Shown piece by piece: positions 1-48,539 of a stretch of DNA of 48,539 nucleotides. Below the pieces are notes generated by a model. It searched no databases, was not told the origin of the DNA, and saw only the letters and a program-made list of their open reading frames with translations. The position numbers were made by a program, and so were the translations under genes. This DNA is from Gammaproteobacteria bacterium (GTDB lineage Bacteria > Pseudomonadota > Gammaproteobacteria > JAJPIJ01). The DNA is taken from positions 1-48,539 of the forward strand of contig JAJPIJ010000049.1 in assembly GCA_021324815.1 (NCBI GenBank), in the 5' to 3' direction. Positions within the stretch are counted from its first letter, which is position 1; each line of letters opens with the position of its first letter.

Positions 1-85
1 CATGGACGCCCGGCGAGTCCCACGGCGGGGACGAGCAACACACAGGGATGGTGAGAATCCCGCCCCGATGCCATGAGCATTATCA

Positions 86-161
86 TGGCGTCCCCAACGG
101 GATTCGAACCCGTGTTGCGGCCTTGAAAGGGCCGTGTCCTAGGCCTCTAGACGATGGGGAC
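86..161 (-). tRNA. tRNA-Glu (anticodon TTC)
   Basis: Read on the minus strand this is a complete 76-nt cloverleaf. The acceptor arm GTCCCCA pairs with TGGGGAC and is followed by G and an encoded CCA. The anticodon stem CGGCC/GGCCG closes loop CTTTCAA, which gives anticodon TTC. The T loop GTTCGAATC is intact. It lies 73 bases downstream of tRNA-Ala on the same strand and probably shares its transcript. Its cognate synthetase gene gltX is about 3 kb away. Confidence 0.97.
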
Positions 162-234
162 AGCGTGGTCCGTAAAAAACAAAAAGGCCGGGATGAGCCA
201 GCCTGATTGAGTGATGATTAATCATAAGGAAAGT

Positions 235-310
<76 letters not shown>

Positions 311-326
311 TTAAAAAAGGTGGGAA

Positions 327-355
327 AATGTACGGCAGCCCCTCCCCGGTGTCAA
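327..355 (-). promoter_or_regulatory. sigma-70 promoter of the tRNA-Ala/tRNA-Glu unit
   Basis: On the minus strand there is a perfect -35 box TTGACA (350-355), a 17-base spacer and a -10 box TACATT (327-332). The predicted start is about 10 bases before the mature tRNA-Ala. Box quality, spacing and position all agree. Confidence 0.85.
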
Positions 356-448
356 GCCGAAGACGACGCGGCATGAATGAATTTCACAGCAATGGCGCGG
401 CGATATCGCGGCACAGAACCAGGACGAAACCGAATTAGTCCCACCCTC

Positions 449-3088
449 ATGTCCCCCCTGATCCACCGGCTGAAATCCCAGTACCGCTCGGCGCTGCTGC
501 AAGTGGTGCAATTTTCGGTGCGGCGCGCCGGGGCCGTCGTCATCCTCGCGCTGCTGGCGACGGCGGGGCTGGCCTGGTACACGGCGACGCACATCGCGCT
601 CGACACCGACACCACCAAGATGCTGGATCGCAATCTGCCGTTCCGCAAGGCGGGGCGTGAATTCAGCGCCGCCTTCCCGCAACTGGGCGATCAGATCGTG
701 CTGGTGCTGGAGGCGGAACACGCGGGCGAGGCCAGCGACGCCGCCGACGATCTGGCCGCGGCGCTGCGGAAGAGGCCCCGACAATTCCAGCACGTCGAGG
801 AACCGGGATCGGGGGAATATTTCGCCCGTTACGGCCTGCTGTACCTCAGCACCGATGAATTGTGGACGCTGGACGAGAAGCTGGCGGCGGCGGCGCCCTT
901 TCTCGGCACCCTGTCGCGCGATCCCAGCCTGCGGGGCCTGAGCGACGTTCTCGCCAAGGCCTTCGGCGAATACGTCAGCCCCGAGGATCGCAAGACGCTG
1001 ACCGGCATGTTCGACCGGCTGAGCGGCGTCATCGAACGGCGCCTCGACGGCCATCCGCAGCGCATGTCCTGGCGCGATGAGATGTTCAAGCCGGACGCGA
1101 ACAAGCCCGGACCGCGGCGCGCCTTCGTGCTGACCCAGGCGAAGCTCGACTTCACCAGCCTGGAGCCGGCGGCGGACGCGCTCAAGGCGGTGCACCAGAT
1201 CGGCCGCGAAATCGAGGCGACGCATCCCGGCGTGCGCGTGCGGGTCACGGGATCGGTCGCCATGGATACCGAGGAGCTGGCCACCGTGTCACGCGACTCG
1301 AAGCTGACCACGGCGCTGTCGTTCGGACTCGTCTGCGTGCTGCTGGTGCTGGGCCTGCGCTCGCCGGGGCCGGTGCTGGCCGTGCTCATCACCCTCACCT
1401 GCGGCCTCATCTGGACCGCCGCCTTCGCGGCGTTCGCCTTCGGCGCGCTCAATCTCATCTCCGTCAGCTTCGCGGTGCTGTTCATCGGCATGGGCGTCGA
1501 CTTCGGCATCCAGTTCGCCATGCGCTACCTCGAGGAATCGGATCGCGGGCGGGATCGCACCGCCGCGCTGCACGGCGCCGCGCGCGGCATCGGCGGCGCA
1601 CTCACGCTGGCGGCGGTGGCGGCGGCCATCAGCTTCTTCGCCTTCGTGCCGACCAGCTACCGCGGGCTTGCCGAACTCGGCGTCATCGCCGGCTTCAGCA
1701 TGGCGGTGGCGCTCTTCGCCAATCTCACCTTGCTGCCGGCCTTGCTGGGCCTGATGCGCCAGCCGCGCGCCCATCCGGAGCACATCGCCGCCGCGGGCGC
1801 GAACGGCCACAGCCGCCTGTTGCAGCGGCACGCGCGCGCCATCCTGATCGCAACCATGGCCGCGGTCGGCGGCGCTTTCCTGCTGCTGCCGCGCGCCAGC
1901 TTCGATTTCAATCCGATCAATTTGAAGGACGGCACCACGGAATCCGTCGCCACCTTCCGCGACCTGCTGAGCGATCCGGACACCACGCCCTACACCATCG
2001 AAATCCTCGCCCCCAACCTGGACGCCGCGCGTGAACTCGGGGCCAGGCTCGAAAAACTGCCGGTGGTGGACAAGACCGTGAACCTCGCGAGTTACGTGCC
2101 CGAAAACCAGGGCGACAAGCTGCCCATCATCGACAGCATCCGCACATCATTGCAGGGCGTGCTGGTGACGCCCGACACCAACGCGCCGGTGGACGCCGCG
2201 GTGCAGGCGGCAAGCCTGAAGAAATTCGGCGACAAGCTGCTGGAGGAACAGGGCGGGGAAAAGGATCCGGGCATGGCGGCGAGCATGAAGCGGCTGAGCG
2301 CCGCGATCCAGCGCCTTGAAACGCTGCCCGGATGGCCGGCGTCCGTGATACCGGGATTGCAGCGGGATTTGATCGGCGACCTGCCACAGCTGATCGCGCG
2401 GCTGCAAAAGGCGTTGCAGGCCGGCCCCGTCAAGCTCGCCGATCTTCCCGAGGAAATCAAGGAACGCTACGTGGCCGCCGACGGCCGCGCGCGGCTGGAG
2501 GTGTATCCGAAGGAGAACATGAACGACAACGAGGCCCTGCGGCGCTTCGTGCGCGCAGTGCAGGCCGTCGCGCCCGCCGCCACCGACGCGCCCGTCGAGC
2601 TGCTGGAGGGCGGCGACACCGTCATCCGCGCCTGCATCGAGGCGGCCCTGCTCGCGTTTTTCTGCACCGTGCTGCTGGTGGTGGTGGTGCTGCACAGTGT
2701 CCGCGCCACGGTGCTGATGATGACGCCGCTGCTGCTGGCAATGCTGTTCACCGTCGCCGCCTCCGTGCTGCTGCACATCCCGTTCAACTTCGCCAACATC
2801 ATCGCGCTGCCGCTCCTGATCGGCCTCAACAACGCCTACGCCGCCTATCTCGTGCTGCGCTATCGCAGCGAGGGCGGCGTCGCCGACGTGCTCACCAGCA
2901 GCACGCCGCGCGCCGTGCTGTTCAGCGGTTTCACCATCATCGCCTCGTTCGGCACGCTGGCGATCTCGACCCACCCCGGCCTGGCCGGCATGGGCGTGCT
3001 CATCAGCCTGTCGCTGGCGCTGGCGTTGTTCTGCTCGCTGGTCGTGCTGCCGGCGCTGCTCTGCCTCATCGACATCAACAAAAAATAA
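449..3088 (+). CDS. hpnN: MMPL/RND-family transporter, HpnN-like
   Basis: Integral membrane protein of about 880 residues with the duplicated RND/MMPL plan. A membrane segment near residue 30 is followed by a large periplasmic domain, a first block of five to six helices near residues 300-470 (RSPGPVLAVLI through FANLTLLPALLGL), a second periplasmic domain, and a C-terminal helix block ending at LVVLPALLCLID. The N-terminal pattern, a membrane helix then DTDTTKMLDRNLPFRKAG, is typical of the hopanoid-associated RND transporter HpnN, which moves hopanoids to the outer membrane. I chose the ATG at 449 because the 24 residues added by the ATG at 377 look non-native. No shc or other hpn genes are in the window, so the hopanoid role rests on family resemblance alone. 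It is convergent with gltX. Confidence 0.8.
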   Translation: MSPLIHRLKSQYRSALLQVVQFSVRRAGAVVILALLATAGLAWYTATHIALDTDTTKMLDRNLPFRKAGREFSAAFPQLGDQIVLVLEAEHAGEASDAADDLAAALRKRPRQFQHVEEPGSGEYFARYGLLYLSTDELWTLDEKLAAAAPFLGTLSRDPSLRGLSDVLAKAFGEYVSPEDRKTLTGMFDRLSGVIERRLDGHPQRMSWRDEMFKPDANKPGPRRAFVLTQAKLDFTSLEPAADALKAVHQIGREIEATHPGVRVRVTGSVAMDTEELATVSRDSKLTTALSFGLVCVLLVLGLRSPGPVLAVLITLTCGLIWTAAFAAFAFGALNLISVSFAVLFIGMGVDFGIQFAMRYLEESDRGRDRTAALHGAARGIGGALTLAAVAAAISFFAFVPTSYRGLAELGVIAGFSMAVALFANLTLLPALLGLMRQPRAHPEHIAAAGANGHSRLLQRHARAILIATMAAVGGAFLLLPRASFDFNPINLKDGTTESVATFRDLLSDPDTTPYTIEILAPNLDAARELGARLEKLPVVDKTVNLASYVPENQGDKLPIIDSIRTSLQGVLVTPDTNAPVDAAVQAASLKKFGDKLLEEQGGEKDPGMAASMKRLSAAIQRLETLPGWPASVIPGLQRDLIGDLPQLIARLQKALQAGPVKLADLPEEIKERYVAADGRARLEVYPKENMNDNEALRRFVRAVQAVAPAATDAPVELLEGGDTVIRACIEAALLAFFCTVLLVVVVLHSVRATVLMMTPLLLAMLFTVAASVLLHIPFNFANIIALPLLIGLNNAYAAYLVLRYRSEGGVADVLTSSTPRAVLFSGFTIIASFGTLAISTHPGLAGMGVLISLSLALALFCSLVVLPALLCLIDINKK

Positions 3089-3102
3089 CCCCTCTCCCCA
3101 TC

Positions 3103-3124
3103 ACTCTCCCGCAAGGGGGGAGGG
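3103..3124. repeat. C-rich/G-rich imperfect hairpin between hpnN and gltX
   Basis: CTCTCCC, a short loop and a G-rich arm form an imperfect stem-loop in the 44-base gap between two convergent genes. It resembles the common intergenic palindromes of this genome and could serve as a bidirectional transcript end. There is no clear U-tract. Confidence 0.4.
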
Positions 3125-3132
3125 TGACGTGT

Positions 3133-4539
3133 TCAGGTCTTGGCGCCGTCGATGAAGGCCAGCGCGCGATCGAGGCATTTCAAAGTGCGCTCGCGGCCAT
3201 AAAGCTTGAGCGTGACATCGATGGGCGGCGATACCGTGCCGCCGCAGGCGGCGACGCGCAGCGGCTGCGCGACCTTGCCGAGTTTCAAGCCCTGTTCCTC
3301 CGCCACCTGCGAAACCATTGTATGAATTGCCGGCGCCGACCAGTCATGCAGCACGGCGAATCGTCTCCGTAGTTCAGCCAGCAACGACTTTGAGTCCTTG
3401 GTCAGATGCTTCGCCGCGGCGGGATCGTAGTCTTTGAAATCCTCGTAGAAGATGCGCGCCTGATTCGCCATTTCCACCAGCGTCTTCGAGCGCTCGCGCA
3501 GCGGCTCGATGACCTCTTCCAGCGCCGGGCCGCGCGAGGCATCGACGCCGAGCCGGTGCAGGTAATCGCGCAACAGCCCCGCGAGCCTGCCCGCCTCCGC
3601 CTGCTTGATGTAGTGCTGGTTCAGCCACAAGAGCTTTTCGGGGTTGAACGCGGCGGCGGACCTGTTGACGTCGCGGACATCGAACTTTTCGATCATCTCA
3701 TCAACGCTGAACACTTCTTGATCGCCGTGCGACCAGCCCAGTCGCACCAGGTAATTCAGCAGCGCCTCGGGCAGATAACCCTCCTCCTCGTACTGCATGA
3801 CGCTCACCGTGCCGTGCCGCTTGGACAGCTTTTTGCCGTCCGGTCCCAGGATCATCGGCACATGCGCGTACACCGGCTGGGTCGCGCCCAGCGCCTGCAT
3901 GATGTTGATCTGGCGCGGCGTGTTGTTCAGGTGATCGTCGCCGCGGATGACGTGCGTGACGCGCATGTCCACGTCGTCCACCACCACCGTGAAATTGTAG
4001 GTCGGCGAGCCGTCGGCGCGGACGATGATCAGATCATCGAGCTCGCGGTTGTCGAACACCACGCGGCCGTGGATTTGATCCTCCACCACCACCTCGCCGT
4101 CGAGCGGATTCTTGAAGCGGATGACCGGCGTGACGCCCGGCGGCGGCGGATCGCGGCGGTCGCGGCAGCGGCCGTTGTAGCGCGGCTTCTCCCTGCGCGC
4201 CATCTGCTCCGCGCGCATGGCCTCCAGCTCCTCCCTGCTGCAATAGCAGCGGTAGGCCTTGCCCGCCGTCAGCAGTTGTCTGGCGACCTCGTGGTAGCGC
4301 TCGAAGTGCCGGGTCTGGTAGTACGGCCCCTCGTCGTACTTGAGCCCCAGCCATTCCATGCTCTGCAAGATGGCCTGCACCGCCTGCGGGGTGGAGCGCT
4401 CAAGGTCCGTGTCCTCGATGCGCAGGATGAACGTGCCCTTGTGCTTGCGCGCGTACAGCCAGGAGAACAGCGCCGTGCGGGCGCCGCCGACGTGCAGATA
4501 GCCGGTGGGACTGGGGGCGAAACGGGTGCGGACGGACAT
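3133..4539 (-). CDS. gltX: glutamyl-tRNA synthetase
   Basis: Class I aminoacyl-tRNA synthetase that charges tRNA-Glu in the cytoplasm; 468 residues, the usual bacterial length. The HIGH-type signature is FAPSPTGYLHVGGAR at the N-terminus. The KMSKS-type loop is KLSKRHG near residue 237. Catalytic-domain markers include YNFTVVVDD and IRGDDHLNNTPRQ. A CYC pair near residue 98 and a further Cys about 25 residues later recall the zinc site of E. coli GluRS, but the last ligand (His) is Arg here. I chose MSVRTRF as the start because homologues begin at that point; an in-frame ATG exists nine bases upstream. It sits beside tRNA genes, a frequent arrangement in Gammaproteobacteria. Confidence 0.97.
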   Translation of the reverse strand: MSVRTRFAPSPTGYLHVGGARTALFSWLYARKHKGTFILRIEDTDLERSTPQAVQAILQSMEWLGLKYDEGPYYQTRHFERYHEVARQLLTAGKAYRCYCSREELEAMRAEQMARREKPRYNGRCRDRRDPPPPGVTPVIRFKNPLDGEVVVEDQIHGRVVFDNRELDDLIIVRADGSPTYNFTVVVDDVDMRVTHVIRGDDHLNNTPRQINIMQALGATQPVYAHVPMILGPDGKKLSKRHGTVSVMQYEEEGYLPEALLNYLVRLGWSHGDQEVFSVDEMIEKFDVRDVNRSAAAFNPEKLLWLNQHYIKQAEAGRLAGLLRDYLHRLGVDASRGPALEEVIEPLRERSKTLVEMANQARIFYEDFKDYDPAAAKHLTKDSKSLLAELRRRFAVLHDWSAPAIHTMVSQVAEEQGLKLGKVAQPLRVAACGGTVSPPIDVTLKLYGRERTLKCLDRALAFIDGAKT

Positions 4540-4568
4540 GAGATTCAATGTGATCGCGGAGCCGGCGT

Positions 4569-4574
4569 AGTATA
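4569..4574 (-). promoter_or_regulatory. possible -10 box for gltX
   Basis: TATACT on the minus strand lies 30 bases upstream of the gltX start codon. No convincing -35 box stands 16-18 bases upstream, so this is a position-based suggestion only. Confidence 0.35.
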
Positions 4575-4594
4575 CAAGAAGAAAGCGCCGGCGA

Positions 4595-4623
4595 TTGACC
4601 GCCGCGGACGCTGAACGTAAACT
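4595..4623 (+). promoter_or_regulatory. sigma-70 promoter of tRNA-Val
   Basis: TTGACC (4595-4600), a 17-base spacer and TAAACT (4618-4623) end 16 bases before the mature tRNA. Spacing is optimal and both boxes are one or two bases from consensus. Confidence 0.75.
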
Positions 4624-4639
4624 CTGCCTCCCTTAAAGT

Positions 4640-4714
4640 GCGCGGTTAGCTCAGCGGGAGAGCACTCCCTTCACACGGGAGGGGTCGCAGGTTCAATCCC
4701 TGCACCGCGCACCA
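4640..4714 (+). tRNA. tRNA-Val (anticodon CAC)
   Basis: A 75-nt plus-strand cloverleaf. The acceptor arm GCGCGGT pairs with ACCGCGC, followed by A and an encoded CCA. The anticodon stem CTCCC/GGGAG closes loop TTCACAC, so the anticodon is CAC, reading GTG. The T loop GTTCAATCC is intact. It is divergent from gltX, with the promoters of both packed into about 100 bases. Confidence 0.96.
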
Positions 4715-4751
4715 TCCCCTCGTCGGGCCGGCGATTGGACAATTCGCATTG

Positions 4752-5132
4752 TCACTGGAAGAGACGATTCTTCTCCACGAACCATACGAACGCCACGGCC
4801 AGCACGAAGAACACCACCAGCCCGAGCCCGATCGCGCGTGTCGGCCCGAGCTTGGGAGCGGCATACGCGATGACCATCATGTACGGAACCCAGGAAGCCA
4901 GCGTGCCGAACAGGACGAACTTCGAATGCTGGCTGACGGCGATCGCGCCTTTTGAGATGCCGATGAAGAAATAGGACACCAGCGTGAATACCGGCACCAA
5001 CGCCGCCACACCCGACCATGTCCTGAGGCCGCTTTCCTCCAGGCCGACGATGAGCGCCGTGACGGTTCCGCCGACGAAAAAGCTCAACAGGAATCCTGAA
5101 AGCGTCATGGACGTTCGCTCCGACATTCTCAT
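4752..5132 (-). CDS. GlpM-like small membrane protein
   Basis: Protein of 126 residues with about four membrane segments (near residues 10-30, 40-62, 72-92 and 100-120). The central pattern, ALVPVFTLVSYFFIG, a short loop holding SKGAIA, then a helix with SWVPYMMVIAY, resembles GlpM-family proteins, small inner-membrane proteins of poorly defined function. The start at 5132 and a second ATG two codons later are both possible; I kept the first. It follows the 187-residue membrane protein by 83 bases on the same strand and may share its transcript. The family call is by resemblance; no catalytic motif is expected. Confidence 0.6.
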   Translation of the reverse strand: MRMSERTSMTLSGFLLSFFVGGTVTALIVGLEESGLRTWSGVAALVPVFTLVSYFFIGISKGAIAVSQHSKFVLFGTLASWVPYMMVIAYAAPKLGPTRAIGLGLVVFFVLAVAFVWFVEKNRLFQ

Positions 5133-5215
5133 TTCATTAATCGCACGGAACCTGCCACGGACCTTCCCCTGCCGCACTTCAACCCGCGGACATATTGCGC
5201 GCCGGCCGCATTTGG

Positions 5216-5779
5216 CTAGACGGAGGTGTAGGAAGCGCCATAATTGCCAAACGACAGATAGGCGTTGTACGCGCCCCACGCGAATCCCAGATACGCGGCA
5301 ATCACCAACATCATCGTGAGGACATTGAACACGTAACCCATAAACCGCAGCCGGCTTGCAAAAAGGGTCCGGGACAAATACGTGGTGCCGGTGGCGAGGC
5401 CGCCCCAAAGCACGCCCGCGGAGAAGGCGAGCAGCGAGTTCAGAATGTGCGCGGGAGGCTCGGTATCCGCCCAGATGTTGCCGAGGAATATCATGAGGGC
5501 GACGGCCGCGCCGCCGTTGATGAGAATGACCGTCCTTAATGCAGTCTGGCCGGCCTGAATGACGGATCGGAATGTCTCGCGTTCCGCCGCCCGCGCGATC
5601 TTGTCCCATTCGAAATTTGATTCCTGCTGCAGCCGCCGCGGTTCCCCGGAATTCCCGACGCCCCTCTCCAAAGCGTCCAGATAGCTGTTCAGCGCGGGGA
5701 TGTGAACGAAATGCCGGCCCTTCCTCGCGATCTCGTTTAAAGCATCACGCAGATTCTTGATGATGTCGGTGGCTTCCAT
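5216..5779 (-). CDS. hypothetical membrane protein (187 aa)
   Basis: Not recognised. Residues 1-75 are soluble, helical and charged. Four hydrophobic segments follow, near residues 82-100 (TVILINGGAAVALMIFLG), 112-135, 145-165 and 165-180. The C-terminus is rich in Gly, Tyr and Ser. It could be an inner-membrane protein with an N-terminal cytoplasmic helical region. It lies between the CPBP protease gene and the GlpM-like gene, all on the minus strand. Codon use looks like that of its neighbours, so it is probably a real gene. Confidence 0.65.
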   Translation of the reverse strand: MEATDIIKNLRDALNEIARKGRHFVHIPALNSYLDALERGVGNSGEPRRLQQESNFEWDKIARAAERETFRSVIQAGQTALRTVILINGGAAVALMIFLGNIWADTEPPAHILNSLLAFSAGVLWGGLATGTTYLSRTLFASRLRFMGYVFNVLTMMLVIAAYLGFAWGAYNAYLSFGNYGASYTSV

Positions 5780-5878
5780 GTGCGTGGCTCATTGCCTGTC
5801 AAGTGATGATCGGTGAGTGCCCGGGGTTCATGTTGCGTGGGCACGGGTTCGATCGTTCCGCTTCTCGACGGCATTGTA

Positions 5879-6613
5879 CTAGCTCAAAGTCGCGGCCTCC
5901 ACGACGCCCGCGAAGTTTGCCATCGCGTGCATCGCGATGGGCGCCAGAAGCGAACGCGTGCGCAGCCTCGCCGATCCCAGCAGCAGGCCGAAGCAAAATA
6001 TCGTCGCGATGCCATAGGCGTCATACTGCGCGTGAATCACGGCCCAAAGCCCGGACGTCAGGGCTATCGCGCCCCTGGGGCCCATGAAGCTCGATGCGAA
6101 GCCCCTGAACAGGAAGCCCCGGAAAAATGATTCCTCGAAAAGCGGAGCGGCGACGACGAAAGCCGCCCAAATCATCCAAACCGGCCGGGCCGAGGCATAC
6201 ACCCGCATGATGTAGTCCGGAACGATGGGGCGGCCAAGGAACAGGGTCAGCAGGTCGGAGGCCAGAAGAAACAGCACGAGAATGCCGACCCAGGGAAGGA
6301 AGATCCGCGCGGGAACGGCTTTTAAAGCCAGATAATCCGCGAGGATTGAACCGCGCTTGAGTTTGATGACGCCGGCGATAAGCCCGCAGCCGGCAAGCGT
6401 GGTAATAAACGTCGCCACTGAAAGAGCGGTTCCATCCTCAAGAGAAGACGTGAAAAGAAGCTGGATCTGCTGCGGCGTGAGGCCGTGCTTTCCCCCGAGC
6501 GCGAAAAATAAAATGGTGCCCACCTGAAGCAGAAAATAGACGATTGCGATGACGAGCCCCCACAAGATAGTGCCCGCAAGCTTCCAATGCCCTGGAGTCC
6601 TGCCTTCGCTCAT
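5879..6613 (-). CDS. CPBP-family intramembrane glutamic protease (CAAX-protease-like)
   Basis: Polytopic protein of about 244 residues. The key motif is FEESFFRGFLFRG, the EExxxR pattern of the Rce1/CPBP (Abi) family, in which paired glutamates act as catalytic residues within the membrane. A second family marker is the helix with SGLWAVIHAQYD, carrying the conserved His, and a third is IAMHAMANF. I chose the ATG at 6613: its ATG overlaps the TGA of the upstream gene as ATGA, and GGAAGG stands eight bases before it. Bacterial members process peptides or take part in bacteriocin immunity; the substrate here is unknown. It is coupled to the 155-residue membrane protein upstream. Confidence 0.85.
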   Translation of the reverse strand: MSEGRTPGHWKLAGTILWGLVIAIVYFLLQVGTILFFALGGKHGLTPQQIQLLFTSSLEDGTALSVATFITTLAGCGLIAGVIKLKRGSILADYLALKAVPARIFLPWVGILVLFLLASDLLTLFLGRPIVPDYIMRVYASARPVWMIWAAFVVAAPLFEESFFRGFLFRGFASSFMGPRGAIALTSGLWAVIHAQYDAYGIATIFCFGLLLGSARLRTRSLLAPIAMHAMANFAGVVEAATLS

Positions 6614-7077
6614 GGCCATGGCCTTCCGATCTTCAACAATGCGCTCAGAAAACCGATGAGAACGAACGTCACGCCGCACACCACGCCCACTTTCCCCGCA
6701 TTGATGTAGTACGCCGCTATCCAGAGATTCGCGGGAATCAACGGCATGCCGTCGGTCAGGTGATGGGCCAGTGAAATGCCCGTACAGCCTGAGAGGAATC
6801 CCAAGCCAGCCGCCAATATCGTCTGGAGAACGGGCGGCTCCACCATCAATCTCGCGACTGAAAGCAGGCCGCCGAAAACGAGGCCGGCAATCAAGGCGCT
6901 GGGACCCAGGATGATATAGGTCAGGCCGAAGATGTCGGGGATGAATCTGATGGGCAATGAATGACGGTTAAGGTAGAGGAAGAAGTAAATATAGCCGAGC
7001 GCCGGCCCGGTCAAAAGAAACCACAACGCCGCGGCGATGGCGGCGCGGATCGCGCTCAGGGTGGAATCCGGATTCAT
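6610..7077 (-). CDS. hypothetical membrane protein (155 aa)
   Basis: Unrecognised protein with four predicted membrane helices (near residues 10-35, 52-75, 84-105 and 125-148). The start ATG has MNPDSTLSAIRAA as a short cytoplasmic lead. Its stop overlaps the CPBP protease start by ATGA, so the two are translated together and the protein may be a partner or substrate of the protease. No enzyme motif is visible. Confidence 0.65.
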   Translation of the reverse strand: MNPDSTLSAIRAAIAAALWFLLTGPALGYIYFFLYLNRHSLPIRFIPDIFGLTYIILGPSALIAGLVFGGLLSVARLMVEPPVLQTILAAGLGFLSGCTGISLAHHLTDGMPLIPANLWIAAYYINAGKVGVVCGVTFVLIGFLSALLKIGRPWP

Positions 7078-7164
7078 TACGACCGCACATACTCTGCCGG
7101 CATGTGCCGGAAATCAACGCCGCGGCACGAAACCCATCGCAAAACGCGGCCGGAAGATGAAAGC

Positions 7165-7243
7165 CGTTCGTGTCGAGCCTTCGGCAGGCCTGTCCTGAGC
7201 GCAGTCGAAGGGCTCAGACCGGGCTCGTCGAGGGGCACGAACG
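7165..7243. repeat. 79-bp interspersed palindromic repeat
   Basis: Terminal arms CGTTCGTG (7165-7172) and CACGAACG (7236-7243) enclose further nested inverted segments built on CCTTCG, CAGG, CTGAG and CGAAGG. Related cores occur at 12293-12360 and 16366-16395. It is a REP/MITE-like element without coding capacity, located upstream of the CPBP pair and downstream of the DUF899 gene. Confidence 0.7.
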
Positions 7244-7248
7244 ATTGG

Positions 7249-7992
7249 TCAGCCGTCCGGCGAATTCTTGTACTTGTCGTGGTGCTTCACCCAGCTCTGC
7301 GGGTTTTCCGGATCTTCATCACGCCCCTTGGGAACCAGATCGAGGAATTGATAGGTGGTGTTCACCATGTCGATCCCCCGCGCGTAGCAGGAGTAGGTGT
7401 GGAAAATATCGCCCCTGTCGTCCTTGTAGAACACGCTGATCCCTTCGCGGTCCGTCATTCTTGACTTGACCTCGGCATAATTGTAGTTCGCCACTCCCCT
7501 CCAGATTTGATCGGGAGTGAATGATGTGCCGTAGTCATGGTTGAAATAATTCTGACTGCAGGAGACCCACTTGAAACGCCAGCCCATCCTTTTCTTGAAC
7601 TCTTCAATCTTTGCCCGTGGCGCGCGGGAAATGACGACGAAACTCACGTCGCGCTGGTTCAGGTGCGCAATCATCCCGTCATAGTGATCGGCCCAGAACG
7701 AGCAATGCGCGCAACCCTGCAGCCACTCGGGGGCGAACATGAAGTGATACACGATGAGCTGGCTCCTGCCGTTGAAGAGATCGGCGAGGGTTTCCCTGCC
7801 CCTCGGCCCGTCAAACACGTATTGCTTTTCCACCTTTTCCCACGGCAGATTGCGACGCTGCTGGGCCAGCTTCTCGCGCGCATGGGTGAACTTCTTCTCC
7901 TTGACCAACAGCGCCTTGCGGGCGGCGAGCCAGTCCTCATGCGACACAACCTTGTGCTCCTTCACGCCGGTACGCGTGCTCAGCTTGGCCAT
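7249..7992 (-). CDS. DUF899 family (thioredoxin-fold-like) protein
   Basis: Protein of 247 residues matching the DUF899 pattern from end to end. Landmarks are HEDWLAARKALLVKEK near residue 18, FDGPRGRETLADLF, the motif QLIVYHFMFAPEW, then GCAHCSFWADHYDG near residue 94, FVVISRAP, and a C-terminal block with GISVFYKD and IFHTYSCYARG. The family has a thioredoxin-like fold; the two cysteines in GCAHC sit where a redox motif would, but no activity has been established to my knowledge. The start is well supported: AGGAG lies about seven bases before the ATG. It is a monocistronic gene with 173 bases upstream in which I see no other feature. Confidence 0.9.
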   Translation of the reverse strand: MAKLSTRTGVKEHKVVSHEDWLAARKALLVKEKKFTHAREKLAQQRRNLPWEKVEKQYVFDGPRGRETLADLFNGRSQLIVYHFMFAPEWLQGCAHCSFWADHYDGMIAHLNQRDVSFVVISRAPRAKIEEFKKRMGWRFKWVSCSQNYFNHDYGTSFTPDQIWRGVANYNYAEVKSRMTDREGISVFYKDDRGDIFHTYSCYARGIDMVNTTYQFLDLVPKGRDEDPENPQSWVKHHDKYKNSPDG

Positions 7993-8165
7993 AATGTTCT
8001 CCTGCGCTGCATGAATAACGTACCAGATTTGCTCACGAGCAGTTAACTTCGACTGCAGAATGATCGCGTGATGATTTACCAGAGGGCAAACTTTGATCAG
8101 ACATTCGCCGCCTCCAATGACTCAGCCTGGCTGTCAGGCACCGTGGCCAACACGAATTCCAAAGC

Positions 8166-8525
8166 TTATTGAGTGATGGACCAGCCGGAATCCAGTTTGA
8201 CGAGGTGCATTTTGTTCATGCTTTTTGTTTCCCCGACCACCGGCACTTTGCGCGTGACTTCCACGTCGCAGGTGTAGCCGCCGCCGTCCTTGGTGCAGCC
8301 GATTTTTTTTACGGTGACGATTTCGACCTTGCCCGACTCGCCGAAGATCGATGAGGTGACTTTGTTGGTGCCGGAGAGCGAGGATTCAAGCGCCGCCTTG
8401 ATGTCGTCTTCGCTGGGCGGGAGGGAGCAGGCGGTGAGCATGGAAACGAGCCCCAGAACTGACCAACGAAGAATTATTTCGACTAGATTCCGGCATTCGC
8501 CGGAATGACGGGATAAGGTGAGCAT
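8166..8525 (-). CDS. small lipoprotein with repeat-derived N-terminus
   Basis: Protein of 119 residues with a type II signal peptide. Positively charged residues precede a hydrophobic stretch (WSVLGLVSM) and a lipobox LTAC, giving a lipidated Cys near residue 33. The mature part is soluble and carries two Cys (IGCTKDGGGYTCDVEV) that may form a disulfide. The ATG overlaps the TGA of the kinase gene upstream as TGATG, so translation is coupled and a kinase-linked role is possible. Codons 6-13 lie in a copy of a genome-wide palindrome, so the first 20 residues are unusual for a signal peptide. Function unknown. Confidence 0.7.
   Translation of the reverse strand: MLTLSRHSGECRNLVEIILRWSVLGLVSMLTACSLPPSEDDIKAALESSLSGTNKVTSSIFGESGKVEIVTVKKIGCTKDGGGYTCDVEVTRKVPVVGETKSMNKMHLVKLDSGWSITQ
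8487..8506. repeat. short palindromic repeat inside the lipoprotein gene
   Basis: ATTCCGGC, loop ATTC, then GCCGGAAT form a perfect 8-bp stem. This is a well-known dispersed palindrome of many proteobacterial genomes, here lying in the 5' coding part of the lipoprotein gene. Confidence 0.75.
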
Positions 8526-9826
8526 CAGGCGACCTCCTGCGACATTTTTTCGGTGGTGGCGGACAGGCGGTGGATCAGGGTGCGCAGGAAGACCTTGAGG
8601 AAGCGCACCTGGCATTGCAGCGACACCTGGCCGATGACGGTGGAGTTGACCTTGAGCATCTCGGCGTGGCCGCTGGCGACGATGGTGGCGGTGCGCTTGG
8701 TGCGCGCGAGATAGCCCATCTCGCCGAAGCAGTCGCCCTTCGCGAGCTTGCGCAGGTTTTTCCTGCCCTTGCGCACCGTGACCTCGCCGTCGGCGATGAT
8801 GTAGAAGGAGTCGTCCATCTCGCCCTCGACGATGATCTTCTGCCCGTCCTCGTATTTCTGCCACGAGCCGGCGCGCACGATCTCCCAGATTTCGGCGTCC
8901 GGGAAGCCCTGGAAGAACTCGAGGCCCTTGACCAGGTTGAAGCGCTCCTCGGCGGAGATTTCCTCGCGCGGCTGCTCCAGCAGGTGCTCGAAGGCGCGGC
9001 TGAGATCAGAGGCCAGATCGAGGCCCATGCCGTAGCGCTCGGCGGGGTTCTTGGCCAGCAGCTTGCGCATGACGCGCTCCAGCTCGTCCGGTACCTCGCT
9101 GCGGAATTCCCTCATCGGCGGCGGCTCCTCGTTCAGGATGCGCTGCACCAGCCGCGAGAAGTTGTCCGCCGCGAAGGGGTGCTTGCCGGTCAGCAGTTCG
9201 TACATGACGATGCCGAGCGAGAACAGATCGGTCTGGTTGGTGAGCGTGTTTTCCTGGATCTGCTCCGGCGACATGTAGCGCGGCGAGCCGACCATGCCCA
9301 TCGGCATGGTCTCGGTGGAATCCAGCTTGTTGATGTAGGCGATGCTGAAATCGCCGATTTTGACGTCGAGGTCCCCGGTGACGAGGATGTTGGTGGGCTT
9401 GATGTCGCGGTGGATGATGCCCTGCCTGTGCGCGAAGTCGAGGCCGCGCGCGCACTTGAAGATGATCTCCACCACCCTCTCGACGGGCAGCAGGGCCTCC
9501 GGCTTGCAGTAGGTCTTGAGCGTGTTGCCGCCCTCCACGTACTCCATGACGAGGTAGCACACATCGCCCTCGACGCCGGCGTCGAAGATGCTGATGATGT
9601 TCGGGTGGGACAGGCGGCCGGCGGTGTGCGCCTCGTTGAAGAACATCTTGCGGTAGCGCTCGCCGGACTCCTCGTCCTTGAGCTGCTCGGCGTGCGCGAC
9701 CTTGATGGCGACCGGCCGGTCGATGTAGGGGTCGTGGCCGAGGTAAACCGTGCCCATGCTGCCGCGGCTGATCTCGCGCTGCACACTGTACTTGCCCAGC
9801 TTGCTGGGAACCCCGGTTTCAGTCAT
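8525..9826 (-). CDS. Ser/Thr protein kinase with C-terminal cyclic-nucleotide-binding domain (copy 1)
   Basis: Soluble 433-residue protein. Residues about 12-275 form a Hanks-type kinase: a Gly-rich loop (SRGSMGTVYLG), the VAIK lysine at 42, HRDIKPTN with catalytic Asp 141, the metal-binding motif as DFS (159-161) instead of DFG, and SPRYMSPEQ in the activation segment. Residues about 300-420 form a CRP-like cNMP-binding domain whose phosphate cassette, CFGEMGYLARTKRTATI, keeps the conserved Glu and Arg. This suggests a single-chain kinase gated by cAMP, cGMP or a similar ligand, with domain order opposite to eukaryotic PKG. No membrane segment is present. A paralogue lies at 12660-13949. The gene is divergent from the CBS gene, and its stop overlaps the lipoprotein start. 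Confidence 0.92.
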   Translation of the reverse strand: MTETGVPSKLGKYSVQREISRGSMGTVYLGHDPYIDRPVAIKVAHAEQLKDEESGERYRKMFFNEAHTAGRLSHPNIISIFDAGVEGDVCYLVMEYVEGGNTLKTYCKPEALLPVERVVEIIFKCARGLDFAHRQGIIHRDIKPTNILVTGDLDVKIGDFSIAYINKLDSTETMPMGMVGSPRYMSPEQIQENTLTNQTDLFSLGIVMYELLTGKHPFAADNFSRLVQRILNEEPPPMREFRSEVPDELERVMRKLLAKNPAERYGMGLDLASDLSRAFEHLLEQPREEISAEERFNLVKGLEFFQGFPDAEIWEIVRAGSWQKYEDGQKIIVEGEMDDSFYIIADGEVTVRKGRKNLRKLAKGDCFGEMGYLARTKRTATIVASGHAEMLKVNSTVIGQVSLQCQVRFLKVFLRTLIHRLSATTEKMSQEVA

Positions 9827-10082
9827 GGCAATGCAACAATTTTTTATCGGTCTTTGACAGCGTATTGATCCGCCGCGGTTTATTTTTCAGGCAATATACT
9901 CTCATCGCCAGTAGCCGCGCCAGCACTGAGTCTGGCCTTGGTCTAACAGTAGCCCAGAATAATGCGGCGCACAATTTTTGCGAAAAATTATGTGAAAAAT
10001 ACGGTTGTGATCGCGGCTATCCAGTGACAAACTAACCCGCAGAAAATCACTCGGCGGGAGATTGCCCCGGGAGGATAACAAC

Positions 10083-10517
10083 ATGGTGACAGTACAACAT
10101 TTGCTGCGGGAAAAAGGTTCGGCGGTCTGGTCGATCAGCCCCGACGCCACCGTGTTCGAGGCGGTGGAGATGATGGCGGAGAAGGGCATCGGCGCGCTGC
10201 TGGTGATGGAAGGCAGCCGCATGGTGGGGATCATTTCCGAGCGCGACTACACCCGCAAGATCGTGCTCAAGGATCGCCATTCCAAGGACACCAAGGTCAG
10301 GGAAATCATGACGACCGACGTGTTCCACGTGCCCCCCGACGAATCCGTCGATGAGTGCATGGTGCTGATGGCGCAGCATCGTTTCCGGCATCTGCCCGTG
10401 GTCAATGGCGATCGCGTGGTGGGCATGCTGTCGATGCGGGACATCATGAACAGCGTCATCGCCGAGAAGCAGTTGCTCATCGAACAGCTCGAAAACTACA
10501 TCGCCGGCGCGGCGTAA
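10083..10517 (+). CDS. CBS-domain pair protein
   Basis: Protein of 144 residues made almost wholly of two CBS motifs (a Bateman module). The first repeat is near residues 10-60 (ISPDATVFEAVEMMAEKGIG, then GIISERDYTRKI) and the second near 72-125 (VPPDESVDECMVLMAQHRFR, then GMLSMRDIMNSVI). Such stand-alone modules bind adenosine nucleotides and act as energy or ligand sensors. The start at 10083 is fixed by a strong GGGAGG at 10069-10074; an ATG 21 bases upstream lacks one. It is divergent from kinase copy 1 across about 256 bases and is followed 76 bases later by pgi. Confidence 0.9.
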   Translation: MVTVQHLLREKGSAVWSISPDATVFEAVEMMAEKGIGALLVMEGSRMVGIISERDYTRKIVLKDRHSKDTKVREIMTTDVFHVPPDESVDECMVLMAQHRFRHLPVVNGDRVVGMLSMRDIMNSVIAEKQLLIEQLENYIAGAA

Positions 10518-10593
10518 TTAAGACCACACGGCGACGGCCGAGTGACGGCGGGTGGTGGGCGGAATGCCGCTTTGGAGGGCATAATATCCCGCC

Positions 10594-12264
10594 ATGCCCC
10601 CTGACACCCACGGCCACGCCGTAAATTCCCCCGAAACCACCGCCGCATGGCGGGCGCTCGAAGCGCATCACCGCCAGGTCGCCGGGCTGCACCTGCGGCA
10701 GCTGTTCGCCGATGACCCCGGCCGCTTCAAGCGCTTCAGCGTCGAGGCCGGCGATCTGTTCCTCGATTACTCCAAGAACCGCATCACCGCGGAGACCATG
10801 CCGCTGCTCGCGGCGCTGGCCCGCGAGCGCGGTGTCGCGGAGGCCGCGGCCGCGATGTTCCGCGGCGACAAGGTGAACGCGAGCGAGGGGCGCGCGGCCC
10901 TGCACACCGCCCTGCGCAGCCGCGACAAGGCGCCGCTGATGGTGGACGGTGTCGATATCCGCGCCGCGGTCGCGCGCGAGTTGAAGCGCCTGAATGCATG
11001 GGCCGGCGAGATTATCCACGGCGGCCGGCGCGGTCTGAGGAACACGCGGTTCAGGGACGTGGTCAACCTCGGCATCGGCGGCTCCCATCTCGGCCCGCTC
11101 ATGGCCGCCGAGGCGCTGCGGCCCTATCAACGCACGGGGATCCGGGCGCACTTCGTCGCCAACGCCGACCCCGCCGACCTGGCGCAGACGCTGGAGCCGC
11201 TCGACCCGGCGTCGACGCTCTTCATCGTCACCTCCAAGACCTTCACCACGCAGGAGACGCTCGCCAACGCCGAGCGCGCGCGGCAATGGCTGAAACAAAA
11301 GTCATCCGGCGGCAATCCGGCGCGCCACTTCGCCGCCGTGACCGCGAACGCCTCGGCGGCGCTCGACTTCGGCATCCCGGCGGAGTCGGTGTTCGAGATG
11401 TGGGACTGGGTGGGGGGGCGTTATTCGCTGTGGTCGGCGGTGGGCCTGCCGCTCGTGCTGGCGATCGGGCCGGAGCATTTCGCGGAGTTGCTGGAAGGCG
11501 GCCATGTCATGGACCAGCATTTCAGCTCGGCGGCGCTGGAGGGCAACATGCCGGTGATCCTCGCGCTGCTCGGCGTCTGGTATCACAATTTCTTCGGGGC
11601 GCAGACGCACGCCGTGCTGGCCTACGAGGAGAACCTCAAGCACCTCCCGGCCTATTTGCAGCAGCTCGACATGGAGAGCAACGGCAAGCGCGTCACCCGC
11701 GACGGCGGGCCGATTGCCGTCAGCACCGGCCCCGTGCTCTGGGGCGGCACCGGCACCTCCTGCCAGCACGCTTTCATGCAACTGCTGCACCAGGGCGGCC
11801 GGCTCATTCCACTCGATTTCCTGCTCGGGAAGAAGGGCCATCATGCGCCGGCGGCGCAGCAACAGATGTTGATTGCGCATTGCCTCGCGCAGGCGGAGGC
11901 GCTCATGCGCGGGCGCACGGCGGAGGAAACCGAGGCCGAGATGCGCGCCGCGGGCGTGCCGGCGGCGCGCCGCCGCGCGCTGGCGCCGCACCGCGCCTTC
12001 CCCGGCAACAATCCCAGCAACCTGCTGCTCTACCCCAGGCTCACGCCGCGCGTGCTCGGCCAGATCATCGCGCTCTACGAACACAAGATTTTCGTGCAGG
12101 CGGCGGTGTGGGGGAACAATCCGTTCGATCAATGGGGCGTGGAGCTGGGCAAGCAACTGGCCGGCGCGCTGCTCGATGAATTGCGCGGCGCCACGCCCTC
12201 GGCTCACGACGCCTCCACGCTGGGACTGCTGGCCCGCCTGCGCAGCAAACCCGAAAATAAATAG
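10594..12264 (+). CDS. pgi: glucose-6-phosphate isomerase
   Basis: Interconverts glucose-6-phosphate and fructose-6-phosphate in the cytoplasm (glycolysis and gluconeogenesis). The 556-residue length is normal. Family signatures are present: NLGIGGSHLGPLMAAEAL near residue 155, VTSKTFTTQETLANA near 210, DWVGGRYSLWSAVGLP near 270, the catalytic-Glu region MESNGKRV near 365, GGTGTSCQHAFMQ, and the C-terminal NPFDQWGVELGKQLA. The start ATG has GGAGGG 15 bases upstream, a rather long spacing; AT-rich ATAATA just before it could be a -10 box, implying a very short leader. It sits between the two kinase genes, convergent with copy 2. Confidence 0.97.
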   Translation: MPPDTHGHAVNSPETTAAWRALEAHHRQVAGLHLRQLFADDPGRFKRFSVEAGDLFLDYSKNRITAETMPLLAALARERGVAEAAAAMFRGDKVNASEGRAALHTALRSRDKAPLMVDGVDIRAAVARELKRLNAWAGEIIHGGRRGLRNTRFRDVVNLGIGGSHLGPLMAAEALRPYQRTGIRAHFVANADPADLAQTLEPLDPASTLFIVTSKTFTTQETLANAERARQWLKQKSSGGNPARHFAAVTANASAALDFGIPAESVFEMWDWVGGRYSLWSAVGLPLVLAIGPEHFAELLEGGHVMDQHFSSAALEGNMPVILALLGVWYHNFFGAQTHAVLAYEENLKHLPAYLQQLDMESNGKRVTRDGGPIAVSTGPVLWGGTGTSCQHAFMQLLHQGGRLIPLDFLLGKKGHHAPAAQQQMLIAHCLAQAEALMRGRTAEETEAEMRAAGVPAARRRALAPHRAFPGNNPSNLLLYPRLTPRVLGQIIALYEHKIFVQAAVWGNNPFDQWGVELGKQLAGALLDELRGATPSAHDASTLGLLARLRSKPENK

Positions 12265-12292
12265 CGATCCTTTTTGAGGCTGTCATTTCCAG

Positions 12293-12360
12293 CCCTTCGA
12301 CCGCCCGTTCGCCCTGAGCCTGTCGAAGGGTTTCCGCGAACGGGCGGGGCTCAGGGCAGG
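12293..12360. repeat. compound palindromic repeat after pgi (gene-free stretch 12265-12659)
   Basis: The 395 bases between pgi and kinase copy 2 hold no plausible gene. The first part contains interlocked inverted repeats: CCCTTCGA (12293) with TCGAAGGG (12323), and CCGCCCGTTCGC (12301) with GCGAACGGGCGG (12336). It is of the same family as the element at 7165-7243. A simple hairpin CCCTCGCC/GGCGAGGG follows at 12418-12438. Any of these could end the pgi or kinase transcripts. Confidence 0.75.
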
Positions 12361-12469
12361 CACCGGGAGAGAGAGGCCGCGCCTCGCGCGCGGCGGATGA
12401 TGAACCGCACTAAACAACCCTCGCCCGTAAGGCGAGGGGATTCACATGAGTCATCGGAAGCCGGCTGAA

Positions 12470-12554
12470 AATCCCCCGCCCCCTCGACATGCTCGGGGTC
12501 GCCGCCCCCTTTTGCAAAGGGGGCGGACGGACGCTCAGCGATCGCCGGGGGATT
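12470..12554. repeat. 85-bp cloverleaf-like inverted-repeat element
   Basis: Outer arms AATCCCCCG (12470) and CGGGGGATT (12545) enclose an inner hairpin with arms CCGCCCCCTTT and AAAGGGGGCGG, plus a smaller hairpin around GACATGCTC. It looks like a MITE or Y-REP type element. Another small inverted repeat built on CTCGC and GGCGAGG lies near 12615-12640. Confidence 0.65.
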
Positions 12555-12659
12555 TCGCTTGGGCCGGATGCGAAACCCGGCTCATGCTCGCTGCGCTCAC
12601 ATTTCGACCCACTCGCTTCGCCCGAAGGCGAGGGGTTTCCACCGTCCGCGATTGGGACA

Positions 12660-13949
12660 TTAACTGCCGGAGACGAGCTTGGCGGTCGTAATCGACAGCC
12701 GCTTGATGACGGTCTTCAGGAATTCCTGGTGAAAGTGCAGCTGGGTGTCCCTGGATAATTGCTCCATCAGCATGGCGTTGATCTTGAGGACCCCCACCGG
12801 GCTGCTGGCGGTAATGGTGGCGGAGCGGCGGGTCTTGTTGAGGTAGCCCATCTCGCCGAAGCACTCCCCGGCGTTCAGGCTGCCCACCACCGTGCCGCCC
12901 TTCTTCACCGCCACGGTGCCGTGGACCAGCACGTAGAACCAGTCCCCCATCTCACCCTCGGTGATGATGTCGTGGCCCTGCGGATGCTCCTCCCAGACCA
13001 CGGCGCGCAGCAGCTCCTTCAGCTCCGGGTCCGGCAGGCCGGCGAAGAATTCCAGCGGCCGCACTTCCTCGAATTCCACCTGTGGGGAAATGGGCTGCGT
13101 CGCCTCCAGGTGGGAGAACAGCCGGCTCAAGTCCGCCGCCATCTCCAGCCCGGTCTGGTAGCGGTGGCGCAGGTCCTTTTGCAGGCTTCTGGCGATGATG
13201 CGCTCCAGCTCCTCCGGCAAATCCTGGCGCACCTCCCACAGCGGCGTGTGCTCCTCGTTGACGATCTGATAGACCAGGGCGGAGAAACTGTCGCCGCCGA
13301 AGGGATGGCGGCCGGTCAGCATTTCATACATGACGATGCCGAGCGAGAATAGGTCGGCCTGATTGTTGACGGTGTCCTCCTGGATCTGCTCCGGCGACAT
13401 GTAGCGCGGCGAGCCCACGAAGCCCGTGGCCAGCGCCAGATCGGCGTCGGCGCGGTTGACGTGGGCGATGCTGAAATCGGCGACCTTGACGTCCTTGTCG
13501 GGGGTCAGCAGCAGGTTCGACGGCTTGATGTCGCGATGCACCACCTCCTGGCTGTGGGCATAATCCAGCGCCTTGGCGCACTTGAAAATGATTTCGGCGA
13601 CCTTGGGCAGCGGCAGCAGGTTGTTCGCCTGCGTGTGGGTCTTCACCGTGTCGGCGCCCTCGATCAATTCCATCACGATGTAGCAGGTGTCGCCCTCGAC
13701 GCCGGCGTCGAAGATGTGGAGGATGTTGGGGTGCTGCAGCTTGCCGGCGGTGTGGGCCTCGTTGAAAAACATCTTCTTGTAGCGCTCGCCGGTCTGCTTG
13801 TCCTTGAGAAAGTCGGCAATCGCCACCTTGATGGCCACCGGCCGGTCGATGTAGGGATCGTAGCCGCGATAGACGATGCCCATGCTGCCCTTGCCGATCG
13901 GCTCGATGACGTCATATTTTCCCAGCCGCTTTGGAATGTCGGTCGCCAT
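12660..13949 (-). CDS. Ser/Thr protein kinase with C-terminal cyclic-nucleotide-binding domain (copy 2)
   Basis: Soluble protein of 429 residues with the same architecture as 8525-9826. The kinase domain (about 10-270) has the Gly-rich loop GKGSMGIVYRG, Lys 41, HRDIKPSN with Asp 140, DFS (158-160) in place of DFG, and SPRYMSPEQIQED. The cNMP domain (about 295-415) has the cassette CFGEMGYLNKTRRSATI. I chose the ATG at 13949 (MATDIPKRLGKY) by alignment with copy 1; the reading frame stays open 34 codons further upstream but that part is not kinase-like. It is divergent from sco1 and convergent with pgi. A low-copy paralogous pair this close suggests local duplication followed by divergence. 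Phosphorylation targets are unknown. Confidence 0.9.
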   Translation of the reverse strand: MATDIPKRLGKYDVIEPIGKGSMGIVYRGYDPYIDRPVAIKVAIADFLKDKQTGERYKKMFFNEAHTAGKLQHPNILHIFDAGVEGDTCYIVMELIEGADTVKTHTQANNLLPLPKVAEIIFKCAKALDYAHSQEVVHRDIKPSNLLLTPDKDVKVADFSIAHVNRADADLALATGFVGSPRYMSPEQIQEDTVNNQADLFSLGIVMYEMLTGRHPFGGDSFSALVYQIVNEEHTPLWEVRQDLPEELERIIARSLQKDLRHRYQTGLEMAADLSRLFSHLEATQPISPQVEFEEVRPLEFFAGLPDPELKELLRAVVWEEHPQGHDIITEGEMGDWFYVLVHGTVAVKKGGTVVGSLNAGECFGEMGYLNKTRRSATITASSPVGVLKINAMLMEQLSRDTQLHFHQEFLKTVIKRLSITTAKLVSGS

Positions 13950-14031
13950 GGGGACGTGAACATGAAAGAAGGCGTCCATGTTACTGAAATTGAATTGCAT
14001 GTGATAGATCGGGCCGGCTGCGTTCATCCGG

Positions 14032-14037
14032 TATAAT
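14032..14037 (+). promoter_or_regulatory. -10 box TATAAT upstream of sco1
   Basis: A perfect TATAAT ends seven bases before the sco1 GTG start, so transcription would begin at or next to the start codon. No clear -35 hexamer is seen 16-18 bases upstream. Confidence 0.45.
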
Positions 14038-14043
14038 CTGCGG

Positions 14044-14664
14044 GTGCACAATCTTCAAAAAATCGTGGCGCCGCTGCTGCTGGCCGTCGTCGCGGCCGCC
14101 GGCGCGTTCTACATCTTCCATTTGCGCGCGCCCGCGCCCGGCGAAGTCGAGGGGCTGCTGTGGCCGCCCGGCGAGCCGCTGCCGGATTTCACCCTGCGCA
14201 CGCAGCGCGGCGGCAAGTTCGATGTCGGCGATCTGAAGGGCCGCTGGTCGTGGCTGTTCTTCGGCTACACCGAATGCCCCGACATCTGCCCCACGACGCT
14301 GCGCACGCTGAACCGGATCGCGGAACAACTGGCGGGGGATCGGGAGGCGCAGTTCATTTTCGTCTCCATCGATCCGGCACACGACGGCCCGGAACAGATG
14401 CGGCGTTATCTCGAGACCGTGGCGCCGAAGGTGACGGGCCTGAGCGGCGACGCCGCCGAGATCGGCCGCATCGCCGGGCGGCTGGGGATCGCCCACGAGC
14501 CGGCGGCCAATCCGTCCGCCTCCGGCACCATCGAACACACCGCGGCCATTCTGCTGCTCGATCCGCAGGCCCGGCGCGTGGCGGTGTTCACGCCGCCGTT
14601 CGAGGCCGCCGCGCTGGTCAGGCGCTATGCGGCCATCCGCCGGTTCGTGACGGCGTCGTCATGA
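14044..14664 (+). CDS. SCO1/SenC family copper chaperone (cytochrome oxidase CuA assembly)
   Basis: Protein of 206 residues: an N-terminal membrane anchor (residues 8-26) and a periplasmic thioredoxin-fold domain. The copper/redox site is ECPDICP (Cys 78 and Cys 82), and the third ligand His lies in GTIEHTAAILLLDP (His 165). FGYTECPDICPTTL and FVSIDPAHDGPE are family signatures. It delivers copper to, or keeps reduced, the CuA site of cytochrome oxidase. The start is GTG, with a -10 box directly upstream. Its stop overlaps the PCuAC gene start as ATGA, a functional pairing known from copper delivery in other bacteria. Confidence 0.93.
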   Translation: MHNLQKIVAPLLLAVVAAAGAFYIFHLRAPAPGEVEGLLWPPGEPLPDFTLRTQRGGKFDVGDLKGRWSWLFFGYTECPDICPTTLRTLNRIAEQLAGDREAQFIFVSIDPAHDGPEQMRRYLETVAPKVTGLSGDAAEIGRIAGRLGIAHEPAANPSASGTIEHTAAILLLDPQARRVAVFTPPFEAAALVRRYAAIRRFVTASS

Positions 14665-15107
14665 TCGCCCGCCGCGCGGAACTGCTGCTGTTGCTCGGGC
14701 TCTCGTGCAGCGCGCCGGCGCGGGCGGCGGACATCGTGGTGCACGAGGCCTGGATCGATCCCGGCCCGCCGGAAACCCAAGTGCCCGCCGCCTATCTCGA
14801 CATCGAGAACACCGGCGCCTCGCCCCGTTCCGTGACGCTGCGCGCGACGGTGGCGGAAAGCATTTCGATTTACCGCGCCCGCTACAACGCCGACGCGGCC
14901 GTGCTTGAACGTCTGCCAAAGTTGCAACTGCCGCCGCACACCCGCCTGCGCTTTCAGGACAGCGACATGCTGGCGATGCTGTACGGCCTGAACCATGCGC
15001 TCAAGCCGGATGAAAAGGTGAACCTGCTGATCGACACGGACGACGGCCGGCATTTGACGGTGCCGGCGCAGGTCAGGCCCGCCGCACCCGCCGCCGCGAA
15101 GCCGTGA
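14661..15107 (+). CDS. PCuAC-family copper chaperone, copper ligands not conserved
   Basis: Protein of 148 residues. A signal peptide ending near residue 22 (SAPARAA) precedes a cupredoxin-like PCuAC domain. HEAWIDPGPPETQVPAAYLDIENTG and the later ELPP-like LQLPPHTRL match the family. The usual copper site is H(M)x10Mx21HxM. Here the position of the first ligands reads YRARYNADA and the last motif reads LAML, with no His, so most ligands are missing. It may bind copper differently or act in another way. It overlaps sco1 by ATGA and psd by TGATG, so the three genes are co-translated. Confidence 0.85.
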   Translation: MIARRAELLLLLGLSCSAPARAADIVVHEAWIDPGPPETQVPAAYLDIENTGASPRSVTLRATVAESISIYRARYNADAAVLERLPKLQLPPHTRLRFQDSDMLAMLYGLNHALKPDEKVNLLIDTDDGRHLTVPAQVRPAAPAAAKP

Positions 15108-16033
15108 TGCCTTCCCCGTCGCAGGGCGATGAACCGGCGGCGGCGCGGGAGCGGCTGTGGTTCGCGTTCCTGCGCATCCTGCCGCACCACGCCCTGTCCC
15201 GTTTGGTGCGCGCGATCACCCGTTGCCGCGCGCCGTGGCTGGCGCATGCGCTTATCCGGTCGTTCTGCCGCCGCTACCGCGTCAACCTCGCGGAGGCGGC
15301 GGTCGGCGACATCCGCGCCTATGCCTGCTTCAATGATTTTTTCACGCGCGCGCTCCGGCCCGACGCGCGCCTGTGGCCGGTGGAGCCGGAAACGGTGGGC
15401 TGCCCCGTGGACGGCGCCGTCAGCCAGATCGGCGTGCTCGACGGCGGGCGGGTAATCCAGGCCAAGAACCGCGGCTACGCCTTGATCGATCTGCTGGCCG
15501 GCGACGGCGATCGCGCGCGGGATTACGCCGGCGGCGCCTTCGCGACGCTGTACCTCTCGCCGCGCGACTATCACCGCATCCACATGCCGGTGGACGGCCT
15601 GCTGGAGGGCATGGTGTACGTGCCGGGACGCTTGTTTCCCGTCAACGTGCCGGCGACCCGGCACGTGCCCAACCTGTTCGCGCGCAACGAACGGCTGATC
15701 TGCCACTTCGCCACCGCCCTCGGGCCCATGGCCGTGATCCTGGTCGGCGCGCTGCTCGTGGGCGGCCTGCAAACCGTGTGGGCGGGGGAAGTGGCGCCGT
15801 CGCGGGGCCGCCGCGTCGCCTCGTGGGACTATCGCGGGCGGAACATCCGGCTCAAGCGCGGCGACGAGCTCGGCCGCTTCAACATGGGCTCGACCGTCAT
15901 TCTGCTGTTCGGCCGGGATCGCGTGCGCTGGCTGGATTCGCTGCTGGCGGGCGATCAGGTGGTGCTGGGGGAGCCGCTGACGGGGGCGCCGCCACCGGCG
16001 GCGGCAACGGCCGGAACTCAAGGCGGAAGATGA
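15107..16033 (+). CDS. psd: phosphatidylserine decarboxylase
   Basis: Pyruvoyl enzyme that converts phosphatidylserine to phosphatidylethanolamine at the inner membrane; 308 residues. The self-cleavage motif is MGST (usually LGST) near residue 252, and the Ser becomes the pyruvoyl group. The other members of the cleavage triad are visible: Asp in GCPVDGAVSQIG and His in SPRDYHRIHMP. The ATG at 15107 overlaps the preceding stop as TGATG; a GTG three bases upstream is less likely. Its last 137 bases overlap the 3' end of the DUF2818 gene on the opposite strand. Confidence 0.94.
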   Translation: MPSPSQGDEPAAARERLWFAFLRILPHHALSRLVRAITRCRAPWLAHALIRSFCRRYRVNLAEAAVGDIRAYACFNDFFTRALRPDARLWPVEPETVGCPVDGAVSQIGVLDGGRVIQAKNRGYALIDLLAGDGDRARDYAGGAFATLYLSPRDYHRIHMPVDGLLEGMVYVPGRLFPVNVPATRHVPNLFARNERLICHFATALGPMAVILVGALLVGGLQTVWAGEVAPSRGRRVASWDYRGRNIRLKRGDELGRFNMGSTVILLFGRDRVRWLDSLLAGDQVVLGEPLTGAPPPAAATAGTQGGR

Positions 16034-16298
16034 ACCCCGGCAGCGCGAACACCATGAACAGGAAAAAGGTGACCACGTAAAATTCCCAGCCCTGGGCATA
16101 CAGTCCGCCGGTCATCTTGCGCTCGGTGCCCAGCGCCACCGCGCCCGCCAGAAAATAATAAACCAGCCATTCGAGCAGACAGATCGGCAGCGACTTCGGG
16201 CGCTTGAGCGGAAAGACCGCCAGGAATCGCGTCGTGAGCCAGGGCAGATTGGCCAGCACGATGCCAGCAAGCAGGACAACACTCACCGCCACTTTCAT
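15897..16298 (-). CDS. DUF2818 family membrane protein with Pro/Ala-rich tail
   Basis: Protein of 133 residues. Residues 1-95 match DUF2818: three hydrophobic segments, with LPWLTTRFLAVFP, EWLVYYFLAGAVALGTE and WEFYVVTFFLFMVFALPGFI. This gene commonly follows nuoN in Betaproteobacteria and relatives, as here, so a link to complex I is likely though no role is established. Residues 96-133 are a low-complexity Pro/Ala tail encoded antisense to the end of psd. The tail looks like read-through into psd rather than a selected domain. The gene is separated from nuoN by about 137 bases holding two hairpins. Confidence 0.85.
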   Translation of the reverse strand: MKVAVSVVLLAGIVLANLPWLTTRFLAVFPLKRPKSLPICLLEWLVYYFLAGAVALGTERKMTGGLYAQGWEFYVVTFFLFMVFALPGFIFRLEFRPLPPPVAAPPSAAPPAPPDRPPAANPASARDPGRTAE

Positions 16299-16319
16299 TG
16301 GAACCTATCTCAAAATATC

Positions 16320-16395
16320 GTTCGTGCTGAGGTATCGAAGCACGAACAAATATAACAACAGGCCTCGTTCGCCCTTCGATAGCTCAGGGCGAACG
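16320..16395. repeat. two hairpins between nuoN and the DUF2818 gene
   Basis: GTTCGTGCT (16320-16328) pairs with AGCACGAAC (16339-16347), and CGTTCGCCCT (16366-16375) pairs with AGGGCGAACG (16386-16395). Both stems are perfect. The second has the CCTTCG/CTCAGGGCGAAC core of the dispersed repeat family. They lie just after the nuoN stop and may end or stabilise the long nuo transcript. Confidence 0.8.
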
Positions 16396-16435
16396 GCTCT
16401 CATGCACCGGGGTATTTCGAGACAGGTTTCAGCCA

Positions 16436-17878
16436 TCAGTGGCCGATGGCGCGCAGGCAGGTGGACATCAACACTCCCGGCATCACGCCGATGGCGAGTA
16501 TGGCGAGGCCGTTCACGCTCAGGGCGAGGCTGAGATCGCCGTCCGCCGCCAGCGGCCGGGCCGCCTCGCCGACGTCGAAATACATCAGCCGGATGATGCG
16601 CAGGTAGTAGTAGGCGCCGATCACGGAGAAAAACACCGCCAGCGCGGCCACCACCACGTGGCCCGAGTGGATCAGCTCCTTGATCACGAACCACTTGGCC
16701 CAGAAGCCGGCGAACGGCGGCACCCCGGCCAGCGAGAAAAACAGGATCAGCGCCACCAGCGCGAACCACGGGCTGCGGCGGCCCAGGCCGGTGAATTCAT
16801 CCAGCCGATCCGTCTCCGGCCCGGCGCCCGCCAGCAGAATGACCACGCCGAAGGCGCCGAGACTCATGAGCGCGTAGACGATGGAATAGAACATGGCGCC
16901 GGCGTAGCCCGCCGGCGAGGCGGCGAGCACGCCGAGCAGCAGGAAGCCCATGTGGGCGATGGTGGAATAGGCCAGCATGCGCTTGATGTCGCTTTGCGCG
17001 ATGGCGACCAGGTTGCCGAGCGCCATGGAGGCGACCGCCAGCACGATCAGGATCGGCGACCACTGCGCCGCGCCGGCGGAAAGCCCCATCGCCAGGAGCC
17101 GCATGGCCATGGCGTAGGCGGCGATCTTCGGCGCGGTGGACACCAGCAGCGTCACCGGCGTGGCCGCGCCCTGGTACACGTCCGGCACCCACATGTGGAA
17201 CGGCACGGTGCCGAGCTTGAACGCCACGCCGGCAATGATGAGTACGAGCGCCAGCACCCACACCGGCTGGCCGGTCTGCGCCGCCGTCAGGGTGCGCGCC
17301 AGCGTCTGCAGGTCCAGCGTCCCGGTGACGCCGTAGACCAGCGACATGCCGTACAGCAGCATGCCGGAGGCCAGCGCGCCCAGCACGAAGTACTTCATGG
17401 CCGCCTCGGAGGTGGCGGGCGCGTCGCGGTGCAGCGCCACCAGCGCGTACAGTGACAGCGACATCAACTCCAGGCCCAGATAGACCATCAGCAGGCTGCC
17501 GGCGGAAATCAGCACCAGCGCGCCCAGGGCGACCATCAGCGTCAGCGCGAAATACTCCCCCGACAGCCACCGCCGCGGGCGAAGGTATTCGCGGCCATAG
17601 ATGAGCGCGACGATCACCAGCACCAGGACGAAGGACTTCAGCACCACCGCCAGGGGGTCGATCACCACCATGCCGAAGAACCAGCGCAGGCCGGCCACGC
17701 GGGGCAGCAGCAGGGCGCAGCCGATCAGCGCCAGCAGCAGGCCCGCCTGCGCCAGCCAGTAGGCCGCCGCGTGCCCCCGGTCGCGGAGGGATGAATCCAC
17801 GAGCAGCACCAGGCAGGCGGTCACCAGCACCACAATCTCGGGCGAGGCGGCGGAAAGCATGTAGAACATCGCGTTCAC
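16436..17878 (-). CDS. nuoN: NADH-quinone oxidoreductase subunit N
   Basis: Antiporter-like membrane subunit of complex I, 480 residues and about 14 helices. Typical stretches are LMSLSLYALVALHRD, AMKYFVLGALASGMLLYG with its helix Lys, LGTVPFHMWVPDVYQGA, and SDIKRMLAYSTIAHMGFLLLG. The start is a GTG at 17878 whose GTGA overlap with the nuoM stop fixes it. Last gene of the nuo operon. Confidence 0.96.
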   Translation of the reverse strand: MNAMFYMLSAASPEIVVLVTACLVLLVDSSLRDRGHAAAYWLAQAGLLLALIGCALLLPRVAGLRWFFGMVVIDPLAVVLKSFVLVLVIVALIYGREYLRPRRWLSGEYFALTLMVALGALVLISAGSLLMVYLGLELMSLSLYALVALHRDAPATSEAAMKYFVLGALASGMLLYGMSLVYGVTGTLDLQTLARTLTAAQTGQPVWVLALVLIIAGVAFKLGTVPFHMWVPDVYQGAATPVTLLVSTAPKIAAYAMAMRLLAMGLSAGAAQWSPILIVLAVASMALGNLVAIAQSDIKRMLAYSTIAHMGFLLLGVLAASPAGYAGAMFYSIVYALMSLGAFGVVILLAGAGPETDRLDEFTGLGRRSPWFALVALILFFSLAGVPPFAGFWAKWFVIKELIHSGHVVVAALAVFFSVIGAYYYLRIIRLMYFDVGEAARPLAADGDLSLALSVNGLAILAIGVMPGVLMSTCLRAIGH

Positions 17879-19401
17879 GGCAGCGCCACCTGCACCGGAC
17901 TGATCTGCGCCACCAGCGCCTCGAGGCTCGCCTGCATGGCGTGGGTCAGCGGCGCCGGCCAGACGCCCAGGCCCAGCACCAGGATCGCCAGCACGCCGAG
18001 CACGAAGCCCTCGCGCAGGCCGATGTCGCTGAGCGCGGCGACGCGATCGTTGGATATCGCGCCGAACACCACGCGCTTCAGCATCCACAGGGTGTAGGCC
18101 GCGCCGAGGATGAGCGTGAGCGCGGCAATGAGGCTGTACCAGAAGCCGGCGTGCATGGCGGCGAGGATGACCATGAACTCGCCGACGAAGCCGGAGGTGC
18201 CGGGCAGGCCGCAATTGGCCATGGCGAACAGCGTCATCAGGCTGGCGAACGCCGGCATGGTGTTGGCCACGCCGCCGTAGTCGCGGATCTCGCGGCTGTG
18301 CATGCGGTCGTAGAGCACGCCGACGCACAGGAACAGCGCGCCGGAGACGAAGCCGTGCGAGATCATCTGCACCAGCGCGCCGGAGAGGCCCAGCAGCTCC
18401 ATGTTGCCGTAGCCGCCGTGCGCCGGCGTCGGAAAAATCAGGAAGAAGCCCAGCGTGACGAAGCCCATGTGCGAGATGGAGGAGTAGGCGATGAGCTTCT
18501 TCATGTCCTGCTGCACCAAGGCCACGAAGCCGATGTAGACGATGGCGATGAGCGACAAGAGCATCATCGGCACGGCGAACGCGCGGCAGGCGTCGGGCAG
18601 GATCGGCAGGCTGAAGCGCAGAAAGCCGTAGGCGCCCATCTTCAGCATGATGGCGGCGAGGATCACCGAGCCGCCGGTCGGCGCCTCGACGTGCGCGTCC
18701 GGCAGCCAGGTGTGCACCGGCCACATCGGCACCTTGACGGCGAAGGCCAGCAGGAAGGCCAGGAACAGCCACTGCTGCGCGAGGAGGCCGGGACGCGCGT
18801 TTTGCAGCTGGGCCAGATCGAAGGTGCCCGCCTTGGCGTAGAGGTACAGCAGGCCGACCAGCATGAACACGGAACCGAGAAAGGTGTAGAGGAAGAACTT
18901 CAGCGCCGCGTACACGCGCCGCCTGCCGCCCCAGATGCCGATGATGAGGAACATCGGGATCAGCATGGCCTCCCAGAACACGTAGAACAGGATCACGTCG
19001 CGCGCCGCGAACACGCCGATCATCGCGCCCTCGAGGATGAGGAAGGCGGCCATGTAGTGCGCCACGCGATCGGTGATCACCACCCAGCCGGCCAGCACCA
19101 CCAGCACGGTGGAGAGCGTGGTGAGCAGGATGAGCGGCAGGGCGATGCCGTCGATGCCGAGGTGATAGTAAATGTCGAAGGCCGGGATCCAGTCGTGCCG
19201 CTCGACGAACTGCATGTCGCCGCGCGCGGGATCGAAATGCGCCCAGAGGACGAGCGACAGCAGGAATGTCACCGCGCTGATGACCAGGCTGTCGGCGCGG
19301 ACCGCCCGAACGTCGCGCGCCCGCGTTCCGGCGACGCCGACCCACACGCCGCCCAGGATCGGCAGCCAGATCAACAGACTCAGCAGCGGCATCTCAGCCA
19401 T
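17875..19401 (-). CDS. nuoM: NADH-quinone oxidoreductase subunit M
   Basis: Proton-pumping, antiporter-like membrane subunit of complex I; 508 residues. Landmarks are FYVFWEAMLIPMFLIIG with the conserved Glu, FLAFAVKVPMWPVHTWLPDAH, APTGGSVILAAIMLKMGAYG and KLIAYSSISHMGFVTLG. Its stop overlaps the nuoN GTG. It lies 23 bases after the Yip1-domain gene that separates it from nuoL. Confidence 0.97.
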   Translation of the reverse strand: MAEMPLLSLLIWLPILGGVWVGVAGTRARDVRAVRADSLVISAVTFLLSLVLWAHFDPARGDMQFVERHDWIPAFDIYYHLGIDGIALPLILLTTLSTVLVVLAGWVVITDRVAHYMAAFLILEGAMIGVFAARDVILFYVFWEAMLIPMFLIIGIWGGRRRVYAALKFFLYTFLGSVFMLVGLLYLYAKAGTFDLAQLQNARPGLLAQQWLFLAFLLAFAVKVPMWPVHTWLPDAHVEAPTGGSVILAAIMLKMGAYGFLRFSLPILPDACRAFAVPMMLLSLIAIVYIGFVALVQQDMKKLIAYSSISHMGFVTLGFFLIFPTPAHGGYGNMELLGLSGALVQMISHGFVSGALFLCVGVLYDRMHSREIRDYGGVANTMPAFASLMTLFAMANCGLPGTSGFVGEFMVILAAMHAGFWYSLIAALTLILGAAYTLWMLKRVVFGAISNDRVAALSDIGLREGFVLGVLAILVLGLGVWPAPLTHAMQASLEALVAQISPVQVALP

Positions 19402-19424
19402 GGCTCATCGCGGGCGTTACAATC

Positions 19425-20003
19425 CTAGTGCATCGGGAAGCGGCCCATGCCGCCGCCAAGCATGCCCACGACGCCGAACACCACCACCCCGGCGATGATC
19501 GACACCACGGTATAGGCGGCGGCCTTCTCGGCGGGACATTTCATCAGCACCGGCACGCCGGTGTAGAAGAGGAAGGCGCCGTACAGGCCCAGGATGCCCA
19601 GCATGTGCAGGCCGGGCAGTATGGCGAAGACGCCCGCCAGCCAGCCGGCGGTGGAGGAATAGATCGTGAGCTTCAAGGCGTTGAGCGGGTTTCTCTCCCC
19701 GCCGAAGGTGGGCGCGAGCATGTCGACCAGCAGGCCGACCAGGTACACGCCGATGAGGCTCAGGATGTACTCGGAGACGGCGTAGCCCAGCGCGGTCACG
19801 ATCGGCGTGCGCACCGTCGTGCCGGCGAACGGGACGGTATAGCCGACGATGGCGGAGCCGATGAAGCCGGCGACCGCCGGCACGGCGGCCAGGATGACCG
19901 CGTAGTCGGCGTACAGGCTCCTCACGTCCGCGGGCTCGGCGGCGATTTTCTGCCACTCGGCCGCGGGTTGCAGCAGGATGTTCTTGACGCGTTCGATGTT
20001 CAT
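19425..20003 (-). CDS. Yip1-domain membrane protein inside the nuo operon
   Basis: Protein of 192 residues with about five membrane helices. The N-terminus MNIERVKNILLQPAAEWQKIAAEP is a standard Yip1-family opening. Later marks are FGGERNPLNALKLTIYS and a C-terminal hydrophobic end rich in Gly and Val. Family function in bacteria is unknown. The gene stands between nuoL (42-base gap) and nuoM (23-base gap) in the same direction, so it must be co-transcribed with complex I. It could be an assembly or membrane-organisation factor, or simply a passenger. Confidence 0.88.
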   Translation of the reverse strand: MNIERVKNILLQPAAEWQKIAAEPADVRSLYADYAVILAAVPAVAGFIGSAIVGYTVPFAGTTVRTPIVTALGYAVSEYILSLIGVYLVGLLVDMLAPTFGGERNPLNALKLTIYSSTAGWLAGVFAILPGLHMLGILGLYGAFLFYTGVPVLMKCPAEKAAAYTVVSIIAGVVVFGVVGMLGGGMGRFPMH

Positions 20004-20045
20004 GTTGGCATTCCCCCGGTTGACAGCGTTTGGAAGTTGAGTTCA

Positions 20046-22016
20046 TCACCACCGTCCCAATCCATGGGTGAAATAAACCAGAAGCAACAGCATCCCCAGA
20101 ATCATGACAAAGGCGTAATGATAGAGATAACCGCTCTGCACGCGACGCACCTGGCGGGCGAGCCAGCCGACGGCGCGGGCGGAGCCGTTGACCGCCAGGC
20201 CGTCGATCACGCCGCGGTCGCCCGCGCGCCACAGCAGCTGGCCGGAGGCGCGGGCGCCGCCGGCGAATACGATTTCGTTGAAGCCGTCGAAGCCGTACTT
20301 GTTGAGCAGCGCCCAGTACAGCAGCGACAGCCGCCGAGCCAGCAGCGCCGGCCACTCCGGACGCCGCAGGTAGAACACCCACGCCACCGCGACGCCGGCG
20401 AGCGCCAGCCAGGTCGGCGCCGCGGTCAGGCCGTGCAGCAGCATCGCGCCGCTGCCGTGGAACTCCTCCGCGATGCGGTGCATGGCGTCGTGCGACTCGT
20501 TCACCACGATGGCGCCGGCGAAAAAATCACCGCTGAAGACGGCGGGCGCCATGACATAACCGGCCACCACCGACGGCAGCGCCAGCAACAGGAGCGGCAC
20601 GGTCACGACCGCGGGCGATTCATGCAGGTGCTCGCGGGCGTGCGGCTCCAGGCGCTCGCGCCCGTGGAACACCATGAAGAACAGCCGGAAGCTGTACAGC
20701 GCGGTGAAGAACACGCCGAACAGCACGGCGAGGTAGGCCCAGTGCGCCGCCGGCAGCGCCGAGGCGTGCACGGCCTCGATGATGGCGTCCTTGGAATAGA
20801 AGCCGGCCAGCCCCGGGAATCCCATCAGCGCCAGCGCGCCGATGAGCGATGTGATCCACGTCACCGGCATGTATTTGTACAGCCCGCCCATGTGGCGCAT
20901 GTCCTGCTCGTGATGCAGGCCGATGATGACCGAGCCCGCGGCCAGGAACAGCAGCGCCTTGAAGAAGGCGTGCGTGACGAGGTGGAAGATGGCCACGCCG
21001 TAGGCCGAGGCGCCGAGCGCCACCGTCATGTAACCGAGCTGCGACAGCGTGGAGTAGGCAATCACGCGCTTGATGTCGTTCTGCACGAGTCCCAGCAGCC
21101 CCATGAGGAAGGCGGTGAGCGCGCCGATGGTCATCACCACGTTGAGCGCGGTGTCGGACAGCTCGTAGAGCGGCGACATGCGCGCCACCATGAAGATGCC
21201 CGCCGTCACCATGGTGGCGGCGTGGATCAGCGCCGAGATGGGCGTGGGGCCCTCCATGGAATCGGGCAGCCAGACGTGCAGCGGCATCTGCGCCGACTTG
21301 CCCATGGCGCCGACGAACAAGAGCAGGCAGATCAGCGTGACCACCGGCCAGGGCCGGCCGTGCCACACCGTGATCGTGGCGCCGGCGACGTGTCGCGCGT
21401 TGGCGAACACCTCGTGGTAATCCAGCGTGCCGAAATACGCGAGGATGAGCGCGATCCCGAGCAGGAAGCCGAAATCGCCGACGCGGTTGGCGAGAAAGGC
21501 CTTGAGGCTGGCGTAGATCGCGGTCGGCTTCTTGAACCAGAAACCGATGAGCAGATAGGACACGAGGCCCACCGCCTCCCAGCCGAAGAACAACTGCAGG
21601 AAATTGTTGCTCATCACCAGCATGAGCATGGAGAAGGTGAACAGCGCGATGTAGCTGAAGAAGCGCTGGTAGCCGGGGTCGTCGGCCATGTAGCCGATGG
21701 TGTAGATGTGCACCATGAGCGACACGAAGCTCACCACCGCCATCATGGTGGCGGACAGCCGGTCGATCAGGAATCCCAGCGAAAACTGCAACGAGCCGGC
21801 CTGCGCCCATTCGTACCACGCGGCGTTGTACGCCGGCGCGCCGTCGATCACGATCTGCTTGAAGACGATGAGCGACAGCGCGGTGGACACCGCCACGCCG
21901 CCGATGGCCGCGGTGTGGGCGCCGGCGCGGCCGATTTGCCGGCCGAACAGGCCCGCGATCAGCGCGCCGATGAGCGGCGCCAGCACGATGGCGGAACAGT
22001 AGGCGCCCATGCTCAT
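20046..22016 (-). CDS. nuoL: NADH-quinone oxidoreductase subunit L
   Basis: Largest antiporter-like subunit of complex I; 656 residues with a C-terminal region corresponding to the lateral helix HL. Landmarks are [59 protein letters not shown] and [18 protein letters not shown]. The start is the ATG at 22016, overlapping the nuoK stop as ATGA; a second ATG lies two codons in. Confidence 0.97.
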
Positions 22017-22318
22017 CCCTTGAGCGCGCCGATGTCGTCCACGTTGATGCTGCGCCGGTTGCGGAACAGCACCACGAGGATGGCCAGGCCGATGGCGGAT
22101 TCGGCCGCCGCCACGGCGAGGATGAAAAAGACGAAGATCTGTCCGGCGAGGTCGTGGTGATAATGCGCGAAGGCGACGAAATTGAGATTCACCGCCAACA
22201 GCATGAGTTCGATGCACATGAGCAGCACGATGAGGTTCTTGCGGTTGATGAACATCCCCGCCACGCTGAGGCAGAACAACAGCGCCGCCAGCACCAGGTA
22301 ATGCGACAGCGGGATCAT
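22013..22318 (-). CDS. nuoK: NADH-quinone oxidoreductase subunit K
   Basis: Three-helix, 101-residue membrane subunit. [18 protein letters not shown] carries the conserved helix Glu, and [18 protein letters not shown] carries the second. Exact family length. It overlaps nuoJ and nuoL by ATGA at both ends. Confidence 0.97.
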
Positions 22319-22929
22319 GCGCCGCCCTCCCCCGCCGGTTTCTCCGCCGGCATCGACACGAGCCGCACGCGGTCCTGGCGGCGCACATGGATCTGCCGTT
22401 CCGGCCGCTCCGTCTTGATCCGCCGCCGGGCACGCTGGGTGAGCGCGATGGCGGCGATGATGGCCACCAGCAGGATCACCGCGGCCACTTCGAAGGGGTA
22501 AAGATAATAGGTGTACAGCAGCCGCCCCAGCGCCGTCGTGTTGCTGTAATCCGCCGGCATCCGCCGGGGGGCGGGGAACTGCGCCAGGCCGAAATAGCGC
22601 GGCCCCAGCAGGAACCCCATCACCGAGGCCAGCGCCAGGGCCACCGCCGCGCCGGCGGGGAGATAGCGCGCGAAGCCCTCGCGCAGCGGCACGAGATTGA
22701 TGTCCAGCATCATCACCACGAACAGGAACAGCACCATGACCGCGCCGACGTAGACCAGCACCAGCGCGATGGCCAGGAACTCCGCCTCCAGCAGCAGCCA
22801 CAATCCGGCGCTGCCGAGGAACGCCAGCACCAGGAACAGCACCGCGTGCACGGGATTGCGCACGGTGATCACCATGACGGCGGCGAACAGCACCACCGCG
22901 GCCAGCGTGTAAAAGATCCCCAGTTCCAT
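22315..22929 (-). CDS. nuoJ: NADH-quinone oxidoreductase subunit J
   Basis: Membrane subunit of 204 residues and five helices. [21 protein letters not shown] is the conserved TM3 region with its pi-bulge. I chose [13 protein letters not shown] as the start by family comparison; the frame is open 11 codons further upstream without family resemblance. Its charged C-terminal tail ([15 protein letters not shown]) is longer than in many homologues. Confidence 0.95.
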
Positions 22930-23062
22930 TCTCGTTTCTTTACCGTGTATATCCCACCACAAAATGCCGTCAGCCCCAAGGCATCGAAGCCAGCCCCGAG
23001 CCTGCCGCAGGGGGCGAACGGCGCACCCTGCAACCTGGTTCGTGCTTCGGTATCTTTCCCGG
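22930..23062. repeat. 133-bp spacer with repeat remnants between nuoI and nuoJ
   Basis: This is the only long gap among nuoA-K, where junctions are otherwise overlaps or at most about 21 bases. It holds CCGAGCCTGCCGCAGG and GGGCGAACGG, pieces of the dispersed palindromes, and CGTGCTTCGGTATC, close to the hairpin at 16321. It contains no gene. Confidence 0.55.
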
Positions 23063-23551
23063 TTACCGGTACATCGCGTCGCGGGCGCGATCGGCGGCGA
23101 TCTGCGCCTCGAACATCTCGCCCACCCTGAGCAGTTTCTCCTTGGTCATGATCAAGTCGCCGCGCTGCTCGCCGTGATACTCGTAAAGGCGGGTCTCCAC
23201 GATCGAGTCCACCGGGCAGGACTCCTCGCAGAAGCCGCAGAAGATGCACTTGGTGAGATCGATGTCGTAGCGCGTGGTGCGGCGGGTGCCGTCGGCGCGC
23301 TGCTCGGACTCGATGGTGATGGCCACCGCCGGGCACACCGCCTCGCACAGCTTGCAGGCGATGCAGCGCTCCTCGCCGTTGGGATAGCGGCGCAGCGCGT
23401 GCAGGCCGCGGAAGCGCGGCGACTGCGGCGTCTTCTCCTCCGGATACTGGATGGTGATCTTGCGATCGAAAAGATAACGTCCGGTGAGGCGCATGCCCTT
23501 GAGCAGCTCCCACAGGAACAGGCTTTTGACGAAGTTGATGATGGCGCGCAT
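23063..23551 (-). CDS. nuoI: NADH-quinone oxidoreductase subunit I
   Basis: Peripheral-arm subunit of 162 residues holding two 4Fe-4S clusters (N6a and N6b). The motifs are [12 protein letters not shown] and [12 protein letters not shown]. The start [15 protein letters not shown] at 23551 is two bases after the nuoH stop. Electrons pass through it towards NuoB and quinone. Confidence 0.97.
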
Positions 23552-23553
23552 GT

Positions 23554-24645
23554 TCAGGCCCCTCCCGAGAACCACGGCGGCACGTGCAGCATCACCAGCA
23601 CGGCCACGACCACGAGCCAGACCAGCGTGATCGGCAGGAACACCTTCCATCCCAGCCGCATGATCTGATCATACCGGTAGCGCGGGAAGGTGGCGCGGAA
23701 CCACAGGAACAGCAGCAGGAAGAAACTGATCTTGGCCAGCAGCCAGAAAATGTCCGGCACCCGCGCAAACAGCGGCGAGAGCCACGGCAGGCCCTGGAAC
23801 GGCGACAGCCAGCCGCCGAGGAACATGACCGAGGCGAGCGCCGACACCAGGATCATGTTGGCGTACTCGGCGAGGAAGAACACCGCGAAGGCCATGCCGG
23901 AATACTCCACGTGGAAGCCGGCGACGATCTCCGACTCCCCCTCGGCGACGTCGAACGGCGCGCGGTTGGTCTCGGCCACGCCGGAGATGAAATAGACCAG
24001 GAACAGCGGCAGCAGCGGCAGGGCGAACCAGTGCCATACGCCGCCCTGCTGGGCCAGCACGATGGCCCGCAGGTTCAGGCTGCCGGCGGCGATCAAGACG
24101 CCCACAAGGGCAAAGCCCATGGCGATCTCATAGGAGACGATCTGCGCCGCGGAGCGCAAGGCGCCGAGAAAGGCGTACTTCGAATTGGATGCCCAGCCGG
24201 CGATGATGATGCCGTACACGCCGAGCGAGGTGAGGGCCAGGACGTACAGCAGGCCGGCGTTGATGTCGGCGATGTGCCGCACGGGGTCGAACGGGATCAC
24301 CGCCCAGGCCGCCAGCGCCGGACCGATGGCCAGCACCGGCGCCATCAGGAACAGCGTCCGGTTGGCGCCGGCGGGGATGATGATTTCCTTGAACAACAGC
24401 TTGAAGGCGTCGGCGATGGGCTGCCCCCACCCGCGCAGCCAGGGGACGCCGAACAAGCTCACGCGGTTGGGGCCCAGCCTGACCTGCATGTAGCCGATGA
24501 CCTTGCGTTCGGCCAGCGTGAGATAGGCCACCGCCAGCATCAGCGGGATCAGCAGCACGATGATTTGCAGCACGATGGACGTCACCGGCCATGCCGGCGC
24601 CGGCACCCAGAACAGCAGCCTGCCATGCACCCACTCCAGCATCAT
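23554..24645 (-). CDS. nuoH: NADH-quinone oxidoreductase subunit H
   Basis: Membrane subunit of 363 residues at the quinone site. Landmarks are [33 protein letters not shown]-type [18 protein letters not shown], and FFISGVAE-like [19 protein letters not shown] with the conserved acidic loop. The start ATG overlaps the nuoG stop as ATGA and is followed by a second ATG. Confidence 0.97.
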
Positions 24646-27002
24646 TCCCCCTCCACCGTGACGGGCCCGAAGGCCGGGCCCAGATCGGACAGCGGCCCGC
24701 CGCCGTGGATCAGCACCGTGTCCGGCGCCACCCGATTATCGCGGCGCGCCACCGCGATGCGGGCCCCGCCCTGCTGCCGCACGCGCACCCGCTGTCCGTC
24801 GGCGATCTTCAGGCGTTCCAGCGTGGCGCCGTTCAGGCGCACGTCGCCGTCGGCCGCGTCGCGGGTCTGCTGCAAGGCCGCCGCGCGCCACACCAGCGCG
24901 TCCACCGCGTTCATGGGCACCACCGTCGCCCGTTCCAGCGCCTGATCACCCGTCGGCCACGCGCAGGCATCATCCGGCACCGTCGTGATCGAAGACTCCG
25001 GAAGCGCCTCAAGCTCGGCGCGCACGCCGGCGCAATCCACGTAATCGAAGCCGGGCAGCCGCAGCCTGCCACCGAGCACGCGCAGGATCTTCCACAACGG
25101 CCGCGCTTCGCCGGCCGGCGGCACGGCGGCCTCGAAACTCTGCCAGCGTCCGCCGGCGTTGACGAAGGTGCCCTCGTTCTCGGCGTAAGGGGCGACGGGC
25201 AGCATGACCCGCGCATAGCGCTCCATGACCGGACTGCGGAACGCCGTCAGGCTGACCACGAATTCCGCCTGGGCCTGCGCCAGCAGCGCCGCATTGCCGT
25301 CCCAGCAATCGCGTTCGGGCTCGACGCCGGCGAGCACATAACCGCGCCGCGGCTGCGCCAGCATGGCGGCGGCGTCGAGCCCCGGCGCGGCGATCGCGGC
25401 GCCGCGCGGACCGCGGTGCGGCAGGGCGCCGGCCAGCCAGGCGCCGGCGGCGTTGGCGCCCTCGGTCAGATAGTTGAGACGCGCGCCGCTGTAATGCGCG
25501 ATCCACTGCGCCGCGATCCGCAGCGGCTGGTAATCAGGATGGGCGATGGCCAGCGGCCCCAGGATCACCGCCGCCGCCTTCGCCGACTTGAGCCGCGCCG
25601 CGATCCGGCGGTGCGCCTCCTCCGCCGCGGCGGCGCGGAAACGCTCCACGCCGGCGGCGTCGCCCGCGTCCTCGGCCAGCGCGCGGGCGATGGCCGCCAG
25701 TTGTGCCGCCATCGCGCCGGGCGGAACGGTGAGCTTTTCGCCCACGCGCCAGTTCCAATCGAAGTCCACCGGATTGAGCGTCATCAGCGCGGCGCCGCGC
25801 AGCGCGGCCTTGCGCAGGCGGTGATTGGCGAGCGGCTGCTCCTTTCGCGCGTTCGAGCCTATGATCAGCGCCGCCTCCAGCCGCTCCCATTCCGGGAGCG
25901 GCGTCTGCCAGCCGGGATACAGCGGCATCTGCCGCTCACCGCGGAAGTCGATCTGCCGCAGCCGGTGGTCGATGTTGTGGCTGCCGAGGCCGCGCATCAG
26001 CTTCTGCAGCAGGTACATCTCCTCCAGCGTGGCGCTCGGGCTCACCAGGGCGCCCAGTTGCTCCGCGCCATGCGCCTGCTTGATCCGGCGCAGGCCGTCG
26101 GCCGCGTGTTGCAGGGCGATCTCCCAGTCCACCTCGCGCCACCGCCCGTTCTCGCGCAGCATCGGCTGCAGCAATCGATCGGGGCTGTGCAACGCCTCGT
26201 AACTGTAGCGATCGCGATCCGACAGCCACACCTCGTTCAGCTCCTCGCATTCGCGCGGCACCACCCGCTTCACCTGCCGGCCCTTGACGTGGAAGTCCAC
26301 GTGCGAGCCCACGCAGTCGTGCGGCGCGATCCCCGGCCGCTGGCGCAGCTCCCAGGCGCGCGCGCTGTAGCGGTAGGGCTTGGAGGTCAGCGCGCCCACC
26401 GGGCAGACGTCGATCACGTTGCCCGACAGTTCGGAGTTGACCGCCCGCTCGATGTAGGTGCCAATCTCCATGTGCTCGCCGCGGCCGGTGGCGCCGAGCT
26501 CGCGCAGGCCGGCGATCTCCTCGCCGAAGCGCACGCAGCGCGTGCAGTGGATGCAGCGCGTCATGTCGGTCTGGATGAGCGGGCCCAGGTTCTTGTCCTT
26601 GACCACGCGCTTGCCCTCGGTGAAGCGCGACACGCCGGCGCCGTAGCCCATCGACAGGTCCTGCAACTCGCATTCGCCGCCCTGATCGCAGATCGGGCAG
26701 TCGAGCGGATGATTGATGAGCAGGAATTCCATGGTGGCCTTCTGCGCCGCGCGCGCGAACGGCGAGCGGGTCTGCACCTTCATGCCCTCCATGACCGGCG
26801 TGGCGCAGGCCGGCACCGGCTTGGGCATCTTCTCCACCTGCACCAGGCACATGCGGCAGTTGGCGGCGATGGAGAGCTTCTTGTGTTAGCAGAAGCGCGG
26901 CACGTAGATGCCGGCCTGATCGGTGACCTCGATGATCATGGCGCCCTTGCGCGCCTGCATCGGCCTGCCGTCGATTTCGATGTTGACCAGTGCGTCCGCC
27001 AT
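24642..27002 (-). CDS. nuoG: NADH-quinone oxidoreductase subunit G, interrupted by in-frame TAA at codon 39
   Basis: Nominal 786-residue FeS subunit of the NADH-dehydrogenase arm. From the ATG at 27002 the frame reads [17 protein letters not shown] through YVPRFC (Cys 38), then TAA, then [13 protein letters not shown]. The frame is the same on both sides, so a single base change from a Tyr codon explains it. The rest is intact: [29 protein letters not shown] and [16 protein letters not shown] for three more clusters, then a molybdopterin-type domain degenerate at its end, as is normal for NuoG. Re-initiation at Met 51 would lose Cys 38 and Cys 49 of the N-terminal 2Fe-2S site. It is either a sequencing or assembly error, a very recent nonsense mutation, or (less likely) read-through. 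It overlaps nuoH by ATGA. Confidence 0.93.
26886..26888 (-). other. in-frame TAA in nuoG
   Basis: The plus strand reads TTA, hence TAA on the coding strand, directly after the first cluster cysteine (RFC) and before HKKLS. Homologues usually have Tyr here (FCYH), so TAC or TAT to TAA is one substitution. Confidence 0.9.
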
Positions 27003-27023
27003 GGTTCTTCCGGGTTCAGTTCA

Positions 27024-28321
<1,298 letters not shown>

Positions 28322-28325
<4 letters not shown>

Positions 28326-28819
28326 TTCAGGTCCTCCAGGATCCGGTCGACCTTCTCCGGCGTCAGGTTCTCGTGGTATTTGTGATCCACCATCATCATC
28401 GGACCGCCGCAGCAGGCGGCGAGGCATTCCTCCTCGCGTTTGAGATGAATGCGCCCGTCGCGCGTGCTCTGGCCGGTCTTGATGCCGAGTTTCTTTTCGA
28501 TGTGCGCCACGATGTCGTCGGCGCCGCGGAGCCAGCAGGAGATGTTGGTGCACACCGAGATGCTGTGCCGCCCGACCGGCCCGGTCTCGAACATGGAATA
28601 AAAGCTCGCCACCTCGTACACCGCAATCGGCGGCAGTTCGAGATATTCCGCCACCGCGTCCATGAGCTCGACGGTGAGATAACCGCCGTTCTCGTGCTGC
28701 ACCTCGCGCAGCGCCGCCAGCACCGCGGAACGCTTGCGATCCGGCGGGTACTTTGCGATCCATTGATCGATGACCCGCCGCGCGTGTTCCGACAATTTCG
28801 TGTTGTTCGCTTCCCTCAC
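28322..28819 (-). CDS. nuoE: NADH-quinone oxidoreductase subunit E
   Basis: Thioredoxin-like 2Fe-2S subunit (cluster N1a), 165 residues. Ligands are Cys 90 and 95 in SVCTNISC and Cys 132 and 136 in ECLAACC. The start is a GTG at 28819 overlapping the nuoD stop as [21 protein letters not shown] is a family signature. Confidence 0.96.
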
Positions 28820-30069
28820 CGATCTACCTCGCCAAAAACTATGTCCTGTGTCCCGATGATCGCGACAACATCGGCCAACATGTGGCCTTTGGCCATCTCG
28901 TTGAGCGCGGCCAGGTGCGCAAAGCCCGGCGCGCGGATCTTGACGCGGTACGGCTTGTTGGCGCCGTCGGAGACGAGATAAATGCCGAACTCGCCCTTGG
29001 GGTGCTCCACCGCCGCGTACACCTCGCCCTCGGGCACGCAGTAGCCCTCGGTGAAGAGTTTGAAATGATGGATGAGCGACTCCATGTCGCCCTTCATCTC
29101 CTCGCGCCGCGGCGGCACGAGCTTGTGATCGTCGATGATCACCGGCCCGGGATTGGCGCGCAGCCACTTCACGCACTGCTTGATGATGCGCGCCGACTGC
29201 CGCATCTCCTCGATGCGCACGAGATAGCGATCGTAGCAGTCGCCGTTCGCGCCCACGGGCACGTCGAAGTCGATCTCGTCGTACACCTCGTAGGGCTGCT
29301 TCTTGCGCAAATCCCAGGCGATGCCCGAGCCGCGCAGCATCGGCCCGCTGAAGCCGAGCTGCAGGGCACGCTCCGGCGACACCACGCCGATGCCGACGGT
29401 GCGCTGCTTCCAGATGCGGTTGTCGGTCAGCAGCGTCTCGTACTCGTCCACGCATTTCGGGAAGCGATCGGCGAAGTCGTCGATGAAATCCAGCAGCGAG
29501 CCGCGGCGGTTGCGGTTGAGCCGCCGCACGTCCTCGCCGCTGCGGAAGCGGGAGGGCTGGTATTGCGGCATCTGCGCCGGCAGGTCGCGATAGACGCCGC
29601 CCGGGCGGTAATAGGTCGCGTGCATGCGCGTGCCGGACACCGCCTCGTAGCAGTCCATCAGGTCCTCGCGTTCGCGGAAGGCGTAGAGGAAGACGGTCAT
29701 CGCGCCGATGTCGAGCGCGTGCGCGCCGAGCCACAGGCAGTGGTTGAGGATGCGCGTGATCTCGTCGAACAGCACGCGGATGTATTGCGCGCGCCTGGGC
29801 GGCGTGACGCCGAGCAGCCGCTCGATGGCGAGCACGTAGGCATGCTCGTTGCACATCATGGAGACGTAGTCGAGCCGGTCCATGTAGCCGATGCTCTGGT
29901 TGTAGGGCTTGCTCTCGGCGAGTTTCTCCGTCGCCCGGTGCAGCAGGCCGATGTGCGGATCGGCGCGCTCGATGACCTCGCCGTCCATCTCCAGCACCAG
30001 CCGCAGCACGCCGTGGGCCGCCGGATGCTGCGGTCCGAAGTTCAACGTCATGTTGCGGATCTCGGGCAT
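28816..30069 (-). CDS. nuoD: NADH-quinone oxidoreductase subunit D
   Basis: Subunit of 417 residues related to the hydrogenase large subunit, forming the quinone pocket with Nuo[19 protein letters not shown] holds the conserved His, and [18 protein letters not shown] and [15 protein letters not shown] are family blocks. It is not fused to nuoC, unlike in enterobacteria. It starts eight bases after the nuoC stop. Confidence 0.97.
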
Positions 30070-30077
30070 AAGCGCGC

Positions 30078-30761
30078 TCAGTTGCCGGGGGATTTCCCGC
30101 GGGCGGAATCGAAGCGGTCATCCTTGCGGATCACGCGCGGCACCAGCACGCGGTTCTGGATGGTCACCGGCTGGTACACCACGCGGCCCTTCTCCGGGTC
30201 GTAGCGCACCTCGACGTGGCCCTCAAGCGGAAAGTCCTTGCGGAAGGGATGGCCGATGAAGCCGTAGTCGGTGAGCAGCCGGCGCAGGTCGGGATGGCCC
30301 TCGAACAGGATGCCGAACAAATCGAACGCCTCGCGCTCGAACCAGTCGGCGGAATTCCAGATCGACGTCACCGTGTCCACGGCGGGCGGCTCGCCCCCGG
30401 CGTACACCCGCAGGCGCAGCCGCTGGTTGTGCTCAAGCGACAGCAGATGATAGACCACGGCGAAGCGGCGCGGCGTGTCCTTCACCTCCTGATCACCGCT
30501 GACGCCGCGGCTGAAACCGGAGGTGGTTGCGCCATTCGTCTCCCAGTCGCTCTGCCCGTAGGCGGCGTAATCCACGCCGCAGAGATCCATCAACTGAGCA
30601 AACGCGAACTGCGGGTCATCGCGCAGCCGCCGGCACACCTCGAACAGGTTCGCGCGCGGCAGCTCCATCGTCAACTGGCCGGTGGCGAGCGTGAGTTGCG
30701 CGTACTGCCCGGCGAAGCATTTCTCCAGGCGCGCTTGCAATTCCGTCACGGGCAGCGGCAT
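30078..30761 (-). CDS. nuoC: NADH-quinone oxidoreductase subunit C
   Basis: Peripheral 30-kDa-type subunit, 227 residues. The signature is the block near residue 160 with [20 protein letters not shown], followed by [21 protein letters not shown] polar segment rich in Ser, Gly and Thr near residues 75-95 ([16 protein letters not shown]) is a variable insertion. The start [14 protein letters not shown] lies four bases after the nuoB stop. Confidence 0.95.
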
Positions 30762-30765
30762 GGGG

Positions 30766-31317
30766 TCATCGGGCGATGGTCTGGGTGCGGCGGATCTTCT
30801 TCTGCAACTGCACGATCCCGTACAGCAACGCCTCGGCCGTCGGCGGGCAGCCGGGGACATAGACGTCCACCGGCACGATGCGATCGCAGCCGCGCACCAC
30901 CGAGTAGGAATAATGGTAATAGCCGCCGCCGTTGGCGCAGGAACCCATCGAGATCACCCAGCGCGGCTCGGCCATCTGGTCGTACACCTTGCGCAGCGCC
31001 GGCGCCATCTTGTTGCACAGCGTGCCGGCGACGATCATCAGGTCCGACTGCCGCGGGCTGGGCCGGAACACGATGCCGAAGCGATCCAGATCATAGCGCG
31101 CGGCGCCGGCGTGCATCATCTCCACCGCGCAGCAGGCGAGCCCGAAGGTCATCGGCCACAGCGAACCGGTGCGCGCCCAGTTGATGGCGGCGTCGATGGT
31201 CGTCGTGACAAAGCCGCGTTGCAGGAAGTCCGCAGTTTCGGCGAGCGTCGTCGGCACCACGCCGGGAATGGGCGAGGAAGGTTCAGCCGATACCGCCGAT
31301 GAGACAGTATTAGACAT
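30766..31317 (-). CDS. nuoB: NADH-quinone oxidoreductase subunit B
   Basis: Subunit of 183 residues carrying 4Fe-4S cluster N2, the last electron donor to quinone. Motifs are [11 protein letters not shown] with adjacent cysteines, [11 protein letters not shown] and [15 protein letters not shown] chose the ATG at 31317 because GGGAG stands five bases before it; a GTG at 31329 would add four residues. It starts two bases after the nuoA stop. Confidence 0.97.
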
Positions 31318-31319
31318 AA

Positions 31320-31688
31320 TTACTCCCACTCAAGTGCGCCCTTCTTCCACTCGTAGATGAAGCCCACGACCAGGATGGCGAGGAAGATCATCATCGCCCA
31401 GAAACCGGCGATGCCGATCTCGCGCAGCGCGACGGCCCAGGGAAACAGGAACGCGATTTCAAGATCGAACAGGATGAACAGGATGGCGATGAGGTAGTAG
31501 CGCACGTCGAACTTCATGCGCGCGTCCTCGAAGGCCTCGAAGCCGCACTCGTAGGGCGACAGCTTCTCGCCGTAGGGTTTGCGGTTGCCGGTCAGGCTGC
31601 TTAAGAGAAAACCGACGGCAATCGCCGCCACACCGACCAGGACGCCGATGATGATAAAGACCAGTACGGGCAGATAGCCTGCTAACAT
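31320..31688 (-). CDS. nuoA: NADH-quinone oxidoreductase subunit A
   Basis: Small three-helix membrane subunit, 122 residues. [23 protein letters not shown] is the conserved block with the redox-sensitive loop Cys. It is the first gene of the operon. The 86 bases upstream must hold the promoter of a 15-kb operon, but I see no strong sigma-70 pair in them. Beyond them lies the 3' end of the chimeric hsdR, so no secG or tRNA-Leu, which often precede nuoA, is present. Confidence 0.96.
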
Positions 31689-31774
31689 GGCGTAATCACG
31701 AAGTTTTTCCGGGCTGTGTCACCGTCTGCTGCTGCACAGCAATAGTGTACTGCAAATCACGAGTGAATGGCGAT

Positions 31775-34116
<2,342 letters not shown>

Positions 34117-34120
<4 letters not shown>

Positions 34121-35364
34121 GGCGCTTCCCACAGCGCGCGAATCGGCACAGCAAACAATCCTTCTCCGAAGCGCACGCTCATCGTCCCGTCGTGAAGCAC
34201 GACGCCGCCGGCGAAGCGCCGGCCGGCGGCATCCTTGAGTTTGCGCAGGCCCCGGAAGTCGGCGGCCGTCACCGTCGCCGCGGCTTTCACTTCGATCCCG
34301 ACGACCGCGTGGGCGCCGCGCTCGACGACGATGTCCACCTCGTAGCCGTCGCGATCGCGAAAGTGGTAGAAGGCATGCGGTTCATCGTGCCAGCTCGCCT
34401 GTCGCCTGAGCTCCTGGAACACGAACGTCTCGAGCAGTTGCCCCAGCAGGGCGCGGTCCTCCCTGAGCGCCTTGGTATCGGCGCCGAGCAACGCGCACAC
34501 GAGCCCGGTATCCCCGAGATGAAGCTTCGGCGTCTTGACGAGCCGGCTCAGGCGGTTGGCGTGCCAGGGCGGCAATTCCTCCAGCAAAAAGATGCGCGCG
34601 AGCAGCGTCAGGTAATCCCGGATGGTCGGCCGGCTCAGCTGAAACGGAGCCGCCAGGTCCGAGACATTGACGAGACGCGCCGTCTGTGCCGCGGCCGCAG
34701 CCATCAGGCGCGGCACCACGTCGAGCGAGGCGATGCGGGCGAGTGCGCGCACGTCGCGCTGCACGATGGTTTCGAGGTATCCCTCGTACCAGCGCGCCCG
34801 CCTCCGCCCCGCGGGAAGCTTGAGCGCCGCGGGATAGCCGCCGGCTGCGATGCGCTCGAGCAAGGCCGGTCCGAGGCGTTCGAACGGACGCATCTTGAAA
34901 CCTTCCCCGAAGAGCCGGTCCAGGAATGCCGGGCGCGTTCTGGCCAGCTCGCACTGCGCCAGAGGATGGAGGCGCACGATGGCCATACGGCCGGCGAGCG
35001 AGTCGCTCAACTTCGGCAGCAGCAGGACGTTCGTGGATCCGGTCAGCATGAACCGTCCGGGCCGCCGGTCGCGGTCAATCGCCGCCTTCAGCGTCACGAA
35101 CAAGTGCGGGACGTGTTGCACCTCATCCAGAATCACGCGCGGCGGCAGATCGGCCACGAAGCCGACCGGGTCCGCCGTGGCGACGCTCTTGACCGCCTCG
35201 TCGTCGAAGCTGAAATAGGCGTACCCGGTGCGAGTCCCGACCCGCTGCGCCAGCGTCGTCTTGCCGCTTTGGCGCGGGCCGTGGATCAGCACCGCCGGAG
35301 AATCGTCGAGCGCCTCGGTCAGCCGATCGGCGGCAAGGCGCGGATAGAAGTCGGTTGCTGCCAT
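34117..35364 (-). CDS. AAA ATPase with DUF4143 C-terminal domain
   Basis: Protein of 415 residues. The N-terminal AAA_14 ATPase has Walker [10 protein letters not shown] (29-37), Walker B RVILDEVQ (76-83) and sensor MLTGSTN near 107. The C-terminal DUF4143 domain has [13 protein letters not shown] and a nuclease-like pattern GYEVDIVVE then [10 protein letters not shown] (PD-(D/E)XK-like). Family members are found in many bacteria, often in variable regions, with unclear function; some are thought to be toxin- or defence-related. The ATG at 35364 fits the family start. The frame stays open upstream into an hsdR N-terminal stub (GTG at 35649), so an in-frame fusion is possible. Four motifs at 23-bp period stand directly before the start. 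The stop overlaps the chimeric hsdR start. Confidence 0.88.
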
Positions 35365-35443
35365 CGGCTGATTGTAACTCTTTGGCCCGGCTAATTGCAG
35401 GGTTGGTGATCGGCTGATTGAAACCGTTGTCCTCCGCCGATTG
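35365..35443. promoter_or_regulatory. four iterated motifs at exact 23-bp period
   Basis: On the plus strand the 10-base motif CGGCTGATTG occurs at 35365, CGGCTAATTG at 35388, CGGCTGATTG at 35411 and CCGCCGATTG at 35434. The steps are 23, 23 and 23 bases; the 13-base spacers differ. The first copy touches the start codon of the AAA/DUF4143 gene. This looks like an operator or iteron array for a protein that binds side by side at about two helical turns, perhaps the ATPase itself. Confidence 0.6.
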
Positions 35444-35526
35444 AAAGGATCAGTGGGTCGACGCCCAGTGCCAGGCCCGTCTGCCGCACCGCGCCGCCCT
35501 GCAATAGTTCCATCAAGGATTGGCAC

Positions 35527-35645
35527 CCGCTCGGCCGCCGACGTGTCCGGCGCGATGTCGGGGCCGTGGGCGATCTGCCAGCCGAGGGCTTCCTCCAGCC
35601 AGGTGAGGGCGGCGTCTTCGACGGTGGATTGGGTGAAGGCAGCGC

Positions 35646-35649
<4 letters not shown>
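35527..35649 (-). pseudogene. hsdR N-terminal stub
   Basis: From a GTG at 35649, which overlaps the preceding stop as GTGA, the frame reads [20 protein letters not shown], then [12 protein letters not shown] and so on to AAER. This is a standard HsdR N-terminus, homologous to the start of the chimeric hsdR. After about 41 codons the resemblance ends and other sequence follows, still without a stop, into the AAA gene. It is a truncated second hsdR 5' end. Confidence 0.7.
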
Positions 35650-36110
<461 letters not shown>

Positions 36111-36128
36111 CTATTGGAATCGCGTTGT

Positions 36129-38966
36129 CTACTCTTCGCTCTCGAAGCTCAGCCCCAGCTGCCTCGCGGCCTCCTTCATCGCCTTGAGCGTGGGATCGTT
36201 TTCGCCCAGGGGCCGGTCTTCAGGCAGCACCATCTCGAACTGCACGCCAAGTCCCAGCTTCTTCAGGTTCATGCGAGCGGCTGGCCCGACGAAGCAGCGG
36301 AAGAGCTCGCCCCAGTTCTCGACCGGAACGTCGCCTCGGACAACGAACCGCCGGACCGTGCCCTTGGTCCCGGGCTTTGCTGCTGTGGCAGTTCCAGTGG
36401 TTTCATCGGAGGACGTGCCGGCACTTGTTCCTCCCGCGGCACTTGCTTCGCCGGCGCCGATCCCAGCTCCAGTGGGCTCTTCGCCCCCCGGAACCTTCGC
36501 CGGCTCCGGCGTGAACGGCGGGATGATCCACACGCCGTCCTCGCTAGGGTCCAGAGACACCGACTGCTTGCAGTAGCGGGTCTGGAGAGTCGAGAGGCTT
36601 CCGCCACGGCCGATGCCCACAAGTCCGTCAACGCAGGCTTGGGCGAGCCCCGCGGTCACCGCCTCCTTAGCCGCGACCATGGGCTTGTCCGTGAACCGGA
36701 GGAACGCCTCGACAGCATCCTTCAGGCGCAGTCCGCCTTCCTTCGGGATCAAGCCCGTGCTCTCCAGCGTCACCGAGCCGACGCGACGGAGAATCCACTC
36801 CTCGTCCTCGACGAGTGTCGTCCACACGTAGCCGAGGTGTTCCTGGAAGGTGCGGCGCGCATCTGAGAGCGCGCACGGTTCTACCTCTTGGCCGCGCACC
36901 CGTAGGGCAACGGTGTAGGCGGGGCCCAGCGCCTCCACCGCGGCCTTACGTGCCGCCTCCAGGCGCTTCTTGAGATCCTCGCGTTGCTCCTCGTCGAGCT
37001 GATCCCAGTAGTCCGCGCGCACGCCCTCCAGAGCTGCCCGCTCCCGGTGTACCTGCCGCAGTTTGCTCAGTCCCCGAGCGGTTCCCACCAGGAAGAGAAG
37101 CGTGTTGCGGTACAGGCGGTCCTTTCCACCGCACCGGGTGCTGATCGCCTTCACGCGTTCCTGGATCGCGTTCTTCGCCCCGCCGTTCTCGTCCCAGGCG
37201 AGCGATGGTGGAAGGACCAGTAGGGTGAGCGACTTCTGCTCCGGCAGGTCCTCCGCGGGGTTGACGATCACGCGCCAGGTCGCGCCGGCGAGAGCGCCCT
37301 TCTGCGACTCGGCCCGGAGGTCCTCGAGAATCTCTTCGGCGAAGTTCTCCTTCGCGCTCTGCTGCCGGTACTGGACGACCAGCTTGTTGAGCGTCGGCTT
37401 CGTGCCGAACCAGTAGCGCTTCCCGAGGCTCCCGGCCGTCGCCGTGTGGAGGTAAAAGCAGCGGTTCTCCAGCTCCAACAAGGCCCCGTCGGCGTAGTTC
37501 CAGTTCAGGCCCTGCTTCGAGCACGCGAGCTTCAGGTCCTTCGAGCTGAATCCGCTCCGGCCGCCCTGGCCGCCGAACGACCCGAGCAGGATGGCGGACG
37601 CCAGCCCCTGGCCGATGGCCTCGCTCCGGTAGTCGCCGCCGCGTTCCTCGTCGAAGATGCCGGCGTTGGACCGGTCACCGATCACGTCCGCTGCGGCGAC
37701 GGACTGGTACGGGGGTCCCCAGAGTCGCGTCAGAGCCGCCTGCAGAGCATCAACGGACCAGCGGATATGGCACGGCTGGATCAGGTGCTGGGTTTCGGTA
37801 TTTCCCTGCCGGCGCTTCCAGAGGTCGCCCACGATGCTCGCAAGCAGACGCAGCACGCCCCGCGTCCGCTGGAAATCCGGGTGGCTGCCCCAGCGGGTGT
37901 AGAGCGCGTCGATGAGCAGGGGATGGAAGGGATAGGCGCGCTGGAGCTGCTCACGGTAGGTGTTCTTCGCCGCCTCCGAAGGCACCTCACCCGAGTGGGC
38001 CGCGTACATCGCCTGATAGACCTGGGCGACCTTCTTGGGATAGTCCGGCTCGCTCTCGGGCGCGATGGACTCGAACAGGCGGGCCCGGACGACTTCGTAG
38101 ATCTCCTCGTCGGCGACGGGTTTGACGTCGGCGCCCAGACGCTGGAAGCGCTTCTCCAGCGTGACGAACGCCTCCTGCCCCTTCTCGCTCTGGGCGACCT
38201 CGTACTTGCTCGCCGGCAGCGTGGCGACCGCGACCGCGCCCGGGACTTGCTGCACGGACTCGGTCAACTGCTGGATGAAGGAGACGGTCTGATCGGCGAG
38301 GCTCGTGTCGCCGACCGGCACCGCCGCCGCGCCGACGCAGTAGTCGGCCAGCTCGTCCAACAGAATCAGACACGGCGATGCGGCTTGCAGAATCTCGAAG
38401 AAGAGCCCCTGCGGGACCCGCTGGCTCTCGTCGTTCGCCCGCACGCGCTCGTAGAGAGTCTTTCCACCGAGCTGGTACGCCAGCTCGCCCCACAATGTGC
38501 GCAGGTGAACGCCGTCTTCGACCCGGCGGCCTTGCGTCGCATCGCAGGTCTGGTTCGTGAAGACCGCGACGCCTTTCACCTTCTCCGGCAGTTGCCCGCC
38601 GATGGCCTTTCGCAGTCCCTCCGCGTGAGGCGACCCCTTCAACCGATCCGCGTGTTTCGCCAGGTGCCACAGGGCCACGAGCGTGTGCGTCTTGCCGCCG
38701 CCGAAAGCGGTCTGGAGACTAATGATGCGGTCCCCGCTCTCGCCACCGCGCCGGAGCGCGCCTGCGACCCGACTCAGCACGGTGGACAGTCCTGTGGTCA
38801 GGTACGTCTTGCGGAAGAACTCCTCGGGGTCGAGGTAGACCTCCGGGGCCGTGTCCTGGACGACCGCCCAGACGTTGGCTGCGAACACAGCCTCTGCAAG
38901 GCGTCCCTCGCGGATATCCTCGTGAGGCGTCGCAACGGCGTACCAGGGCTTTAGCGCTTCGCTCAT
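36129..38966 (-). CDS. DUF499 (COG1483-type) AAA+ ATPase
   Basis: Protein of 945 residues. Walker A is [10 protein letters not shown] (86-95) and Walker B is [12 protein letters not shown] (198-209). The opening [21 protein letters not shown] and the block [31 protein letters not shown] near residue 370 are typical of DUF499 ATPases. These occur beside DUF1156 methylases in defence islands, where they are thought to act as motor or regulatory subunits of restriction-like systems. Near residues 840-880 is a low-complexity Gly/Ala/Thr linker, then a C-terminal domain ending [12 protein letters not shown]. The start overlaps the four-helix-bundle stop as ATGA. Twenty bases after its stop begins the hsdR debris, so the right half of this junction is a recombination point. 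Confidence 0.9.
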
Positions 38967-39337
38967 TTTCGATCTCCGATTTCCGATTGCCGATTGTCTT
39001 TGGCCGTTCTCTTCGATGCGACCATGATCGCAACCAGCTCGTCCGCTTCCCGTAGGAGTGGCGTTACCCGGTCCTTTGGCATGAGGCGGCCTTCGATAAT
39101 CAACTCGAGCCAATAACTGCTTTCATCCGCTTCTTCTTCGACGATACCCAGCTTGGCTATGAACTCGGCCTTGGATCGACCTCGACAGGCTGCTCGATAG
39201 TTCGCTCCAACGGCCGTTCCTGAGCGAACAAGCTGACTCCCAATTGCTCGACCCACATTGTTGTTAGGCAATGCTGCAACCAACTTCATGATACGCAGTC
39301 CGAACTGCTTTGTCCTTTTGCCGAAGTTCATCAGCAT
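38963..39337 (-). CDS. four-helix-bundle protein (S23/IVP-like, Avd fold family)
   Basis: Protein of about 124 residues, nearly all helical. The pattern FGLRIMKLVAALPNNNVGRAIGSQLVRSGTAVGANYRAACRG, with the residues between LVRS and NYR conserved, belongs to the four-helix-bundle family first known from 23S rRNA intervening sequences and related to the Avd protein of diversity-generating retroelements. I chose the ATG at 39337; another lies two codons in. It sits between the DUF1156 methylase and the DUF499 ATPase, inside 19-bp inverted repeats, and its last codons run through the left repeat. Role unknown; probably a mobile passenger able to bind nucleic acid. Confidence 0.85.
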   Translation of the reverse strand: MLMNFGKRTKQFGLRIMKLVAALPNNNVGRAIGSQLVRSGTAVGANYRAACRGRSKAEFIAKLGIVEEEADESSYWLELIIEGRLMPKDRVTPLLREADELVAIMVASKRTAKDNRQSEIGDRK

Positions 39338-39373
39338 CCATTGGTTCTTCCCATCAATCGGAAATCGCCGATC
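38971..39373. mobile_element. cassette with 19-bp inverted repeats carrying the four-helix-bundle gene
   Basis: The left end 38971-38989 and the right end 39355-39373 are inverted copies matching at 17 of 19 bases: CAATCGGAAATCG plus six more on the right, and its complement on the left. Each end lies in a run of heptads: CGATCTC, CGATTTC, CGATTGC, CGATTGT from 38970, and TCAATCG, GAAATCG, CCGATCG from 39354. The element fills exactly the space between the methylase stop (39375) and the DUF499 start (38966). No transposase is encoded. Confidence 0.65.
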
Positions 39374-39374
39374 G

Positions 39375-42308
39375 TCAATCAAACAATTCCTTTTGCGCGT
39401 CCCTGTACGTCGTGCTCTTGCCCTCCGCGCGCAGGGTCGGCCGCTCGGCAAGCAGCGCATTCACCAGCTTCCAGTCCTCCAAGTCGCGCGGGAGGACCTC
39501 GAAGAGCGCCTGCGCCAGCTTCCAGAACGGGCCGTCCTCCAAGAGGTCGCGTTCGCCGAGATACCCGACCAGATCGCTGCGCTTCTCTTCCTTCCAGAGG
39601 AGCATGCTGCGATGGAGCGCATCGATGTGCGGCGGGTTCTGATCGGCGCCGAGTCCTCGGCGCTCGGCGCGGTCATCGAGAAGCGCAAGGCGGCATTTCG
39701 AGCCGTCCACCACGAAGATCCCGTGCCCGCGGGCGACCTCCATGGCGTTGTCCTCGTCGCCGCCGATCTGCACCACCATCCGGGCGTCGTCCCACGCCTG
39801 TTCCGCCGCGCCGTAGAGGTTCGCCCAGACGTAGTAGAGCGTGGAGAGGTTGTCGCCGCGGAACTCCCCGGCGATGGCGTCGCGCGCCGCCTGCTTGGCG
39901 AGATCCAGCAGTTCTGGGATGCCGACGGGGGTCCCGTCCGCCTTTTCCACGCGCTCGTACTTTCCGAACACGCCGACGGCCGGCCCGTAGCAAGCGACGA
40001 TGAGGTCTGCGCCGCGGAAGCCGTAGGACCAGAAGCGCTTCACGGAACGCTTGACGATCTCTTCAATCTGCGACCGGACCTGCTTGAAGGAAATCGCGCT
40101 GTCCGTGACGCGTGGGCGACAGGCGACTGTGACCGAACTCTCCAAAGAAGCCGTCCCAAGAGCCCAGGCAGTGTTGGGCATCTCCGTCGCAATCGGCCAG
40201 GTCGCATCCGGCGAAAGCCCAGCCTCGAAGAGGGCAGAGAGCAAGGCGGTCCAGGCGTCGGTGGACTGATGCGCGAACATGACCGTCACGAGTTTCGGCT
40301 CGCGAGCAAGACGCAGTACCTCGCTGAAACTCTCCTTGAGAAGGCGTCGATAGTGGGCGCGGGCACGCTCCTGCGAGCCTTCATGCCGGTGTCTGAGGCT
40401 CGTCGCCTCGTCGGCCTTGGGCGTGAGAGGGGTGCTGAAGACCTCGGGGAACTGGGATCCGATGCTCCGCTTGAGCCACACGTAGAAGAAATCCGACAGG
40501 TCCCCGTAGGAGATCGCGTCGTCGTAAGGGGGATCAGTAACCACGCAGGCGGCCGTTCCCGATTCGAGGGGTAGTGAAGCGGCATTGCCGAGGAGAATCT
40601 GCGGCTCCTTGAGGGTCGATCCGTTGGCGAGCCGCTCGTGCTCGATGACGTTGAGCATGTAGCGCAGTTGTGTGGAGGCAGAACCCGAACTGTCGGCGAG
40701 TGGATTGACCTCCGGGTAATCCCACATCAGCGGAATGACCTGCCCGCTAAAGGGAGTCTTGACTATTTGGCGTCCTGCCTCCCAACGACACGAAGTATTC
40801 GCAAACACAGCCACCCGATCCAGCCAAAGCGCAAGGTAGAGCGCCAAGGCTCGACGATACTCCTCATCGGGAACCTCGTGAGCCATGACCTCCAATGCTT
40901 CGTGTAAGGCACGAACGAACGTCTGCAGGGCCAGGAGTTGTCTCTTGTTGAAGAGGGACCCCCAATCCGTGATCCCGTACAGATGCACCCAAATCACGTC
41001 AGCGCTGATTTCCGGAGCGATGGGTTCAGCAGGCTTCTCGACTTCCAACTGTTCGAGCTCCTCCAGCGCCCGCAGGTCGACCTCTTCTACTGGACGATAG
41101 TCCTTTCCTCCCTTATTCATCGTGACCACTGCCACCATGCGGTGTCCCATCCGCCCCTCGCATCCAGCCTGACGGAGTCCTTCTGTAGACGTCGGCTGGT
41201 CGCAGTACGGACAGATGGCAGGGCCTCGTTGACGCTTAGTCCCGGCGGTTTGTTTGATTGCCTTTCCCTTGGCGACCCCGAAGGAGACCTCCTTCCGCGC
41301 CTTGTCTACGTTCATCGTGAGCGCCGCCTTAGTGCCCTTGCTGCACAAGACAAGGCTACGGAGCAACGGGATCTGGCCCTGACACGAGGGATTCGAGCAG
41401 GGGGCCGTACGTGCCCAGAGGTAGGCGAGGACGGGGTGGCCGTCATTGCCCGCCGGATACAGGTGTTCGATCTTTTCTCGCGTCCGCTCCAGGACCCAGT
41501 TCGCCCACCGCTCGAAGTCGTGGACGAGAACGTTGGGAACCTGGACTTCCCGCTCGACCTCCTTGCCGAATTCCTCGACGAGAGCCTTCCGCTTGCCGGG
41601 CTTGCCGTACTTCTGCGGGAACTCGCAGGTCGCTCGCAGGATGAGATAGGCCACCGGGTTGTAGTCATTGGCGACTGCCTTGCACCCGAGGCGACCAGCC
41701 TCAAGCGGGATGGCACCGCCGCCGGCGAAGGGGTCGAGGACCGTCGGCACTTGGCCGCCATAAGCCACCTTCACGAGTTCCCGGGCGATGCGCAGCACCT
41801 CACGACCCTGCGGGTTGTCGGGGTCGGACGTCTCCCACTTCACCAGGGACCGGTCGTCGAGCAGGTACTTGGGGTCCGGCGCCTTCTTTGCCTTGCCCGC
41901 CTCGAACGCCAGCGACTCGGGCGACCACTTCGCCATGAACATCAGCAGCCGGTTGGGCAGCGTGTCCGGCATGCCCTCGTAAGGGCGATACGGGTCCTCG
42001 TCGCGGCGGCTCTCACGGCCACGACGGTAGTGTTTCAGTTCCGCCGGGACGTGCGTCTTGAGATGGCGCTCCACGGCGGCGCGGAACTCCGCCGGGCAGC
42101 GCGGGTCGTCAGGATCGGGCACGAGCGAGGCGAACACCACCGCACGCGACGCTGCCAAGGGGCGACGCGCCCACCAGATGTGCAGATGGCTGATGTGAGC
42201 GTGGTGAATGTTCTTGTCCCGCACGCTCTCCGCCGAGATCTCCCGAATCGGCAGCGCCACCTCGATCAGGCGGGGGCACTCGTTACCGTTGTTTCCTCGC
42301 CCGCTCAT
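39375..42308 (-). CDS. DUF1156 (COG1743-type) adenine-specific DNA methylase with Zn ribbon
   Basis: Protein of 977 residues. The N-terminal DUF1156 signature is HHAHISHLHIWWARRPLAAS near residue 36. The SAM-binding motif is LDPFAGGGAIPLEAG (191-205), and the catalytic motif is TDPPY (591-595), followed by DAISYGDLSDFFYVWLKRS. Between them lies a cysteine-rich zone, CSNPSC (304-309), C322, CPYC (366-369) and C383, consistent with a zinc ribbon. It should methylate adenine in DNA, marking self, with the DUF499 ATPase as usual partner. The start ATG overlaps the AlbA_2 stop as ATGA. Its stop abuts the right inverted repeat of the four-helix-bundle cassette. Confidence 0.92.
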   Translation of the reverse strand: MSGRGNNGNECPRLIEVALPIREISAESVRDKNIHHAHISHLHIWWARRPLAASRAVVFASLVPDPDDPRCPAEFRAAVERHLKTHVPAELKHYRRGRESRRDEDPYRPYEGMPDTLPNRLLMFMAKWSPESLAFEAGKAKKAPDPKYLLDDRSLVKWETSDPDNPQGREVLRIARELVKVAYGGQVPTVLDPFAGGGAIPLEAGRLGCKAVANDYNPVAYLILRATCEFPQKYGKPGKRKALVEEFGKEVEREVQVPNVLVHDFERWANWVLERTREKIEHLYPAGNDGHPVLAYLWARTAPCSNPSCQGQIPLLRSLVLCSKGTKAALTMNVDKARKEVSFGVAKGKAIKQTAGTKRQRGPAICPYCDQPTSTEGLRQAGCEGRMGHRMVAVVTMNKGGKDYRPVEEVDLRALEELEQLEVEKPAEPIAPEISADVIWVHLYGITDWGSLFNKRQLLALQTFVRALHEALEVMAHEVPDEEYRRALALYLALWLDRVAVFANTSCRWEAGRQIVKTPFSGQVIPLMWDYPEVNPLADSSGSASTQLRYMLNVIEHERLANGSTLKEPQILLGNAASLPLESGTAACVVTDPPYDDAISYGDLSDFFYVWLKRSIGSQFPEVFSTPLTPKADEATSLRHRHEGSQERARAHYRRLLKESFSEVLRLAREPKLVTVMFAHQSTDAWTALLSALFEAGLSPDATWPIATEMPNTAWALGTASLESSVTVACRPRVTDSAISFKQVRSQIEEIVKRSVKRFWSYGFRGADLIVACYGPAVGVFGKYERVEKADGTPVGIPELLDLAKQAARDAIAGEFRGDNLSTLYYVWANLYGAAEQAWDDARMVVQIGGDEDNAMEVARGHGIFVVDGSKCRLALLDDRAERRGLGADQNPPHIDALHRSMLLWKEEKRSDLVGYLGERDLLEDGPFWKLAQALFEVLPRDLEDWKLVNALLAERPTLRAEGKSTTYRDAQKELFD

Positions 42309-43543
42309 GATTGCCGTCGCTCCTTCCAGAGGCGGACGACGAACCGATCCTCTTCCTCGATGAGATCCGGCTCCGTTGCGTTGTGAGCACGCATGGACTC
42401 GATGATCCGGTTGCGCACTCCCATTCCGTAGTGTTCCACGTAGCCGTAGTCGCGGAGAATCTCTTTGAGAAGCTCGTTGCGCGCGACGCGCACGACCCCC
42501 TGCTTCATCTTCTCTACCGTGACACCGTTTGGAAGCCGGCCGGGGGAGATGACCTCGAGCCGGTTCGCGTAAAGCGCGACCTCGATATCCGTGCCTTCTC
42601 GCGCATAATCGCGATGCGCCACTGCGTTCACGACCGCCTCCCGTACCGCATCGAGGGGAAGTGCCTTCTTTCTGCGCCGGCGCCCTCCCTCGAGCCAAGC
42701 CATGCTCCCCATGTTGCGGTTCACGAAATCCACCGCACGATCGATTACGCCCTTGTCCACCGCACGGCCGCGCGCGGAGACCACCGAAACCAGCGGCCCT
42801 CGAATCCGTTCCTCGTCGATCGTGTTGTATTCCTTTTCCGTGCCCGGGAAGGCCACTGCCGTCACCCCTGCCTGCGGCAGGCGACGGTTCGGGTTTTCGC
42901 CGAAGAGGAGGAGGCCGGCGACCGATGCGCAAGCATGCTCTCCCGCCTGCACCAGCAAATCGGAATTGAGCAGGAGCTGTCGCCAGGCTTCAACATCCTC
43001 GCGATCTGGCACTGACCGCTTCAGGACGACGCCGAAGTAGTTTTCGAGCCTCGTGATGTCGAGGCTCTGGAAATCCGTATCCGGGACCGGCTTGATCTCG
43101 TAGCGGACCAGGCGAGCGGACTGGTAGAGCCGTCCCTCTTCCTCGCGTGTTGCTTCGCGTGACGTGCTCCCCACGCGAATGAAGGTGACCCAGGCGTTGC
43201 CGCGCCTGGCTTTGTAGGGTTTCCCCGGACTGTCTGCGGGGAGCTCGACGATCCCTATGATCTTACCGTCATCCATCGTTACCGAGCTCCACACCGGGAT
43301 GATTGCCGGCTGCAGGTTCTGCCGCGCGATGTTCATCACCCACTCCTCAGCTTGCGCGCGGCTTCTGGTCAGTCCGGCAATCCGGCCGTCATCCTCCACT
43401 CCCAGCAGGATCACGCCCCCCTCGAGGTTGAGCAACGCGGCGATCTCAGTTGCCAGCGAGTCCGGGTGGACATCATCACGCTTGAACTCGACGCGAGAGT
43501 TCTCTCCGTTGGCGATGAGTTCGAGCAACTCAGTCTTGTTCAT
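42305..43543 (-). CDS. AlbA_2/Schlafen-domain ATP-binding protein (copy 1)
   Basis: Protein of 412 residues. The N-terminal AlbA_2 (Schlafen-like nucleic-acid-binding) domain, about residues 10-135, shows ENSRVEFKRDD and LEGGVILLGVEDDGRIAGL. The C-terminal GHKL-type ATP-binding domain has LDAVREAVVNAVAHRDYAREGTD near 295-318, EVISPGRLPNGV, and GYVEHYGMGVRNRI. Such COG2865-type proteins are often annotated as transcriptional regulators or as defence genes. It starts three bases after the TrlF stop and overlaps the methylase start, so it belongs to one translational unit with both. A paralogue lies at 46972-48375. Confidence 0.88.
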   Translation of the reverse strand: MNKTELLELIANGENSRVEFKRDDVHPDSLATEIAALLNLEGGVILLGVEDDGRIAGLTRSRAQAEEWVMNIARQNLQPAIIPVWSSVTMDDGKIIGIVELPADSPGKPYKARRGNAWVTFIRVGSTSREATREEEGRLYQSARLVRYEIKPVPDTDFQSLDITRLENYFGVVLKRSVPDREDVEAWRQLLLNSDLLVQAGEHACASVAGLLLFGENPNRRLPQAGVTAVAFPGTEKEYNTIDEERIRGPLVSVVSARGRAVDKGVIDRAVDFVNRNMGSMAWLEGGRRRRKKALPLDAVREAVVNAVAHRDYAREGTDIEVALYANRLEVISPGRLPNGVTVEKMKQGVVRVARNELLKEILRDYGYVEHYGMGVRNRIIESMRAHNATEPDLIEEEDRFVVRLWKERRQS

Positions 43544-43546
43544 CGG

Positions 43547-46252
43547 TCAGAACCCATACTTCCTGCGCCGTGTTTCGAATGCCTCGCGACCGCCTTCGAG
43601 AATCTCCTCCACGAGCTCACGGACCGACTGGGAATCGATCGATCCCATATGCTCGGCGGCGATCCGCGCGCGGCCTCCCTCGGCCTCGCCGGAGGCGGAG
43701 AGGCCGAGAATCAACTCGGCGTCACCGAGCACCGGGATGTTGGCGTTGTGCGTCGAAAAGATGAACTGTCTGCGTTGCTTCTCGGCGCGCATGCGGGGCA
43801 CCACCCCTTCGGTGATGAAGCGGTTGTCGAGGTCGTCCTCCGGCTGGTCCACGATCAGCGGAGCGTCAGCCTCGAGGAGCAAGAGCAGGAGCACCGCAGT
43901 GGCTTTTTGTCCGGTCGAAAGGTCTTCCAACATTTGCCAGACTGGTAAACTCCCGGCGGGCGCGGTATTGAGGCGGATCGCCGTGGTGGGCGGAAGCTCC
44001 AGCTCCTCGATCCGCATGAACACCCCTGGATCGGCTTTGGCCAGGCGTTCGGCTTGGGCGGGGGTGATCCCGTAGGCGTTGCTCAACGCCTCGGCGCCTG
44101 CCCGGCAGACCTCGACGACGTGCGTCAGGGAGAGATCGGGTACCTTCCGCAGGCTCTCGATGGCCTCGGACATCCGGCCGCCGATCTCCTCGCGCAGAAT
44201 CTTGAAGAGCGGCTCCCGATTCCCGCCCGCCGTGACCTCGACCTGCACTCGGTTACGTAGTTTCCCGCTGACACTCTTGGCAGCCTGGTCGAGAGCGCGA
44301 AACTCCCTGGCCTTGACGTCTTCCCACTCGGCGAGCAGCTCCCGCCGCTTGGCGGCGAGTTCCTTTTCAGTTCGCTTCAGTAGCGCAAGGCGGTCCTGGA
44401 GGGGGCGCAGCTCCTCGATCTGCCGCCGCAGCCGGATGAACTCCTCGCCGTCCACACGAGACTTCTGAAGCTCGCGCAGAATCTTTTCATACGCCGCCTG
44501 AACCTGCTGCTTGCGTGCCTCCCAAGCAGAGCGCACCCGTGCAATTCCCTCGTCGGCCCGTTTCAGGGCGCCTTCCAGGTCGTCGACAATGCGCGTGAGA
44601 TCGCGCTCCAGATCGACAAGCACCTCATTCGCTCGCGACAGGATCTCCTTCCCGGGGAGGTCCTTCAGCGCCATCTCCGATAAAAATGTGCGGTCGATCG
44701 GAAGCTCACGCTTCAAAGTCTCCAGAGCTTCACGGAAGTGAGCCAGGCGCTCAGGAACGGTGCCCAGCACGCGTTGTTCGCGTACCAGAAGGCTCTGCTC
44801 CCGCAATCGATCTTCGAGGCCAGCTTCCTGGAATCGTTTGAGGGTTTCCTGCAGCGCTGGGAGTGCGGCGAGCCGCTCTTCGATCTCCTTGATCTCATGG
44901 CGCGTGTCGCACAACGCGCGACGGTTTTTCTGGAGATCGCGGCTCAGTGAGGCCTTGCGCTGGACGAGCGACTCGTCATGCTCGACATAACGATCGAGCA
45001 GGCGCGTGAGCTTTTCGCGGCTTTTGGTCAGCTCGGATATTTCGTGCTGGCCATACACTTCAATCCTGGGCAGAATGTCCAGTGGCGTCAGGTTCGAAAC
45101 CGCGCCGTTGGCCTCCCGTACCAGCGGTGGGTTCGGGATTGTACGTTCGATTCGATACTCGCGAACGCCGGGGCGTTGCACCCGTACGAGGAGCGAGATC
45201 TTGGTGCCGTTGCGCAAAACGTGGCGGACAATCCCGTCGTGCGTCTTGCGCGCCTCGTCGCCGATCGGTTCGAGTCCAAGTGCCGCGCGGATGCTCTCGA
45301 CGACTGTGGACTTGCCCGTCCCGCGGCCGCCCACGAGCACATTCAGGTTGGGGTTCAAATGGACGGCGACACCGTCAAGGAATCCTCCTTCCCAAGCCAA
45401 GGCGACGAGTTCCGCATGCCGCTCGGGTTCCAAGGTTCCCGTTTTGGGATTCAGGCGAATGCGTGAGCCCGGATCGAGGAAGGCCTGCCGCAACCCTTCG
45501 ATGCTGACCTCGGACATCTTGATCCAGCAGGTTGTTGCCCGGTCCTCGAGGTCCGCGGGCTTGACGACATCCTTCGCGTTGACGACCGCGATGGCCAGCC
45601 CCTCTTCGGCGGCGTGCTCGCGGCGGTAGTTCGGGTCCCTGTTCTCGATAATCTGCCGATATTCCTGAGGCAGATCCTCTACATGCCCCGGAATTTGCAC
45701 AGCAAGAAGGTTCTCATGCTGCCACGCTCGGATCCTCGCCTGGCCCTTCAAAACGGTGAAAAGTCCCCCGTCGTTCGTCACGTGCGCCGCGATCGCGATG
45801 CCGCCCTGGCTCTGAACACAACGCAGCACATCGCTGAAGTTTTTGATTGAGAGAGCAGAAGACGGGCTGGTATCCCTAATGCCGAACTCCCCGAGATACC
45901 TTTCGAGTTTCTCCCCGCTTGTGTCCGGCGGGTACAAGCACAGGACGTGAACGCCCTCGTTCGAAGCAAGTTCAAACCCGGGGAAGATGTGGACGTTCGT
46001 GCCTTTGGCCGCTGCTCGGAAGGCTGCCACACTGCTCACACTGTTGTGGTCGGTGATGGCGAGCACGGTGATGTTCAGCTTTGCTGCCTTCTCCACAATC
46101 GCCCGGGCATAGCCGCGCGCATCTCCGTTGGACGCCTCGCCTCGAAATGTCCCGGCATAGTGATGGGGATTGACTTGGAGAGCGCACTTATAGAACCGCG
46201 CACCAGGTGAGAGTTTAAGAGCGCTCTCGATGGGGTCGGTTTTCGTGATCAT
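43547..46252 (-). CDS. TrlF-family PHP-domain/ABC-type ATPase
   Basis: Protein of 901 residues. Residues about 20-260 are a PHP-type domain: AITDHNSVSSV (65-75), PGFELASNEGVHVLCLYPP (91-109) and IAAHVTNDG (154-162) supply metal-ligand positions, but the first HxH motif reads QVNPHH. Walker A is GGRGTGKST (308-316). Residues about 420-720 form long coiled coils rich in Leu, Glu and Arg. The ABC signature is LSTGQKA (778-784), Walker B is LIVDQPEDDLDN (801-812), and the D-loop/His region is FIFSTHNANIP. The plan is that of SMC/RecN-like ATPases with a PHP nuclease or phosphatase domain, as in TrlF. Its start overlaps the preceding remnant gene as ATGA. Likely a sensor-effector in defence; target unknown. 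Confidence 0.88.
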   Translation of the reverse strand: MITKTDPIESALKLSPGARFYKCALQVNPHHYAGTFRGEASNGDARGYARAIVEKAAKLNITVLAITDHNSVSSVAAFRAAAKGTNVHIFPGFELASNEGVHVLCLYPPDTSGEKLERYLGEFGIRDTSPSSALSIKNFSDVLRCVQSQGGIAIAAHVTNDGGLFTVLKGQARIRAWQHENLLAVQIPGHVEDLPQEYRQIIENRDPNYRREHAAEEGLAIAVVNAKDVVKPADLEDRATTCWIKMSEVSIEGLRQAFLDPGSRIRLNPKTGTLEPERHAELVALAWEGGFLDGVAVHLNPNLNVLVGGRGTGKSTVVESIRAALGLEPIGDEARKTHDGIVRHVLRNGTKISLLVRVQRPGVREYRIERTIPNPPLVREANGAVSNLTPLDILPRIEVYGQHEISELTKSREKLTRLLDRYVEHDESLVQRKASLSRDLQKNRRALCDTRHEIKEIEERLAALPALQETLKRFQEAGLEDRLREQSLLVREQRVLGTVPERLAHFREALETLKRELPIDRTFLSEMALKDLPGKEILSRANEVLVDLERDLTRIVDDLEGALKRADEGIARVRSAWEARKQQVQAAYEKILRELQKSRVDGEEFIRLRRQIEELRPLQDRLALLKRTEKELAAKRRELLAEWEDVKAREFRALDQAAKSVSGKLRNRVQVEVTAGGNREPLFKILREEIGGRMSEAIESLRKVPDLSLTHVVEVCRAGAEALSNAYGITPAQAERLAKADPGVFMRIEELELPPTTAIRLNTAPAGSLPVWQMLEDLSTGQKATAVLLLLLLEADAPLIVDQPEDDLDNRFITEGVVPRMRAEKQRRQFIFSTHNANIPVLGDAELILGLSASGEAEGGRARIAAEHMGSIDSQSVRELVEEILEGGREAFETRRRKYGF

Positions 46253-46285
46253 TTGCCTCGCTCCTCGGTCTTCGAAGGGGCCTCG

Positions 46286-46387
46286 ACTTCCTCGCCTTGC
46301 TGCGCCCAGTCGCCCTCTTCGACGAGGTACTGGATCTGCCGGTACAGCATCTCCGGGTTGAGGCTGGAGATCGGATCCTGGATGATG
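46286..46387. repeat. 102-bp direct repeat, copy 1
   Basis: Matches 48421-48522 in the same orientation with two differences in 102 bases (GAGGCTGG against GAGCCTGG, and ATCGGATCC against ATCGGGTCC). It encodes the C-terminal region with LNPEMLYRQIQYLVEEGDW. The two copies bracket the second AlbA_2 gene and the decayed modules. Confidence 0.9.
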
Positions 46388-46458
46388 GCTGGGCGGGCGC
46401 AGGTGCGATGAGGCTGTACGGCCTCCGGGGGCGGCGAGCTCTGATGCGGCTCTGATGG

Positions 46459-46494
46459 CCTTGCCATCAGAGCTCGTTGCAGAGCATGTGCGGC
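46459..46494. repeat. 36-bp direct repeat, copy 1 (copy 2 at 46530-46565)
   Basis: An identical 36-base sequence beginning CCTTGCCATCAGAGCTCG appears again 71 bases further right at 46530-46565. On the minus strand it can read AAHALQRALMAR. The 71-base offset is not a multiple of three, so the copies are in different frames. Confidence 0.85.
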
Positions 46495-46508
46495 GGCTAT
46501 ATCCATCA

Positions 46509-46786
46509 TCATCTCATCTCTTGTAAGTCCCTTGCCATCAGAGCTCGTTGCAGAGCATGTGCGGCCGCCTGCCTGTCGGCGCGAAGCAGGATGGTCTGCA
46601 GCCAGCGCTTCCCGGCGCCGTTCGTCAGCTCATTGCAGCGCATTCGCCAGATCATTTCACACCCCTCGCGGGACGAGGAACCAGGAGGCCCCGTCCCATC
46701 GAGTGCATGAGTCTAGGTGGCCGCAAGGCGGAATAGGGCGGCTCAGCCCTGAATGGGGCCGCCTTATTTCCGCCTTATTCTCCGCC
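46509..46786 (-). pseudogene. decayed module: AlbA_2 C-terminal remnant followed by a short frame
   Basis: Together with the small frame at 46787-46975 this covers the 460-base stretch without an intact gene. Near 46660-46690 the minus strand reads WDGASWFLVPRGV then a stop, a diverged copy of the AlbA_2 C-terminus GATWFLVSGGRE. It is followed by a 48-codon frame (46655 to 46509) starting MIWRMRCNELTNGAGKRW, comparable to MSWRMRWNKLANALGKAG of the next module. The remaining bases, including short GGCGGAAATAAGGCGG-type repeats near 46750-46790, show nothing recognisable. Confidence 0.45.
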
Positions 46787-46975
46787 CTATTCTTCATACC
46801 CTCTCTCCAGAGCCCAGGAGGATCCGCGCCCGTGCCCACTCTGGCGTACGAGCCGGAGCCGCTTCAGGTGCAGCAGATCCAGGCGGAACCGCCGATCGGA
46901 CGGGGAGTCCTGAAGCTCCCCGCCAGCTTTTCCCAGCGCATTCGCCAGCTTATTCCAGCGCATTCGCCAGCTCAT
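46787..46975 (-). CDS. small frame (62 aa) with winged-helix-like C-terminal remnant
   Basis: A 62-codon frame whose ATG overlaps the AlbA_2 stop as ATGA. It starts MSWRMRWNKLANALGKAGG and continues DLLHLKRLRLVRQSGHGRGS, clearly related to DDLYHLKRLGLIDLKGRGRG at the end of the AlbA_2 protein just upstream. The first part contains a repeated AATGCGCTGG-type unit. It may be a partial duplicate of the last 60 codons of that gene, or a small translated protein. Confidence 0.4.
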   Translation of the reverse strand: MSWRMRWNKLANALGKAGGELQDSPSDRRFRLDLLHLKRLRLVRQSGHGRGSSWALERGYEE

Positions 46976-48375
46976 TCCCGGCCTCCCGATACGAGGAACC
47001 AAGTCGCTCCCCGCCCTCGTCCCTTCAAGTCGATCAGCCCGAGCCGCTTCAGGTGATAGAGATCGTCTCGAACTGTGGCCTCTGCCGGCGGGCTCGATAG
47101 ACTCGCCATGATCTGTCGCAGCGGGATCCGTCTCCCGCGGCCGATCGCCGCCAGGATCTCGCGCTGCCGCTCGGTGAGGTCGTGGGCGACCCGATGCGGC
47201 GCGATGTAGCCGCTCGGGAGGAAGCGCACCCAGACAGACCCGGCCTGCTCGCCGAACTCGGGCTCGGGATGGCCGGCCCGGACGCACAGCGAGACGATCT
47301 GCTGGGTGCCGCGGCCCCACTGCTCGATGAGGCCGCGGCGGTAAAAGACGCCGGCGATGAGCGGGTTGCGCGGGCGCGACTCGTGCTTGCGCTTGAGGTC
47401 CTCGGGTTTGAGGCCGAAGGGCAGCGTGCCGTCGCTCCAGATTTCCAGCCGGTCATCGTAGATCGCCACGCTCACCGCCCCACCGGCGTGGGTGTAGGTG
47501 CGGTGACAGATCGCGTTGATCACCGCCTCGCGCAGCGCCGCCACGGGGAAGAGCGGCTCGTCGATCCGCTCCAGGCGTCCCGGCTCGAACCGCCCGGCGA
47601 TGGGCAGGTGCCGGAGCATGAACGCCATCGCCTCATCCAGGAGCCGGAAGGCGTGACCGTGGAGTTGGCGGTTGTCGAGGAACGCCGACTTCTCGATGCC
47701 CCTGAACCGCGCAAGCCGGAGCTGGCACTGGGGATAGTCCTGCTCCAGCCGCGTCCCGAACAACACGACGGCCGCGTTGAGCAATCGGCCATCTCTGCGG
47801 AGCTGAAGGCGATCGAGGATGTCACCGACGTCACTGCCAGTGGATTCCGGCAGGCGGCCGGCCTCGATGCCGAGGCGCACGGTGCGAAGAATCTCTTCCC
47901 GATCGAGGTCGTCGATCTCCACGCCCGGAGCCACATCGTTCTCCCACCGGTTGCGCGCGTGCGCCCGCTCGAGCAACAGGGTCTGGTACCGCTCCTGCGG
48001 CATCACCGACGTGGCGGTGCCGACGCGTTGATACGGTCGGCCGTCGAAGGCGAACGGCCGCGCGTCGTAGGCTGGAGGCGCCTCGAGGACGATCACCTCG
48101 CCGCTCTTGCCGGCTGGCACGCGGTGGACTCGCACGGGCGCGGCCGGCTCGATACGATGGAGGAGCGCCGCGATGTCCCGCAGCGTCGTGTCGGCCACGG
48201 TCTGACCGATGACCTGACCTTCCGGCGTTACCCCGATCACCACGAAGCCGCCCGTTCCGTTGAGGAAGCCGCAGAGCGTCTCTCCAGCCCGGCGGAGCTG
48301 GGAGGTGGACTTCTTGAACTCCACGCCCTCCGACTCGCCGGCGGCCGCGAGGCGTTCCACGTCGGCCAGCTTCAT
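46972..48375 (-). CDS. AlbA_2/Schlafen-domain ATP-binding protein with winged helix (copy 2)
   Basis: Protein of 467 residues. The AlbA_2 domain (about 10-135) has ESEGVEFKKSTSQL and LNGTGGFVVIGVTPEGQVIGQ. The GHKL ATP-binding domain (about 275-390) has LREAVINAICHRTYTHAGG, DDRLEIWSDGTLPFG and GLIEQWGRGTQQIV. A C-terminal winged helix (about 400-467) has LTERQREILAAIGRGRRIPL and VRDDLYHLKRLGLIDL. It is more distant from copy 1 than recent duplicates would be. The start overlaps the upstream stop by ATGA. It is bracketed by the 102-bp direct repeats. Confidence 0.88.
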   Translation of the reverse strand: MKLADVERLAAAGESEGVEFKKSTSQLRRAGETLCGFLNGTGGFVVIGVTPEGQVIGQTVADTTLRDIAALLHRIEPAAPVRVHRVPAGKSGEVIVLEAPPAYDARPFAFDGRPYQRVGTATSVMPQERYQTLLLERAHARNRWENDVAPGVEIDDLDREEILRTVRLGIEAGRLPESTGSDVGDILDRLQLRRDGRLLNAAVVLFGTRLEQDYPQCQLRLARFRGIEKSAFLDNRQLHGHAFRLLDEAMAFMLRHLPIAGRFEPGRLERIDEPLFPVAALREAVINAICHRTYTHAGGAVSVAIYDDRLEIWSDGTLPFGLKPEDLKRKHESRPRNPLIAGVFYRRGLIEQWGRGTQQIVSLCVRAGHPEPEFGEQAGSVWVRFLPSGYIAPHRVAHDLTERQREILAAIGRGRRIPLRQIMASLSSPPAEATVRDDLYHLKRLGLIDLKGRGRGATWFLVSGGRE

Positions 48376-48539
48376 GTCGGCTCCTCCGGCTGGGGCTCGG
48401 CGGCCTGGATGCCAAACGCAACTTCCTCGCCTTGCTGCGCCCAGTCGCCCTCTTCGACGAGGTACTGGATCTGCCGGTACAGCATCTCCGGGTTGAGCCT
48501 GGAGATCGGGTCCTGGATGATGCGCAGCCGAGGGCGCTC
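48372..48539 (-). CDS. 3' end of an unknown gene, running out of the window
   Basis: The last 55 codons of a minus-strand gene that enters from the right. The readable C-terminus is RPRLRIIQDPISRLNPEML, then YRQIQYLVEEGDWAQQGEEV and a Pro/Glu-rich end. Not recognised. Its TGA overlaps the ATG of AlbA_2 copy 2. A 102-bp copy of this end occurs at 46286-46387. Confidence 0.6.
   Translation of the reverse strand, partial: ERPRLRIIQDPISRLNPEMLYRQIQYLVEEGDWAQQGEEVAFGIQAAEPQPEEPT
48421..48522. repeat. 102-bp direct repeat, copy 2
   Basis: Partner of 46286-46387, 100 of 102 bases identical and in the same orientation. This copy is inside the probably intact upstream gene and is therefore the likely parent. 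Confidence 0.9.

Follow-up and report, generated by a model that had tools for sequence, protein, structure and literature searches.

A start-codon-adjacent array of 23-bp-spaced sites inherited with the PDC-S01 (AAA_14/DUF4143) gene, a candidate autoregulatory operator

The window analyzed here is a 48,539-nt stretch of gammaproteobacterial DNA (contig JAJPIJ010000049.1, positions 1-48,539, assembly GCA_021324815.1), and its minus strand carries a gene for an AAA_14/DUF4143 protein in the surroundings listed in Table 1. Both Pfam domains were recognized well above their cut-offs (AAA_14, 89.8 bits, cut-off 27; DUF4143, 160.5 bits, cut-off 28.1), and the PADLOC model PDC-S01 (PDLC04790) matched the protein (P0001) at full length, over residues 5-413 (E 1.5e-164). 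The DUF4143 and HsdR-like genes are probably translationally coupled, because the ATG of the latter overlaps the stop of the former (ATGA). HmaB- and HmaC-like genes are both present in the neighbourhood, and the adjoining helicase-like ORF matches REase_I and not HmaA; judged by this gene content, the PDC-S01 gene is embedded in an Hma-type defence island. An ORF of the 23S rRNA intervening-sequence protein family was also observed between the HmaC- and HmaB-like genes (38963-39460). According to PMC12988326, candidates of this sort were discovered through their embedding in Hma islands, as is the case here; the paper ranks PDC-S01 fourth in frequency among prokaryotic defences and says that most such candidates await validation.

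Table 1. Features of the PDC-S01 locus (window coordinates).
Feature	Position	Strand	Remarks
HsdR-like gene (HSDR_N, SWI2_SNF2)	31775..34120	minus	ATG overlaps DUF4143 stop
AAA_14 + DUF4143 gene, PADLOC PDC-S01	34117..35364	minus	415 aa
Repeat R-1	35365..35377	minus	TTACAATCAGCCG; abuts ATG; orthologues keep TTACRATYRGCCG
Repeat R-2	35388..35400	minus	CTGCAATTAGCCG; TTGCAAT, -35-like, in most orthologues
Repeat R-3	35411..35423	minus	TTTCAATCAGCCG
Repeat R-4, outermost	35434..35446	minus	TTTCAATCGGCGG
HmaC-like DUF499 ATPase	36129..38966	minus	PDLC00662, E 6.4e-134
HmaB-like DUF1156 adenine methylase	39375..42932	minus	PDLC00661, E 1.8e-129; start codon uncertain

The AlphaFold model of the protein (mean pLDDT 80) comprises an NTPase core, a winged helix (residues about 216-283) and a C-terminal alpha/beta domain, an arrangement suggestive of an AAA/STAND NTPase joined to a winged helix and a PD-(D/E)XK-like nuclease domain. 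Residues 5-294 matched SSO1545, PABY2304, CED-4 and the NB-ARC parts of plant resistosomes, and residues 267-413 matched the nucleases Can2 and Card1 and also McrC, all with Z below 8. The best of these matches, to the archaeal ATPases SSO1545 and PABY2304 (2fna and 2qen; Z 7.9), is only suggestive, and its alignment ends before the predicted PD-(D/E)XK-like domain, the part resembling Can2, Card1 and McrC. Weak Foldseek matches included DNA-binding winged helices (FabT-DNA, MepR, CzrA).

On the minus strand, the DNA ahead of the DUF4143 ATPase gene reads CCTTTCAATCGGCGGaggacaacggTTTCAATCAGCCGatcaccaaccCTGCAATTAGCCGggccaaagagTTACAATCAGCCGATG. A previous reading of the window from its sequence alone had described four decamers starting at 35365, 35388, 35411 and 35434, spaced by exactly 23 bp and touching the start codon, and these coordinates and the period proved correct; the final G of the innermost unit directly adjoins the ATG (35364-35362). 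The variable spacer it reported also stands, but the size of the unit has to be revised: the conserved part measures 13 nt instead of 10, which leaves a free part of 10 nt instead of 13. The unit, repeated four times on the gene strand, has the consensus TTnCAATYRGCCG. In none of 2000 dinucleotide shuffles was the period-23 score reached, and none of 400 shuffles reached the score at any period between 14 and 40. Furthermore, this is the top 12-column three-copy repeat (period 14-40) anywhere in the window, and searches of the 2.37-Mb genome found a single array of this kind and a single DUF4143 gene. Tandem Repeats Finder did not detect the array, since its free parts are unrelated to one another. 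Other repeats are present in the window near another locus, namely a 22-bp tandem repeat (2.6 copies, 46921-46978) and a 12-bp repeat (3 copies, 46759-46793), and they are unlike the array in sequence.

To determine how far the array follows the gene, we considered 21 relatives obtained by a scan of bacterial and archaeal genomes, together with others added by kinship searches, and applied an automatic test to a region of 160 nt upstream plus 30 nt. On inspection of the upstream sequences, nearly all close relatives proved to have the array immediately ahead of the start. Among the homologues sharing at least 50% identity, all 30 that were scored carry a 23-bp array in the same place, a count that takes in the window itself and one contig twice (L007 and L027). 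In the automatic test 23 bp was the best period in 21/21 homologues at 60% identity or more and in 9/9 at 50-60%; seven of those at 42-50% prefer 22 bp and four prefer 23 bp, and below 42% most are without an array. A score of at least 6 at 22 or 23 bp was reached by 42 of the 50 homologues at 42% identity or above, compared with 5 of 1801 control windows drawn from these loci and 0.5% of shuffles. The array-bearing homologues belong to Pseudomonadota, Nitrospirota, Chloroflexota and Verrucomicrobiota, and a partial copy (64% identity) in a Candidatus Acetothermia bin adds a fifth phylum. Lack of conservation of the decamer upstream of orthologues, which the sequence-only reading had named as its refutation, was therefore not what we found.

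The arrangement is maintained while the motif itself diverges. In most of the 21 close orthologues, only 0-2 nt separate the last site from the start codon, and AA is also favoured four bases ahead of the 13-nt conserved part. The mostly plasmid-borne group at 45-48% identity presents 22-bp spacing and an altered motif within the same architecture, and in the group with GGCAATTGGACG the start codon lies inside the last site. The 23-bp period persists even with a wholly different motif in L030 (50% identity), L033 (35%) and L109 (33%). When the labels 22, 23 and none were placed on the tree, 7 changes were required, compared with 31 for shuffled labels, and motif distance tracks protein distance (r 0.71). 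Two further observations concern individual loci. Upstream of L031, repeated copies of the 7-bp unit ggcaatc lead straight into a degenerate array, as if the core of the site had expanded; and in genome G329 the same array sites occur near the start of both contigs C4 and C5 (L063, L076, L080, L081), which may reflect two copies of the cassette or an assembly break at the cassette.

These sequence comparisons make selection on a site array belonging to the gene well supported. Strong conservation with unrelated spacers, together with the shuffle and control-window tests, agrees with the earlier proposal that the sites are of a protein-binding type and did not arise by simple tandem duplication. 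Chance or plain duplication can practically be discounted: the small size of the array is all that speaks for it, and the unrelated spacers and the shuffle, control-window and cross-phylum tests oppose it, the conservation test refuting it. A transcribed RNA element, either CRISPR-like or a structured leader, is also very improbable. Its layout of repeats and unrelated spacers is indeed shared by the array, but CRISPR repeats are almost identical copies of at least about 21 nt, separated by spacers of comparable length, and here the units are 13-nt degenerate copies with 10-nt gaps; besides, in the close orthologues the array lies before the leader of the gene and not inside it.

Another aspect is the extent of what the loci have in common. 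All-against-all blastn comparisons showed that similarity consists of the array and the ORF and little else; it sets in close to the outer repeats and breaks off at the end of the ORF or not far from it (2917-4239 for L007/L011, 1217-2501 for L006/L007). On the upstream side the limit lies anywhere between about 45 and 276 nt ahead of the start codon, and on the downstream side the match is lost no more than a few codons from the stop. Even L011 and L066, at 95% nucleotide identity, cease to match some 3 codons short of the stop codon. Such confinement to the cassette, its patchy distribution and its plasmid copies would be expected if the array were the end or target of a mobile element, recognized by the nuclease domain and devoid of a regulatory role. 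Nevertheless, we regard this as improbable, given that the upstream limit is variable (276 nt for L011/L066 and about 45-110 nt for other pairs), that no sequence after the ORF is shared at the 3' side, and that Pfam found no integrase-like domain in the DUF4143 protein. Upstream of the array, at 35459-36092, the window contains HsdR-like fragments (a middle part, then a second N-terminus); lying beside the fuller HsdR gene downstream, they suggest that the hsdR region was once duplicated or received the cassette by insertion.

Since the array and the ORF are the only sequence shared, there is no other common gene that could encode the binder. This bears on the proposal that the array is bound not by the encoded protein but by some other regulator of the host or the island. 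Precedent for it exists in the RptR system, in which a separate repressor acting on direct repeats can run defence islands (PMC12255303). We consider it distinctly unlikely here, because the array and the gene are the sole sequence common to loci of different phyla and the array is single in its own genome, which implies that no host regulon uses it. The RptR-controlled promoter, moreover, has 9-bp repeats around the palindrome TAGCTA and a separate small repressor (PMC12255303), whereas the present array has 13-nt non-palindromic sites at 22/23 bp with the core CAATYRGCCG, next to an ATPase-nuclease gene and with no separate regulator.

A two-site pattern was found in 14 of 369 genomes of the class and the reversed control pattern in none. 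Eight of the 14 are DUF4143 cassettes, one of them broken (L062), and three are truncated or decayed remnants: in L057 only the first codons after the array remain (MPTPPLYITSQ, then a stop), L058 has a degenerate start, and L067 retains a decayed ORF with 30% identity. The pairs in L056 and L065 lie within coding DNA and are probably due to chance. The array presents two features expected of an autoregulatory direct-repeat operator: it consists of at least three evenly spaced direct repeats beside a gene, and it is conserved with that gene and absent elsewhere in the genome; the site pair of L068, one of the 14, showed no clear cassette remnant. Among viral contigs, four presented the pattern, two of them related, and none the reversed control; tblastn found no DUF4143 gene in these four contigs, and a viral search by protein gave no relative of the DUF4143 protein.

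The array also contains promoter-like elements. R-1 includes a -10-like TACAAT (35371-35376) that suggests a promoter role; transcription would then begin on the ATG or right beside it. In the 21 close orthologues, the third base is A in 18/21 start-adjacent sites and in 0/21 of the next sites, where G prevails (p 7.5e-9, the sequences being related to one another). The resulting elements are TACRAT in R-1 and TTGCAA in R-2, 18 nt apart, with the ATG 6-8 nt past TACRAT in most cases, a layout that would fit a leaderless mRNA transcribed from a promoter within the array. The embedded promoter stays a suggestion, because a consensus promoter scan found none in the window and found one in 4/29 relatives (0.8 expected). 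An explanation of the 23-bp period as a 17-bp promoter spacer was rejected: the TTGCAA-TACAAT spacer is 18 nt and the scan yielded no standard promoter.

The remoter relatives often present a different element at the same place. Among homologues below 42% identity, 14 of 30 have a significant inverted repeat (p <=0.05) within the 90 nt preceding the start, the expectation being about 5% and the frequency in the group at 50% identity or more being 17%. Many of these inverted repeats end 10 nt or less from the start codon, as in L035 (CAGTTTATGCAAATTGTAAAATGCATTTACATTTTGCATAAACTG). In L032, L035, L037, L040, L047, L052, L102, L104 and L112, which have no direct-repeat array, a long palindrome extends to about 10 nt or less from the start codon. 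The PDC-S01 model matched all ten relatives sampled, including some with arrays, with palindromes or with neither.

An operator for autoregulation and a loading site for the ATPase had both been put forward in the sequence-only reading. In the second case, which could equally be a self-marking site, the ATPase would assemble on the array for defence, through nucleation of an oligomer or sensing of the DNA state, and expression control would be a by-product. The constancy of the 22/23-bp spacing despite the change of motif suggests a rigid multimer on DNA, and the predicted NTPase plus PD-(D/E)XK architecture would suit it. We consider a loading site rather unlikely, though, since the array precedes the start codon, where a loading site need not be, has no free copies in its own genome and hardly any in the class, and since the palindrome of the remoter relatives fits an operator better. 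We therefore infer an operator rather than a loading site.

Our preferred reading, to which we assign a probability of about 0.6 on the basis of these comparisons, is that the array is a cooperative autoregulatory cis operator, carried by the PDC-S01 gene and read by the protein encoded there. Autoregulation is the most economical mechanism because the array and the ORF are the only things the loci share. Several copies of the protein, or an oligomer, would bind side by side on the 23-bp-spaced sites (22 bp in the related group), with either the winged helix or the DUF4143 domain making contact with the DNA. As the array occupies the DNA just ahead of the start codon and runs right up to it, protein bound there would prevent the PDC-S01 gene from being transcribed or, in some groups, translated. 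Such repression would hold a potentially harmful nuclease-ATPase at a low level, and a newly acquired copy could regulate itself in any host. We infer that the encoded protein would be the binder, that its binding would repress and that the mRNA would be leaderless. Several points count against autoregulation. The partial correlation between motif and protein, in a sliding window, showed no peak at the winged helix or recognition helix, and linked inheritance alone would give the r of 0.71. The best fold matches are STAND proteins with Z below 8, and in STAND NTPases the winged helix often has an intramolecular role instead of contacting DNA. The negative consensus promoter scan of the window, with hits in only 4 of 29 relatives, also weighs against it.

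A comparable arrangement is known in the iterons of plasmid Rep genes, direct repeats of about 22 bp that lie beside the rep gene and are bound by its winged-helix product, a protein restraining its own expression. The present gene differs in being chromosomal or plasmid cargo that encodes a predicted AAA/STAND NTPase with a nuclease domain and not a replication initiator, and no origin was seen. A literature search found no description of a regulatory array for PDC-S01, and the available part of PMC12988326 makes no mention of one.

A bolder extension, which we regard as a long shot, is that the NTPase-nuclease might rest as an oligomer on its own array, and that invading DNA or phage decoy sites might draw it off, releasing both expression and nuclease, so that the operator would serve as an infection sensor. 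One phage-like viral contig (L124, IMGVR_UViG_3300025087_000255) carries a two-site 23-bp array at 1725-1760, 5' of a small holin-like ORF, which may be a decoy or a remnant or may have arisen by chance; if the operator did act as a sensor, this gene-less array would be a decoy or trigger.

PDC-S01 is reportedly among the most abundant prokaryotic defence candidates and its mechanism is little understood. The array hints that its protein is controlled at its own promoter, and the conserved set of sites could be used directly in binding assays, structural studies and reporter experiments. The 22/23-bp array or the start-codon palindrome may also serve as a signature for sorting PDC-S01 subfamilies. 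Having travelled with a single-gene defence candidate across several phyla, the array offers a concrete entry into a family of unknown mechanism.
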